IMG/VR virus record: IMGVR_UViG_3300003877_000002
Span: 1-50,291 of that record
Strand: one strand, 5' to 3'
Origin: a virus
Length of the DNA: 50,291 nt
Each line of letters begins with the position of its first letter. The stretch's first letter is position 1. The translations under genes and the position numbers were made by a program. Shown piece after piece: positions 1-50,291 of this stretch. The notes below the pieces were generated by a model. The model made no database searches. It worked only from the letters and a program-made list of their open reading frames with translations, and had not been told where the DNA came from.

Positions 1-97
1 ACCTCCTGAAAATTCTAAATGCAAATCTGACATATATTGAATTAGCATGTTATACTCTCCTTACCATGATTTTTGTGGTAGTTATATTTATTTTCTG
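1..97. repeat. Terminal direct repeat, left copy
   Basis: The first 97 bases are identical to the last 97 (50195-50291). The repeat covers the 5' end of the metallophosphoesterase gene (49526-50242) and the 3' end of the HNH gene (42-572), so both genes are whole only when the ends are joined. This is the usual mark of a circular assembly of a circular or terminally redundant, permuted phage genome. A short physical terminal repeat is possible but would be an odd place, inside a gene. Confidence 0.9.
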
Positions 98-572
98 CTA
101 GGTGTCTAGCCTTTATTGCTTCCTCTAATGAAGCAAAAGTACCAATATGTTTTTGTTTTCCTTCTACACTTATTCTGACCTCAAAACTACTTCCTCTAGA
201 GGATCTAAAAACTCCAGTAGTTCCAGTATTATTATCTTTTCGTATACTAGCGTTTCTCTGGTTTTCAGAATGAGACACTACTCTTAAATTATCTATATGG
301 TTATCGTTTCTTACACCATTAATATGATCTATCTGTCCTTTAGGTACTTCTCCATGATACATCAACCAAATTACTCTATACACCATATAAAGTCGATCAC
401 TTATGTATACTCTTCTATACCCAGCCCCAGTAAGCATCCCTGCTTCATCACCCTCTTTTATACACTTTGATCTAGATATCTTCCAGTATAACTTACCTTC
501 TTCTTTATCGTATCTGAAGATAGATCTTAGTAAATCTTGTGTTAGGGAGCTCATATCATTTACTATAGTCAT
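42..572 (-). CDS. HNH homing endonuclease with AP2 DNA-binding domain
   Basis: A 176-residue protein. The centre carries an HNH core of the HNH_3 type (QIDHINGVRNDNHIDNLR, about residues 79-96), with metal-binding His and Asn. The C-terminal third (about 115-165) resembles an AP2 domain (TGVFR, then IGTFASLEEAI), which in these selfish endonucleases grips DNA. The family cuts intron-less or endonuclease-less alleles and spreads by repair. It sits as a free-standing gene between the metallophosphoesterase at 49526-50242 and a small unknown gene; no interrupted gene is visible. An alternative start is Met7. The family call is secure, the target site unknown. Confidence 0.9.
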   Translation of the reverse strand: MTIVNDMSSLTQDLLRSIFRYDKEEGKLYWKISRSKCIKEGDEAGMLTGAGYRRVYISDRLYMVYRVIWLMYHGEVPKGQIDHINGVRNDNHIDNLRVVSHSENQRNASIRKDNNTGTTGVFRSSRGSSFEVRISVEGKQKHIGTFASLEEAIKARHLAENKYNYHKNHGKESITC

Positions 573-594
573 AAATCACTCATTACCTGTATTT

Positions 595-801
595 TCATAG
601 TCTTTTCTCCATCTCTTGTTGTACTAAGTGGTTTAGTCTTTCCCAGTATTTTCTAGCTACAGTCTTATTTAACCAAGCACCTGCTGCTAAAGACCCTTCT
701 TTTTTATTAATTCTTATATAGGTCAATGCCCATTGCCACATAGAACTATGTTTCTCTGGAAACTGTATTACATTATTATTATTATTTTGTTCCCTTCCCA
801 T
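595..801 (-). CDS. Hypothetical protein, 68 aa, poly-Asn N-terminus
   Basis: Unrecognised. It starts with a run of five Asn encoded by an ATT-type microsatellite (on the + strand), followed by VIQFPEKH, a motif common at the start of small phage and bacterial proteins. The rest is a basic, amphipathic segment rich in Trp, Arg and Lys that could bind nucleic acid. It lies in the leftward string between the 3'-5' exonuclease gene and the HNH gene, with short spacers on each side. The asparagine run is prone to slippage. Confidence 0.6.
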   Translation of the reverse strand: MGREQNNNNNVIQFPEKHSSMWQWALTYIRINKKEGSLAAGAWLNKTVARKYWERLNHLVQQEMEKRL

Positions 802-822
802 TTGAAAACCCCGGTATATTCA

Positions 823-1581
823 TTATAATTTACTCTGTGTAAGTATATTAGGTCTATCTTCTTTACTCAATACTGTAGTTCTACCACGTAAAGGTGTACC
901 ACAATCCTTGCAGCTATAACGTTGGTACTGCATTGTTAATGTAGTCTCTATACCTTTCTTAACAAGTGAGGAACTACCACAATTAGTACATACAGGACTA
1001 TTAGTATCCATAAATAAGCCATGGTTAGGGTGCACCTTAATCCAAGGAAGTATGTGACTATATACTTGTTCTAATAATACCACATCTTGTTTATTATATC
1101 TTTCCATAATCTTCCATGCTCTAGGATCTCCTTCCATGCACTCTTTCCACAAAGCCATTCCCTTATGTTGTACTTTACCGTCAAAACCTAAAGCTTGTGC
1201 TACATAATCTAATTTATTACTAGGAAATTTAAAACGCTTACGTACTACTTTTAGTAGATCAATCTGATGAAATGGTATAGGTACACCTATATTATAAACA
1301 ACAAACTCTCTATTTAAAGTAGGTATATCAAATTTTTCACCATTATAATGTACAACTGCATCTGCTTCGTTCAGTAGAGTGAACACTTCTCCTAACATAT
1401 CTTCGTAGGTAACATTATACATACTATTAAAATATATCTTACGTTCTCCGTGCCATTTAGCAGCCCAACACATAGTATATCCCGGCTCTACAATTTGATT
1501 AATGCCTACGTTTTGATTCCATAATCCCCATGTATATACTTTATTAGGGGCTGTTTCAATATCTAAATGTAAAATCTTCAT
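823..1581 (-). CDS. DnaQ/RNase H-fold 3'-5' exonuclease with C-terminal zinc ribbon
   Basis: A 252-residue protein. The RNase H-like exonuclease core shows ExoI Asp7-Ile-Glu9 (LDIET), ExoII around Asn80 to Asp85 (HYNGEKFD), and ExoIII ending in Asp166 (YNKQDVVLL), giving the set of metal-binding acids expected for a two-metal 3'-5' exonuclease. A four-cysteine zinc ribbon follows (Cys198, Cys201, Cys224, Cys227). The closest type is the predicted PolB-like/RNase_H_2 exonuclease family. The phage polymerase already has its own proofreading domain, so this one more likely trims RNA or DNA ends in degradation or recombination. Catalytic type is well supported, substrate unknown. Confidence 0.85.
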   Translation of the reverse strand: MKILHLDIETAPNKVYTWGLWNQNVGINQIVEPGYTMCWAAKWHGERKIYFNSMYNVTYEDMLGEVFTLLNEADAVVHYNGEKFDIPTLNREFVVYNIGVPIPFHQIDLLKVVRKRFKFPSNKLDYVAQALGFDGKVQHKGMALWKECMEGDPRAWKIMERYNKQDVVLLEQVYSHILPWIKVHPNHGLFMDTNSPVCTNCGSSSLVKKGIETTLTMQYQRYSCKDCGTPLRGRTTVLSKEDRPNILTQSKL

Positions 1582-1612
1582 ACGTTACCTCTTTTTATTA
1601 TATGTTCTATAT

Positions 1613-2137
1613 TCACTTACAGATCCTCTCTTTAAGGGCTTCAAGCTTAATAGGTCGTGGGCCTATAATATCCACACACATATTAAAGTACTTCTTCTGA
1701 TCCATTAAGTTCTGCTTTTCAATATGGTGAACATGTCCATGTACATTAGCTTCCCAGCCCCTATATAGTAGTTCATTAGGATGGATAGGAATATGAGTCA
1801 TTACGAATCCATATTTTTTAACTGTTGCATGTATTCCAGAAAAGTATCTTAAAAATTCTTGTACTTTATGTCTTTGGGTATCATGGTTACCTAATATTAG
1901 GTTTTTAAGTCCGTTCATCTGCGCTAGGTAGTGCATACTTTCATTCCCCCAGCATACGTCTCCTAATACCCAAACTATATCATTCTTCTTCTTTACCACA
2001 CTATTCCAATTATCTACTAACCACTCATTATGCTCATAAATATCTTTAAACTCTTTACCATGAATAGGCCCTCTAAATGGTAAAATATTAGTATGTCCTA
2101 AATGAAGATCAGAGATAAAGTAGATGCTAATTCCCAT
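1613..2137 (-). CDS. Calcineurin-like metallophosphoesterase (first of two)
   Basis: A 174-residue metallophosphoesterase. All dimetal-centre motifs are present: D10-x-H12 (ISDLHLGH), GD 59-60, GNHD 83-86, His115 in MTHIP, and HGHVHH 133-138. Small phage proteins of this type hydrolyse phosphodiesters such as 2',3'-cyclic nucleotides or phosphate ends, but the substrate cannot be read here. The gene overlaps the upstream small gene by 11 bases and is in the same leftward string. A second, longer family member lies at 49526-50242. Confidence 0.88.
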   Translation of the reverse strand: MGISIYFISDLHLGHTNILPFRGPIHGKEFKDIYEHNEWLVDNWNSVVKKKNDIVWVLGDVCWGNESMHYLAQMNGLKNLILGNHDTQRHKVQEFLRYFSGIHATVKKYGFVMTHIPIHPNELLYRGWEANVHGHVHHIEKQNLMDQKKYFNMCVDIIGPRPIKLEALKERICK

Positions 2138-2372
2138 GACGTATAAACACCCCTCTATTGTTAATGTTTTCTGGACGTAAACAAGGATATACTACACTAA
2201 ATAAATATGATTTCTTTTGTTCCTCACTAAGATTACTGTCGTCAATTTCTATTTGTGTTATAGTAACATAATCAGGACGTTTACCCTCCTTCCTCATACC
2301 GCTAATCTTGAAACCAAACTTAACTTCTGTAGTTTCTACTACATTTTTAGATAACTTCCAATGGAATATCAT
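2127..2372 (-). CDS. Hypothetical protein, 81 aa
   Basis: Unrecognised. The longest reading frame begins at 2432, but the Met codon at 2372 makes an ATGA overlap with the stop of the endonuclease I gene, the usual coupling in this genome, so I take 2372 as the start. The product begins MIFHWKLSK, is mixed in charge and ends FIRHGN. It shows no membrane segment or metal motif. Its place between endonuclease I and a metallophosphoesterase suggests a DNA-metabolism accessory role, by position only. Confidence 0.55.
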   Translation of the reverse strand: MIFHWKLSKNVVETTEVKFGFKISGMRKEGKRPDYVTITQIEIDDSNLSEEQKKSYLFSVVYPCLRPENINNRGVFIRHGN

Positions 2373-2806
2373 TTTCCATACCACCCTTTTGGGATTTTCC
2401 TTATCGCAAAGGTAAAATCGTGCTGGATGCACCAGTCGGAGCAGCGAGTGCCTGATACTCTGCTAATTTTAGAATCAGCCATGAACACAATTCTGAGGTC
2501 AATGGCAGGGTGAGACTTCCTAACTGCAAGGAGCGTAGTTCTATTACTGGCTGTAAAGTGCCCCTTAGCTTCAATGATAAGTCCATCTGGTAGGAAGAAG
2601 TCTGGAGTATACCATCTACGTTGCGTAACGCATGTTCCAGAGCAATCTTCACAGACTCCGTTTGTGACTTTCGTGAAGTATTCGTAACTGTCTTTTTCGT
2701 AATCATATTTTACTTTATCCCCTTCTAGAGTTTTAGCAAGCCCTAACTCGAACTTACTTCTGAATTTGTGTCCACTGTGTTCATAGGTTCCTCTATATCT
2801 CGCCAT
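2369..2806 (-). CDS. Endonuclease I, Holliday junction resolvase (T7 gp3 type)
   Basis: A 145-residue protein, close to the 149 residues of T7 endonuclease I. The active-site residues line up: Glu20, then Asp69 (TPDF), Glu79 and Lys81 (IIEAKG). The 10- and 2-residue spacings match T7 Asp55, Glu65 and Lys67. A small insertion with Cys52, Cys55 and Cys59 before the catalytic strand may bind a metal and is not in T7. It resolves branched DNA before packaging and helps break down host DNA. The start lies inside the exonuclease gene, preceded by AGGAG 11 bases upstream. Confidence 0.92.
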   Translation of the reverse strand: MARYRGTYEHSGHKFRSKFELGLAKTLEGDKVKYDYEKDSYEYFTKVTNGVCEDCSGTCVTQRRWYTPDFFLPDGLIIEAKGHFTASNRTTLLAVRKSHPAIDLRIVFMADSKISRVSGTRCSDWCIQHDFTFAIRKIPKGWYGK

Positions 2807-3618
2807 GCGTTTAGTGGCTCCTGTAGTATTGTAAGTAGTTTAAGGGTATCTCTTAGTTCTATTTCTAAAACAGACCAGTCTTTATAGTTACTAGCTTCCA
2901 TTGCATTACTATATGTATTACATACATAATGGTACATACTTGCTTCATCTTCCATGTGTACTAGAGGTTCTAAATACTTAGCCCTACACTTGACCTTAGT
3001 TAGTTTAAACAAACCCGGTATATTATCTGCTGTATCTCCAGTAAGCCACTGCCCATATAAATTCCTAAGAGCTTCTACTTTAGAAAGATAGTACTCAATC
3101 TTCTTATTTGGATTGTAATGCCAACCGGGAATAGTATCTAAGTCCTTATCAATAGAACTGATGATAGTAGTCTTGTCTTGGTATATACCACACAAGTCAT
3201 CAGCCTCAATATAGTCACCATACTCAGCTCCCCACTCATCTACTAGGTACTGCCTAATTTCATTGTAGTAGCTTGGTTTAGCTTTTGGGTCACGATTAGC
3301 CTTATAGTAATCTACTAAGTCATCCCTAAATGTCTTACCTTTAGTCAGGTATACTTGATACTGCTCACAGCCTGTATTAAAAAGAATCTCTTCTAGAGAA
3401 CTCTTGACTGTAGCTAGAACAATAGGTAAAGGATCTACCTGTACATGAGTTAATATCTCTGCTGTGTCATCTTTTCCTTGTAGATACTTTTTAAGTTCTT
3501 TCTTACTTCCAAATTGTATACCTTCTACTTCGTATGTTTTAGTCTCTGCTGCAAACCCAATAGCATATACATGAACATCCCCATCTATTAAAACAGTAGT
3601 TACTTCATCTCTATTCAT
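2743..3618 (-). CDS. 5'-3' exonuclease, PIN/FEN family (T7 gp6-like role)
   Basis: A flap-endonuclease-fold exonuclease. The N-terminus has the metal-binding strand LIDGDVHVYAI; the acidic cluster IEADDLC follows, then SSIDKDL and the helix-hairpin-helix region TGDTADNIPG. These are the expected FEN motifs in order. The frame is open to 3672, but the ATG at 3618 is preceded by GGAGAT six bases upstream and avoids overlap with the methylase gene, so I choose it (291 residues). It would remove RNA primers and degrade host DNA, next to endonuclease I as in T7-like phages. Confidence 0.88.
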   Translation of the reverse strand: MNRDEVTTVLIDGDVHVYAIGFAAETKTYEVEGIQFGSKKELKKYLQGKDDTAEILTHVQVDPLPIVLATVKSSLEEILFNTGCEQYQVYLTKGKTFRDDLVDYYKANRDPKAKPSYYNEIRQYLVDEWGAEYGDYIEADDLCGIYQDKTTIISSIDKDLDTIPGWHYNPNKKIEYYLSKVEALRNLYGQWLTGDTADNIPGLFKLTKVKCRAKYLEPLVHMEDEASMYHYVCNTYSNAMEASNYKDWSVLEIELRDTLKLLTILQEPLNAWRDIEEPMNTVDTNSEVSSS

Positions 3619-3652
3619 GTAATTATCTCCGATAATTTCAGTCGTGATATAA

Positions 3653-4162
3653 TCACTCTTTTTTATCTCCAAATATAACTATAGCACTAGGGAAGGGTGC
3701 AAATTGCCTTGCATTAGTCTTAGGATGTCTGATAGGCTCACCTCTAATTTCAAATGCTATCCTGCCTTTAATGAAGCGTACTTCTGCGTAAGGTATTACG
3801 TAGTCATGCCAGTAACGTGTATCTGTCCTAGAGGGAATTAACATAACTACTGTAAAACCAAAGTCCCTGCTTTCTTCATATGCCTTCTTAATCCAATGTT
3901 TTAATTCTGTGCCATAAGGCGGATTTAGGAATATAGCATTAGTAGTAGGATCAATGTAATCTTCCCAATATACAGTTAGGGCATTAGCATCTTCAGTAAA
4001 AATACCTAGCCCATATTCTTTTAACTTACAATTGTCATAAGTACAGGCAGCGTCTAGACCAAAGTGAAATTCAGCATCTAGCTCCTCGAAGAGAGACTGG
4101 GGTGTTTCCCAGTCATCTCTCTTAGAAGTGAAGTGTACCCTCAAATTTCTCTTCTTGGCCAT
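3653..4162 (-). CDS. Phage-type DNA N6-adenine methyltransferase (Dam family)
   Basis: A 169-residue protein of the phage N6A-methylase family. Diagnostic features are DWETP at 17-21, LDAAC at 36-40 (SAM-binding region), the catalytic NPPYG motif at 80-84, and KGRIAFE near 133. Length is typical for this short family. No partner restriction enzyme is near, so it is a solitary methylase, likely protecting phage DNA from host restriction or marking replication. It sits between the exonuclease gene and a small unknown gene one base away. The recognition sequence cannot be told. Confidence 0.9.
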   Translation of the reverse strand: MAKKRNLRVHFTSKRDDWETPQSLFEELDAEFHFGLDAACTYDNCKLKEYGLGIFTEDANALTVYWEDYIDPTTNAIFLNPPYGTELKHWIKKAYEESRDFGFTVVMLIPSRTDTRYWHDYVIPYAEVRFIKGRIAFEIRGEPIRHPKTNARQFAPFPSAIVIFGDKKE

Positions 4163-4163
4163 C

Positions 4164-4406
4164 TTAGTGCGTTATTACAGTATCAGGAATAGCAATAGTA
4201 TTTTCTTCATCTAGTCCCTGTGAGAACTGTTTAGCATGTAAAATAGCCTGTGGTAGAATTGTAGTCTCAGCTTCATTAATTCCTGTATCCTTATTGATTA
4301 CCTGATAACATGGTACTTTAGAGTCATCTAAGAGTGACTCACCAATACGAATAAAGTAGTGGGTGTTGTCATAGATTTCACCATACTCTCCAACTGAACT
4401 AGTCAT
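4164..4406 (-). CDS. Hypothetical protein, 80 aa
   Basis: Unrecognised small protein. A longer form could start at a GTG at 4418, but the ATG at 4406 follows AAGGTGG with an 8-base gap and overlaps the SSB-like gene by 8 bases, so I prefer it. The product begins MTSSVGEYGEIYDN, is acidic and has no hydrophobic segment. Neighbours are the SSB-like protein and the methylase, so it is probably a replication-region accessory. Confidence 0.6.
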   Translation of the reverse strand: MTSSVGEYGEIYDNTHYFIRIGESLLDDSKVPCYQVINKDTGINEAETTILPQAILHAKQFSQGLDEENTIAIPDTVITH

Positions 4407-4968
4407 CTGATAAACCACCTTCTGTAGCGTCTACAGCAGCTTCAGTCTCTCCAAGGATTGCTTTAAGTTCTTTAATATGATTTGGTGCATTCTCAAACTT
4501 AAGCACTAGATCATCAGCTACCTGTTCTACCATACTCATAAGAGAGTCAAACTTATCTGCAATTTTACTACCAGAAGGTTTAGGTAGAATATCTAAACTA
4601 ATGGCAGTCTCTACTACTTTAAGTGCTGTATTAGTAGCTGCTTGATAAGAGATAATATGCTGTCGCACTTTATCATCCTGTGCCTTCTTATCCCAATAGT
4701 TATCCTTAGTAGCTACCTTACCTACATCTGGAGCATTCTGTGTAGCAGCAGGAGCAGAAGCCTTAACAATAGATTTTACATCTACTTGTAAGCCCCATTT
4801 ATCTTCAACATATTCAAAAGATACTTCATCTCCCTTAACTACACCAGTATCTACTGTACCAGTACGGAAGAACATATCCTTTACACCTACTAGGTTAAAA
4901 GAAAAGTAATTACGTCCACTTAGTTTCTTACTACCTACCCAACCTACTCGACCTGTTTGCTGTGTCAT
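4399..4968 (-). CDS. Single-stranded DNA-binding protein-like (OB fold, acidic tail)
   Basis: A 189-residue protein. The first 70 residues read as a small beta-barrel (GRVGWVGSKK, YFSFNLVG, FFRTGTV, GDEVSFEY, GLQVDVKSI), the pattern of an OB fold. A flexible linker with APAATQNAP and a helical C-terminal half follow. The last residues are acidic (DATEGGLSDD), like the C-terminal tails by which T7 gp2.5 and bacterial SSB contact polymerase and helicase. It sits just upstream of the polymerase gene's downstream neighbours. The call rests on pattern and position rather than a diagnostic motif. Confidence 0.65.
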   Translation of the reverse strand: MTQQTGRVGWVGSKKLSGRNYFSFNLVGVKDMFFRTGTVDTGVVKGDEVSFEYVEDKWGLQVDVKSIVKASAPAATQNAPDVGKVATKDNYWDKKAQDDKVRQHIISYQAATNTALKVVETAISLDILPKPSGSKIADKFDSLMSMVEQVADDLVLKFENAPNHIKELKAILGETEAAVDATEGGLSDD

Positions 4969-4988
4969 TCTATTTTTATCCTCTCACT

Positions 4989-5219
4989 CTATTTTATAAT
5001 TTTATCAATATTACTTTTGATTTTATTTGCTCGTTTCTCTGCTACTTCGAGTTCCTTAATCTCGACATGTGCATTATCAATGAGCGCATACTGTACTTCT
5101 TTACCTACCATAACTCCCTCAATTACATGCTTCAAGCGGTCTGAAGCCTGTTGAAAGTCATCTACAATTAAATCAATCTGCACGCTAGGTGCGAACCAAC
5201 TAAAAAACCAATTCATCAT
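4989..5219 (-). CDS. Hypothetical protein, 76 aa, membrane-tip N-terminus
   Basis: Unrecognised. The ATG at 5219 gives an ATGA overlap with the polymerase stop, so I use it rather than the upstream start at 5240. The N-terminus MMNWFFSWFAPSVQIDLIV is strongly hydrophobic and aromatic and could touch the membrane. The rest (VEIKELEVAEKRANKIKSN) is a charged helix with coiled-coil character. It lies between polymerase and SSB-like genes. Confidence 0.6.
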   Translation of the reverse strand: MMNWFFSWFAPSVQIDLIVDDFQQASDRLKHVIEGVMVGKEVQYALIDNAHVEIKELEVAEKRANKIKSNIDKIIK

Positions 5220-7159
5220 GCTAAATGTTCCTCTATCCAATCTGGGCTATCTGCCCAATTATTATTAATTTCTACCTCAGCTTCTAGCGGCATTTTCTTA
5301 AAATCAATGCCATATACTCTATCTAAATAATACGGAATATAATCTGTAAAGCTATAGACCCCCAACTCTTTGAAAAGTTCAGTTTCTTTTGGGTGCACTT
5401 CACTTACACTAGAATCATGTACCGTATTAACTAAAAAGGACTTCATTTCTGCTACTTTCATTAAGTGCCATTGCATAGTAACTGCTACTGGTACAATCTC
5501 AGCAGTAGAGAAAGACTGTACTGGATAGTTACATACTGCTTGATCTACAGGTCTTCCGTCAGGCCGTATGAGCAGCCCTCTAGAATTAAATGTAGCATCT
5601 TCCCAATAAAAAGTAAGTCCTGTTATTGTTTTTAACTTTCTAGTCCTATATACCTCCTGAATCCATTTTTTATGTGCTTCTGCAATACCCTTGTGTTTCT
5701 CCTTAAACCACTTGTAATACTTCTTTTCACTATCTGTTCCAGAGGAACCTGCGTACAGTGGAGTAAATGTTCTACTCTTCGACTCCGTTCTAATCCTCTT
5801 ACCTTCCGTACTCTTCTTATCCCCTTCACAAGCTTCCCACTCCTTCTTAAAGACAATAGAGGCAGTCAGGGAATGAGCATCTACTTTATGTTCAATATCA
5901 TAGTAGCCTGCTTCATCATCACCTAAGTAGACAGCTCCTCTGTACTCTAGAGAGGCCTCATCAATCTCTCCTATAAGCCAACCCTTATTTCTAGCTGAGA
6001 ATAGTGGTTTGTACTCCCTAGGAAAGTTCTGGAACTGAGCTTTATAATTCTTACCAGTTGAACTAAGTCTATGTGTACCTGTTAAGGTCTGGTTCAAACT
6101 AGCAGTAAGAATATGGTCTTTAGTCTCAGTTACACAAGCTAAGAATTTATCTAATGTTTTAGACTTTGCAGCATTCAATTTGCTGATAGTAGTCATTAGA
6201 CTTATAAACTTCTTTTGCTTGGGTGTCTTAGCTTTTAGTCTTTGTAGTACTGGTTTAGATGTAGAAGGTAATCCTTCAGGCCACATATCATTCTTCTTCT
6301 TACCTCTAATTTCATTCCCCCTAAAATCTTTAGGTATTGGGAATTTTAGAGTTTTATATAAAAACTCAGCCTTTTGATCTGAAGATCTAGTATTAATTCC
6401 TCCAGTTAATGTATCCATATCAGCTTGTAGTATTCTTAATTTCTTATTTAATCTAGCTGATACAATTTCTACTCTATCTTTATCTAGATGTACCCCAGTA
6501 CTTTCCATATGTACAATTGGAGGTGTGAATATACATCTAGTAAATTGAACTCCTTCCAGACCTTCTTTAAATATATCTTCCCTTTGTTGTAAGAATAGTT
6601 CATGTTCTTTCACCGTGTCCATGATTCCGTATCTCTGCACCCAACTTTTAGGTAGAGTAGAGAGGCAGTTACCATTTTTAAGAAGTTTAGATGTGGTAGC
6701 AATCTTAGATCCAAGGCCTCTACGGGCTAGTGTGTCATCCAGATTAAACTTCCACTTCCTATTACCTGCTATTACATATTCACCTATTTGAGTACAGTAG
6801 AAGAGGCAGCGAGATGTATCAAGACCGCAACGGCTGAGCCACCCAATTTCAAACTTTGTATTGTGGGCAATAAGGAAGTCAGCCTTTTCACAAACTTTGA
6901 CCAACTCTTCTTGTTCATATTCTGAGCACCACTTAAAGAAAGTGCGTCCTCTGTTATAGTCAGGGTGACTTCTTCCCAACCTGAAGGAGGAGAATAAAAG
7001 TTTATTTTCCTTGTTATAGGGACTGCCTTTGTCGTGGTTGGTAGTTTCAAAGTCAATGAGTACATAGTTATCGCTCCTATATATACTAGGATCAGGCTTC
7101 TGTAGGAAGTGAGGTAATAGTTTCCAAAGCTTCTTTAATTTGGGAGATAGCGTCTCCAT
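5216..7159 (-). CDS. Family A DNA polymerase with 3'-5' exonuclease domain (T7-like)
   Basis: About 647 residues. The N-terminal proofreading domain has ExoI VLIDFETT, ExoII AHNTKFEIGW and ExoIII YGIMDTVKEHE. The polymerase domain has motif A GEIDEASLEYR, motif B RTESKSRTFTPLYAG with the fingers-helix Arg and Lys, and motif C VNTVHDSSVSE. Motif C keeps the catalytic Asp but has Ser where T7-type enzymes have Glu (HDE). The frame opens further upstream to a TTG at 7195; the first ATG is 7159, still overlapping the upstream small gene by about 68 bases. It is the replicative polymerase, acting with the separate helicase and primase. Confidence 0.95.
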   Translation of the reverse strand: METLSPKLKKLWKLLPHFLQKPDPSIYRSDNYVLIDFETTNHDKGSPYNKENKLLFSSFRLGRSHPDYNRGRTFFKWCSEYEQEELVKVCEKADFLIAHNTKFEIGWLSRCGLDTSRCLFYCTQIGEYVIAGNRKWKFNLDDTLARRGLGSKIATTSKLLKNGNCLSTLPKSWVQRYGIMDTVKEHELFLQQREDIFKEGLEGVQFTRCIFTPPIVHMESTGVHLDKDRVEIVSARLNKKLRILQADMDTLTGGINTRSSDQKAEFLYKTLKFPIPKDFRGNEIRGKKKNDMWPEGLPSTSKPVLQRLKAKTPKQKKFISLMTTISKLNAAKSKTLDKFLACVTETKDHILTASLNQTLTGTHRLSSTGKNYKAQFQNFPREYKPLFSARNKGWLIGEIDEASLEYRGAVYLGDDEAGYYDIEHKVDAHSLTASIVFKKEWEACEGDKKSTEGKRIRTESKSRTFTPLYAGSSGTDSEKKYYKWFKEKHKGIAEAHKKWIQEVYRTRKLKTITGLTFYWEDATFNSRGLLIRPDGRPVDQAVCNYPVQSFSTAEIVPVAVTMQWHLMKVAEMKSFLVNTVHDSSVSEVHPKETELFKELGVYSFTDYIPYYLDRVYGIDFKKMPLEAEVEINNNWADSPDWIEEHLA

Positions 7160-7298
7160 ATGCTGCTTCTGTTCCACATGCGTACCCCACTTCAAAATCG
7201 TCTGGAAATATTGCTTCTTCTTTTTCTTGTTTGCTAATTGCTTCTTGGCCTTCTAGGTTCTCTAAGACCTTCTCTACTTCTAATTGTAAGCTATTCAT
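7092..7298 (-). CDS. Hypothetical acidic protein, 68 aa
   Basis: Unrecognised acidic protein beginning MNSLQLEVEKVLENLEGQ, a likely coiled-coil helix. It overlaps the next upstream gene by 8 bases and the polymerase start by about 68 bases, an unusually long overlap that leaves either its end or the polymerase start in doubt. A small polymerase-associated factor is possible from position only. Confidence 0.55.
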   Translation of the reverse strand: MNSLQLEVEKVLENLEGQEAISKQEKEEAIFPDDFEVGYACGTEAAYGDAISQIKEALETITSLPTEA

Positions 7299-7512
7299 TT
7301 AATAAAAACTCTATTGTTTTTTCATTTGATCTAATGGTTACACCTTCAATAGTATTTAAAATATTAGTTACCCTCATATACTCCTCAAGTAGTTTTTCAT
7401 AATCTTCATACTTAACTAAATCTCCATCTTTAAGTTTATATAAACCAGCTTCGTCTGAATACTCTCCATCAATACAGTGTGTGTAGTTTATATAATATCT
7501 AGTTACACTCAT
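7291..7512 (-). CDS. Hypothetical protein, 73 aa
   Basis: Unrecognised. The product begins MSVTRYYINYTHC and contains KYEDYEKLLEEYMRVTNIL, a charged helix. It sits 4 bases downstream of the helicase gene and overlaps the next gene, so it is co-translated with the replication set. No catalytic motif is visible. Confidence 0.6.
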   Translation of the reverse strand: MSVTRYYINYTHCIDGEYSDEAGLYKLKDGDLVKYEDYEKLLEEYMRVTNILNTIEGVTIRSNEKTIEFLLNE

Positions 7513-7516
7513 TTTC

Positions 7517-8722
7517 TTACTCCACTCGTGTTAAATACTGATTAAACCAAACCTTCAAGGGAATCTTATTCCCACTAATCTTATTCTTTACAAAAGAGAT
7601 CATTCTCTCTCCTCCTCTTTCCATTTCTTCTGTAGCTCCAATACCTAGAAGTAAGTCAGCAGTACCGGGAATACCTACATTAGAGAAGTCAATATCACCC
7701 CTACTTAAGTAGCTCTTACCTGTAGCACTGTCACCAGCTTGGGTTATCGAAATTGGTACTAGGTTATACTTTTTACCAACCTTTCTCATAAAAGAAGCTG
7801 CTTTCTCTAGACTTGTTACCTTATTGGTGTCTCCCATATCTAGGTTTCTTATCTGATCTACAATTAAGACATCAGGTTCATACTCTTTAATTAACTCTTC
7901 AATCTCCCACGGAGTACCGGGAGCTACTTCTGCGAAGGTAAAGTTATTGTATCCCTTAGCTTCCGCTAACTCTTGAGCTTTATCTGTATCTGCTTGTATC
8001 TCCTCTCTAGTACGCCCTGTAAGCCTCCACAGGAGCCTGAATATCATGTCATTAGCCGGGTCTTCATTTCCACACATTAGGACTTTTAAGCCCTGTTTAA
8101 GGAAACCGTAGGCCATATTTAGACAAAATAAGCTCTTACCCATATCAGTAGGTGCAAATACTACTACATGGTGTCCTCTTAAAACCCCTCCATTAAGCTG
8201 TTTGTTAAGGGAGAGAGGTAAAATAGCAATACGATTAGAAGCTGAATCATTACTGAGAATGTCAGCCACTTTCGGTGCTTGGTAGATTTCTGTTCCTGCT
8301 CCTTCTTCGGAAGCATTTAGGAGTTCCCCTTCTTTTAAACTGTGGTATCTGTCAATTAAATCTTCTACTTTTGCTTCTGTCTTTTTATTAGTTGTACCTA
8401 TTAGTTCCTGTGCCAATTTGTGTTTTACACTTTCTAATTTTAGTGCTATTACTTCTTCTAGCACATTAGCTGGTGATACAGGATCTAATCCACTTAGGAA
8501 GGTAGAGAAGAGTTCAGCATGTTTAGGATATTGTCTATTTATTATAGACTGTAGTATCTCTACATCTGCCCTTCCTATTTCTGGATCATTCTGGTAGTAT
8601 TGCTCTACTACTTTAAATATAATCTTAGCTTGGTCTGATAAATCCTCCTCTAGCTTAAGAGTTACTACCTCTTCGTAAATCTCTCTGTCAAGTATGACAG
8701 CACTTATTAGTTTTTGTTCCAT
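7517..8722 (-). CDS. Replicative DNA helicase, DnaB/RecA-like
   Basis: A 401-residue helicase. The N-terminal 150 residues are helical, as in DnaB N-terminal domains. The RecA core has Walker A APTDMGKS at 190-197, Walker B DVLIVD at 284-289, and a sensor-type Gln in PISITQAGD near residue 330. The C-terminus FVKNKISGNKIPLKVWF is the DnaB-type arginine/phosphate strand. T7 fuses helicase and primase; here the primase is a separate gene at 10160-10975. It acts as the hexameric fork helicase with the family A polymerase. Confidence 0.9.
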   Translation of the reverse strand: MEQKLISAVILDREIYEEVVTLKLEEDLSDQAKIIFKVVEQYYQNDPEIGRADVEILQSIINRQYPKHAELFSTFLSGLDPVSPANVLEEVIALKLESVKHKLAQELIGTTNKKTEAKVEDLIDRYHSLKEGELLNASEEGAGTEIYQAPKVADILSNDSASNRIAILPLSLNKQLNGGVLRGHHVVVFAPTDMGKSLFCLNMAYGFLKQGLKVLMCGNEDPANDMIFRLLWRLTGRTREEIQADTDKAQELAEAKGYNNFTFAEVAPGTPWEIEELIKEYEPDVLIVDQIRNLDMGDTNKVTSLEKAASFMRKVGKKYNLVPISITQAGDSATGKSYLSRGDIDFSNVGIPGTADLLLGIGATEEMERGGERMISFVKNKISGNKIPLKVWFNQYLTRVE

Positions 8723-8730
8723 TATACCTC

Positions 8731-9717
8731 TTAAAGTTTAAGTAAACTACCTCCAAGAACTGCATTACCACATGTTATTAGACTGTCTTCTTCTTCCTGA
8801 GAAGGAATGAAAACAAGGGTATCGAAGCCTGCGGATTTACAGCTTTCTTCTACTTTTTTATAGGGTGTATATGAATTGTACCCATTTATTAGCTTTATGT
8901 TGTTTTTACTACAGGCTGAGTTATTATGTATTGGTGTTATTTTAACCATCCATTTATTTTTATCAAAAAGATTTGCTAATATTGCTCCCTTAACTTCATT
9001 ACCTGAAGCATACGCAATATTAAGACAATATTTTCTACCTATTGGTTCTGGTAACTCCTTAACCATATTAGATATATCATGTAAGCGCATACTACTGCCA
9101 CCAAACATTTTATTTCTTTGTTCCTCCTTAGTAGAATTAATACTTAGTTGTAATCCTGCTTGCCCATTAAATTGATTGTTTTTAATATCTACCCATTCAA
9201 AAAGTCTCTTTTTTGTTTTAGAATATTTAGGACACATCGTTGTCAAGACTGGATGTATTGTCTCTATCCTTATACCAGTCTCTTCTTGAAACTGCCTTTT
9301 TCTATTAGCAAGCCATAGAGAAAATAAAAATACATTCTCATTAAAGAGAGGCTCCCCCATTCGTGCAAAATGGATATTTAAGCGATCTGTATATTTAACA
9401 CCAGTCATTGCTAGAGCAGAGTATAGCTGTTTCTTTAAATCATTAATAGAAACATTACCTCTAAATGTAACATTAGGTACGTCACAAAATGTGCATTTCT
9501 GTACACAGCCATATTGTGTCGATAATGTAATTACCCATTTTTCTTGTAATGGCAATATTTCACCACTAGGTACGCCATTTATTTCTGTATTATGGCCAAG
9601 AAAATCAGCTTTTATATTCTTAGATTTTCCATAGTCTCCTATAGATAGTGCTTCTAGTTCTCCTTTACTATAAGTATCTGTAAATAAATAGCCTGTAGGT
9701 ATCTTTATTTTCTTCAT
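8731..9717 (-). CDS. Radical SAM protein of the RlmN/Cfr superfamily
   Basis: A 328-residue radical SAM enzyme. The [4Fe-4S] motif is Cys71-x3-Cys75-x2-Cys78 (CVQKCTFC). Further RlmN-like landmarks are RMGEPLFN at 119-126, LQLSINSTKEEQR, ITPIHNN, and a C-terminal ITCGNAVLGG whose Cys316 matches the cysteine that carries the methyl group in RlmN and Cfr. The second catalytic cysteine of those enzymes, seven residues before the first cluster cysteine, is Thr64 here. It may therefore methylate RNA in a different way or do other chemistry. It lies 8 bases from the helicase gene and makes a TAATG overlap with its upstream neighbour. Confidence 0.82.
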   Translation of the reverse strand: MKKIKIPTGYLFTDTYSKGELEALSIGDYGKSKNIKADFLGHNTEINGVPSGEILPLQEKWVITLSTQYGCVQKCTFCDVPNVTFRGNVSINDLKKQLYSALAMTGVKYTDRLNIHFARMGEPLFNENVFLFSLWLANRKRQFQEETGIRIETIHPVLTTMCPKYSKTKKRLFEWVDIKNNQFNGQAGLQLSINSTKEEQRNKMFGGSSMRLHDISNMVKELPEPIGRKYCLNIAYASGNEVKGAILANLFDKNKWMVKITPIHNNSACSKNNIKLINGYNSYTPYKKVEESCKSAGFDTLVFIPSQEEEDSLITCGNAVLGGSLLKL

Positions 9718-9962
9718 TATGCTTCGAGTTCTTCATCTTTAGTTCGAGGTTCCTGATTATATATAAAATCTAACAACTCTCGTAATTCCTGTGTACCATA
9801 ATGCCAGCAACCTCCTTTTTCTAGACCACGATCATGTTCCATTTGTTTTTTAATTAACTTAACAACTTCAGCCCTACGTCTATGTATTCCTACTGTGAGT
9901 GTTTCATCATGATCTTCTGGCGCACATTCAGGACACCCACCACTACAATTTATTTCACACAT
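9717..9962 (-). CDS. Small Cys-rich protein, 81 aa
   Basis: The N-terminus packs four cysteines (MCEINCSGGCPECAPE), likely a metal knuckle. The C-terminal part contains CWHYGTQELRELLDFIY, a stretch I recognise as recurrent in small phage proteins of unknown function. It ends with TAATG coupling to the radical SAM gene, so the two are made together; a partnership is possible but unproven. Confidence 0.7.
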   Translation of the reverse strand: MCEINCSGGCPECAPEDHDETLTVGIHRRRAEVVKLIKKQMEHDRGLEKGGCWHYGTQELRELLDFIYNQEPRTKDEELEA

Positions 9963-9974
9963 TTTCTCAGTTCC

Positions 9975-10175
9975 TTATACTTTAGGGATAATTGTACCTC
10001 TTCGGTACTTAGCTTGTACTACTCCCATATCATCAATTAACAACGCCCACTCTATTTCATCATTTTCTTTTTCTATATTGAACTTCATAGCTCTCCAAAA
10101 ACCTATATCCCTAGCCCATTCTCTTTTATAAATAAAACCCCTCATATTCTTTTCTACACTTACATATCCAGACAT
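9975..10175 (-). CDS. Hypothetical protein, 66 aa
   Basis: Unrecognised. The product begins MSGYVSVEKNMRGFIYKREW and ends GTIIPKV; it is rich in aromatic and basic residues and looks like a small beta-rich fold. Its start lies inside the 3' end of the primase gene (16-base overlap), so translation is probably coupled to the primase. Confidence 0.6.
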   Translation of the reverse strand: MSGYVSVEKNMRGFIYKREWARDIGFWRAMKFNIEKENDEIEWALLIDDMGVVQAKYRRGTIIPKV

Positions 10176-10975
10176 TTCTTTAACTCCTCTTCTGGTAAAT
10201 CTTTAGGATCTGCTTCTAGAGATCTAACTTCAAATTTCTTGAAGTAGAACCCAAACTTCTTCTTATATCTGAAGGCCTTATCTGTAGCATCTGGATCTAG
10301 TAAGACCACAATACTGTCAGTATGTTCCCTCAGCTCTCTAATTCTTTCATTATTTAGGTGTGTACCAAGTAAGGCCACAGTCCTAGAGTACCTTAGACAT
10401 CTAATCGCTGATAGTACGTCCTCAACCAGAGCAATCTGTCCTTTTCTTTCTGTGAGAGGGTAATGGAGCCCTGTAGTCCTCTTAGTGAAGAATGTAAGGC
10501 TTTTAGTACCAGCTTTTCCTCGAAAGTTAAGCTTCTTCGTGATTCCTCCAAATACTTCACCTCTTGCTGTAAAGCACGGCATATAGAGACTATTGTACTT
10601 TCTGTCGTATCTGAACCCTTGTTCATGGAGTTCCTCCTCAGTCAGGGTGTACTTTGTTGATAGTTCCTCAAGTATCTCTTTGGGTAGGAGTTCTAACTCT
10701 CCACTAAACTCACGAGGAACAAATTGTTTCTTCTTTTTCCTACCTTCTCCATTCAGGAGAATACTTCCCGGTACAGAACTGATGAAGCCTCTGGCTCCAC
10801 AGGAGGCTCTGTAACAGTTGTACAGGAGTCCCTCATCAATCCTTGTCAGAGACATCTTCATCTCGTGAGGTACTCTACAGAAAGGACAGAGAGTATTTAG
10901 GCTGTCCCCTACCTCAAGGGACAGGGCAGCCTCTTTAAGTACTTCTTCAGACAGTAGTCTGTCGCTGTGTTTCAT
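10160..10975 (-). CDS. DNA primase, zinc finger plus TOPRIM
   Basis: A 271-residue primase corresponding to the N-terminal half of T7 gp4. A zinc-binding module uses Cys30, Cys33, Cys54 and Cys59. The TOPRIM catalytic core shows Glu185 in IALVEDVLSAIR and Asp227/Asp229 in VVLLDPDATD. There is no helicase domain; the helicase is encoded separately at 7517-8722. It lays RNA primers for the lagging strand. The start makes a TAATG-type junction with the upstream zinc-ribbon gene. Confidence 0.92.
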   Translation of the reverse strand: MKHSDRLLSEEVLKEAALSLEVGDSLNTLCPFCRVPHEMKMSLTRIDEGLLYNCYRASCGARGFISSVPGSILLNGEGRKKKKQFVPREFSGELELLPKEILEELSTKYTLTEEELHEQGFRYDRKYNSLYMPCFTARGEVFGGITKKLNFRGKAGTKSLTFFTKRTTGLHYPLTERKGQIALVEDVLSAIRCLRYSRTVALLGTHLNNERIRELREHTDSIVVLLDPDATDKAFRYKKKFGFYFKKFEVRSLEADPKDLPEEELKKCLDM

Positions 10976-11130
10976 TATTTCTTAGTAAATAATAGTGTTT
11001 CACAAGATGTACAACGATAGGCATCTTGTGTCGCAGTTCCTTTGTGTGTTTTATTAGCTACTCTTTTACTAGTACCATACTTTTTATCCTGATAGGAATT
11101 GGTACAATTGCATGTTAATATTTTACTCAT
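10975..11130 (-). CDS. Zinc-ribbon microprotein, 51 aa
   Basis: A short gene just upstream of the primase. ATG at 11130 is preceded by AAGGAG nine bases away, and its TAA overlaps the primase ATG. The product begins MSKILTCNCTNSYQDKKYG and has a second cysteine pair in YRCTSCETLLF, giving a C-x-C/C-x2-C zinc ribbon. It may bind nucleic acid or assist the primase; position is the only guide. Confidence 0.75.
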   Translation of the reverse strand: MSKILTCNCTNSYQDKKYGTSKRVANKTHKGTATQDAYRCTSCETLLFTKK

Positions 11131-11299
11131 TTTATTACACTCCTTGAAGATTAGATCTCCAATTTAAAAAATTATACTTTTTCAATTGCTGTCCCTTTAA
11201 GGGGGACAGCTTGTAAGTTAAGTTTAACTGGTAATTAAAAGTATGATTTAGACACCAGCTTTTATGTATTGTTCAACTTATTTATCTATTACTTTAGTA
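11131..11299. other. Intergenic region with one strong stem-loop
   Basis: 169 bases without a gene in the leftward string. At 11188-11210 there is an 8-bp stem (GCTGTCCC / GGGACAGC) with a 7-base loop. On the leftward transcript the stem is followed by AATTGAAAAAG and, further on, six T, so it is a poor intrinsic terminator but could be a processing site or attenuator between the RtcB/amidoligase block and the replication genes. A TATAAT sits at about 11171-11176 on the minus strand without a convincing -35. Confidence 0.5.
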
Positions 11300-11572
11300 C
11301 TAACTACACCATCCACAAGAACCAAAACTAAGTCCTTCCTCTAATTTCTCTATAACTTTTCTATACTCTTCTTCAGTTATACTATATTTATCTAGTATAG
11401 TTACAGTTGAGGGTTTGCCTATAAATGTCATATCACCACAACAGTAGTCTTTCGCGAACTCACTACCTAAATCAACATTACTTCCAAAATCATCACTATC
11501 TGCGATAACAGTATTTATTGTAAATACTTCTGTTGTACACAAACAGCTAAATACCTTTAATTCAAGTTTCAT
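11300..11572 (-). CDS. Hypothetical Cys-containing protein, 90 aa
   Basis: Unrecognised. Cysteines are spread through the chain (FSCLCTT, DYCCGD, GSCGWCS at the extreme C-terminus). The C-terminal GSCGWCS resembles a redox or metal dithiol. A helical segment (TEEEYRKVIEKLEEGL) precedes it. The gene starts 7 bases after RtcB and may share its mRNA and function. Confidence 0.6.
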   Translation of the reverse strand: MKLELKVFSCLCTTEVFTINTVIADSDDFGSNVDLGSEFAKDYCCGDMTFIGKPSTVTILDKYSITEEEYRKVIEKLEEGLSFGSCGWCS

Positions 11573-11579
11573 ATATCTC

Positions 11580-12815
11580 TTATCCTTTAATATTAATTAG
11601 GGGACTAATGTAAGCAACTACTTCTACTAAATCTCTCTGCAAGTTCATGACTTCAAAGATATTCTTATAGGCTCCGGGTGACTCATCTAGTGTATCTTCT
11701 ATAACTAGAGCTTGTACATCTGCCATAGTTCTTTGGAAAAAATTAAAATCTAAGTCTCGTTTAGCCTGCTTGCGACTCATTACACGACCAGCTCCATGAG
11801 AACTTGACCAGAGAGATAGGGGATTGCCCTTACCTTTTACGATAAATGAGCCATCTCGCATATTACCGGGAATTACTCCCAGCATACCTTCTTCCGCGTG
11901 TGTGGCACCCTTACGGTGAATCCACAGACCATTACGTTCTACAGCATGATTATGGTTGCGATTGATTAATTCATCGAAGCTAGGTTCCCAGTCTACACAC
12001 CCAAGTACATGACTAATAATATTAATAGTTCGTATCATCATTGTTTTACGATTCTCAAGGGCATACTCTAGACACCAGTTCATATCCTGAATATAGTTCT
12101 TACCTTCCTGTGATTCTACTTTAAAGTTATAGTGTCCTTCTTTAGGACGTGCTCTACCCATTCGCTTATTTACCCAATTACTCTTTAACTTTTCGTAGCG
12201 ATCAGGGTTGTATTTAAGTACATCCTTATGTCCTTCATCAAATTCATCTTCAAGTATACCTCGATCACTAGAGGCTAGTGTCATATAATGTGTAGCAATC
12301 GCGTGTCCTACACCTCGGCTACCTGAGTGTATTACAACCCATACATTAGCTCCGCCGTCTACACCAATCTCAATAAAGTGGTTGCCTCCACCTAGAGAAC
12401 ATAGAGCTCTGTTCCAGTTTTTAAGGGCTGCGATTTCCTTACCACGATTAGTCAATCCTGCTATAGGATATACATTTCTTTTAGGATCATGGGCTTTACT
12501 AATATGGAACCCTACAGGAATACGCGTATAGATCAGATCAAAGATTTCTTTACTATGTTTAATTATTTGCTTAGGATCAATACCCTCTAATTTCAAGGCA
12601 CACATACCGCAACCAATATCATAACCTACCCAAGCAGGTACTACTACACCATCAGTAGCTACTACAGCTCCAATGGGTAGAGAGTAGCCTGTATGAGCAT
12701 CTGGCATAAGAGCACCAGCTACTACAAAGTCTTGTGCCATAGCACTATTGAATTGTTCTAGTGCAGTGTCTTCAAGTATCTCTGCAAAGATATTAACTTG
12801 TTTTTCTGTTTTCAT
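11580..12815 (-). CDS. rtcB: RtcB RNA ligase
   Basis: A 411-residue RtcB, the normal bacterial length. All active-site residues are visible: Asp66 and Cys69 in GYDIGCGMC, His146 in GGGNHF, His163 in HSGSRG, the His pair near 288-290 in NHNHA, and His340 in SSSHGAGR, the residue that accepts GMP. The enzyme joins RNA 3'-phosphate or 2',3'-cyclic phosphate to 5'-OH ends with GTP and Mn. That is the break left by anticodon nucleases and many toxins. No archease is present. It lies 1 base from the cyclotransferase gene at the end of the amidoligase cassette. Confidence 0.96.
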   Translation of the reverse strand: MKTEKQVNIFAEILEDTALEQFNSAMAQDFVVAGALMPDAHTGYSLPIGAVVATDGVVVPAWVGYDIGCGMCALKLEGIDPKQIIKHSKEIFDLIYTRIPVGFHISKAHDPKRNVYPIAGLTNRGKEIAALKNWNRALCSLGGGNHFIEIGVDGGANVWVVIHSGSRGVGHAIATHYMTLASSDRGILEDEFDEGHKDVLKYNPDRYEKLKSNWVNKRMGRARPKEGHYNFKVESQEGKNYIQDMNWCLEYALENRKTMMIRTINIISHVLGCVDWEPSFDELINRNHNHAVERNGLWIHRKGATHAEEGMLGVIPGNMRDGSFIVKGKGNPLSLWSSSHGAGRVMSRKQAKRDLDFNFFQRTMADVQALVIEDTLDESPGAYKNIFEVMNLQRDLVEVVAYISPLINIKG

Positions 12816-12816
12816 G

Positions 12817-13173
12817 TCACCATTCTCCGTCTTCGATTACTTCATATTTATTATATTCTGCTGGATAGTTTAAGTAGTACATCCAAACATCTGCTTCCTT
12901 ATTTCCAAGTTGTATAGTAAATTTCTCTCTGTTGTAGAATGTTGGGAAGCCCTCAAGCATATCCAACCTGTCCAATTTCTCTACTTTATAGACCTCTCCT
13001 TTAATCGTAGAAGTAGGTATATCCTTTAAGACACCGGGGAAGCCACCTAAACTAACCATAGTATATTTATTGCTAGTATAAGCATTACTTATGAACTTAG
13101 AATCTACACCTAAAACAGAGTGATTAGAATAGTCCTTCTTTAAAGATCCATAAACAAACACTAGTTCACACAT
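12817..13173 (-). CDS. Gamma-glutamylcyclotransferase-like (GGCT/AIG2) protein
   Basis: A 118-residue GGCT-fold protein. It has the substrate-binding loop VYGSLKK at 7-13, GGFPGVL in the middle, and the candidate catalytic Glu74 in LDMLEGFP followed by Tyr80 and Arg82. The family releases 5-oxoproline from gamma-glutamyl amines or peptides. Placed with amidoligases and glutamine amidotransferases, it probably removes or edits a gamma-glutamyl link. It overlaps the upstream gene by 8 bases. Confidence 0.9.
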   Translation of the reverse strand: MCELVFVYGSLKKDYSNHSVLGVDSKFISNAYTSNKYTMVSLGGFPGVLKDIPTSTIKGEVYKVEKLDRLDMLEGFPTFYNREKFTIQLGNKEADVWMYYLNYPAEYNKYEVIEDGEW

Positions 13174-13972
13174 TATTCAACACCTTATCTAGTAGACACA
13201 AGTTAGCCTCGTGATAATATTCTTTTGACACATCTTTACTCTTACAAAGAAGATCATTTGTAAAACTTTGAATACCAGTATCATCATGTATTTTACTAGT
13301 AAATACATACTTCTTACAATCTCCTATAGATCTAAATTGCTCAACAAAAGGATTCTCCATAAATTTAGAGAATTGTTTATAGTTTTTACTTATTGTATAT
13401 AAGATACCATAATCAGTTCCAGAATTATGTTGAGCTATGAATTTATTGATACCTCCTTCAAGGGTATCAGTATAATCATATTTCTCTACTCCATAGAAAG
13501 CACAGCGTAATAGTAGAGTAAATAGAGACATTACAGGAGCATTATTTAAGAATATTCTAGGGAAGGTTACAATATAATTATATTTTCCTGTTATACTAGT
13601 GCCTATATCTCCGAAGACTACTTTAGTTTCTTCTATACGGAAATAACTACCTGTCTCTTCACAAAATAAATCAAGTAAATGCAGATCTTTAAGCTCTTCA
13701 TCAAAAGTAAGTAACATTTTAATCTCAGAAGCATTGTACATACTCTGAGAATAGTCCCAAGTAAATCCATATATCTCAAATGGATAAGCACCATTAGTAT
13801 TTTGGTGATATACTACGTCGTTAAAATAGTCACGGCACTTAACTAGTGGCATTACATTCTTGTAGGTATCTGTACCATTAACTTTTTGTAACAGAGCGAA
13901 TCTGACTGCTTTAGTCTGGCTATTCTCAGTAAGACCAAGCCTACCTTGGCTATATAGTTTTACAGTATCCAT
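13166..13972 (-). CDS. Unknown protein of the amidoligase cassette, 268 aa
   Basis: Not recognised. The product begins MDTVKLYSQGRLGLTENSQT and is soluble, with many Tyr, Phe and Asp and scattered cysteines but no clear catalytic motif or membrane segment. It is tied on both sides by start-stop overlaps to the ATP-grasp gene (shared base at 13972) and the cyclotransferase gene, so it must be made with them. Possible roles are substrate carrier, structural partner or a divergent enzyme. Confidence 0.7.
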   Translation of the reverse strand: MDTVKLYSQGRLGLTENSQTKAVRFALLQKVNGTDTYKNVMPLVKCRDYFNDVVYHQNTNGAYPFEIYGFTWDYSQSMYNASEIKMLLTFDEELKDLHLLDLFCEETGSYFRIEETKVVFGDIGTSITGKYNYIVTFPRIFLNNAPVMSLFTLLLRCAFYGVEKYDYTDTLEGGINKFIAQHNSGTDYGILYTISKNYKQFSKFMENPFVEQFRSIGDCKKYVFTSKIHDDTGIQSFTNDLLCKSKDVSKEYYHEANLCLLDKVLNNV

Positions 13973-14817
13973 TATTTATGTTTCTCCATATAAGTTTCAA
14001 TTGCTTTTATGTAGGCATTAAAGGTAGTAGGACTTGACATTCCCGGTGCTGAGTTGACTTCACATACTAGAGCTTCTAGAAGCATTCCATTATCACTGTA
14101 CTTAGCTAAAATATCTACGCCACAATAATCTGCACCTACTGCTTCTGCTGCTTGTATACCGATTTCTTCAATGGTACCTCGACTAGGTAGACCTCCATCA
14201 CAAATTAGATCCTTGTGTGCAAATACCCATCCCTTCTTATGGTTACGTGTAAGCTCATCTACTTCTTTAATACCTCTTTCAGCACGTTTTTTAGATCCCA
14301 TTCGCTTCTTCTGTATTAGATCAATGGCTACTCCATCGAATACATGTACTCGAAATTCATGTGTCTTATCGAAGAATTTTGTATATAGAGGAGCTGAAAC
14401 AAGATCACCTTTATTTTCTACTAACTCAATACCTTTACCTTGTTTTCCATTAAGGATGTGACGTATAATTACTTTATCTCCATTATCGATCCATATTCTT
14501 GCATCAGCACGTACAGTGGACATAGCTAAACAAGGCACTTCTTTTGTTGATAGTAGCTTAAGAGTAGTTAGCTTATTGACGCAATTACCTACGGCACTAG
14601 GAGAGTTGATCATCTTAACTCCGCGTACTGCTGCATCTTCCCACCAGATAGGTAGCTGGCTACGGCCATAGTTAAATACAAATGAGTTATCCTTTACTTT
14701 AATGTTAGGACGATAACCACATGTTACTTGGTTTGCATTAAAATGGTTAGCAAGCTTACGACCTACTCCCGGTACATCCTTACGTACACGCAAGATATTT
14801 AGTTTTTCATTGAACAT
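13972..14817 (-). CDS. ATP-grasp ligase, RimK-like
   Basis: A 281-residue ATP-grasp protein. It shows the glycine-rich loop NGKQGKGI at 123-130, EFRVHVFDG at 154-162, GVDI at 233-236 and the metal-binding EVNSAPG at 253-259. RimK-type enzymes form amide bonds between a carboxylate, activated as acylphosphate, and an amine, for instance adding glutamates to a peptide. Here it lies 15 bases after the class II amidotransferase, which could supply ammonia, and overlaps the next unknown gene. Confidence 0.92.
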   Translation of the reverse strand: MFNEKLNILRVRKDVPGVGRKLANHFNANQVTCGYRPNIKVKDNSFVFNYGRSQLPIWWEDAAVRGVKMINSPSAVGNCVNKLTTLKLLSTKEVPCLAMSTVRADARIWIDNGDKVIIRHILNGKQGKGIELVENKGDLVSAPLYTKFFDKTHEFRVHVFDGVAIDLIQKKRMGSKKRAERGIKEVDELTRNHKKGWVFAHKDLICDGGLPSRGTIEEIGIQAAEAVGADYCGVDILAKYSDNGMLLEALVCEVNSAPGMSSPTTFNAYIKAIETYMEKHK

Positions 14818-14832
14818 TATTTTTACTTCTCC

Positions 14833-16152
14833 TTAGTCAGAATAAAGTTTTTCAGCACAGTCATAGCAGATTGGGTCATCTTGTAGACTCCAATCAAGAT
14901 CTTCTGCATCATCAACAGAGAGATTACAGCTACAAAAAGAACAACCTCTCTTAATTAGTTTCTCATACTCCTCTTCAGTTATATTTTTACCATCTGGCCC
15001 AAGTACCATTTTAATCACGTTATTGTCTTCTTCCTCTGGAGCTGGTAGTTCCTTTACTACGTGTAGTTTAATAGAATCTCCTTTGAGTACCAGTTCATAT
15101 CCACCAGTCAGCTTATAGGCTCGTTCAGCTACACCAGTAAGGTTAGTAGTTTCTGTAAGTATACCGTCTTTCTCTAGATCAGACAGCTTAACATTATACG
15201 CTACAACTAAATCTACCACACCACTAGAGGTAATTGTTTCACCTTTAATAGTACCAAAATATCCATCAGCTTGTTCAGTATACTTAGTTACTTTAAGTTT
15301 AGAGAACATAATTACTTCATTTTTTATATAGCCTATATCTAGTAACTGTTTTTCTGCTGGTGTACTATAAGTATTATGTTTAGATTTACCATTACCTTTA
15401 CCAGTACCGTAACCACCATACCAATCGGAATCAGCCCACTTATTAGTAGGTGCTAATATATCAAAAGATTTCTTACTCTCTTCAATTTTAGTAGCTCCTA
15501 ACTTAAATGTAAAGTGTCTACCGATAGGTAATTTTTCAACCGCTTCGAGGTTATATGTTTTTGGCATAATACCACTAATCATCCAAGGCTCAGAGGCGTA
15601 GAATAAGGCTTTCCCATCAGTGGAGTAAGCAAAGTGCATAGGCCTTTCATCGTTTCTAGCCATATGTAGTGTGTGGTCTGTAGAGTCATACCATACTAAA
15701 GCGTATGCCCCATCTAACTTTGGTAAAACGTCCTCTGCTCCAGCAGTTGAGAAGGCTTTACAAATAGCTTCGCTATCTGTAGGGAACTCATTTTTTAAGC
15801 CATTAAAAGAGATTAGTGTGCCATTATGTACTAGTGTTATATTACCATGTGAAAAAGGATGTGCATTTACAGCAGTCTTTTTACCCTTAGTAGCCCAGCG
15901 ATTATGACCAATTACATAATCATAAGTATCTATATTATATAGTAACTTATCTACTTTAGCCATGTTAATAAAATCATATCCTGCCATAGCTTTCTTATAT
16001 AGAAGAATATCTTTAGAGGCTTTTACTAACGCTAGACCTGTGCTGTCCTCACCTCTGATTGTATCTACATATAGAGCCTTCTCTAACCAAGCTCTGCGAG
16101 CTGTCCAGTTGACAGATTTTTCCATTGAGATCATTCCTACAATTCCACAAAT
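14833..16152 (-). CDS. Class II glutamine amidotransferase, AUU start
   Basis: From ATG the frame starts only at 16132-16134, which would remove the catalytic residue. Upstream in frame lie the codons ATT TGT GGA ATT GTA GGA (16152-16135), giving MCGIVG, the obligatory class II N-terminus with nucleophile Cys2. ATT at 16150-16152 is preceded by AGGAG with an 8-base gap; no ATG, GTG or TTG exists between it and the upstream in-frame stop. I therefore call an AUU start (439 residues). Other motifs: RGEDSTG at 33-39, GHNRWATKG at 81-89, AHPFSHGN and HNGT. The C-terminal domain carries a four-Cys zinc site (CSFCSC and CYDC). It releases ammonia from glutamine. Confidence 0.9.
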   Translation of the reverse strand: MCGIVGMISMEKSVNWTARRAWLEKALYVDTIRGEDSTGLALVKASKDILLYKKAMAGYDFINMAKVDKLLYNIDTYDYVIGHNRWATKGKKTAVNAHPFSHGNITLVHNGTLISFNGLKNEFPTDSEAICKAFSTAGAEDVLPKLDGAYALVWYDSTDHTLHMARNDERPMHFAYSTDGKALFYASEPWMISGIMPKTYNLEAVEKLPIGRHFTFKLGATKIEESKKSFDILAPTNKWADSDWYGGYGTGKGNGKSKHNTYSTPAEKQLLDIGYIKNEVIMFSKLKVTKYTEQADGYFGTIKGETITSSGVVDLVVAYNVKLSDLEKDGILTETTNLTGVAERAYKLTGGYELVLKGDSIKLHVVKELPAPEEEDNNVIKMVLGPDGKNITEEEYEKLIKRGCSFCSCNLSVDDAEDLDWSLQDDPICYDCAEKLYSD

Positions 16153-16224
16153 TTTCTCATCTCCTAGACTAATAAATTAGTCTGTTAGTTTACCCATTTC
16201 CAATGGGTGTGGGTTACAGTACTA
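16153..16224 (-). promoter_or_regulatory. Structured leader of the class II amidotransferase gene
   Basis: A 72-base spacer with two inverted repeats. At 16166-16183 there is a perfect 8+2+8 palindrome (AGACTAAT, ATTAGTCT) directly abutting the AGGAG of the AUU-start gene. At 16192-16208 there is a 7+3+7 stem (ACCCATT, AATGGGT). Either could be an operator, a translational switch hiding the ribosome site, or an attenuator separating the two halves of the amidoligase cassette. Confidence 0.6.
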
Positions 16225-17145
16225 CTACTTTTTCTCATATTCAGATAAAATTTTAAATACATCCCATTCCGCCATTTGTATCTCTGTTGGGTGTGTTAGT
16301 TCTCTAACTAACAATAGAGCCTCCTTCATATTACTCCTCAGTTTATAATTAAAATCAATTACTGTATTATCAGGTAAGACTCTTTTTACAAAAGACTCTA
16401 AACCAAATTTGTGTATATCTTTTAGTATATCTTTAGGATCTTCATATGCTATAGCTGTTTCATATATACTTATAAGTATATTTATCCATGCCTTAAGCTT
16501 TACTGTGCTGTAACACCCTTGTAGCATTCTATATTCTATAGAGCCAAACTTACGCAATGCTGCAAAGTTTATACCCGCATATCTATAACCGTCACTAAAT
16601 TTCTGCATCATTTCATAAGATACATTGAAGGATAAATCTTTACTTTGTATATTAGTGCGTATATTATGTATTACTTCTTGTTTATCTGTTATTGGCAGAG
16701 AGAAAGGAGATAGAGATCTATACTTTCTACAGTAAGCAAATAATACAGGCTCCATAAAAAGAGATAAGAGTATAAAATTAGTAAGTTTATTTGTATCCAA
16801 AGATCTAACATCGACATGTACGTGTGTACTTGTCCTATAGCTGATTATTGGAGTTAGATCATTACTTATAATATAGTTCTCTAACTCAGTAAGTGCTTTG
16901 ATAGTATCAAAAGTACCTAATGGTAAAGAAAACCTAGCTTCTACTGCATCATCTCCGCGTAAAGAGTCGTCATAAGTGAATGCCCAATAGATACTAGTAT
17001 CACTAAGTTCTTTGATAGGACAATTTTCTAATTCAATTTCTATACCTAATAGAACATCGGAAGGAACTAATTCAGTAGAAGTCTTAAAGCTTCTAGGATC
17101 TGCTTGGTGGCTTGTAAGGTTTACAACTGGTACATTTTTATACAT
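16225..17145 (-). CDS. Amidoligase, glutamine-synthetase fold (Amidoligase_2 type)
   Basis: A 306-residue protein matching the amidoligase pattern: the first metal strand GIEIELE at 34-40, the paired-His strand STHVHVDVR near 104-112, and YAGINFAALRKFGSIEYRM in the second half with the Arg/Glu pair expected in the ATP site. These enzymes join a carboxylate to an amine using ATP. It overlaps the upstream unknown gene by 8 bases and is the second amidoligase of the cassette, with the other at 17860-18699. The substrate is unknown. Confidence 0.88.
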   Translation of the reverse strand: MYKNVPVVNLTSHQADPRSFKTSTELVPSDVLLGIEIELENCPIKELSDTSIYWAFTYDDSLRGDDAVEARFSLPLGTFDTIKALTELENYIISNDLTPIISYRTSTHVHVDVRSLDTNKLTNFILLSLFMEPVLFAYCRKYRSLSPFSLPITDKQEVIHNIRTNIQSKDLSFNVSYEMMQKFSDGYRYAGINFAALRKFGSIEYRMLQGCYSTVKLKAWINILISIYETAIAYEDPKDILKDIHKFGLESFVKRVLPDNTVIDFNYKLRSNMKEALLLVRELTHPTEIQMAEWDVFKILSEYEKK

Positions 17146-17815
17146 CTATAATCTCCACAGTTATTTGTCCATGTAATAGACAGATTAGATCTCTTTTTAG
17201 AAAAGCAAGAGACTTAGGCACTAGAAGTTTATCAACCAGTACCCCTATTAGATTATTTTTATAATAGAGTACTAAAGAGTTTTTTATCTTGCCTAAAGCT
17301 AAGTGTCTAGTTATTACTGCACTGTTAATTTTACCACTATTTATAGCAGAAATGGCTTGTTTAATAGAGTAAGTTTTATTACGTAATAGCCCATGTAAAA
17401 AATTATTATGATCAGTAGTGTACTTAACTTCCTCCTTCTCAAAAGGGTTTACTGCACTTGGGAGCTTAGTTAAGATAGTCTGCACATTATGCTTTAGTGT
17501 AAAAGATCTCTTCCATTGCTTCATATGATCAGCTTGCATATAATAAGCATCTTTTCTTAGCTGTACATAGCCTGAGTTTTTATATACAGGATAGAATTTA
17601 AGTTTAGTAAAATTTAGTACTCTGTCATATTTTTTACCATTTTTATATAAAATACCTTCCAAGAGAATATCATTACCTATTACAGGATTCTCTCTAAAAC
17701 TATAGCGTACTTCTTGTATAAAAAATAAATGCTCTCCTTTTTTATCTAGCTCTTTAATCGCTACATATGTATTTTCAAATTTTACTTGAATTTCTTTAAG
17801 TATATCTAGTTTCAT
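17138..17815 (-). CDS. Unknown protein between the two amidoligases, 225 aa
   Basis: Not recognised. A basic, soluble protein beginning MKLDILKEIQVKFENTYVA, with a Lys/Tyr-rich middle and a C-terminal part (LLVPKSLAFLKRDLICLLHG) that looks helical. No metal or nucleotide motif is clear. It is translationally coupled to a 14-codon mini-ORF upstream (TAATG) and to the amidoligase downstream, so it is an integral cassette member, perhaps a substrate-presenting or structural partner. Confidence 0.7.
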   Translation of the reverse strand: MKLDILKEIQVKFENTYVAIKELDKKGEHLFFIQEVRYSFRENPVIGNDILLEGILYKNGKKYDRVLNFTKLKFYPVYKNSGYVQLRKDAYYMQADHMKQWKRSFTLKHNVQTILTKLPSAVNPFEKEEVKYTTDHNNFLHGLLRNKTYSIKQAISAINSGKINSAVITRHLALGKIKNSLVLYYKNNLIGVLVDKLLVPKSLAFLKRDLICLLHGQITVEIIDV

Positions 17816-17859
17816 TAGAAGATAGCCTCTTCTGGTACGGTTTGTGGTGCAGTAACCAT
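17815..17859 (-). CDS. Candidate 14-aa mini-gene MVTAPQTVPEEAIF
   Basis: The gap between the phiEco32-type amidoligase gene and the next gene is exactly filled by a 14-codon frame. Its ATG begins on the base right after the amidoligase TAA, and its own TAA overlaps the next ATG (TAATG). No Shine-Dalgarno precedes it, so translation would depend on re-initiation. It could be a peptide substrate (two adjacent Glu, one Gln) or merely a coupling element holding the next ribosome site. Confidence 0.35.
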   Translation of the reverse strand: MVTAPQTVPEEAIF

Positions 17860-18699
17860 TTATACTTGATCAATCATAAGGTCATCAAAATAGGAACTTT
17901 TAGGCATTCTAATCTCATTCTCCTTAATAATACTTTCAGCCATATCCTTATCGTGAGTGTCTATACACTTTCTAATCTCTTCAAAGAACTTCTTTTTATG
18001 GCTAGATACAGTAACTCTATAATCATATGCTCTATTAGCTGCTTGAAATATCCATTTCATTAGTTGTTTATTCTCAAGCCAAAAATTAGATGGTGTGCGA
18101 TACTCTACTCCATAAGGTTTAGGTCTAAAGCAACCAGCCTTGCCATAGAGACTACGTCTTTCTTTATCAGGATCTAATAGAATGGAGGGTACTCCAATAA
18201 ATAAATCACACATTAGTATAGTGTTAATCTGTTCTTTCATGTTGATAGTACTTTTAAAGCCAATGTGGATGTGACCAGCAGCAGTACGTAAGTTTTTAGC
18301 CATACCACTATTTATCTGTGTTGTCGTGTCTAAGTGCCATACGTTATAGTCTTCGTCACAGCCGAAAGCCTGTGCTTCTGGATGCAATAATAAATCTTCA
18401 CTCTCCCCTTCATAAAAATGAGAAGGCTTAATGAGATACTTCTTACCTTTAGGCTCAAGATATTGTTTATCTATAGCTTGTAGAGTCCATAGTATATTGT
18501 GTACAAAGGTAGTTGGATGTCCGGCGGGACATATGTTCAACTCACCTAAAACATTATCTCGATGCACTGATCCTTCTTCACATACTTCTACCTGCTTATC
18601 CTTAGTGCCGGGGATAATACCAATTGCAGTCTCAATTTCTTTACTCGCTATATCTTGTATGAAAAATTCTGGGTCTGCTCCAATTAAAGTACTGCTCAT
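17860..18699 (-). CDS. PhiEco32-type amidoligase (COOH-NH2 ligase family)
   Basis: A 279-residue protein of the phiEco32 COOH-NH2 ligase type, a glutamine-synthetase-like fold. It begins MSSTLIGADPEFF, the family's hallmark metal strand GADPE. Next come GSVHRDNVLGELN, the paired-His strand AAGHIHIGF, and CFRPKPYGVEYRTPSNFW with the catalytic Arg/Glu region. The frame opens at a TTG at 18705, but ATG at 18699 follows AAGGAG by 8 bases. The family makes amide links between a carboxylate and an amino group. Start and stop abut mini-ORFs on each side. Confidence 0.92.
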   Translation of the reverse strand: MSSTLIGADPEFFIQDIASKEIETAIGIIPGTKDKQVEVCEEGSVHRDNVLGELNICPAGHPTTFVHNILWTLQAIDKQYLEPKGKKYLIKPSHFYEGESEDLLLHPEAQAFGCDEDYNVWHLDTTTQINSGMAKNLRTAAGHIHIGFKSTINMKEQINTILMCDLFIGVPSILLDPDKERRSLYGKAGCFRPKPYGVEYRTPSNFWLENKQLMKWIFQAANRAYDYRVTVSSHKKKFFEEIRKCIDTHDKDMAESIIKENEIRMPKSSYFDDLMIDQV

Positions 18700-18743
18700 T
18701 AGCAAATCTCCTTAATGTCAAGATTGTGGTATAGATATTTCAT
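18699..18743 (-). CDS. Candidate 14-aa mini-gene MKYLYHNLDIKEIC
   Basis: A 14-codon frame between the class I amidotransferase and the amidoligase. Its ATG overlaps the previous stop (ATGA), AAAGGA lies 9 bases upstream, and its TAA overlaps the amidoligase ATG (TAATG). The good ribosome site favours real translation. The frame also contains the amidoligase's own AAGGAG. It has the same 45-base length as the mini-ORF at 17815-17859. Leader or coupling peptide, or a modified peptide ending in Cys, are the options. Confidence 0.45.
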   Translation of the reverse strand: MKYLYHNLDIKEIC

Positions 18744-19366
18744 AGTAGTTTGTCCTTTAAAGTTTTAATGAAAAATTTGAATCCTTCAGAGCTTTCAGAC
18801 ATCCATTCAGGATGATATTGAAAACCTAAGCAGCGAGTAGTAGGCCAGAAGACTACCTCTGGTTCTCTCCCTGCTAATTTACTGTGAAAGTTTTTAACCT
18901 TTACTTTACCTCCTGTCTCGAATACTGTAGACTCTTTAGCCCACGCTAGGAGCTCATAGTCTCCCTTCGGATAGATCATTTGATGATGATCACCAGTAAC
19001 AGTAAGCATTTTATCGTCAGGTGTGTGGATTATATGATCACAAGAGTTGTGATTGTTTACATGTTGAATCAATACACCACGGTTCATTACATTTAAGAAT
19101 TGAGCACCACGACAAATACCTACCATAGGTAGTTCAAGTATCTTACAGTGGTTATATACTTCAAGCTCAAAGAAATCCCTACTCTTGTCTGAGTAGGTTT
19201 TGTCAATTTTATTATCGTCATAGAAGTAAGGATCTACATCAGATCCCCCAGTAAACACAACTAGATCACAGTCAGCTAATTTACTGACGTTACTAATCGG
19301 TTTACCAAGGGAAGTAAATGCATCCTTATACTTATTATTATCACCTTCAAGTACTAATATTTTCAT
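18740..19366 (-). CDS. Class I glutamine amidotransferase-like peptidase C26
   Basis: The frame is open to 19477, but ATG at 19366 (MKILVLEGD) follows AGGAG closely and makes the expected compact start, giving 208 residues. Motifs are FTGGSDVDP at 38-46, nucleophile Cys85 in GICRGAQ, the C26-type DHHQM at 126-130, and His185/Glu187 in QYHPEW. This is the gamma-glutamyl hydrolase branch (PuuD-like) rather than a synthetase-coupled domain, so it probably cleaves gamma-glutamyl bonds in the product or intermediate of the cassette. It is the first cassette gene transcribed. Confidence 0.9.
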   Translation of the reverse strand: MKILVLEGDNNKYKDAFTSLGKPISNVSKLADCDLVVFTGGSDVDPYFYDDNKIDKTYSDKSRDFFELEVYNHCKILELPMVGICRGAQFLNVMNRGVLIQHVNNHNSCDHIIHTPDDKMLTVTGDHHQMIYPKGDYELLAWAKESTVFETGGKVKVKNFHSKLAGREPEVVFWPTTRCLGFQYHPEWMSESSEGFKFFIKTLKDKLL

Positions 19367-19578
19367 CTTTCTCCTAGTCCGTATCTTTCTATATCTCTTC
19401 TGCCTACTTCTCCATTCCAACAAGCTAAACAACAGGGTAATAGAGGAGCTTTTATATCTTCTTGTGATACGTACCAAAACCCAATATCATCAGCAAAATC
19501 ATTAACGTTCCCACAGTGTCCACAAATTATTCCGTCTGGATCATCTATTTTTGCTAATTCTAAATCTTTATCAAACAT
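19363..19578 (-). CDS. Zinc-ribbon protein, 71 aa
   Basis: The longest frame reaches 19734, but ATG at 19578 overlaps the previous stop and has GGAGAAGG just upstream, so the first 52 residues of that frame are discarded. The product begins MFDKDLELAKIDD and holds two cysteine pairs (CGHC, CCLAC) around WYVSQEDI, a typical zinc ribbon. It overlaps the C26 peptidase gene by 4 bases. Function unknown. Confidence 0.7.
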   Translation of the reverse strand: MFDKDLELAKIDDPDGIICGHCGNVNDFADDIGFWYVSQEDIKAPLLPCCLACWNGEVGRRDIERYGLGER

Positions 19579-19828
19579 AGTAACCTTCTCCATATAAGTC
19601 TTTGAAAATACGATTGATTTCAGTTTGAGGTAGTTCCTTCTTAGCAAAGATCTTACCAGAAGTGCGGCATGAGTAGTGAATTGTATGCTCCTTGGTCGAT
19701 TTGTTGATAGTAATCCTTGCCCTTCTGTCCACATATTTCTTTACGTGACGAAGGATAACAAGAACAGGCCATTGAAACTTAAATGGGATATGTATCCGGG
19801 AAGCTGCAAGCTTATTTTTGTGTGACAT
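19571..19828 (-). CDS. Hypothetical basic protein, 85 aa
   Basis: Unrecognised. It begins MSHKNKLAASRIHIPFKF and is strongly basic (HVKKYVDRRARITINKSTKEH), with a helical C-terminus ending YGEGYYV. It may bind nucleic acid. It is the start of the gene run leading into the amidoligase cassette. One copy of the 10-bp motif GTTGATAGTA (19703-19712) lies inside it. Confidence 0.6.
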   Translation of the reverse strand: MSHKNKLAASRIHIPFKFQWPVLVILRHVKKYVDRRARITINKSTKEHTIHYSCRTSGKIFAKKELPQTEINRIFKDLYGEGYYV

Positions 19829-19864
19829 AGTTACCTCACTATTATTAAATTAGTTTTACTGCTT

Positions 19865-20215
19865 TTATTTATCGTGTAGGTCTTTTATATGATCTTCCAT
19901 ATTTTTCTTACCAGTACGTACAATAGATCGAGCCGTACGTAAAGCAAAGAAGATTGTTAATGCTACAATTGAGATAGGCCAGAAGGCTGCTGCGATCACA
20001 CCAAGAAGAACACCAAAAATAATAATACCAAACCAAGTATCACACTCGTCAGTACCAAAGAAGTTTATTTGGTAGCCCCACCTTTTCTTACTCGTATCAT
20101 AGCTATCGTTATCAAACACATACCCACCAGCATTGATACCAATATCATGTATAAGTACGGCAAGAATAACAAAAATAATAGAACAATAAAAACCAATACC
20201 AATATATTCATACAT
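19865..20215 (-). CDS. Small inner-membrane protein, 116 aa
   Basis: Begins MYEYIGIGFYCSIIFVILAVL, a membrane segment, then a polar region (about 25-60) and two further hydrophobic stretches (WFGIIIFGVLLGVIAAAFW and ISIVALTIFFAL). The tail is basic and soluble (RTGKKNMEDHIKDLHDK). A good AGGAG lies 7 bases before the ATG. No family recognised; an early membrane protein of this kind could affect superinfection or host defence, which is a guess. Confidence 0.7.
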   Translation of the reverse strand: MYEYIGIGFYCSIIFVILAVLIHDIGINAGGYVFDNDSYDTSKKRWGYQINFFGTDECDTWFGIIIFGVLLGVIAAAFWPISIVALTIFFALRTARSIVRTGKKNMEDHIKDLHDK

Positions 20216-20325
20216 TTTAAATCTCCTAAAAAGTTAAAAAGAATCGCCATCCTTGGCCTGCGCATTGTCTTAACAGGGTCTACACTTTGCTGTCCCTACT
20301 TACTAGCCAGCATGGCGGTAGGCAA
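20216..20325. other. Short spacer with a GGTAG-GCAA-CTACC stem-loop
   Basis: 110 bases between two leftward genes. It holds a stem-loop near 20309-20322 (GGTAG, loop GCAA, CTACC) just after the stop of the upstream gene, which could protect or terminate the transcript, and the ribosome site of the membrane protein gene. I see no other structure. Confidence 0.4.
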
Positions 20326-20622
20326 CTACCCTACTTGAGGTAGATTATTAAGCACTTGTTTAATGGCATCCTTGTGGTAGGACTTTTCATCCAACTTCTT
20401 TTTGAAGCGTCCATTTATTTCCCACAAAATACCAGCACTAATCTTATTAAAGACCTTATCAGCCTGTGCCTTGTTAGGTGTCATTTCTACAGTAGTATCG
20501 CAGCTTGTTATTTCGTAGATCTTTTGCTTACGTTTACGTGCAAAGCTAATGAGTTTAGCATCGCTACCAATACTACGAGCTAGGGTATCGAGTAGGGGTG
20601 TACTTTTCTTAAGTTCTTTCAT
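20326..20622 (-). CDS. Hypothetical basic protein, 98 aa
   Basis: Unrecognised. Begins MKELKKSTPLLDTLARSIG, highly basic and helical (ISFARKRKQKIYEI, FKKKLDEKSYHKDAIKQVL). ATG is 8 bases after GGAG and overlaps the upstream stop as ATGA. It may be a small DNA- or RNA-binding early protein. Confidence 0.6.
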   Translation of the reverse strand: MKELKKSTPLLDTLARSIGSDAKLISFARKRKQKIYEITSCDTTVEMTPNKAQADKVFNKISAGILWEINGRFKKKLDEKSYHKDAIKQVLNNLPQVG

Positions 20623-20819
20623 ATAGTTGTCTCCAATTTAATTATCTCCGGGTGAGTTAAATAATATTCAGTATCTTTTTCTTGGCACTGGCTTAGGTTT
20701 GCACCTCCTCCACAGGCTTGCAGAGCCAGCGCACTTGTTGATAGTAATATTGTTACGGGCATAGCTATGACCAGTTGTAACCTGAAGGGTTGACTAATCA
20801 ACTGACTAGCCCTCTCCAT
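20619..20819 (-). CDS. Putative small lipoprotein
   Basis: From the ATG at 20819 the product has a basic n-region (MERASQLISQPFRL), a hydrophobic core (LVIAMPVTILLSTSALAL) and the lipobox-like LQAC followed by GGGANLS, so it should be acylated on Cys and exported. The mature part is about 31 residues. A start at ATG 20762 is possible, which would leave the palindrome 20789-20802 upstream of the gene rather than inside it. It could be an outer-membrane spanin-like or exclusion lipoprotein. Confidence 0.5.
   Translation of the reverse strand: MERASQLISQPFRLQLVIAMPVTILLSTSALALQACGGGANLSQCQEKDTEYYLTHPEIIKLETTI
20789..20802. promoter_or_regulatory. Operator-like palindrome 1, GTTGACTAATCAAC
   Basis: Inverted repeat GTTGA-CTAA-TCAAC, one of four related sites in the early region (consensus TTGAYTRRTCAA or close). 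It lies upstream of, or within the first codons of, the lipoprotein gene depending on its start. Confidence 0.55.
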
Positions 20820-21087
20820 CATACAATTTAGAATAATCTTTATCAATAAGCCAGAGATAACATCCATCATTATCTGGATTATGTGGTTTTAACTTAGTAT
20901 ATTGCTCTACTGTAATATTAGAATGACTGGTAATAATAAACTTAGAATTATATTTTATAATATCATCTGTTTCAAGATTTCTCAACATAAAAGACGTTAG
21001 GGGTTCTGATATAACTAAATTATATTTGATTGTCTTACACATATATGGAGTGTATTCACAACAAACCATTTTATATTGTTTATTCAT
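20806..21087 (-). CDS. Hypothetical protein, 93 aa
   Basis: Unrecognised. Start ATG at 21087 (MNKQYKMVCCEYTPYM) overlaps the stop region of the membrane microprotein upstream (ATGAATAA). The chain has beta-like stretches (FIITSHSNITVEQ) and ends SKLYDGEG. No motif identified. Confidence 0.55.
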   Translation of the reverse strand: MNKQYKMVCCEYTPYMCKTIKYNLVISEPLTSFMLRNLETDDIIKYNSKFIITSHSNITVEQYTKLKPHNPDNDGCYLWLIDKDYSKLYDGEG

Positions 21088-21184
21088 TGTCATCACCATC
21101 GTCTACCAATGCAGCGATAATAAAAATAACTAAGACTATTAAAGCGAAGATAACCATAATAAATGGCTCTACATAAATCATCAT
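21080..21184 (-). CDS. Single-pass membrane microprotein, 34 aa
   Basis: A 34-residue frame: MMIYVEPF, then a continuous hydrophobic span of about 18 residues (IMVIFALIVLVIFIIAAL), then an acidic tail VDDGDDNE. GGGAG lies 8 bases before the ATG and the stop overlaps the next gene's start. A CGCG-CTTCA-CGCG stem-loop (21197-21209) abuts the ribosome site. It is probably an inner-membrane peptide. Confidence 0.65.
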   Translation of the reverse strand: MMIYVEPFIMVIFALIVLVIFIIAALVDDGDDNE

Positions 21185-21209
21185 AGTTTAGTCTCCCGCG
21201 CTTCACGCG

Positions 21210-21422
21210 CTATCCTTTGTTTACTTGTTTTACAGGAGTACACTCAAAGAAGTGATTTTTATTTAGCTCCCTAAATTTATCTGTCCTCATTTTAATCTTA
21301 GTTACAAGGTTCATACCTGCGCTGTAGCAGCTTTCATAGTCCTGAAAGCCGGGTACAATATAGAGTGTATCTACATTTGCAGTATGGAATAGTGTTATGA
21401 ATAGGATGAAAGAATAGCTCAC
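21210..21422 (-). CDS. Small exported protein, 70 aa, GTG start
   Basis: Starts at a GTG one base after the preceding stop. The N-terminus MSYSFILFITLFHTANVD is a short hydrophobic signal-like segment, and the rest is small with two cysteines (ESCYSAG, FFECTPV) that could form a disulphide in the periplasm. No family recognised. Confidence 0.5.
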   Translation of the reverse strand: MSYSFILFITLFHTANVDTLYIVPGFQDYESCYSAGMNLVTKIKMRTDKFRELNKNHFFECTPVKQVNKG

Positions 21423-21423
21423 T

Positions 21424-21741
21424 TTATTCAGCTTGTGGTTTCATAAAGAAGGGCATATTATCACAGGTAGAACAACAGGATACTGGTTGCATACATTTTG
21501 TACACTTATCTTCAGACATCCTATCTTCTGTGCGTCTAGCCCTTGATGCCATTTCTTTCTTTTTTACCCTGTTGAAGGCTGTTGATAGTAATTCAGCGTC
21601 TAGCTGCTTACGTCGCGGTGAATACCGCTCTAGTAGATTGTCGTTTACTTGTTTCTCCCTTACTTCATCCCAAATAAGGAACATACCAATAATTTCAATT
21701 GAAAGGCAGATTGTTACTACTGAGTATAAGAATGTTAGCAT
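21424..21741 (-). CDS. Membrane-anchored Cys-rich protein, 105 aa
   Basis: ATG at 21741 follows GGAG by 10 bases; the longer frame to 21777 would translate the palindromic operator-like site. Residues 1-23 (MLTFLYSVVTICLSIEIIGMF) form one membrane helix, followed by a basic coiled region (VKKKEMASRARRTEDR) and a zinc-like cluster CTKCMQPVSCCSTC. The layout resembles an inner-membrane anchored regulator or spanin partner, but no family is recognised. Confidence 0.6.
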   Translation of the reverse strand: MLTFLYSVVTICLSIEIIGMFLIWDEVREKQVNDNLLERYSPRRKQLDAELLSTAFNRVKKKEMASRARRTEDRMSEDKCTKCMQPVSCCSTCDNMPFFMKPQAE

Positions 21742-21765
21742 GTTGTTGTATCTCCGGTTGATTAG

Positions 21766-21777
21766 TTGATTAGTCAA
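21766..21777. promoter_or_regulatory. Operator-like palindrome 2, TTGATTAGTCAA
   Basis: 12-bp inverted repeat 25 bases upstream of the ATG at 21741, flanked by extra half-sites (GTTGATTA to the left, TTGATTAG to the right), so three or four half-sites are stacked over 21757-21785. This is the densest of the four sites. Confidence 0.6.
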
Positions 21778-21800
21778 TTGATTAGAGTATTAGAATATAC

Positions 21801-22115
21801 TTATATTAAGTTAGCCAGTGAACCCAGCCTTACATCTTTCTTTATAATTTCTTTCTTTCCTCTTTCATAAATAGAGTTTATGTAACGAGTATGTAAGCCC
21901 ATAGCCCTTTCAAGATCGATATTTGCTTGATCTAGTAGTAGTTTAGCAAAGTCTGGATCAGCTAGGGCTTGCTTGATTAGTTTCTGTTCGAGTATTTTCT
22001 CCCGCGCCGCTAGTTTTTGTTGTGCCCTGAAGGGGCTACAGTTGTTCTTTGGTCTATCCAGTGGGCTAACAGATAGGCCATACTTATCAGGCTTAATATA
22101 TGTTTTGTCCAGCAT
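21801..22115 (-). CDS. Hypothetical helical protein, 104 aa
   Basis: Unrecognised. Begins MLDKTYIKPDKYGLSVSPLD, then a long charged helix (about residues 30-85) suited to a coiled coil. GTGAGG is found about 10 bases before the ATG. Upstream lie a strong stem-loop (22149-22167) and a copy of the GTTGATAGTA motif in non-coding sequence. Confidence 0.6.
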   Translation of the reverse strand: MLDKTYIKPDKYGLSVSPLDRPKNNCSPFRAQQKLAAREKILEQKLIKQALADPDFAKLLLDQANIDLERAMGLHTRYINSIYERGKKEIIKKDVRLGSLANLI

Positions 22116-22141
22116 TTTAGTTTTACCTCACGCTAATTTTT

Positions 22142-22167
22142 GTTGATAGTACCCGTGAAGCGGGTAC
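22142..22167 (-). promoter_or_regulatory. Stem-loop with adjoining GTTGATAGTA motif
   Basis: A 7-bp stem (GTACCCG, loop TGAAG, CGGGTAC; 22149-22167) next to the non-coding copy of the 10-bp motif GTTGATAGTA (22142-22151). It lies in the leader of the gene at 21801-22115 and may act on its transcription or translation. Confidence 0.45.
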
Positions 22168-22211
22168 CCTTTGTTCGTGAATTATATTCACTCACTGCAT
22201 AAACTACAGAC

Positions 22212-22240
22212 ATAAAAAAAGACAGATAGCTTGCGCTATC
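22212..22240 (-). terminator. Intrinsic terminator of the leftward gene 22296-23186
   Basis: Reading leftward: stem GATAGC, loop GCAA, GCTATC (22225-22240), then TGTC and seven T (22214-22220). A second GC-rich stem, CCCTGCC/GGCAGGG at 22254-22273, precedes it. Together they should stop most transcripts after the first large early gene. Confidence 0.7.
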
Positions 22241-22253
22241 CGCCTAAAGGTTG

Positions 22254-22273
22254 CCCTGCCAAGTGGGGCAGGG
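22254..22273 (-). terminator. GC-rich stem-loop preceding the intrinsic terminator
   Basis: 7-bp stem CCCTGCC/GGCAGGG with a 6-base loop, just after the stop codon of the gene at 22296-23186. It has no T-tract of its own on either strand and probably assists the terminator at 22212-22240 or protects the mRNA 3' end. Confidence 0.45.
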
Positions 22274-22295
22274 ACTTGGGAAGTCATTGGTAATA

Positions 22296-23186
22296 CTACG
22301 CGGCTGCCGCTTCTTTATCTTCTGTCTGGTCTGTCTTATCTTCTGGCTGGTACTTACGTACCTTCTTGATAAGGTTGCCGATTGTCTTCATAGCTTGATC
22401 GACTGTCTTATCATCGGTACAGGTTGATAGTAGTTCAGACAGGCTTGACAGGATAGCTGCATGCTCAGGCATGGATATACCATGCTCAGTAGTATTATCC
22501 CCCTTACCCTCACCATCGCCACCCTCTATATGTGCCCTTTCTTTCTCGGCTTCCAGTTTAGATAGATACAAGGACTGAGTATTCAGTTTAGCTACGCTAT
22601 CCAGTTCACCACGTACAACCTTCTCTTCACCTGTCTCAGGGTGTTTAGTAATGCGCTCATATGTAGCTTGACCAATAAGCTGGGGATTCTCTTTAAAAGC
22701 CTTATTGATACGCGCCTTATATTGTACCCAAGTTTTAGGGGCTGAGCTGTACAGGCCACGTACTTCTTTACTACTGCCCTTAGGTGCTTTGCCCCAGTGC
22801 TTTGATTCTTCCAGTCTGGTACATACTGCATTGAATACCGGGCTAGAGCCGCAAGTAATAGCAAGGGATAGAAAGTGCTTACTGAAATTCATCCTTTCAG
22901 CGTCGAGTTTCATAGCCTTATCATTCTCTGCTACCGCTTCATCCAGTAGCATTTGAGGCGTAATAAGCATGGACTTGCTATTATCTGGATCTTCACGGAA
23001 TGATAGCTGATCGAACTTGATACAGCTTGTTACATCGTTGCCTTCTTCGTCCTGTGTTACTACTTGCAGATCGTTCTGGCCTTCCCCGATACCTTCGTTG
23101 TCTGGGGTAGTCAGAGCTGCATCTGGTACGCTGTCTGAATTGTTGCAACCTGTAGGGTTGATAGTAGTTTGTGTTTGTGTGTTCAT
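22296..23186 (-). CDS. Unknown early protein, 296 aa
   Basis: Not recognised. The true start is ATG 23186 (MNTQTQTTINPTG), 8 bases after GGGAG; the frame reaching 23228 would translate the operator-like palindrome. It is acidic overall, with disordered ends (a Glu/Asp/Asn-rich N-terminus and the Lys/Glu C-terminus PEDKTDQTEDKE) and a helical middle (WVQYKARINKAFKENPQLIG). It is the largest of the first-transcribed genes, so may be a host-takeover or DNA-binding early protein. Base use is more GC-rich than its neighbours. Confidence 0.7.
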   Translation of the reverse strand: MNTQTQTTINPTGCNNSDSVPDAALTTPDNEGIGEGQNDLQVVTQDEEGNDVTSCIKFDQLSFREDPDNSKSMLITPQMLLDEAVAENDKAMKLDAERMNFSKHFLSLAITCGSSPVFNAVCTRLEESKHWGKAPKGSSKEVRGLYSSAPKTWVQYKARINKAFKENPQLIGQATYERITKHPETGEEKVVRGELDSVAKLNTQSLYLSKLEAEKERAHIEGGDGEGKGDNTTEHGISMPEHAAILSSLSELLSTCTDDKTVDQAMKTIGNLIKKVRKYQPEDKTDQTEDKEAAAA

Positions 23187-23219
23187 CTTAATAACTCCCG
23201 CCCCGCTTGGGGCTGATCG

Positions 23220-23233
23220 GTTGACCAATCAAC
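23220..23233. promoter_or_regulatory. Operator-like palindrome 3, GTTGACCAATCAAC
   Basis: Inverted repeat GTTGA-CCAA-TCAAC lying 34 bases upstream of the ATG at 23186. A GCCCC-GCTT-GGGGC stem-loop (23200-23213) sits between it and the GGGAG ribosome site. Confidence 0.6.
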
Positions 23234-23294
23234 TCTTCAAGTTGCAAGTGACTGGCTGGTAAATAAAAAAAGTGTAGCTACTACCTATTATAGG

Positions 23295-23516
23295 CTAACT
23301 GGCAGCCTGTACAAGGCTGGTCGATGTAATATCAGGGATAGTCACAGTAACCTGTACTGGTATATAGTTGCTTAGTTCAGTATTACTGTCTGATGGATCA
23401 TGTTTGTTTATTCTATTCACGGCATATTCCATCACTGCTTCTTTAGAATGGAAACAGAACGCACCGATACTATCTGTCTTAGGGTGATAACATACCCAAG
23501 TTGTCTTATTCTTCAT
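23295..23516 (-). CDS. Hypothetical early protein, 73 aa
   Basis: First gene of the leftward unit, directly below the candidate promoters at 23565-23698. Begins MKNKTTWVCYHPKTDSIGAF and contains a small alpha/beta pattern with EAVMEYAVNRINKHD. Unrecognised. As the first early gene it may be a host-takeover or regulatory factor. Confidence 0.65.
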   Translation of the reverse strand: MKNKTTWVCYHPKTDSIGAFCFHSKEAVMEYAVNRINKHDPSDSNTELSNYIPVQVTVTIPDITSTSLVQAAS

Positions 23517-23564
23517 ATCTATATCCTTTTGTATTGATTGAACATGTATACAGCTTAGCAGACT

Positions 23565-23592
23565 ATTACAATAAAAACATGATCTAGATCAA
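23565..23592 (-). promoter_or_regulatory. Candidate leftward promoter, proximal
   Basis: Reading leftward: -35 TTGATC (23592-23587), 16-base spacer, -10 TGTAAT (23570-23565). It would start transcription about 40 bases above the gene at 23295-23516. The match to the sigma-70 consensus is fair. Confidence 0.45.
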
Positions 23593-23612
23593 GTACTTGA
23601 TTATCTGATCGA

Positions 23613-23624
23613 TTGACTGATCAA
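23613..23624. promoter_or_regulatory. Operator-like palindrome 4, TTGACTGATCAA
   Basis: 12-bp inverted repeat between two candidate leftward promoters and about 97 bases above the first early gene. Nearby TTGATTATCTGATC and AAGCGGTCAA are imperfect half-sites. Its position fits repression or activation of early transcription. Confidence 0.6.
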
Positions 23625-23669
23625 GCGGTCAAAAAGCTGACCTATTACAATGAGCTATATATAAGGTGT

Positions 23670-23698
23670 AGCATACCATATCCCGTACTGTCTGTCAG
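23670..23698 (-). promoter_or_regulatory. Candidate major leftward early promoter
   Basis: Reading leftward: -35 CTGACA (23698-23693), exactly 17 bases, extended -10 TGG-TATGCT (TATGCT at 23675-23670). This is the best sigma-70 type match seen in the window and it points into the early genes. Since no phage RNA polymerase is encoded, host polymerase must start here or nearby. Confidence 0.6.
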
Positions 23699-24032
23699 TG
23701 TAATACCAGCGATGGCACTGTAATTGAATAGTAAGGGTAAACCCCTATATAGATAGTTATTGCATGACCGGGTGCAGCCAGCACCTAATTAGGCACAAAC
23801 TTTGCACTTGCAATAATGATGCCAAATATCACACCAACTGGTAGCTGGCATAGCCCTTGCATGGTAGTGACTACTAACTTGAGAATCTAAATCGAAAGCA
23901 TTCTTATTCAGCCAAAGTCAAGACCCCCCAAGACCAAAGATGAGAACTGGCCAATCGCGATAGGAGCATAAGCTAAACGCAGATACTAAATTTTTCACAT
24001 TTTTATGACTTTGTCATGGCGCTTCACGCCTC

Positions 24033-24052
24033 AGAGAGAGAGAGAGAGAGAG
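24033..24052. repeat. (AG)10 microsatellite
   Basis: Ten uninterrupted AG units just right of a GGCG-CTTCA-CGCC stem-loop (24018-24030). Purine/pyrimidine asymmetry of this kind can melt easily or be a protein site; it is also prone to length change. Confidence 0.9.
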
Positions 24053-24344
24053 TTGGTTTAAAATTGCAATCCCACCCTCGGCCCAGAAAATTAATTTTAA
24101 TTCTTCAACAGCGAAGCTCCCTAGAGGGTCGCTGAAAGTAGATAATCTGGGCCTTCGTCCGCTCCCACTGATCATTAGGATAAGAAGTAAAGTAGGGAAA
24201 TTCAGGGATTTAGAAAATATATTGAAAATAAATTGAACTAAATACAAAAAAACTTGTCTAATTTGGTAATTATTTACTTTACTTAGCGATTAAGTGAAAC
24301 TTAGAGCTTTAGTAAACGGAACGAAGAGACAAGTAAAGAGTCTC

Positions 24345-24374
24345 TTGAACCATTTCAAGAGCGACAAGAATAAT
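24345..24374 (+). promoter_or_regulatory. Candidate rightward promoter
   Basis: -35 TTGAAC (24345-24350), 18-base spacer, -10 AATAAT (24369-24374), pointing to the small terminase gene. The -35 lies within the CTCTTGAA/TTCAAGAG stem, which could make it regulated. The match is moderate only. Confidence 0.35.
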
Positions 24375-24412
24375 GTTTGTAAAGTTAACTTAGTTAAGTT
24401 TACTATTATTCG
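24368..24412. repeat. Imperfect palindrome of about 40 bp
   Basis: Core arms GTAAAGTTAACT and AGTTAAGTTTAC (24379-24403) pair with one mismatch around a single T; outer arms GAATAAT and ATTATTC extend it. It could form a long cruciform or hairpin in the late leader, or be an origin or packaging feature. Confidence 0.6.
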
Positions 24413-24492
24413 ACTTTACAATTGCTTCTTAGCTTTAAGGCACGAAGCCCTAAAAGCGTAGTGACTGAAAGAAAAGAAGAAAGAAAAGTCTC

Positions 24493-24512
24493 AGGAAGTT
24501 TATAAACTTCCT
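24493..24512. promoter_or_regulatory. Perfect 20-bp palindrome AGGAAGTTTATAAACTTCCT
   Basis: A perfect inverted repeat 30 bases before the TTG start of the small terminase gene. As RNA it forms an 8-bp stem with a TATA loop that buries AGGA; as DNA it is a good binding site for a dimeric regulator or for the small terminase itself (candidate pac or cos element). Confidence 0.6.
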
Positions 24513-24542
24513 TCGACCAAAAGAAAGATAGGAATATAGATC

Positions 24543-25118
24543 TTGCCTAAACAGAGAGTAAATAAGAACTCCCTAGAGGAGTTTGATATTAAAAGTATCT
24601 CTCCTAAAAGAGAGAGTACTATTATGGCAGGTGAAGCTCTGTCTCTTGAGGACAGAGTAACAGCTTGTATGACTTACTTCCTGACAGGGTCTTACACTAA
24701 GACAGCTAAGGCTGTCGGAGCTAGCTACGCTACTATTCTTAAATGGAAGGATATGGAATGGTGGATGCCTACTCTTCTTATCTGTAAGAAGAAGAAGCAA
24801 GAAGAGCTGGATATAGTCCTGACAACTTGTATACATTCTGCCATTGGACAGTTATCTGACAGAATCTCTGAAGGTGATTCTAAGTTAAATAGAGATGGCG
24901 ACCTGATTAAGATACCTATGACAGGTAAGGACTTAGCTTCTAGTATGGCCCTCCTCTTTGATAGGAGAGCCCTGATTAGAGGTGAACCTACCTCTAGAAC
25001 TGAGACTAGTGGAGAACAAGGTAGACTTGACAATCTCCAGAAGCAGTTTGAAGAGATGAGCAAGGCGTTCAACGCAAAGACAATAGAAGGAACAGCAGAA
25101 GTAGTTGAAGTAGAATAA
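24543..25118 (+). CDS. terS: Terminase small subunit
   Basis: A 191-residue protein. A helix-turn-helix region is visible in the first half (TACMTYFLTGSYTKTAKAVG, then ASYATILKWK at about residues 62-71), the DNA-recognition element of small terminases. The C-terminal half is helical (DNLQKQFEEMSKAFNA) for oligomer contacts and ends acidic. The start is a TTG at 24543 with AGGA about 9 bases upstream; an ATG at 24624 is an alternative that would lose the first 27 residues. It recognises the packaging site and loads the large subunit at 26165-27670. Confidence 0.8.
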   Translation: MPKQRVNKNSLEEFDIKSISPKRESTIMAGEALSLEDRVTACMTYFLTGSYTKTAKAVGASYATILKWKDMEWWMPTLLICKKKKQEELDIVLTTCIHSAIGQLSDRISEGDSKLNRDGDLIKIPMTGKDLASSMALLFDRRALIRGEPTSRTETSGEQGRLDNLQKQFEEMSKAFNAKTIEGTAEVVEVE

Positions 25119-25120
25119 TT

Positions 25121-25196
25121 GCCTCTCGAGCAGAACTGGCCCTGCACCTGTTTTGTAATCAGGAGATACTCAGTTCAAGTCTGAGTAGAGGCTCCA
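25121..25196 (+). tRNA. tRNA-Thr (anticodon TGT)
   Basis: 76 bases with encoded CCA. Acceptor GCCTCTC/TAGAGGC (six pairs and one mismatch), D stem GCAG/CTGC with GG in the loop, anticodon stem CCTGT/TCAGG with loop TTTGTAA, and T stem CTCAG/CTGAG with loop TTCAAGT. It reads ACA. Oddities are a G at position 8 and a T-T mismatch at the base of the anticodon loop. Confidence 0.85.
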
Positions 25197-25201
25197 AAAC
25201 A

Positions 25202-25273
25202 ATTTCTCATCCTCTGGGAGGAACAGAGTCTCCAAAACTCAGTAGCGGGGTTCGATACCCTGATGGGATGCCA
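25202..25273 (+). tRNA. tRNA-Trp-like (anticodon CCA), reduced D arm
   Basis: 72 bases ending GCCA. The anticodon arm GAGT-CTCCAAA-ACTC matches the bacterial tRNA-Trp loop exactly, G precedes CCA as in tRNA-Trp, and the T arm CGGGG-TTCGATA-CCCTG is sound. The D arm is short (TCCT-CTGGG-AGGA) and the acceptor has two mismatches in this register, or pairs perfectly if shifted by one base. It may be functional after processing, or decaying. Confidence 0.6.
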
Positions 25274-25283
25274 AATAATTTAT

Positions 25284-25359
25284 CGCTCTTTAGTGTAATT
25301 GATAAGCATAGGGGACTTTGACTCCCCTAGTCTAGGTTTGAGTCCTAGAAGAGCTGCCA
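25284..25359 (+). tRNA. tRNA-Gln (anticodon TTG)
   Basis: 76 bases with encoded CCA. Acceptor CGCTCTT/AAGAGCT (weak first pair, as usual for tRNA-Gln), G before CCA, anticodon stem GGGGA/TCCCC with loop CTTTGAC, and T stem CTAGG/CCTAG. The D arm is GTGT/GCAT. It reads CAA. The T loop has T in place of the usual C at position 56. Confidence 0.85.
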
Positions 25360-25401
25360 AATAGACTCTCCACGAGAGTTATTTAACCTCGGAAATATAA
25401 T

Positions 25402-25686
25402 ATGCCTAAATTATTAGATAGATGCGTAAAACAACTTATAGCTAATGGCAAGAGTAGATCTGCTGCAACTGCCATATGTACTAAAAGTCTACAAAAGTCT
25501 GGTAATTTGAAAGGAGGCAAGGCCACGGCTAAAGGCAAGAAGAGAGGTAATATGACTCCTGCCGCTAGAGCTAAGGATAGAGCAGCTAAGAAGCGCGGAG
25601 GCAAAGCCTCTAGTTATAAATACAATAAAAAGAATAATACTGCCGTAAAAGGCAAAGTTTCTAAAAGAGTAAAAAAACGTGCCTAA
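25402..25686 (+). CDS. Small basic phage protein, 94 aa
   Basis: Begins MPKLLDRCVKQLIANGKSRS and continues AATAICTKSLQKSGNLK, a stretch I recognise as recurrent in small phage proteins next to packaging or structural genes. The C-terminal half is almost all Lys, Arg, Gly and Ala, so it should bind DNA or fold only in a complex. It is followed by two more basic genes with overlapping starts. Function unknown. Confidence 0.75.
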   Translation: MPKLLDRCVKQLIANGKSRSAATAICTKSLQKSGNLKGGKATAKGKKRGNMTPAARAKDRAAKKRGGKASSYKYNKKNNTAVKGKVSKRVKKRA

Positions 25687-25966
25687 AGCCAGAAACTATA
25701 AGAAAGAGTATGCCAACTTCCACGGTAAGCCTGCCGAGCGTAAGAAACGCTCTAAGCGCGTGATGGCTCGGCGTAAACTTGAAAAAGAAGGTAAGGTTTC
25801 TAAAGGCGATGGCCGGGATGTTGACCATAAGAAAACCCTTAAATCTGGAGGAAGTAATGCCAGAAGTAATCTAAGAGTTAGGTCTGTAAAAAGTAATCGT
25901 TCTGCTAATGGGCATAAGCCCGGTGAGAAACAAAAGAAATCTACTATAAGGAAAAAGAAAAAATGA
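25679..25966 (+). CDS. HNH-like basic protein, 95 aa, GTG start
   Basis: Starts at GTG inside the end of the previous gene. The middle has GRDVDHKKTLKSGGSNARSNL, the core layout of an HNH nuclease (Asp-His, then Asn in the NARSNL helix), flanked by Lys/Arg-rich arms. HNH proteins next to terminases are known helpers of packaging-associated DNA cutting in several phages. Whether this short form is an active nuclease is uncertain because the last metal ligand is not obvious. Confidence 0.7.
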   Translation: MPKARNYKKEYANFHGKPAERKKRSKRVMARRKLEKEGKVSKGDGRDVDHKKTLKSGGSNARSNLRVRSVKSNRSANGHKPGEKQKKSTIRKKKK

Positions 25967-26139
25967 AAGGTTCCGGTCGAGATAGCGTCCCTGTGGGCGC
26001 GAAAGGTTCTAAAAGAACCAATCCCAAAACTAAAGCAAAGAAGAAAGTTCCTGTAGGAGCAAAAGGTACTAAACGTACCTATGGCAAAGCTACAGAGCGT
26101 AAACGAGTACCTGCTAAAAAAGGTGGTCGAGGCCGCTAG
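25963..26139 (+). CDS. Basic repeat microprotein, 58 aa
   Basis: An ATGA overlap couples it to the HNH-like gene. The product begins MKGSGRDSVPVGAKGSKRT and holds two copies of VPVGAKG-(S/T)-KRT separated by a Lys-rich linker, ending KKGGRGR. It is extremely basic with no hydrophobic core, so probably a nucleic-acid or capsid-interior peptide. Confidence 0.65.
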   Translation: MKGSGRDSVPVGAKGSKRTNPKTKAKKKVPVGAKGTKRTYGKATERKRVPAKKGGRGR

Positions 26140-26164
26140 CCCATGAAGTGGGCTCCCTCAAACC

Positions 26165-27670
26165 ATGCTAAACACGGATACCATTTACGGTTTTGTAACA
26201 ACAATCCTACAGAGTCGTTTTGATTCTCCAAAACCAATCCCTGATTTCCATAAGGAACTGTGGGAACTCTGTACAAGCGAAGAAAAGCAAGTAGCAATAG
26301 CGGCACCAAGGGCGCACGCTAAAAGTACTTCAATCACACATTCCTATGTATTAGCTAAAATGCTCTTCAGAGAGAGTTCCTACTGTTTAATAGTATCTGA
26401 TACTGAAGGACAAGCTATTCAATTCCTTGGTGATATTAAGAAGGAATTAGTAGAGAATGACCTACTTCGTGAAACTTTCGGAATTACCCTCACTAGGGGT
26501 AAACTGACTAAAGATACTGAATCTGTAGCTATTTGTACATTTGAAGATGGACAGCAATTCAGAATTGAAGCTAAAGGTTCCGAACAGAAGGTACGCGGCC
26601 TTAAGTGGAGAAGTCTACGTCCTGACCTAATTATAGGGGATGACCTTGAGAATGATGAGGTTGTACTCAACGAAGAAAGACGCTTTAAGTTCCGCCAGTG
26701 GTTCTTTAATGCTCTCATACCTTGTGGTTCTGATGAATGTCTCATACGTATTGTAGGTACAATCCTACATATGGATTCCATGCTAGAGCGTCTTATGCCA
26801 GCATGGGGAGATAAGGATACACAGACAGATGGACTTAAGTTCTGGACAACACAGAAAAGATCTTGGAAGTCTGTTAGATACCAAGCACATAACTCTGATT
26901 TCTCACAAATGCTTTGGCCTGAGAAGTTCTCAAAAGATAGACTTGAGAGAATTAGAGCTACTTATGTAGAACAAGGTTTCCCTGAAGGCTATTCACAGGA
27001 ATACCTGAATTATCCAATTGATGAAGAGAATGCCTTCTTTCGCAAAGAAGACTTCCCACCGATACAAGATACTGAAGAAAACGTAGAATATTACGTAGGA
27101 GGTGATCTAGCTATCTCGGAGAAGGACAGAAGAGCCTACTCTGTATTTGTAGTTGCAGCCCTTGGTTCAAGTGGCAAACTTAAAGTAGTGGAAGTAGTTA
27201 GACAGAGAATGGACTCTCTAGAGATAATTGAAGAAGTCTTTCGCTTACATGCGAAATTCCATCCAGTTGCCTTCTTTATTGAAAAGGAAAATATTGCTCG
27301 TTCTATTGGCCCTATGTTAAACTTGACTATGCGCCAGAGGAATATATATCCTAATATCGGTGATGATACAATGATTGTACCGTCACAAGATAAGGAGAAG
27401 AGGGCTCAAGCTATTCGAGCTAGGGCTAGGGCTGGTGGAGTAGAGATAAACCATGATGCGTGGTGGTTCGACCTATTCATAACTGAATTAATACAATTTC
27501 CTAGAAGTAAGTATAAAGATCAAGTAGATGCTTTTGCTATGATTGGCTTAGGCCTAGATAAGATGTTAGATACCCCTACTCTACAAGAGTTAGCGGACGA
27601 AGAATACGAAGAAGAAATGGAAGAGGGTTTATTTGGATATGACAACCAAGACTACTTTACTGGCTACTAG
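26165..27670 (+). CDS. terL: Terminase large subunit
   Basis: A 501-residue packaging motor. ATPase domain: Walker A-type APRAHAKST at 47-55, Walker B LIIGDDLE at 155-162 with the catalytic acid, and a coupling motif near IRIVGTILH. The nuclease domain (RNase H fold) has VGGDLAI, FFIEKEN and a C-terminal Asp in KDQVDAFAM. Length is typical. It cuts concatemeric DNA and pumps it through the portal encoded three bases downstream. Confidence 0.95.
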   Translation: MLNTDTIYGFVTTILQSRFDSPKPIPDFHKELWELCTSEEKQVAIAAPRAHAKSTSITHSYVLAKMLFRESSYCLIVSDTEGQAIQFLGDIKKELVENDLLRETFGITLTRGKLTKDTESVAICTFEDGQQFRIEAKGSEQKVRGLKWRSLRPDLIIGDDLENDEVVLNEERRFKFRQWFFNALIPCGSDECLIRIVGTILHMDSMLERLMPAWGDKDTQTDGLKFWTTQKRSWKSVRYQAHNSDFSQMLWPEKFSKDRLERIRATYVEQGFPEGYSQEYLNYPIDEENAFFRKEDFPPIQDTEENVEYYVGGDLAISEKDRRAYSVFVVAALGSSGKLKVVEVVRQRMDSLEIIEEVFRLHAKFHPVAFFIEKENIARSIGPMLNLTMRQRNIYPNIGDDTMIVPSQDKEKRAQAIRARARAGGVEINHDAWWFDLFITELIQFPRSKYKDQVDAFAMIGLGLDKMLDTPTLQELADEEYEEEMEEGLFGYDNQDYFTGY

Positions 27671-27673
27671 ATT

Positions 27674-29722
27674 ATGAGTACTCCTGAAGAAAGACAAGCT
27701 ACAATTACTTTAGAGACACTTAATCTAGCTGAAGGCTTAGATGAAGATACTTTAAAGGATGTTGGTGAGTATGTAGTTAATATCTATGAAGAGGATCTAG
27801 AATCTAGATCTGAGTGGGAAGAGCGTAATGAACGCTGGCTGAAGTTAGCTACTCAAGTGATGGAATCTAAAGACTATCCTTGGGCAGGAGCTTCTAATGT
27901 TAAGTTCCCCCTGCTGGCTACAGCAGCTCTTAATTTTCAAGCGAGAGCATATCCAGCTTTAATTCCAGACAATAGTATTGTAAAAACTCGTGTATTTGGT
28001 AAAGACCCAACTGGCGAGAAAAGAGAACGTGGTACTCGTGTAAGCAAACACATGAGTTATCAGCTCTTAGAAGAAGATCCAGATTGGCAGGAAGATATGG
28101 ACAGGTTGCTCTATATTCTACCTATTATTGGACTCTGTTATAAAAAGACTTATCATAATGTAGCTTTGGGGCTTAATAAAAACCCTCTTATAGGGCCAGA
28201 TGATTTGGTAATTAACTACCACGCTGAATCCTACGAGAGGGCTATTAAGACCCACCGAATGTACCTAAACTCTAACGAAGTATATGAGAATATAGCAACT
28301 GAATACTTCCTTGATGTAGGTTTAGAAGACCCAACTCCAGATGAATCGGAGCATAAGGGTATAGAGGACGACCTTATTGGTCTAACACCTCCTGTACGAG
28401 ATGAGAGTGCTGCCAACGAAGGTCTAAATGACACTCCTTATGAGTTCTTAGAGCAACATACTTGGTATGATCTCGATGAAGATGGTTATAAAGAGCCTTA
28501 TATCATTACTGTAGAGAAAGACTCTAAGAAAGTAGTGCGTATATCTGCTAGATATGACCTAAAAGGCATAATTAAGGCAGCAGATGGCTCTATTGCCAAG
28601 ATTATTCCTACAGAGTACTTTACACAGTATGGTTTCTTACCTAATCCAGAGTCTAAAATTTATTATCAAGGTTTTGGTGCTTTATTAGGCCCAATTAACG
28701 CTGCCTCTAATACAATCCTTAACTTATTGATCGATGCTGGGCATATAAGTACCTTACAGAGTGGTTTCTTAGGTAAAGGTATTCGTTTAAAGGGTGGTAA
28801 GCTTAGATTTAAGCCCGGTGAGTGGAAAACTATTAATTCTACTGGAGATGATATACGTAAGAATGTATTTGCTCTCCCAGTACGTGAACCTTCCAATGTT
28901 CTATTTAATTTGCTAGGGATGTTGATCGAGTCAGGGGAACGCCTGTCCAGTGTTAAGGATATAATGGCTGGGGAAAATCCCGGTCAGAATCAACCTTATG
29001 CAACTACTGTAGCTGTATTAGAACAAGGTATGAAGGTATTTGTAGGTATATATAAACGTATATATCGTGCTCTACATGCTGAATTTAAGAAGCAGTACCG
29101 CCTTAATTCTATTTACTTTAATGAAGAAAAGTATATTGCTTTCTTAGATGAAGACGAAGCTACTCCTATTGGCCCAGAAGATTATAATATAGAGGATCTA
29201 AATATAGCACCTGCTGCTGATCCTAGCATTGTATCTGAGTCTCATAGGATGATGAAGGCTGAAAGTCTTCTACAGAAGAAGATGGCAGGTCTTCCAATCA
29301 ATACTGCTGAGGTGACTCGTAGAGTACTTGAAGTGGAAGGACATGAAGATATAGAACGTCTACTAGAGCCAGATCCACAACAAGCACCAGATCCAGAACT
29401 AGAACTAAAAGCTACTGAGCTTGAAATGAAGGACGAACAGTTCCAAGTAGAAATGCAATTGAAAGCTATGAATTCACAGTTTGAGGCATTTAAAGATTAT
29501 GCACAAGCTATGAGTAGTATGGCTAAAGCGGCTGCTACTGAGTCCAATATGCAGTCTGAAGAGTTTGTTAAACTTGCACAGACAGCTAATCAAGAGTATC
29601 AGTCTATTACTGCTCGAATGAAAGTTATGCAAGATGGCATGATGAAAGACTTCGAGGATGATGATAAGGCTGCTGATAAAGAAGAAGAAGCGGCTAAGAA
29701 CGCAATGTCCCAAGAGGGTTAA
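27674..29722 (+). CDS. Portal protein
   Basis: A 682-residue portal. The start has an acidic helix region, then YPWAGASNVKFPLLATAALN, the membrane-like clip and wing pattern of podovirus portals of this size. The last 150 residues are a long helix rich in Ala, Glu, Met and Lys (ELKATELEMKDEQFQVEMQL), matching a barrel extension inside the capsid. It lies directly after the large terminase gene, as expected, and forms the 12-fold DNA channel. Confidence 0.9.
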   Translation: MSTPEERQATITLETLNLAEGLDEDTLKDVGEYVVNIYEEDLESRSEWEERNERWLKLATQVMESKDYPWAGASNVKFPLLATAALNFQARAYPALIPDNSIVKTRVFGKDPTGEKRERGTRVSKHMSYQLLEEDPDWQEDMDRLLYILPIIGLCYKKTYHNVALGLNKNPLIGPDDLVINYHAESYERAIKTHRMYLNSNEVYENIATEYFLDVGLEDPTPDESEHKGIEDDLIGLTPPVRDESAANEGLNDTPYEFLEQHTWYDLDEDGYKEPYIITVEKDSKKVVRISARYDLKGIIKAADGSIAKIIPTEYFTQYGFLPNPESKIYYQGFGALLGPINAASNTILNLLIDAGHISTLQSGFLGKGIRLKGGKLRFKPGEWKTINSTGDDIRKNVFALPVREPSNVLFNLLGMLIESGERLSSVKDIMAGENPGQNQPYATTVAVLEQGMKVFVGIYKRIYRALHAEFKKQYRLNSIYFNEEKYIAFLDEDEATPIGPEDYNIEDLNIAPAADPSIVSESHRMMKAESLLQKKMAGLPINTAEVTRRVLEVEGHEDIERLLEPDPQQAPDPELELKATELEMKDEQFQVEMQLKAMNSQFEAFKDYAQAMSSMAKAAATESNMQSEEFVKLAQTANQEYQSITARMKVMQDGMMKDFEDDDKAADKEEEAAKNAMSQEG

Positions 29723-30034
29723 ATGTCACAAAACTTAGAAGAACTTTTTGACTCTAATTCAATTAGAGCCAGAGCAGAAGCAATCTTAATAGAGATTACA
29801 CCAGAAGAAAGACAGAATTGGTTACAGCATCCAATTACCAAATCACTCTTACTTACACTAAAAGGTGATTATTTAGATCACCACTCAGCGTGGGAAGGTG
29901 GGGCTTTTACCTCTGAAGGTTCAGATGGTACAGCTCAGCAAAATGCCAAGGCTCTTGGCTCCTTAGAAGCAATACGACTATTAGCAAACTATATAGAGGA
30001 TATAAACTCTTATGATCAAAGTGAAGGGATATAG
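29723..30034 (+). CDS. Unknown head-region protein, 103 aa
   Basis: Unrecognised. Helical and acidic, beginning MSQNLEELFDSNSIRARAEA. It follows the portal with no gap and its end overlaps the co-chaperonin gene by 23 bases. Small proteins at this spot are often head-assembly helpers or minor head proteins. Confidence 0.65.
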   Translation: MSQNLEELFDSNSIRARAEAILIEITPEERQNWLQHPITKSLLLTLKGDYLDHHSAWEGGAFTSEGSDGTAQQNAKALGSLEAIRLLANYIEDINSYDQSEGI

Positions 30035-30392
30035 AATCCTAGTTAAACCTGATGAAATAGAAAAAGTAACGGAGTCAGGAATTATAATTTCTCAGAATGA
30101 AGTTATAGAAGAATCAGGTATCCAGCAAGGATACTTAATAGCGGTAGGAGAACAGGCTTGGAAAGCTTTTCGACAACTGGATGAGAACGGTAAAGAAGTA
30201 GAAGGTAAATCTTGGGCAAAACCCGGTGATTATGTTTTATGGGCACGACATGCTGGAAGGAAGGTATTTGATCCACATGAGCCTGATGAAAGTAATTACT
30301 ATATGGTAATGAATGATGAAGACATCATAGCAATCATTACTGAAGGTACTAACCCTGAGTTTAGTCCTAATACAATAACGGAGACATTATAA
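30012..30392 (+). CDS. GroES-like co-chaperonin
   Basis: A 126-residue co-chaperonin-10 fold protein: GYRILVKPDEIEKVTESGII at the start, GYLIAVGEQA in the middle, KPGDYVLWARHAG and the C-terminal strand DIIAII. The Gly-Ile mobile-loop region (TESGIIISQN) fits contact with host GroEL. No GroEL is encoded. Placed between portal and scaffold, it probably retunes host GroEL for folding the capsid protein, as gp31 does in T4. It ends in TAATG overlap with the scaffold gene. Confidence 0.88.
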   Translation: MIKVKGYRILVKPDEIEKVTESGIIISQNEVIEESGIQQGYLIAVGEQAWKAFRQLDENGKEVEGKSWAKPGDYVLWARHAGRKVFDPHEPDESNYYMVMNDEDIIAIITEGTNPEFSPNTITETL

Positions 30393-31273
30393 TGTCAGAA
30401 GATAAAAAAGAAATACTTCCAGAAGATGCATTTGTGTTTGAGGAAGAAGTAGAAGAAGGTACTGCTACTGTAGTAGTGGAAGAAGATGAAGTATCACCAA
30501 TGACTCAGAAAGCACTTACTGAGGGCTGGGTTCCTAAAGAGGACTTTAAAGGTGATGAGGATTCGTGGGTAGAAGCTAAGGAATTTGTATTCCGTGGTGA
30601 GCTTATGGATCGAATTAAAAAGCAGAGTGGAGTTATTAATAGCCTATCAGATCAGACTAAAGATCTAAAAGATGCTCTAAAGGTATTAGGTGAACATAAT
30701 AAGAAGCTTGCTAATGTTGAATATAAGAAAGCTATCGCAACTCTTAAGAAGGAGAAGGTGGATGCTCTCGAAGAGCGAGATCATGGAGCGGTACTAGAGA
30801 TTGATGAACAAATTGATGAACTAAAAGAAGCTCAAAAAGATGTAAAAGAGCAGAAGGACGAAGTATCTGAAGAAGTAGCGGAAGCTCCTCCACAAGTAAT
30901 AGCGTGGTTAGAGAGTCCTAAGAATAGCTGGTTTAATACTGATATTATTATGCGTGGTGCTGCTGATGCACTAGCTGGTAAGTACATTCAGGAAAATCCC
31001 GGCGACTTCGATGGAATGCTTAATTATATGGAAAAAGAAATTAGAAAGGAATTTCCTGCTAAATTCGGTATAGAAAAACCAGCAAGTAACGCTGTCGGTA
31101 GTTCGGATGGTAGGGGAAAGGGGCGAGTAGCCTCAAAAGAACGGGGTAAGAAACATAGCCCTCGTGACTTAGATGAAGAGCAATATGCTGTTGGAAAGAC
31201 CTTTGTTAATCAAGGTGTCTATAAGAACATGCAAGAATGGGTTGATGAACTCGCTAAGACAGATCAACTTTAA
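30392..31273 (+). CDS. Scaffolding protein
   Basis: A 293-residue acidic, coiled-coil protein without Cys. The N-terminus is very acidic (EDAFVFEEEVEEG), the centre a long heptad-like helix (about 80-170), and the C-terminus basic (RGKGRVASKERGKKH) followed by a small helical end. This charge layout and the position between portal and capsid genes are typical of internal scaffolds, whose basic C-terminus binds the coat protein. Confidence 0.75.
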   Translation: MSEDKKEILPEDAFVFEEEVEEGTATVVVEEDEVSPMTQKALTEGWVPKEDFKGDEDSWVEAKEFVFRGELMDRIKKQSGVINSLSDQTKDLKDALKVLGEHNKKLANVEYKKAIATLKKEKVDALEERDHGAVLEIDEQIDELKEAQKDVKEQKDEVSEEVAEAPPQVIAWLESPKNSWFNTDIIMRGAADALAGKYIQENPGDFDGMLNYMEKEIRKEFPAKFGIEKPASNAVGSSDGRGKGRVASKERGKKHSPRDLDEEQYAVGKTFVNQGVYKNMQEWVDELAKTDQL

Positions 31274-31299
31274 ACTCGATAGAGAAAGGAAAAAATATA

Positions 31300-31782
31300 A
31301 TGGCTAAAGTAGAACGTACTTCTAGAGGACAACGTACAGAGCGTCCAAATGCAAATGCGGATTCTCGCGCAGAACGACCAAGTGAACGAGTACCAGTAAA
31401 CGGTATGCGGGATAAACTTACCGTACACGGTAAAGACCCTAGCTTCCATTACTATTGGTGCAAAGATAACAATGAAGAAGGACAAGAAATTTTTAACTTT
31501 TTACGTGCTGGTTATGTATTTGTACGAGCAGATGAAGTAAAGATTGGACAAGATGCTGTCTATAAGACAGAGAGTGTTGGTTCAATTATACGGCAACCTG
31601 CTGGATTTGGTGAATGGCTCTATCTTATGAAGCAACCTATGGACTTCTATTTAGAAGATCAGAAGGCCGAACAAGATCGAATCTTATCTAGAGAAAATGC
31701 AATGATCAAGAAACGTAGTCCAGAAGAAATACGTGAAGATGAGCAATACAATTCGAGTACTTTATCTAGCGATTTACGCTAG
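31300..31782 (+). CDS. Unknown head-region protein, 160 aa
   Basis: Not recognised. A basic, disordered N-terminus (MAKVERTSRGQRTERPNANA) precedes a folded middle (HYYWCKDNNEEG, FLRAGYVFVRADE) and a helical acidic tail. It lies between the scaffold and decoration genes and is probably a minor head protein. Confidence 0.6.
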   Translation: MAKVERTSRGQRTERPNANADSRAERPSERVPVNGMRDKLTVHGKDPSFHYYWCKDNNEEGQEIFNFLRAGYVFVRADEVKIGQDAVYKTESVGSIIRQPAGFGEWLYLMKQPMDFYLEDQKAEQDRILSRENAMIKKRSPEEIREDEQYNSSTLSSDLR

Positions 31783-31903
31783 AATTTTAACTACAACTTT
31801 TGTGCCCATTAGATCGTTTAAATTAATCGGTTACTTTGTAACCTTAAAAAAACAAGCTGCTTATGCAGCGACATAATTAACTTAAATTTAGGAGAAAATA
31901 ATT
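31783..31903 (+). other. Leader with two stem-loops before the decoration and capsid genes
   Basis: 121 bases. Stem GGTTAC-TTT-GTAACC (31829-31843) and stem GCTGC-TTAT-GCAGC (31856-31869) are followed by a strong AGGAG before the ATG. No T-tract follows either stem on the + strand, so they more likely stabilise the abundant capsid mRNA or mark a processing site than terminate. A promoter is not evident. Confidence 0.5.
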
Positions 31904-32536
31904 ATGGCTAATGTTGATCGTCCTATTGGCGCACGAGTTGTAGGAACCCTTAGTGGTTCTCCTTGGGAAGCTTCCTTAGAAGCCTTTACACTTGATGGCG
32001 GCCATGCGGCAATTGGAGTTGGTGATCTAGTACAGATGACATCTGATGGTTATTTGGATGTATATGCTGCTGGGGAAACTGGCTTTATTGGAGTTTGTGT
32101 AGGTATTTTACCTGTGAGTTTGGGAGTAGTTAATGGCAAGAAGAATAACTTCATGTCTAGTACTGAACCTACCTTGACTGGCTCTGGTGTTAATACCAGT
32201 ATAGCTAATGCTACAGATACTATTTTGGTATGTACTGCACCTGATGCTATTATAGAAATGCAGGAAGATGGAGTTGGTACACCGCTGACTCTAGTTATGG
32301 TGGGTAGTAATGTTGATATTATCAATGTTGCTGGAGTACATGGTACTACTGGTAAGTCTCAGATGGAAATTGATTCTAGTACTAGTGCTGCTACTAATAC
32401 TTTCCCGCTGCGGTTGCTTGGTCTTGTACAAGATCCAGACAACGAGCTGGCTTCTGTAGATGCTACTAAACCGTGGGCACGCTGGTTATGCACACCTGCT
32501 AACCATTTCTATAGCGGCTTGAATGTCGGTCTATAA
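31904..32536 (+). CDS. Putative head decoration protein, 210 aa
   Basis: A beta-rich, Gly/Thr/Val-rich protein beginning MANVDRPIGARVVGTLSGSP. It lies directly before the major capsid gene with its own strong ribosome site, where podoviruses often place a decoration or stabilising protein. Parts such as GVGDLVQMTSDGYLDVYAAGE and IIEMQEDG fit stacked beta strands. No family motif known to me settles the role. Confidence 0.55.
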   Translation: MANVDRPIGARVVGTLSGSPWEASLEAFTLDGGHAAIGVGDLVQMTSDGYLDVYAAGETGFIGVCVGILPVSLGVVNGKKNNFMSSTEPTLTGSGVNTSIANATDTILVCTAPDAIIEMQEDGVGTPLTLVMVGSNVDIINVAGVHGTTGKSQMEIDSSTSAATNTFPLRLLGLVQDPDNELASVDATKPWARWLCTPANHFYSGLNVGL

Positions 32537-32559
32537 TTCTTAAAGGAGAATAAAACAAA

Positions 32560-33471
32560 ATGGGTATTATTACTACTGGCAGTTTTGCCAAATTGCTGTA
32601 CCCCGGTCTGAATAAGATCTATGGAACAGCTTATAACGAATGGCCTACTCAGTATACCGACTTGTTCGATACGTATACCGATAGTCGTGCGTACCTTGAA
32701 GATATGGCAGTGACAGGATTGGGACAGGCTCAGCTTAAAACTGAAGGCTCCCCAGTCAAATACGATGATATGTCTCAGTCTTTCTACACGCGCTATACGC
32801 ACGCTGTATGGGCTCTGGGTTTCATTATCACTCGTGAAATGTACGAAGATGATCAGTATGGCCACATGGGTTCCAAGAAATCTAATGCATTAGCTTTTTC
32901 TATGCGTCAGACTAAGGAAGTCAATATGGCTAATATTTACAATCGAGCTTTTAATAGTTCTTACACTGGCGGTGATGGTGTGGAACTTGCGAGTTCGGCA
33001 CATGTAAATTACACTGGTGGTAATTGGTCTAATATCTCCTCGACTGCGGCAGCTTTATCTGAAGCGGCTCTGGAACAGGCAGTTATTGACATTTCCAAGT
33101 GGACGGATGATCGTGGTTTACAGATTCAGGTTCTTGCTAAAACTCTGGTGATCCCAACAGATCTTCAGTTTGAAGCAGAGCGTATCTTGTATACTACTAG
33201 TCGTGTAGGTACTAATGATAATGATATAAATGCTCTGAAGGTTATGAGTAAGATTCCGGGTGGATATAAAACTAATCAATACTTGACTAGTTCTACTCGT
33301 TGGTTCTTACGCACTAACTGTCCAGATAGCATGAAGTATATCAGTCGGCGTAAAGTTGAATTTACCATTGATAATGAGTTCGACACCGAGAATGCTAAGT
33401 TTAAATCTACTGAGCGTTATTCTGGTGGTTGGTCTGATGCTCGTGGTATCTACGCATCTAACGCTGCTTAA
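32560..33471 (+). CDS. Major capsid protein
   Basis: A 303-residue coat protein. It opens MGIITTGSFAKLLYPGLNKI; the body has GFIITREMYEDDQYG, a Lys/Arg-rich E-loop region, KVMSKIPGGYKTNQYL, and a C-terminal strand VEFTIDNEFDTENAKFK. The call rests on length, position after scaffold, the strong ribosome site (AGGAG), the more balanced codon use of a highly expressed gene and the following terminator. Confidence 0.85.
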   Translation: MGIITTGSFAKLLYPGLNKIYGTAYNEWPTQYTDLFDTYTDSRAYLEDMAVTGLGQAQLKTEGSPVKYDDMSQSFYTRYTHAVWALGFIITREMYEDDQYGHMGSKKSNALAFSMRQTKEVNMANIYNRAFNSSYTGGDGVELASSAHVNYTGGNWSNISSTAAALSEAALEQAVIDISKWTDDRGLQIQVLAKTLVIPTDLQFEAERILYTTSRVGTNDNDINALKVMSKIPGGYKTNQYLTSSTRWFLRTNCPDSMKYISRRKVEFTIDNEFDTENAKFKSTERYSGGWSDARGIYASNAA

Positions 33472-33479
33472 CATAACTT

Positions 33480-33508
33480 GAGTAGGGAGAATATCCCTAC
33501 TCTTTTTT
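33480..33508 (+). terminator. Strong intrinsic terminator after the major capsid gene
   Basis: 9-bp stem GAGTAGGGA/TCCCTACTC with loop GAATA (33480-33502) and six T (33503-33508). It is followed 15 bases later by the next gene, so it probably limits read-through and sets capsid mRNA above tail mRNA. Confidence 0.9.
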
Positions 33509-33522
33509 AGGAGAATATCCAA

Positions 33523-33957
33523 ATGGCTAATAAAAATTCTACAACTCAGGCTAACATTCGTTCTGGCCCGAAGTCCACTGCTGGCGCAAGTGGGCATACT
33601 GGTAGCGTGGTTCTTGCTCTACCTATTTCCTTTGACCCCGCTGCTGCTGCTGCTGATACTGGAATTAATCTTCCAGCCAGTTGTATAGTAGTTGGTTTTG
33701 CACATGATGGTGGAGGTACTGGAGGTACTAATCCTACTTTAATCGTAGGTACTTCTGCTGATACTAATGGATACATTACCGCTGCTGCGGCTGATGCTGC
33801 TGGTTTGGCAGGTATTGATGGAGCTTTAGCTAATACTGCAACAACTGCCGCTACTGCTATTTATGCAGGGGTAGGAACTAGTGCTGCTACTGGTGGTACT
33901 GTTACTGGTAATATACTTTATAAGTTCGTAGATTCTGCTTCTGGACTTAATGAGTAA
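33523..33957 (+). CDS. Putative small head/decoration protein, 144 aa
   Basis: An Ala/Gly/Thr-rich beta protein (TGGTNPTLIVGTSADTNGYI, AATAIYAGVG) beginning MANKNSTTQANIRSGP. It follows the capsid terminator with AGGAG upstream. The composition resembles small capsid cement or head-fibre subunits. No diagnostic motif. Confidence 0.55.
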   Translation: MANKNSTTQANIRSGPKSTAGASGHTGSVVLALPISFDPAAAAADTGINLPASCIVVGFAHDGGGTGGTNPTLIVGTSADTNGYITAAAADAAGLAGIDGALANTATTAATAIYAGVGTSAATGGTVTGNILYKFVDSASGLNE

Positions 33958-33964
33958 GTAACTT

Positions 33965-34192
33965 ATGGGCAAAACTAGAAATCCCGGCTGGAAGAGTGGA
34001 CAACATTGGGTACATTGTGATGTATGTGGATTCATATACAGACAAACCAAAATGCGTCTTCGCTGGGATAATCTAGTTGTTTGTCCAAAAGATTTTGAAA
34101 GGCGACAACCCCAAGACTTTGTAAAAGGAAGAAAAGAGGATGTTGCTGCTAAGGGTTTAGTAAGAACTGAACCTGAAGACACGTTCATTTAG
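33965..34192 (+). CDS. Zinc-knuckle protein, 75 aa
   Basis: A short basic protein with HCDVCGF at about 17-23 and VVCPKDFERRQ, giving three cysteines and a His for one metal. It begins MGKTRNPGWKSGQHW. Small proteins with this layout are common in the head region of podoviruses and myoviruses, function unknown. Confidence 0.7.
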   Translation: MGKTRNPGWKSGQHWVHCDVCGFIYRQTKMRLRWDNLVVCPKDFERRQPQDFVKGRKEDVAAKGLVRTEPEDTFI

Positions 34193-34306
34193 GTGTGAAG
34201 CACCGAACGAACTACTTTATATAAACTAATAGGTTGTCGTAGAAGGAACTACCGATTAACTTTTAATCTAACCTTAGTGCTAAAGGCACAGACTAGGAAA
34301 ATAATA
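34193..34306. other. Spacer before the receptor-binding block
   Basis: 114 bases with a GGTG-TGAAG-CACC stem-loop (34192-34204) right at the previous stop and a weak GTGC/GCAC stem near 34277-34291. The loop TGAAG recurs in other stem-loops of this genome. The next block has different base use, so this may be the left edge of an exchanged module. Confidence 0.5.
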
Positions 34307-34768
34307 ATGGTAATGCAAACACAAACTCTCTTAGAGAGTACTACAGAAACTATTACAGATCGTAATGGTAATACTAAACCTGCTACTGAGAAACAAAAAA
34401 TCACAGACGGCGGGGCGCATGTCGCAGTAAAGTCTCAGTCATTCCCGTCAGACACATATGTACAGATTGACGGGACAGCGCAAACATCGGTAACGGCAGA
34501 CATATACCTTTCTGGCAATGTGTCTACGTTTGATTACCATGTAATAGAAGCCATTACTGCTGCTGCAAAAGTGGAAATTACTCGTGATGGCAGCACATGG
34601 ATACAGATTGCGCTAGAAATTGAGGATGATGTTACTGCTGGGCAGCCGAAATCATTAACTATTGCTGCTGGTGAGTCTGGAATTTATCGGGGCAAGTGCC
34701 TTAATCTGCGCGTACGCCCTAATGCGGCGACTAGCACTAACGCTCGTATCGCACACGGTAATATCTGA
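34307..34768 (+). CDS. Putative tail/head-fibre adapter, 153 aa
   Basis: ATG at 34307 with AGG upstream; a GTG at 34277 is possible but less likely. Beginning MVMQTQTLLESTTETITDRN, the chain is beta-rich (YVQIDGTAQTSVTADIYLSG, AAKVEITRDGSTWIQIALEI), resembling a small virion surface domain. GC content rises along it compared with upstream genes. Its stop overlaps the next start (TGATG), so it is coupled to the hydrolase gene. Confidence 0.55.
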   Translation: MVMQTQTLLESTTETITDRNGNTKPATEKQKITDGGAHVAVKSQSFPSDTYVQIDGTAQTSVTADIYLSGNVSTFDYHVIEAITAAAKVEITRDGSTWIQIALEIEDDVTAGQPKSLTIAAGESGIYRGKCLNLRVRPNAATSTNARIAHGNI

Positions 34769-36066
34769 TGACTGTTAATACTTCACTCCAACCTATCGTT
34801 GTAAATACGCCATTTGCTAAAATTCCTGCTGATGACCCGCGCGTAGTTGTGCGAGCTGACTTGCAAAGTTTGTCAGGGTTAGACGGCGGTGTTTTGACCG
34901 ATGCAAACTCAGTCGCAACATTTAACGGCAATGGTATATCTAACGGGACTGAGGCGTATGTCAGATGGACGCCTACTGCTGCCGAAGTTGCCGCACTAGC
35001 TAAATCATCATTAATCCATCTTGAGATTGAGTCTGACTTCTTAACATCTGATTTTACTGGCGCAGACAGATTATTAAATCTTGCAAATGGTAATCGAAAA
35101 ATTTACATGACAGCAAACCAGAGTTTTGTTGTTCAGTGGGATACAACTACTACTTCTTTTTTAACTAAAGGCATCAACACCGATAGACCGTGGAAGTCAC
35201 ATACAGATTTAGATTTTGTCATTCAGGGCAATAACGTCAAAACATATATTGATGGGTTGCTCATGTTTGATGAAACAAACGATGCTGCTCAAGACTTTAC
35301 AACTATTACATTATTTGCAGCCCAAAATGGCACGCAGAAGTGGGGAGAAGAGTCTAACGGTGCATGCAAACAGAGGGTAAAAAACCTTTACATTGTTTCT
35401 GGCGTAATCCCTGAGGTTTATCACAAGAATCTATCCAGTCTACATATATACGGTGATTCAATTATACGCCAAGGAAACTTAGTTGCTGGGTGGCCTGATG
35501 CAAACGGTACTGCTGGTTCTGGTTGGGCAGATGAAGGCATGACTGCTGCTATACAAAAAGCGTGTAGAAAGGTTGGGCTTAGAGTTGTCGTGCAAAATAA
35601 AGGAATTGGTGGTGACACGCTTGCGGATGTGCAAGCAAGAATAGATGTTACCCCGCATCTTGCTGGTGCTCCTGTAGTTATTAAGCTAGGTGTAAATAAT
35701 TTGCGCCCACTCGGAGTGTTAGACCCAATTCAATCCATATTTAAAACTGACTACCAAACACTGATTGACGATATAACCGCGCTAGGTGCAGACCACATCT
35801 TTGTATGCACTATCGCCTCAACAGCAGAAGACTCGACAGCGCCGGAAAGCCTAACGCGCGGCGCAGTTGATGAGGTCAATCAAGTTGTAACAGATATGGA
35901 AAATGAAAATGCAAATGTTACCAAGATTGATGTGGGCGGCTTTTTGGGTGGAGCAAACTTCGACGCAGCTAATTACGCCGCCGCTAATTTGCATTTCAAC
36001 AGAACTGGCTCACGCAAGGTTGGTGAATTTATCGGCGCTAATGTGTTGAGTTATTATAATATATGA
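34768..36066 (+). CDS. Virion surface protein with lectin-like and SGNH-hydrolase domains
   Basis: A 432-residue protein. The N-terminal half (about 60-210) looks like a concanavalin-type beta-sandwich (IHLEIESDF, FVIQGNNVKTYIDG, ITLFAAQNG). The C-terminal half is an SGNH hydrolase: Ser231 in IYGDSI, Gly282 in GIGGDT, Asn310-311 in GVNN, and His409 in ANLHFNRTG. The Asp usually three residues before the His is Ala406 here, so the triad may be incomplete. Such domains de-acetylate surface polysaccharide during adsorption. GC content is much higher than in flanking genes. Confidence 0.8.
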   Translation: MTVNTSLQPIVVNTPFAKIPADDPRVVVRADLQSLSGLDGGVLTDANSVATFNGNGISNGTEAYVRWTPTAAEVAALAKSSLIHLEIESDFLTSDFTGADRLLNLANGNRKIYMTANQSFVVQWDTTTTSFLTKGINTDRPWKSHTDLDFVIQGNNVKTYIDGLLMFDETNDAAQDFTTITLFAAQNGTQKWGEESNGACKQRVKNLYIVSGVIPEVYHKNLSSLHIYGDSIIRQGNLVAGWPDANGTAGSGWADEGMTAAIQKACRKVGLRVVVQNKGIGGDTLADVQARIDVTPHLAGAPVVIKLGVNNLRPLGVLDPIQSIFKTDYQTLIDDITALGADHIFVCTIASTAEDSTAPESLTRGAVDEVNQVVTDMENENANVTKIDVGGFLGGANFDAANYAAANLHFNRTGSRKVGEFIGANVLSYYNI

Positions 36067-36449
36067 AGTATCTACTCCTACTGCTCCCGTTATCTCTACA
36101 GGCAACGCCATACTATGCTGACTTTGCCCCTGCTGAGACACAACGGACACTGTATGCCAACTTCGGCGAATGTACACCAAAGACTTGTGTGGTTGAGTAC
36201 ATCCTTAAGCACAAGGGTAGTGTAACGCCAATGACGCCTATCCGGTTCGGGCAGTCGAAACTGGTAAGGGCAGATAGTATGTGCAATGGGGTATCGACGA
36301 ACCGGTACAGTTTTGATATTAAAGTGCCGCGAGGGTTGTATGCACTACAGATACGCTCGTGTAATAAAATAGGATGCAGTGATGCGGTTGCTGTTAATTT
36401 AAGCGATAACACCTGTGATAAGCAGGGTATTTATTTCGTAGGTGAATGA
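36063..36449 (+). CDS. Exported Cys-rich protein with signal peptide, 128 aa
   Basis: MKYLLLLLPLSLQATPYYA is a clear Sec signal peptide, likely cut after LQA. The mature part (about 110 residues) has a beta-sandwich look (VEYILKHKGSVTPM, LYALQIRSCN) and seven cysteines (GECTPKTCV, DSMCNG, RSCNKIGCSD, NTCDK) suited to disulphides in the periplasm. It is coupled to the hydrolase gene (ATGA). A secreted protein in a tail block could block the host receptor or act as a lysis or exclusion factor. Confidence 0.7.
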   Translation: MKYLLLLLPLSLQATPYYADFAPAETQRTLYANFGECTPKTCVVEYILKHKGSVTPMTPIRFGQSKLVRADSMCNGVSTNRYSFDIKVPRGLYALQIRSCNKIGCSDAVAVNLSDNTCDKQGIYFVGE

Positions 36450-36489
36450 GGATCTAAAGATGTCCCCAGTAGAAAAGAGTATATAAATA

Positions 36490-37212
36490 ATGGCAACTTC
36501 AGGTAGCGTAAATTATACAACCAATAGAGATGAGATCATTAAAGATGCTTATCTTTTAATTGGTGAATTGGATGAAGATAGTGATCCTTCTTCTTCTCAA
36601 TTAGCTGGTGCTAGTAGAGTCCTTAATAAGATGACTAAAGCATGGCAGGCTTATGGTCTACAGTTATGGAAAATAAAACAAGCTTCCATTACTCCTGTAG
36701 CTAGTACTTACCAGTACACAATAGGAACTAGTGGTGCAGTTTCTATGAATCGTCCTCTTCGTATTATAGAGGCTTACCGTAGAGAAACTAGTACAGTTGT
36801 AGATGTATCCCTAACTAAAATGACTAGGGAAGAGTATTTTGATTTATCTGATAAGGATACTACTGGTACACCTGTAAACTATTATTATGATCCTAAACTA
36901 ATTAATGGTGTTTTACATGTATGGCCTGCTCCTGACAGTACCTTTGCTTCTAACTATACAATAGAAATATTATACCAAGACCCACTTGAAGATTTCGATG
37001 CTTCTGCTGACGAAGCTGACTTTCCTCAAGAATGGTTAGAAGCAGTAACTTATGGATTAGCTATAAGACTTGCTCCCGGAACAGGTATTGGTATTATGGA
37101 AAGACGAGAGCTTAAAAAGGAAGCAAACGAAGCTTTAGCTCTAGCCTTATCTTTTGATGTAGAAGACGGATCTGTTTTCTTTCAGCCAGATGCTAGAGAT
37201 TCTTGGAGTTAA
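36490..37212 (+). CDS. Tail accessory / head completion protein, P22 gp4-like
   Basis: A 240-residue helical protein: begins MATSGSVNYTTNRDEIIKDA, with LIGELDEDSDPSSSQLAGAS, KMTKAWQAYGLQLWKI and the C-terminal FPQEWLEAVTYGLAIRLA. This layout is characteristic of the P22 gp4 / T7 gp11-type protein that sits under the portal and closes the packaged head. Codon use returns to the AT-rich genome norm. Confidence 0.75.
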   Translation: MATSGSVNYTTNRDEIIKDAYLLIGELDEDSDPSSSQLAGASRVLNKMTKAWQAYGLQLWKIKQASITPVASTYQYTIGTSGAVSMNRPLRIIEAYRRETSTVVDVSLTKMTREEYFDLSDKDTTGTPVNYYYDPKLINGVLHVWPAPDSTFASNYTIEILYQDPLEDFDASADEADFPQEWLEAVTYGLAIRLAPGTGIGIMERRELKKEANEALALALSFDVEDGSVFFQPDARDSWS

Positions 37213-37218
37213 TATAGA

Positions 37219-39045
37219 ATGGCAGAATCCATAAAAATCCCTGTAATGCCTTCTCTTAATATTGAGGAGTTCTCTGGAGCTTCAATTGTTACAGCATCTA
37301 CTCTATCTACTAATATTGTCTATGATAATTATCCTGCCGGTATAGTATATGCTACTCAACGTCCTTCAGTAAATACTATCGAAGATGCGTCAGAACAAGG
37401 TGTAGGTGAGAAGGGTAGAGGTATACACTATTGGGCAGCCCAAGATAAATTATATATTGTAAATGATAATAAAGTATATATAGATTCTTACTCTGGTGGT
37501 ACAAGTCTAACTATAACTACTGGTACTAATAAATGCTACTTTACTGAAGTGGGTATTTATTTAATGCTTATTGATCCAGAGAATAATCAAGGCTGGGTAA
37601 TTGCAGCAGAAGATGTTATATTAGAAATGACTGGTGCAAGCAACTGGGCAGCGGTAGCAGGTAATCCTGCTTATGATTTTACTTATTTCCCTACAAACCT
37701 TTCCTATTCTCTAGCAGAGGGAACTACAACTCTAGATGGTACAGGCTATGTATTGTCAACAAATGGTGAAATAGCTGGCTCTGATATTGAGACTCCTTTA
37801 CAATGGGATGTTGCTAATGTAATTACCTCTGAGAAAGAGCCTGATATAGGTGTCTTCATAGGTAAGGTACATGATAACATTGTAATATTAAACACTAAGA
37901 CTATTGAGTATTTCTGGGATGCTGGAAATACTACAGGAAGTCCACTAAGTCCTAGAGATGATATGAGCTTTAATATAGGTTGCTCCGATGGTAAATCTGT
38001 ATGGATAGAAAGTGATATTGTCTACTTTACAGGACTTAGTAATTCTGGTGAGATAGGTACTTATAAGATAAGCAACTTTACACCAGCTAAAATATCTAAG
38101 CCTCCCACAGACAGTTATCTAACTACTGCTAAAGTAATAGATAATATTAGTATTTTAGGTTCTGGTTTCTCTAGCGGAGGACGTACTTACTTTATATGTA
38201 CTTTATATGAAAGTGGTACTACCATTACACCTAGAGATACCCTAGTATATAATCTACGTAGCGATACATGGACTTTGTGGGAGCATAGCTACTCAGAGAT
38301 TGATCAGTTCCCTCTAGTAGCGTTTACTGTATCTACTTCTACAAGTAGCAGTGTTAGTGGTAAAGGTATTCTAAGTAATGGAGATTACATATCTATTCTA
38401 GATGACTTTAATCCACAAGATGCTACCAATGCTCTAGTTTATGTAGAAGGCTTATTAACTGCTACAGGTACGGCTGATATATCTTTTAATAATGCGACTA
38501 GCGTTATAACATCTACTACTACTGACTTAAGTAGCTTTAGTAATGGAGATCAGTTCGATGTAACTAATGCTACTGATGCAGGAAATAATACTTCCTACAT
38601 AGTATCCGGTACACCTACTACTACCTCTATTACTACGGGAACTGCACCAGCCACTACTAGAACTAACGATGCAAATGCTGTAACTCTTACTAGAGATGCA
38701 TATGTAGTAAGTGGTTACGTATCTTCTACTGGTGCTTCTGGTACTGTTATCCCCTTTACTATACGAGTAGGACACTTAGATTTTGGTACTAGGTTAAAAA
38801 AGAGAGGACACAAACTTAGGTATGTTGGAGATAAGACTAAACTTGAACAGACCTTAACTATTACATGGTCTAAAGAAGATCATGGTAGCTTTAACACTGG
38901 ACGGACTTTAAACTTAAATAACCCTAATAGTCTTATTACTAGAATTGGATCTTTCTCTTCTATTACGTTTGAAATAAATGGTGCTTTTACAGAACAGATA
39001 CGTATGGAAGGATTAGAGTTTGAAATGAGTAAGAATAATAAATAA
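37219..39045 (+). CDS. Tail stabilisation protein, P22 gp10-like
   Basis: A 608-residue all-beta protein beginning MAESIKIPVMPSLNIEEF. The repeated strands (YWAAQDKLYIVNDNKVYIDS, FIGKVHDNIVILNTKTIEYF, GRTYFICTLYESG) look like a beta-propeller, as in the gp10-type DNA-stabilisation ring of P22-like tails. It lies 6 bases after the gp4-like gene, the same order as in P22. It forms the tube between portal ring and tail needle or fibres. The C-terminus has a domain with IRVGHLDFGTRLKKRGHKL. Confidence 0.7.
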   Translation: MAESIKIPVMPSLNIEEFSGASIVTASTLSTNIVYDNYPAGIVYATQRPSVNTIEDASEQGVGEKGRGIHYWAAQDKLYIVNDNKVYIDSYSGGTSLTITTGTNKCYFTEVGIYLMLIDPENNQGWVIAAEDVILEMTGASNWAAVAGNPAYDFTYFPTNLSYSLAEGTTTLDGTGYVLSTNGEIAGSDIETPLQWDVANVITSEKEPDIGVFIGKVHDNIVILNTKTIEYFWDAGNTTGSPLSPRDDMSFNIGCSDGKSVWIESDIVYFTGLSNSGEIGTYKISNFTPAKISKPPTDSYLTTAKVIDNISILGSGFSSGGRTYFICTLYESGTTITPRDTLVYNLRSDTWTLWEHSYSEIDQFPLVAFTVSTSTSSSVSGKGILSNGDYISILDDFNPQDATNALVYVEGLLTATGTADISFNNATSVITSTTTDLSSFSNGDQFDVTNATDAGNNTSYIVSGTPTTTSITTGTAPATTRTNDANAVTLTRDAYVVSGYVSSTGASGTVIPFTIRVGHLDFGTRLKKRGHKLRYVGDKTKLEQTLTITWSKEDHGSFNTGRTLNLNNPNSLITRIGSFSSITFEINGAFTEQIRMEGLEFEMSKNNK

Positions 39046-39064
39046 CTAGAAGGAACAAAGTTCT

Positions 39065-39619
39065 ATGGCTACTAAATTATCTCCACCACCTTCTATTATA
39101 GACTTAGTTACAAATAATAAAACTGCTGATTCTATTTGGAAGAAGTGGTTTTCTCTATTACGTGACTATATTTTAGCAAAGAGATATGCTAATATCTATG
39201 CTTCAGAGAATTCTACTGAAACAGCTATAGCTGCCTCTAACACATGGTATCAGATTACAGTATTTGATACAAATGGGCCTGATAATATACTAGTAGCAGA
39301 TTATACAAATGCTCATATAGTTATAAAAAAGACTGGTGTATATTTAGTAGCTGCTTCTATTTCCTTAGATGGTACTAGTGGAGGGGGCAGATCTTATGAA
39401 GTAACTGTATTTACAAATAACGGTGCTACTGAATTAGCAAATGTTCACGGCTCTACTAGATTGTCTGGAGCAAGTAAAGAACAAATGTCTATTACTATAA
39501 TTGGTATTGCCCTTCTAAATGATGGTGATACTCTAGAGACATGGATAAAGAATTTAACTGGAACTGAAAACGCATTAGTTGAAGACATTTCTTTAACTGC
39601 TATTGATATAGGTATATAA
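39065..39619 (+). CDS. Tail-fibre-like protein with C1q-type sandwich, 184 aa
   Basis: Begins MATKLSPPPSIIDLVTNNKT. The region about 60-184 has strands TWYQITVFDTNGP, NAHIVIKKTGVYLVAASISL, YEVTVFTNNG and a closing GDTLETWIKNL, the alternation of a C1q/TNF-like trimeric head found on phage fibres. It probably makes part of the host-contact fibre with the next gene. Confidence 0.6.
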   Translation: MATKLSPPPSIIDLVTNNKTADSIWKKWFSLLRDYILAKRYANIYASENSTETAIAASNTWYQITVFDTNGPDNILVADYTNAHIVIKKTGVYLVAASISLDGTSGGGRSYEVTVFTNNGATELANVHGSTRLSGASKEQMSITIIGIALLNDGDTLETWIKNLTGTENALVEDISLTAIDIGI

Positions 39620-39624
39620 ATATT

Positions 39625-40518
39625 ATGAGTAACATAAGACAAAGAGCAATTAAAGGTAGTGACGTAACGCAAGCAGAACTTGATGCTAACTTTAAGCGGA
39701 GAGTTACTGCTAAAATTGTTAGTTATACTATAGATAAGAATGATAATGAAGACACTATTGAATTTAAAGGTACTGATTTAATAGCTACCCTACCAGCAGT
39801 ATCTTCAATTACTTCTACTTCTACCGGTTCTGAGACTGGAGAGTTTATAGTAACTCTGCATAATCTTGACTCTACTGCTTTGACATATACCCCTGCTGGG
39901 GCAGATACAATTGCAGGAGTCAATGCATCAAAATTACTTGGTCAGTATAAAAGTGTTACTCTACAGACTAATGATGCTCAGGATGGATGGAATATCCTAG
40001 GCTCAGCAGAAGTAGCTGGAGTTCAGGTATTAGATTCAGACAACACGGCAACAACATGGGCAAATACATCAGCAACACAAACTATTTACACATATTCCAT
40101 ACCTGCGAATACTGGCGCTGCTGATGGAATGTTTAGGCTTACCCTTTTAGGAGAATACTTTAATAGTGTGGGCACAAATTTATTCATTGTTAGTGTTAAG
40201 CTTGGAGCTACATCAATAGTAAATAGTGTCGTGAGCATGACAAACAGTGGAACCACAAGAACAATTAAGCTTGTTGTTACTATTCCTGTTGTTTCATCGT
40301 CTGTTCAGTATGGTCAAGCGTTCCTTGATATTGCAGATCCAGCATCAACTGCCCAATGGGTAGCGGACACCGTGAGCGGGGCTTCTTATTCTGCTCGTAA
40401 TACACTAGCAGAGGATTTAAGTACGGCTCTAACTCTGTTGGTCACAATTAAACACCCAGCAGCAGACGCAAACATATCGTTTATAAAGCGTTCAGCAACA
40501 TTAGAGTATTTACCGTAA
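39625..40518 (+). CDS. Chimeric tail-fibre protein, 297 aa
   Basis: The N-terminus (MSNIRQRAIKGSDVTQAELD) looks like a conserved attachment domain, followed by beta repeats up to residue ~130. From about nucleotide 40021 the codon use changes (more GCA, ACA, GTG) and the protein becomes a compact beta domain (TIYTYSIPANTG, FRLTLLGEYF, ITIK-like strands). This is the pattern of a swapped tip domain for receptor binding. Confidence 0.6.
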   Translation: MSNIRQRAIKGSDVTQAELDANFKRRVTAKIVSYTIDKNDNEDTIEFKGTDLIATLPAVSSITSTSTGSETGEFIVTLHNLDSTALTYTPAGADTIAGVNASKLLGQYKSVTLQTNDAQDGWNILGSAEVAGVQVLDSDNTATTWANTSATQTIYTYSIPANTGAADGMFRLTLLGEYFNSVGTNLFIVSVKLGATSIVNSVVSMTNSGTTRTIKLVVTIPVVSSSVQYGQAFLDIADPASTAQWVADTVSGASYSARNTLAEDLSTALTLLVTIKHPAADANISFIKRSATLEYLP

Positions 40519-40531
40519 GGAGTAAAGTAAT

Positions 40532-41479
40532 ATGGGTAGTTTTTCTTTAAGTAGTTTAACTGATATTGCTACTAACCCATCTACTCTACTAGGGGTAGGA
40601 GGGGCTATTGCTGGCAATATGATAGCTCCGGGTATTGGAGGAGCTGTTGTTGGGGGTCTTTTAGGATCTTCAATAGGTGGTGGTATCTCTGGAGCTAATG
40701 CTGCTGAAGAAGCAGCAGCACTTAATAGGCAAGGAACACAAGCTGGTATAGACGAAAGTGCTCGCCAGTTTGATATTACACAAGAGCAGTATAAGCCTTA
40801 TAGAGAAGCTGGTGCTCGTGGGCTGAGTAAATATGAATCTCTTATGAATAAGGGATATGAAGGAAATCCACCTGAGTCTTTCTCTTATACAGGAGAAGAT
40901 TTTGCTAAAGGGCAAGATCCGGGCTATCAGTTTAGAGCAGATACTCAAACTACTGCCCTAGATAGAATGATGGCTAAGCGAGGACAAAGAGGTGGAGGAG
41001 CTCGTTATAGAGGTCTCATGGAACTGTCTGGTAAATTAGCTTCTCAGGAATTTGGGGCTGCTCGTGGAAGAGCTTTTCAAGACTACTCTACTAGAGTTTC
41101 TAGAGAACAAGAACAGTATCAACGTAATTATTTAACTCCTCTATCTAACTATGCTTCTTTAGCAGGTATCGGGGGTTCCGCTACACAACAGCTAGGAGGA
41201 CTACGATCTAACTACGCTACTAATGTATCTAATGCCTATGGACAAATGGGGGCTACTGATGCTGCTGGAGTACTTGGACAACAATCTGCTATGCAAGGTA
41301 TGTTTAATAACTTTGCAGGTATAGCTGGTATGGCATACAGTGGAGGTATGTTTGGTGGTGCTCCTGCTGCTGGAGCCACTAATGTTTATGGGGGTGGAGG
41401 TATGCCTAATGTGGGAAGTAATTATCAAAATAATCCTTTAACTTCACCTATGAGATTTGGTTCAGGGGTATATCAATGA
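40532..41479 (+). CDS. DNA ejection protein, P22 gp7-like
   Basis: A 315-residue protein with a Gly-rich hydrophobic start (GVGGAIAGNMIAPGIGGAVVGG), then the conserved segment QTTALDRMMAKRGQRGGGAR and LMELSGKLASQEFGAARGRA, which I recognise from DNA-transfer proteins of podoviruses and prophages. The C-terminus is Gly/Ala/Asn-rich. Such proteins leave the head and form the channel through the cell envelope. Confidence 0.8.
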   Translation: MGSFSLSSLTDIATNPSTLLGVGGAIAGNMIAPGIGGAVVGGLLGSSIGGGISGANAAEEAAALNRQGTQAGIDESARQFDITQEQYKPYREAGARGLSKYESLMNKGYEGNPPESFSYTGEDFAKGQDPGYQFRADTQTTALDRMMAKRGQRGGGARYRGLMELSGKLASQEFGAARGRAFQDYSTRVSREQEQYQRNYLTPLSNYASLAGIGGSATQQLGGLRSNYATNVSNAYGQMGATDAAGVLGQQSAMQGMFNNFAGIAGMAYSGGMFGGAPAAGATNVYGGGGMPNVGSNYQNNPLTSPMRFGSGVYQ

Positions 41480-42645
41480 GTATATTAGATCAAATAGCTA
41501 ATCCAAAACAATCTAATGTAGTAGGTTCTTTTCAAAAAGGAATGGCTTTCGGAGAAGATGTTAAATCTAAACGTCTATCTCAGGAAGAGTCACGCCTACG
41601 TATTGCTGAATCTAGGTCTAAAGCAGAAGAAAGATCTCTAAATAAGAAATTGCGTGCACTTACTCGTACTGCTAAAGAGCAGGCACAAGAAAGAGTAATT
41701 GAAAATACAGACCTCATGGACGAACAAACTACTGCACAACTAGAACAAGAGAAGTCTAAGGCTGAAGAAGGACGCTACGTGTCTGATGTTAATACAGTTG
41801 CCATGAAGTTAGGTGGTGTTAATGCTAACTTAGATGAGAAAAGCCCTACATACTCACAAGATAAGAAGCGAGTAGAGCAGCAGAAAGCTGATGTAGTCAG
41901 AGACTTGTTTGAAGAGACTCCTAAACTAGCTGAGAGAATGTTCCCCGGTAAATCTAAGGAGTGGGTAGTCCAGAACTTTGGTCAGGTTATGACTGGGGCT
42001 GTTAATACAATTAAACAGATTCAAGCTATACAGCTACAACAGACTAAAAATGAAGGTGGTGTTAATGCAGCTAAAGCTGCTGCTGGTGCTGTACCTGTAC
42101 AATATGGAGAAGCAACTCCTAATGAACAAGTAGCTGCTAGAAACATTATTGCTGGAGATCCTTTCTTCAGTACTTCTTTTGGAGATCTTACTGAGGCAGC
42201 AGCGTCAAATGATCTTAATGGTATTGCTCAAAGGTTTGCACAAAATAAAAAGAATTTAGCTACTGATATACAAAATAAGTGGAAAGCGTATAGCGCAGAT
42301 AGGAATCCTAATAAGGGCCCTTTCCGAGCACCTACTGGTGATGATATAGAAAGACAGGCTATGTTTGATACTAAAGCCTTCTTCTTTAAACCATCTTCTA
42401 CTTATGCTGGAATGGGTAAAGATGTAGTTAAGTCTATGTCTTTAACAGAAGCTTATAATTTATACCAAGAGACTTCTCCAGACATTTATGAATATTTGGA
42501 TACTACGCAGCGTAAAAAATTCCGTGCCTTAGATATACAAGGCAGAGAAAACATAGTATATAGAAAGTATATAGAGCATCGTAGACAAGAGCTACTTAAT
42601 GCACAAGAAGCCGCAGCAGAATCTACTAACATATTCGGACGCTAA
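41476..42645 (+). CDS. Internal virion / ejection protein, 389 aa
   Basis: Helical, charged protein starting MSILDQIANPKQSNVVGSFQ, with a long coiled-coil N-terminal half (residues 30-100, Glu/Arg/Lys-rich) and a Gln-rich middle. Its ATG overlaps the end of the gp7-like gene (ATGA). In the same position podoviruses encode a second ejection protein (gp20-like role). No diagnostic motif. Confidence 0.65.
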   Translation: MSILDQIANPKQSNVVGSFQKGMAFGEDVKSKRLSQEESRLRIAESRSKAEERSLNKKLRALTRTAKEQAQERVIENTDLMDEQTTAQLEQEKSKAEEGRYVSDVNTVAMKLGGVNANLDEKSPTYSQDKKRVEQQKADVVRDLFEETPKLAERMFPGKSKEWVVQNFGQVMTGAVNTIKQIQAIQLQQTKNEGGVNAAKAAAGAVPVQYGEATPNEQVAARNIIAGDPFFSTSFGDLTEAAASNDLNGIAQRFAQNKKNLATDIQNKWKAYSADRNPNKGPFRAPTGDDIERQAMFDTKAFFFKPSSTYAGMGKDVVKSMSLTEAYNLYQETSPDIYEYLDTTQRKKFRALDIQGRENIVYRKYIEHRRQELLNAQEAAAESTNIFGR

Positions 42646-42647
42646 TT

Positions 42648-45600
42648 ATGGCACAATACGGATCTTGGTCTCTTAACGAAGTACTCGGTAGAGATAAGGA
42701 AAATAGAGAAGCCAAAGAAGCTTATGATAATAAGCCTACTTACTCCGATCCTATGGCAATGTTTGAAGGTACTGATACCGACGACTTTCCTATGGAAGGA
42801 TTTTGGGATGCAAAGAAAGAAGCTACCCCAGAAGAAGGAGAACCTGCTAAGGAAGTTCAGAAAGAGTATAAAGACTATGTTCCTACAGAGGAAGATAGGC
42901 TCCTGCGTAAAGAATCTGAAGAGTCTGGTATACCTTACACTATTGATGAAGAACCTCGTCCAGATAAAGAAGCTCCTTCTACAGCTAGACAGTTTGCTTT
43001 TGGCGAAGCTGAAGCTGCTATGCAGAGCGGAGAGGCTCTAACTTCTGGCCCTATTAGGTCTATGAAGAATTACTTCATTGCTAATGAACCTTACTTAGCT
43101 GCTGCTTATGGTGCTAAGAAGACTGGTAAAGATGATAGAGAAAGTGACTATTCCTTCTGGTCAGATGTAAAGGACTTCTACTTAGGCGGAGCTAAGTTTT
43201 TAGGGGCACAGGTAATAGGCCTACTTCAGACTGAAGAACAGAGTAAAGCCATGTCACGCCAAATGGTAGTTGATCTATATGGTGAACGCTGGTTAGATAT
43301 GACTCCTGATGAACGTAGAGAAGAACTAGATGCAAATGCTAAGACTTCTTTAGAAAAACAATTTCCAGATGTGTATGGTACTGAATACGCACACACTGTA
43401 GCTGCTGGCGCGGGTAATATATATAAGAGCTTACAAGATCCTACTACTGCTTTAGGTACTGCTGCGCAAGCAGGCTACAAAGGAGTTATGGCTGCCTCTG
43501 GAGCTTTTGGTCTACTTGAATCTAGTACTAGACAACTCTCTAGGGAAGGTACTGTAGATCCTGTAGATACAGCAGTAGAGACTACTGTAGCGGCTCTAGC
43601 TGGCCCAATCTTTATGTATGCTGGTAGAGGTATAGGGGCAGTCGGTGGTAAGATTCTAAATACTACTAATGCTAAACTTATTGCTCGTAATGCAAATAAA
43701 ATCATAGATAAGTATGAAGACTCTTTCAATAGAGGTATCGCACAAGGTACTTCTGAGATTATGTCTCGTAAGGCAGCTATGTATGCTGCTGGTGATATAC
43801 AACCTTCTGTTTTGGCTACTATGTACGAACAGACAGGCAGAGTATATAAACAACCTAAAAACGCTAAAGCGGCTAAGAAACTCTTCTCTCCTGAAGAAAC
43901 TAGTTCTATGTGGAGAACCTATACTGATAATATAGTAGGTGCATGGGATCATGTCGCTACGCCAGTTAGTTACCAGATTAATAAGATTAGTCCCAAGATA
44001 GGTCTAGCTCTTCGTGAACATGATGCTAAGGTACATTTTCGCACACTTACATACCAAGCTCGTATAGCTCCTTGGAAAGATCAGTTTAAAACATTAACTA
44101 AATCTGAACAAAGAGATTTAGCTAATATGTTAAATGATAACTCAGAAGAAGGCCTTAAAGATGCCTTCAAGTTTATGTGGGCCAAAGCTGAAGAAAATCC
44201 TGACAAATTCAAAACCTTTGCTATTGAATATAGCAATATTCGTAAGCTATTAAAAGAGGCTTATGATGACCACCAAGCAGTAGGATATAAATTTAAACCT
44301 ATTGACTATTACTTCCCTTCTCAATTAAAGAATCCTAAGATTCTAAATGGTGTAGAAATAGGTGTTCTTGATGCTAAACTCAAAAACGCTGCTGCAAAAA
44401 AAGGCAGTCCTCTCACAGAAAAAGAAGCTAATAAAATACTACAGCGTACTATTCTAAGTACTCCTAAGAAAAGATCTAAAGGTAAAGTCTCAGGACACCT
44501 TAAGGCTCGTACTCGCTCTGGAGAAATGAGAGACTTTCTTAAGCCTCATTATATGGATCCAGCAGAAGCTCTAGATTCTTATTTCAAGAACTCTGCTTAT
44601 ACTATTGAACGTGGTGCCTTCTTTAGGGGCTTTGGTTATAAAGGTAAGATGGACAGAGAAGTAGAAGATATGCCACAGCGTATCAATGGGCTACTGCACT
44701 CACAACGTAGTAAGATGACTGTGACAGATAGAAATAAAATTGATTCTATGTTACATGCTAGATTTACTTCTGGTGAAAAATCTGCTAATAGAAATTTACA
44801 GCGTCTAAAGGATCTAGGTTATATCAATACTCTTACTGATGTTTTATCTGCTGTTACTCAGTTTGGTGATCAAGCTTTCGGACTATATAAGAATGGAGTC
44901 ATTACCCACACTAAAGCGGTATATGACACTCTATTTAAACAGGGAGTTGTTCGAGAAGACATTGGCCTAAACGACATCATGCAAGAGATGATGAGTGATC
45001 CGGGTAAAATATCAAAGAGCCTAGATCATTTTCTAACATGGTCTCAGTTTAAAAGGATTGATAGGTTTGGTAAGAATGTAATACTGAATGGCTCTCTTAG
45101 GAAAGCTCGTGCTATGGTATCTACTCCTACTGGTCGTAGACAATTTATGGCTAAGTATGGTAAGTACTTCGAGGAAGAAACTCCTCAGCTTATGAGAGAT
45201 TTGAATGGTTGGGAGAAGGGGGCTGATATGCCTGCTAATGTGAGGCTATTCCTATGGAATGAACTAGCTGACGTACAGCCAATCTCTTTGTCTGAACTAC
45301 CTCCATTTTATTTAGAGCATCCTGATGCTAGGATTCTCTATGCCCTTAAGACATTTACTATTAAACAAATAGCCTTTATGCGTAAAGAGATTGTAGATCA
45401 ATATAAGGCTGGTAACTCTAAACAAGCTACAGAGAACTTAGCTAGATTCTCTACTTTCTGGGTACTTTCTGGATTAGGTGTAGATAAGTATAAGTCTATG
45501 ATGAGTGGCGACCCCTTTACCGTAGAAGATAGTGCTCTAGAAAGTATACTTAAACTAATACCTTTCGGCAGTCGTTATACCGCAGAAGCTATAATTAAAG

Positions 45601-45860
45601 ATGGTGGATGGGAAACTATGCTCGCTTTCTTCTTACCTGCTGCACCTCCGGGAGGAGGAGTATATGAAGCAATAGTAAATCAGGATATTAGTAAGGCTCT
45701 AGTAGACGTACCTATTGTAGGTAAGACTCTAGACAAACGTAGAAGAAATAAAGAAAGACAAGCTAAAGCAATGAAGACTCCGGGGTATGTAGATCCTCGT
45801 AGACCAAGCATGTTTAGGACTGGTAATATTAATTTAAAAGCAGGGTATCAGGAAGACTAG
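42648..45860 (+). CDS. Large internal virion / DNA ejection protein, 1070 aa
   Basis: The longest gene. Begins MAQYGSWSLNEVLGRDKENR with an acidic, disordered N-terminus (about 1-110). Next come helical domains with two hydrophobic segments near residues 270-340 (GVMAASGAFGLLES, VAALAGPIFMYAGRGIGAVG), a basic C-terminal region and a proline-rich end. The layout, size and place as third ejection gene match the P22 gp16 / T7 gp16 role of membrane-crossing injection. I see no lysozyme or transglycosylase motif. Confidence 0.7.
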   Translation: MAQYGSWSLNEVLGRDKENREAKEAYDNKPTYSDPMAMFEGTDTDDFPMEGFWDAKKEATPEEGEPAKEVQKEYKDYVPTEEDRLLRKESEESGIPYTIDEEPRPDKEAPSTARQFAFGEAEAAMQSGEALTSGPIRSMKNYFIANEPYLAAAYGAKKTGKDDRESDYSFWSDVKDFYLGGAKFLGAQVIGLLQTEEQSKAMSRQMVVDLYGERWLDMTPDERREELDANAKTSLEKQFPDVYGTEYAHTVAAGAGNIYKSLQDPTTALGTAAQAGYKGVMAASGAFGLLESSTRQLSREGTVDPVDTAVETTVAALAGPIFMYAGRGIGAVGGKILNTTNAKLIARNANKIIDKYEDSFNRGIAQGTSEIMSRKAAMYAAGDIQPSVLATMYEQTGRVYKQPKNAKAAKKLFSPEETSSMWRTYTDNIVGAWDHVATPVSYQINKISPKIGLALREHDAKVHFRTLTYQARIAPWKDQFKTLTKSEQRDLANMLNDNSEEGLKDAFKFMWAKAEENPDKFKTFAIEYSNIRKLLKEAYDDHQAVGYKFKPIDYYFPSQLKNPKILNGVEIGVLDAKLKNAAAKKGSPLTEKEANKILQRTILSTPKKRSKGKVSGHLKARTRSGEMRDFLKPHYMDPAEALDSYFKNSAYTIERGAFFRGFGYKGKMDREVEDMPQRINGLLHSQRSKMTVTDRNKIDSMLHARFTSGEKSANRNLQRLKDLGYINTLTDVLSAVTQFGDQAFGLYKNGVITHTKAVYDTLFKQGVVREDIGLNDIMQEMMSDPGKISKSLDHFLTWSQFKRIDRFGKNVILNGSLRKARAMVSTPTGRRQFMAKYGKYFEEETPQLMRDLNGWEKGADMPANVRLFLWNELADVQPISLSELPPFYLEHPDARILYALKTFTIKQIAFMRKEIVDQYKAGNSKQATENLARFSTFWVLSGLGVDKYKSMMSGDPFTVEDSALESILKLIPFGSRYTAEAIIKDGGWETMLAFFLPAAPPGGGVYEAIVNQDISKALVDVPIVGKTLDKRRRNKERQAKAMKTPGYVDPRRPSMFRTGNINLKAGYQED

Positions 45861-45861
45861 T

Positions 45862-46143
45862 ATGGCTGAAAATGAAGTAGTTGAACGTAGACATGATATG
45901 TACTTATATGAAGCGATCGGGCACTTGCGAGGGCAGATTGAAGGATTGTCAGAAGCAGGTAAAAGGACAGACAACGAGGTGCATAAATTGGGAACTCTAT
46001 TTGCTGATTATATGAAAGAGACTAATAAGAAGATGCAATTTATGAGTAGATCAATAACTATATTGCTTATACTTGTAGTACTTAATTCATTAGGAGTACC
46101 TATTCAAGAGTGGACTAAATTAGCTCTTAGGATAGTGTTGTAG
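45862..46143 (+). CDS. Small membrane protein, 93 aa
   Basis: Begins MAENEVVERRHDMYLYEAIG; residues 1-60 are an amphipathic coiled coil and residues 65-78 (ITILLILVVLNSLG) a membrane segment. Its position one base after the large virion gene and before a holin-like gene suggests lysis: an antiholin or pinholin partner. Confidence 0.6.
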   Translation: MAENEVVERRHDMYLYEAIGHLRGQIEGLSEAGKRTDNEVHKLGTLFADYMKETNKKMQFMSRSITILLILVVLNSLGVPIQEWTKLALRIVL

Positions 46144-46147
46144 GCCA

Positions 46148-46498
46148 GTGTTAGATTTTCTATTTGGTAACTCTAAGACATCCTCTAAAGTAGTTGATAG
46201 TATTTCCACTGGTTTAGATAAGCTAGTCTATACTGACGAGGAAAAGGCGGATGCATCTAAGTTAGGGATTGAACTCTTCATTAAATACCAAGAAGCCACC
46301 CAGCCACAGAATGTGGCTAGGCGGTTAGTGGCGTTGATTGTAACTTCTGTATGGGCTTTCTGTATTGCTCTAGGACTACTTACATATCCAATTAGTCTGG
46401 AGTATTCTCAGTACATCCTATCTGTTCTACAAACAGTAGTTACACCTTCATTCCTCGTCATTGTCTCCTTCTACTTCTGGAAGAGGCTTAAATCCTAA
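46148..46498 (+). CDS. Holin-like protein (3TM type), GTG start
   Basis: A 116-residue protein. The soluble N-terminal half includes ATQPQNVARRLVALIV, the hallmark hinge before hydrophobic segments VTSVWAFCIALGLL and YILSVLQTVVTPSFLVIVSF, ending with basic WKRLKS. This resembles the 3TM holin family of gene-transfer agents and phages. The start is GTG at 46148 with a weak ribosome site. Its 3' end overlaps the convergent gene at 46448-46714 by 51 bases. Confidence 0.75.
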   Translation: MLDFLFGNSKTSSKVVDSISTGLDKLVYTDEEKADASKLGIELFIKYQEATQPQNVARRLVALIVTSVWAFCIALGLLTYPISLEYSQYILSVLQTVVTPSFLVIVSFYFWKRLKS

Positions 46499-46714
46499 AC
46501 GAGACTGAAACTTAGTAATTAGTATTGCTAAGTTCTCACCTTTTTTTGTTAATACTCCCAGATCACAGGGAATTGGGCCATATACAGGTGGTGGTACATA
46601 CTGAGGCTCAGGACATTTCCTAACCTCTAATATTTCAATGCGATCCTCTAGAGCATTAATTTTAGCTACTAACTCGTCGATCCATTTATCATCTATGTCG
46701 TGATTGTATGACAT
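46448..46714 (-). CDS. Hypothetical coiled-coil protein, 88 aa
   Basis: Last gene of the leftward unit. Begins MSYNHDIDDKWIDELVAKIN, a strong coiled coil (NALEDRIEILEVRK), then a proline hinge (PEPQYVPPPVYGP) and a short tail. It lies 3 bases after the lysozyme gene and converges with the holin gene. A role in lysis control is possible by position only. Confidence 0.6.
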   Translation of the reverse strand: MSYNHDIDDKWIDELVAKINALEDRIEILEVRKCPEPQYVPPPVYGPIPCDLGVLTKKGENLAILITKFQSRLGFKPLPEVEGDNDEE

Positions 46715-46717
46715 GCT

Positions 46718-47140
46718 CTAAACTCCATGTGGCCAACTATTATACCGCATCATTGCAGCTAAAGTTAAAGCTCTCTTACCTACTTGATGAGACCACTTAG
46801 AATCTAACATCTCTTCAGATGCAAGTTTAAAGTTACCTGCTTCTAGGGCAGCTATCATACGCTTAAATCCTGCAAAGCGATAGGCTCCTAGATTAAATAC
46901 CATATTAACTATTACTGCTTGTCTGACTTCAGTTAGTTCATTATACCACTTAAACTCTCTAGCTTGTTTGTAGGCATTAGTAAATGTACGGTCAAATAGA
47001 TCGTCAATGATATAGTCAGGTAGTCCTAGGTCTGTAAGGTTGTAACCAATTCCAATTGTAGTCTTACCTTCTGTATCCTCATAGGGGAAGTTCCGTCTCC
47101 CCTCCTGTAGTATCAATAGTGCTCTAGCTCTCTTACTCAT
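46718..47140 (-). CDS. T4-type lysozyme / endolysin (GH24)
   Basis: A 140-residue lysozyme. The catalytic triad matches the GH24 spacing E-x8-D-x5-T: Glu13, Asp22, Thr28 (EGRRNFPYEDTEGKTTIGIG). The rest has the small helical domain (AVIVNMVFNLG, NFKLASEEML). No signal peptide or membrane anchor is seen, so release needs a holin. It sits in the leftward unit, opposite the holin gene. It cuts peptidoglycan glycan chains. Confidence 0.95.
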   Translation of the reverse strand: MSKRARALLILQEGRRNFPYEDTEGKTTIGIGYNLTDLGLPDYIIDDLFDRTFTNAYKQAREFKWYNELTEVRQAVIVNMVFNLGAYRFAGFKRMIAALEAGNFKLASEEMLDSKWSHQVGKRALTLAAMMRYNSWPHGV

Positions 47141-47477
47141 AAGTAAGTACCTTTAAAAATAAATTATATTTAATAGCTAAATCGATCATGTGTTTTGTTC
47201 CTTTAGATTTACCATCCCAAAAAGCTAACAGTCCCTCTGCCTGCTTAGCCATTTGCTCATTTCTTATATACCCTGCTGGTTTGCCATATTTATCCCAATT
47301 AGCAGGAAATTCTTTAATTGGTACATCACATTCATTAGCCCATTCTTCTCCAAGATTATCAGCTCCCTTAGCTTTCCTGCTAATAACCTCAGTAATAGGG
47401 GTGGGCCAGCTCTCAGCAACATTAACTAATGTATTATAATCATTAAAGTCTCTACCTCCAGCAATAATTACTTTCAT
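47133..47477 (-). CDS. DUF2493-type nucleotide-binding protein, 114 aa
   Basis: Starts MKVIIAGGRDFNDYNTLVNV; the GGRDF loop and Rossmann-like strand are typical of the DUF2493 / YspA-type family of unknown function. Its ATG overlaps the reductase stop (TAATG), so they are co-translated; a nucleotide- or ADP-ribose-binding role near nucleotide metabolism fits. Confidence 0.8.
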   Translation of the reverse strand: MKVIIAGGRDFNDYNTLVNVAESWPTPITEVISRKAKGADNLGEEWANECDVPIKEFPANWDKYGKPAGYIRNEQMAKQAEGLLAFWDGKSKGTKHMIDLAIKYNLFLKVLTYE

Positions 47478-49366
47478 TATACTTCACACGAGTTAGCTGT
47501 ACAAGCTAATTCCTTCATTGCAGTTGTCATATCTTCTTCCTCAGTACTAAGGTTCCAGTCTATCTCTTCTGGCATCTTAGCTAATAGTTCATTGTATTCT
47601 TCTTCAGTTATTTCCTGATAGGGTGCCTGCTTATAAGAATGGTTTGAGTGTGGTAGGAAGCTAACTCCACTACACATATCAAAGTTCTCATATACCCACG
47701 CACCTACTTCCATCCATTCCTCTTCCTTAACATAGACAGTGATACTTGGCTTATGTTCACAATAATACTTAGCATACACCTTCCATAACTCCAACTGTTC
47801 TATAGCATTCCTATCATCTCGATACACACTATTCTCTGGACTCTTAATAGGAAAAGAGAATATATAGGTACTATTAGGTTTAGTTACATCATCTTCAACT
47901 GGTACACCACTCTCAAGTAAAACTTGGCTTACTGGATCCTTTTTGTCAGCACGTACAGTCCTAACGTAATAGGGGCTGTACCGAGGATGAATCCCGCTAG
48001 CACTGTTAACAAGCTGAGAAACAGTCCCACTAGGCTTAACACAAGTAATAGCAGTAGCAGGATTAATACCGAGTTTATCACTCCATTCTTTATTCGTTTC
48101 AATTGCCACCTCTTTTAATTGTCGTAACCAATCATCACAATCTAGTTCAGACAAGAAGGGATGATCCATTATACCTGTTAAACTCACGCCAAGTAGAGCT
48201 TCCTCCTCAGTATTCTTCTTCCAAGCAGAACTTAAATACCTAAAATCTGTAAGAGTTGCTTGGAGGGTTCCGAGTATTGTTGCAAGTCTGACCTTGTTCT
48301 TAAGGGACTCCAAGGTGTCGTCGGATCGCACAACGACTTCAGAAAGATTGCAGAATTGCTTTGGGCGTAAGATAATTTCAGAGCACGGATTTGTTCCGAA
48401 GTCTGCTGGTTCCCTACGGCCATTTCGTAACGCCGTTTTAATAGCTGCTTCGCGGTTAAAGATCCCCCTCTCTCCGCTTTTACTTTCATATAAAGCACTC
48501 CACTCTTTCATCCAGATACCCATATCAGGCTTTTCAGTATAGCAGACAGAGTTATTAGCTAGGGCTCTCTGCCCATTCTCTTCCCACCAATTACCACTCT
48601 TGGCTACCCGCATTCTCTCATCAGTAAGATTAGAAAGAGAAATGAGAGCAGAGCGACGGACACCTCCTACTACCACGATGTCAGCAACCTTGCACATAAG
48701 ATCATGGCACTCAATGGACGTAAGTTTTCTTCCTCGTGCATTAGTAAATACCTCCACAGTAAAAGTAAATAGGTCTAGTAGTGGCTGAGGGCCACTAGCT
48801 CTACCACCAAAGGTCTTCAGAGGAGCTCCAGCAGGACGTATCTTAGAGACATCCCACTGTGGTACTTGTCCTGAGTAGAGCAGAGAGATGAGCTCACGAT
48901 AGGCCCTAGCCCACCCAATTTTACTATCCGCTACCTTAATTACTGTATCTGTAGGTTCCATTTCTTCAGCGATCTCAGGTAGTTTATTAATGTACTGACG
49001 TTCCACTGAGAAGCCTACACCTGTACCACAGCAGAGGATATAGAGAGTCTCATCAAAAGCTCGTGGTGAATCTACAGCTAGATAAGAGCAATTGAAGCCA
49101 GCTACATTATCACGGTCAAGTGCCTTACCTGCTGTCATCAGAGATCTCATACTTGGCATTACTTCTAGATTTATTATGTGTGACTCAAGATCACCTCTAA
49201 TATTCCCAATCCCAATAGTATTATCAAAATAATCAATATATCTGCGTACTGTTTCATTCCAACTCTCTCTCCTCTTCTCTTCTGGCAACCATCGTGCGTA
49301 GCGACTCTTGTGGATATATTCTGAATAGATGCTGACGGCATCGGAACTCTGTTCCTTATCACTCAT
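47477..49366 (-). CDS. nrdJ: Class II (B12-dependent) ribonucleotide reductase
   Basis: About 629 residues, the monomeric adenosylcobalamin-dependent triphosphate reductase type. Landmarks are VAGFNCSY with the first active cysteine, CCGTGVGFSVERQ, NPCSEIILRPKQFCNLSEV with the radical cysteine and Asn/Glu, KPSGTVSQLV, and a C-terminal redox pair CTANSC. ATG at 49366 overlaps the upstream stop; a TTG three codons earlier is an alternative. It makes deoxynucleotides without oxygen or iron and depends on host vitamin B12. Confidence 0.93.
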   Translation of the reverse strand: MSDKEQSSDAVSIYSEYIHKSRYARWLPEEKRRESWNETVRRYIDYFDNTIGIGNIRGDLESHIINLEVMPSMRSLMTAGKALDRDNVAGFNCSYLAVDSPRAFDETLYILCCGTGVGFSVERQYINKLPEIAEEMEPTDTVIKVADSKIGWARAYRELISLLYSGQVPQWDVSKIRPAGAPLKTFGGRASGPQPLLDLFTFTVEVFTNARGRKLTSIECHDLMCKVADIVVVGGVRRSALISLSNLTDERMRVAKSGNWWEENGQRALANNSVCYTEKPDMGIWMKEWSALYESKSGERGIFNREAAIKTALRNGRREPADFGTNPCSEIILRPKQFCNLSEVVVRSDDTLESLKNKVRLATILGTLQATLTDFRYLSSAWKKNTEEEALLGVSLTGIMDHPFLSELDCDDWLRQLKEVAIETNKEWSDKLGINPATAITCVKPSGTVSQLVNSASGIHPRYSPYYVRTVRADKKDPVSQVLLESGVPVEDDVTKPNSTYIFSFPIKSPENSVYRDDRNAIEQLELWKVYAKYYCEHKPSITVYVKEEEWMEVGAWVYENFDMCSGVSFLPHSNHSYKQAPYQEITEEEYNELLAKMPEEIDWNLSTEEEDMTTAMKELACTANSCEV

Positions 49367-49523
49367 TAAAATCAATCTCCTCTACTTCGTCTTGATCGAT
49401 ATGATCATAGGCATTAAATTCTTCAAGCTCGCAGAACTCCATGCCACTACAAGCATTAGTACCTATTCCCATATCTCGGTCTGGATGGTGGCACCACCCA
49501 CAGTCATTATATTTACAGTACAT
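49359..49523 (-). CDS. Cys/His microprotein, 54 aa
   Basis: A short frame from ATG 49523 to TGA overlapping the reductase ATG (ATGAGTGA). The first half has MYCKYNDCGWCHHPDRDMG and GMEFC, several Cys and His able to bind a metal; the second half is very acidic (DQDEVEEIDF). It is translationally coupled to the reductase and may be a small thiol partner. Confidence 0.6.
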   Translation of the reverse strand: MYCKYNDCGWCHHPDRDMGIGTNACSGMEFCELEEFNAYDHIDQDEVEEIDFNE

Positions 49524-49525
49524 AT

Positions 49526-50242
49526 TTAAACCTCTACTACCTTATTAGGATCAAAGTCAAATACTTCTTCATAGTTTACGTAACCACGCTGATTGCTCAC
49601 AACCCTAATCCCATACCTTTTATAATCCACACAGTGATGAGTATGTCCATGTATCCATGTCTTCACCTTACTACCTTCAAAATCAGGAAGTAATTCAGTA
49701 TAGTAGCCAGTATTAAGTATATTTCCTTCTCCATAGCGGGATAAATTTATAGATTGTATTGATGGAGCGTGGTGTGTAATGATTACATCCGCTGTATCCT
49801 TTACACTGGATAAGAAGTTAATAGCTTTCTGGTACTCTAGCAATACATCATTATAGTTAAATAGAACATCACCATTCTTAATATAGTTAGAATCATTCAT
49901 TCCATAGAAAGCTTGGTTTAACATATCTGCCCATAGGGTAGTACCTACAAAAACCTTATCTCTTATGCGTATCCATTCGTTCTGTAGTAAATGACAATTA
50001 GGTGCTAAGTGTTTTCTAAATTCCTGATATAGAACACTAATATCATTGTGGTAAAATTCATGGTTGCCTAAAACCAGTATTACATCATTAAAAGTAGATG
50101 CACATTCATCTAAAAACTCTATTGAATTAGTACCTATATTTATATCACCTGCAAGTACTAGAATATCACCCTTCTTCTCAGGTACTTTCATCTTACCTCC
50201 TGAAAATTCTAAATGCAAATCTGACATATATTGAATTAGCAT
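49526..50242 (-). CDS. Calcineurin-like metallophosphoesterase (second of two)
   Basis: A 238-residue metallophosphoesterase. Motifs: D8-x-H10 (MSDLHLEF), AGD 31-33, GNHE 59-62, His157-158 in ITHHAPS and HGHTHH 198-203. It is larger than the protein at 1613-2137, with a different middle, so the two probably act on different phosphoesters. The start lies in the terminal repeat; its first 16 codons are repeated at 1-48. Preceding it in the circle is the HNH gene. Confidence 0.92.
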   Translation of the reverse strand: MLIQYMSDLHLEFSGGKMKVPEKKGDILVLAGDINIGTNSIEFLDECASTFNDVILVLGNHEFYHNDISVLYQEFRKHLAPNCHLLQNEWIRIRDKVFVGTTLWADMLNQAFYGMNDSNYIKNGDVLFNYNDVLLEYQKAINFLSSVKDTADVIITHHAPSIQSINLSRYGEGNILNTGYYTELLPDFEGSKVKTWIHGHTHHCVDYKRYGIRVVSNQRGYVNYEEVFDFDPNKVVEV

Positions 50243-50291
50243 GTTATACTCTCCTTACCATGATTTTTGTGGTAGTTATATTTATTTTCTG
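50195..50291. repeat. Terminal direct repeat, right copy
   Basis: Exact copy of positions 1-97. It carries the first 16 codons of the metallophosphoesterase gene and, at its right edge, a duplicate of the last codons of the HNH homing endonuclease gene. Count only one copy when annotating the genome. Confidence 0.9.

Follow-up and report, generated by a model that had tools for sequence, protein, structure and literature searches.

A phage amidoligase, ATP-grasp ligase and class II amidotransferase cassette with a probable AUU-initiated glutaminase gene

Introduction

Operons of amidoligases, ATP-grasp ligases and amidotransferases were predicted in 2009 for phiEco32-like phages. The module is termed the "peptidoglycan modification cassette" (PMC5498523, PMC11945000), and the underlying peptidoglycan hypothesis has been published (PMC5498523, PMC11945000, PMC10580990). 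HP1, a carrier of the cassette, expresses its predicted peptidoglycan genes immediately upon infection (PMC7082346). The literature consulted demonstrates no product or substrate for any phage with the module, and a preliminary description of the locus studied here, made from the sequence alone, agrees with it on the prediction and on the lack of an established product. Very different phages have kept this multi-enzyme pathway, for which no product has become known since its prediction.

Results

The window analysed here is IMG/VR record IMGVR_UViG_3300003877_000002 at its full length of 50,291 bases; as it is flanked by direct terminal repeats of about 97 bp, it is probably a complete genome. 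The cassette, at 12817-19366, comprises eight leftward genes, all on the minus strand, and not the nine frames first counted. They encode a C26 hydrolase, two glutamine-synthetase (GS)-like amidoligases, a class II glutamine amidotransferase (GAT), an ATP-grasp ligase, a gamma-glutamyl cyclotransferase (GGCT) and two uncharacterised proteins, and Pfam and PHROG matches bore out the families originally named. Their catalytic motifs are conserved. An RtcB RNA ligase gene (11580-12815, minus strand; Pfam RtcB 1.2e-86) adjoins the GGCT side; RtcB was near the cassette in just one other sampled locus and probably lies outside its core. At the C26 end, the cassette is overlapped by a 123-aa ORF (19363-19734). 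The record also carries a family A polymerase gene, consistent with the T7-like replication proposed earlier, but the TOPRIM primase and the DnaB-like helicase are encoded by separate genes, which does not fit that proposal. Promoter and terminator patterns showed no excess over shuffles.

The cassette core was found in 16 diverse phage records and in most of 80 IMG/VR loci, with the same or a similar gene order, which excludes a chance grouping. The COOH-NH2 ligase was the query used to retrieve the IMG/VR loci, and its presence in them holds by construction. All 53 clusters classed as complete contain the four genes required by that definition (COOH-NH2 ligase, Amidoligase_2, GAT and ATP-grasp ligase), and 40 of the 53 also contain the 225-aa family described below. 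The module is carried by phages of many hosts; in one relative the cassette was not detected. With blastn the cassette had no match among phage records, so that relatives are detectable at the protein level only. A search for a seventh gene in common, among the genes of about 300 aa that precede the COOH-NH2 ligase gene in other phages, gave several different PHROGs and no Pfam family above cut-off. The cassette is almost certainly a member of the known phiEco32/LUZ24/RIO-1-type amidoligase, ATP-grasp and GAT-II module. That a complete set should occur in a genome near 50 kb had seemed notable at the outset, which is not supported: the same core occurs in LUZ24-like phages (45 kb), Klyazma (50 kb), HP1 (45 kb), Vibrio IME271 (50 kb) and others, and the module already has a published name.

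The first amidoligase gene (17860-18699, minus strand) encodes a phiEco32-type COOH-NH2 ligase (Pfam PF14395, 1.1e-9; phrog_3815, 1.9e-71), in which D9, E11, E53, H143, H145, R181, E199 and R201 are invariant across 16 sequences. By these matches and residues the protein is a predicted GS-like amidoligase, and its earlier assignment to the glutamine-synthetase fold stands at the sequence level. The second, Amidoligase_2 (16225-17145, minus strand; phrog_7469, 5.1e-45), matched PF12224 at threshold, with 22.6 bits against a cut-off of 22. A profile search of PDB sequences with both amidoligases gave no match, and the fold was therefore examined by modelling. The AF2 model of Amidoligase_2 (pLDDT 88.6) matched E. 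coli YbdK with a Foldseek E of 2e-5 and a Z of 12.2 over about 213 residues, and the 50 VIA matches listed were all YbdK-like proteins, glutamine synthetases or close relatives (Z 10.8-12.2). E69, H108, H110, E132, R143, E204 and R206 are invariant in 43 sequences; the modelled fold and these conserved residues, of E-x-E, H-x-H and E-x-R type, are shared with YbdK and the glutamine synthetases, while sequence identity to them is only about 9-14%. As modelled, the protein has the glutamine-synthetase fold, and both the fold and the metal residues proposed for it were thus recovered. Comparison of the two amidoligase alignments with hhalign detected no similarity, a result that says nothing on a shared fold, and a single-protein scan with Amidoligase_2 gave no confirmed relative.

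The third ligase gene (13972-14817, minus strand) encodes a RimK-like ATP-grasp enzyme (Pfam RimK, 1.7e-7; phrog_2599, 1.6e-50). K82, R156, D235, E253 and N255 are invariant in 15 sequences, and K82, D235, E253 and N255 are conserved Mg/ATP residues of the class.

Of the two uncharacterised proteins, one is a conserved core protein of 225 aa (17138-17815, minus strand; phrog_11055, 1.8e-8), whose family is present in 15 of the 16 sampled phage records. Its AF2 model (pLDDT 86, pTM 0.79) has a predicted small Sm/SH3-like barrel and a second domain, and the DSSP pattern is compatible with an N-terminal helix followed by a five-strand barrel. The best match to Sm folds, with a Z of 6.4 over 60 residues, is weak and within the noise range for such searches. 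A match of this family to PlyP35 (E 0.2) was taken as chance. The other is a 268-aa protein with a CRD[FY] motif (13166-13972, minus strand), which had no match in the phage database or in PHROG; its match to the Pfam family CRISPR_Cas9_WED (E 0.043, below the cut-off) was taken as noise. It belongs to a sparse cassette-associated family of seven members in six clusters, each of them 4.2-5.2 kb beyond the point where the COOH-NH2 ligase frame starts.

Two enzymes able to cleave gamma-glutamyl bonds are encoded in the present cassette: the GGCT, of GGACT/AIG2 type (12817-13173, minus strand; Pfam GGACT, 4.6e-22; phrog_2520, 1.8e-23; VYGSLK and GEVY motifs), and a C26-type gamma-glutamyl hydrolase resembling class I glutamine amidotransferases (18740-19366, minus strand; Pfam Peptidase_C26, 1.8e-20; phrog_7218, 3.7e-38; GICRG and YHPE motifs). 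Among the 53 clusters, 22 have GGCT only, 21 C26 only, eight both and two neither; this exclusivity does not reach significance once phylogeny is corrected for, with three independent pairs on supported branches. Across phages the two seem to be largely alternatives, and this alternation suggests that a gamma-glutamyl group is removed.

The GAT gene (14833-16152, minus strand) encodes a class II enzyme with a zinc-ribbon-like C-terminal tail of CxxC...CxxC pattern (GATase_6, 8.6e-19; phrog_4736, 5.9e-74). The frame proposed by the ORF caller (14833-16134) opens at an ATG at 16134, downstream of the catalytic cysteine. The 5' end of the longer frame reads ATT-TGT-GGA-ATT-GTA-GGA, so that Cys-Gly-Ile-Val-Gly follows directly after ATT, and there is no in-frame upstream ATG, GTG or TTG before the stop. 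The catalytic cysteine becomes N-terminal after removal of methionine only with initiation at the ATT (16150-16152); as this is the sole available start that leaves it so, translation most likely begins there. A Shine-Dalgarno sequence AGGAG, read from the sequence at 16161-16165, lies 8 nt ahead of the ATT, and is abutted by a 7-bp hairpin (16166-16183; both on the minus strand), with an RNAfold energy of -5.8 kcal/mol and a z of -5.0 against shuffles. A -1 frameshift from an out-of-frame ATG ahead of the gene was rejected, because the cysteine would sit behind extra residues; it is also contradicted by Bas92 and SU10, whose frame begins a single codon ahead of the ATT.

Of 53 non-redundant cassette GATs, 12 had AUU or AUC starts and five GUG or UUG, and two sister cassette genes had a canonical start in every case. 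Because of its variability, the GAT alignment was unsuitable as a scan query. With slightly less than even confidence, we propose that the AUU/AUC start, often with a hairpin at the Shine-Dalgarno sequence, arose repeatedly and independently in phages, specifically at the glutaminase gene of the module, as a selected translational control (for instance IF3-sensitive) that holds back or times the release of ammonia. The phage gene resembles E. coli infC, which has an AUU start and is repressed by IF3, in opening with an isoleucine codon; it differs in being another gene in another organism, and no evidence here indicates IF3 control of it. The recurrent AUU starts mean that automated annotation can strip the catalytic cysteine from the GAT, as in ECBP2 and SU7, and the probable start at a rare AUU codon, found again in many related phages, makes regulation of the pathway testable.

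Discussion

The best reading of the cassette is an early cytoplasmic pathway of amide ligation in which a gamma-glutamyl group is carried transiently, perhaps by a peptidoglycan precursor. No export signal was seen by eye in the cassette products, and the pathway should therefore act in the cytoplasm. Module identity and amide-ligation chemistry taken together, whatever the target, are rather likely, and ligation with a removable gamma-glutamyl group is likely. The reaction order, the gamma-glutamyl intermediate, the product and the purpose of the pathway are what we infer. The AUU-initiated GAT, its Cys1 exposed once methionine is removed, would free ammonia from glutamine; successive carboxylate-amine bonds would be made by the three ligases, two of them GS-like and one RimK-like; C26 or GGCT would take off a gamma-glutamyl group added en route, and the Sm/SH3-like 225-aa protein may be a scaffold or substrate-binding partner. 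Such an add-and-remove step would resemble butirosin synthesis (BtrJ/BtrG), where a gamma-glutamyl group serves as protection. The likeliest single target would be a peptidoglycan precursor, whose altered stem peptides would affect superinfection or lysis. The preliminary description had proposed a putative role in exclusion or defence evasion. This target is put forward tentatively: nothing in the cassette sequence points to peptidoglycan specifically, and no Mur-like domain was identified there.

Rather than a cell-wall precursor, the substrate might be a protein of the host or the phage, such as a ribosomal or transcription protein. The RimK-like ligase and the amidoligases would then attach glutamate or another residue to it, C26 or GGCT would trim what had been attached, and the Sm-like protein would dock the target. 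The ATP-grasp enzyme is nearest to RimK-type ligases, the conserved 225-aa partner has its modelled barrel, and related phage ATP-grasp families are predicted to modify host proteins (PMC4431377). A protein target is nevertheless unlikely, since none is evident within the cassette, the RimK resemblance is at family level and the barrel match is weak. That the product is a small metabolite (a modified amino acid, peptide or polyamine conjugate) acting against host defences or adjusting host physiology has a low probability as well. Attachment and removal of a gamma-glutamyl group is typical of small-molecule pathways. Linked ligases often work successively on small substrates (PMC4431377); against this, the core has no export or signalling gene and no metabolite is known.

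Auxiliary nitrogen metabolism, in which ammonia or glutamine nitrogen is pushed into amino acids, has been claimed for phage ZRK32, which has the same module and for which growth effects were reported (PMC10945688). We consider it improbable here, as that claim is based on adding whole phage and not on genes, three ligases and two hydrolases exceed the needs of nitrogen assimilation, and the module is spread over phages of many hosts. Hypermodification of phage DNA, with amino acids or amides added to its bases, is highly improbable: no base-modification initiator (for example a hydroxymethylpyrimidine synthase or transglycosylase) was found among the window proteins scanned, a partial set. 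Amide-linked base modifications do exist in other phages. The question of what the amide-ligation pathway makes is testable with the 225-aa partner, with cultured carriers (Bas92, SU10, LUZ24 and QDWS535) and with the relative without a detected cassette.

The cassette is already described as a kind, and what is new here is the alternation of GGCT and C26, the recurrent AUU/AUC starts of the GAT and the modelled barrel of the core unknown. Alcaligenes phage vB_Af_QDWS535, a cultured relative, shares a related late module (identities of 43% for terminase, 46% for portal and 53% for capsid) and a cassette with both C26 and GGCT. It differs in a GAT starting from ATG, a GGCT set apart and other ribonucleotide reductase genes, and RtcB was not found there. 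Compared with the phiEco32/LUZ24/RIO-1 module, the present copy has the same core, mostly in the order COOH-NH2 ligase, phrog_11055 protein, Amidoligase_2, GAT-II, ATP-grasp and then GGCT, and likewise lies near replication genes; inserted genes aside, the order agrees with that in LUZ24 and UFV-P2 (PMC3890496). It departs from the typical module in having both C26 and GGCT, as eight of the 53 clusters do, and in adding the 268-aa CRD[FY] protein, the adjacent RtcB and the AUU-started GAT.

Organization of the gene cluster

The segment 12817-19366 of the window was found to be filled by eight leftward genes, encoding in order a C26 gamma-glutamyl hydrolase, a COOH-NH2 ligase, a 225-aa protein of unknown family (17138-17815), an Amidoligase_2 protein, a class II glutamine amidotransferase (GAT), an ATP-grasp protein, a 268-aa unknown (13166-13972) and a gamma-glutamyl cyclotransferase (GGCT). 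Adjacent genes overlap or are separated by gaps within about 75 bases. After GGCT come RtcB and the replication genes (TOPRIM primase, DnaB-like helicase, family A polymerase); the RtcB RNA ligase gene (11580-12815) adjoins the cassette, and RtcB is also close to it in Cronobacter phage 009. The window is an IMG/VR virus record of 50,291 bases, and its ends are identical over about 97 bp. Elsewhere, the window includes a radical SAM protein (8731-9717; CxxxCxxC motif, RlmN-like by eye, Pfam match below the curated cut-off), a late-region protein with a GDSL/SGNH hydrolase domain (34768-36066) and, in the rightward half upstream of the terminase gene, a tRNA-Gln (25284-25359, anticodon TTG), which is also present, possibly by coincidence, in another module carrier, Vibrio phage 172P1.

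Predicted proteins

The preliminary description placed two amidoligases of the glutamine synthetase fold in this cluster. As the Amidoligase_2 Pfam score was only at threshold, this protein was modelled, with 42 relatives (pLDDT 88.6). Among PDB structures the model most resembles YbdK, at a Foldseek E of 2e-5, and glutamine synthetases, the best matches having Z 12.2 and an rmsd of about 4 over 213 residues. Residues S61, L62, E69, H108, H110, E132, R143, Y189, E204 and R206 are invariant, with E36, E38 and E40 nearly so; fold and residues thus bear out the assignment. For the COOH-NH2 ligase, assessed from family assignment and conserved residues, the fold is predicted at the sequence level.

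The model of the 225-aa protein (pLDDT 86) has an N-terminal helix and a five-strand barrel, which may resemble SH3-like, Sm and Hfq domains, although at Z 6.4 this is a weak match. A CRD[FY] motif marks the sparsely distributed family of the 268-aa protein, whose seven members, from six clusters, are all located 4.2-5.2 kb after the COOH-NH2 ligase frame start. One cassette locus (L063:8787-10794) carries this family as two adjacent, divergent copies.

Start codon of the GAT gene

Class II GATs require an N-terminal Cys. In the window, the Cys codon comes immediately after an ATT (16150-16152) preceded 8 bases upstream by the Shine-Dalgarno sequence AGGAG, and no ATG, GTG or TTG was found in the frame upstream to the stop. 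The same arrangement recurs with ATT in the GATs of Bas92, SU10, ECBP2, SU7 and the sampled locus L021, and with ATC in Klyazma. The annotated ATG in ECBP2 and SU7 (L209 and L213, near 9097) lies downstream of the catalytic Cys, which is cut off, and their start region, AAA-ATT-TGT-GGT, is immediately 3' of a stop.

An IMG/VR pattern scan with a fixed Shine-Dalgarno, counting non-redundant GATs with cassette neighbours, gave 36 ATG, 11 ATT, 1 ATC, 2 GTG and 3 TTG starts, against a background of non-GAT matches scattered over codons (7 ATG, 7 ATT, 6 ATC). No canonical start preceded the first motif in 7/63 GATs (omitting L019, a motif miscall), versus 0/65 COOH-NH2 ligase and 0/56 Amidoligase_2 control genes. 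By parsimony, the 10 rows with AUU or AUC starts need 10 changes, one row (L054) being doubtful, many branches weak, and RhI311 and T4S1 having other possible starts upstream. Hairpins abutting the Shine-Dalgarno averaged -3.2 kcal/mol for AUU or AUC starts versus a weaker -1.2 for ATG (p 0.01, post hoc, kinship ignored), about half of the former having no hairpin. The AUU start of infC is a known precedent (PMC5472188).

Conservation of the cassette

All four enzymes (COOH-NH2 ligase, Amidoligase_2, GAT, ATP-grasp) were present in 16/16 phage records sampled, the 225-aa family in 15/16, and GGCT or C26 in 15/16. These records, 80 IMG/VR loci and the window formed 68 clusters at 70% COOH-NH2 ligase identity, 53 of them complete (one locus with all four enzymes and margin on both sides). 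The 225-aa family occurs in 40 of the complete clusters, which have GGCT only (22), C26 only (21), both (8) or neither (2). This alternation (Fisher p 3.6e-6 over the 53, kinship ignored) takes at least 6 changes on the GAT tree, where it was not significant with supported independent pairs, these being too few. It is consistent with functional substitution and is not proof of it.

Proposed function and comparison with known phages

The predicted activities suggest that amide bonds would be ligated stepwise, with GAT as the ammonia source, and that C26 or GGCT would take off a gamma-glutamyl group. A peptidoglycan precursor is tentatively the likeliest single target; protein modification and synthesis of a small metabolite are both serious rivals. 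A peptidoglycan modification cassette was described in HP1, RIO-1, phiEco32, 7-11, PA11, tf, LUZ24 and PaP3 (PMC5498523), the proposal being repeated since (PMC11945000, PMC10580990), and immediate expression was reported in HP1 (PMC7082346).

The module is thus of a known kind: a COOH-NH2 ligase tblastn query matched 317 phage records, and LUZ24-like phages have the gene order of the window (PMC3890496). The closest relatives are two phages, both with the late module in common with the window. The cassette, including C26 as well as GGCT, is also found in one of them, Alcaligenes phage QDWS535; the other, the spring-water phage MW202796, has the class II ribonucleotide reductase, but no cassette families were detected in it; therefore, the module seems to have been gained or lost inside this phage group. 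The B12-dependent reductase (47477-49375) is 62% identical to its MW202796 counterpart, and a GroES-like co-chaperonin (30012-30392) is encoded by both relatives as well.
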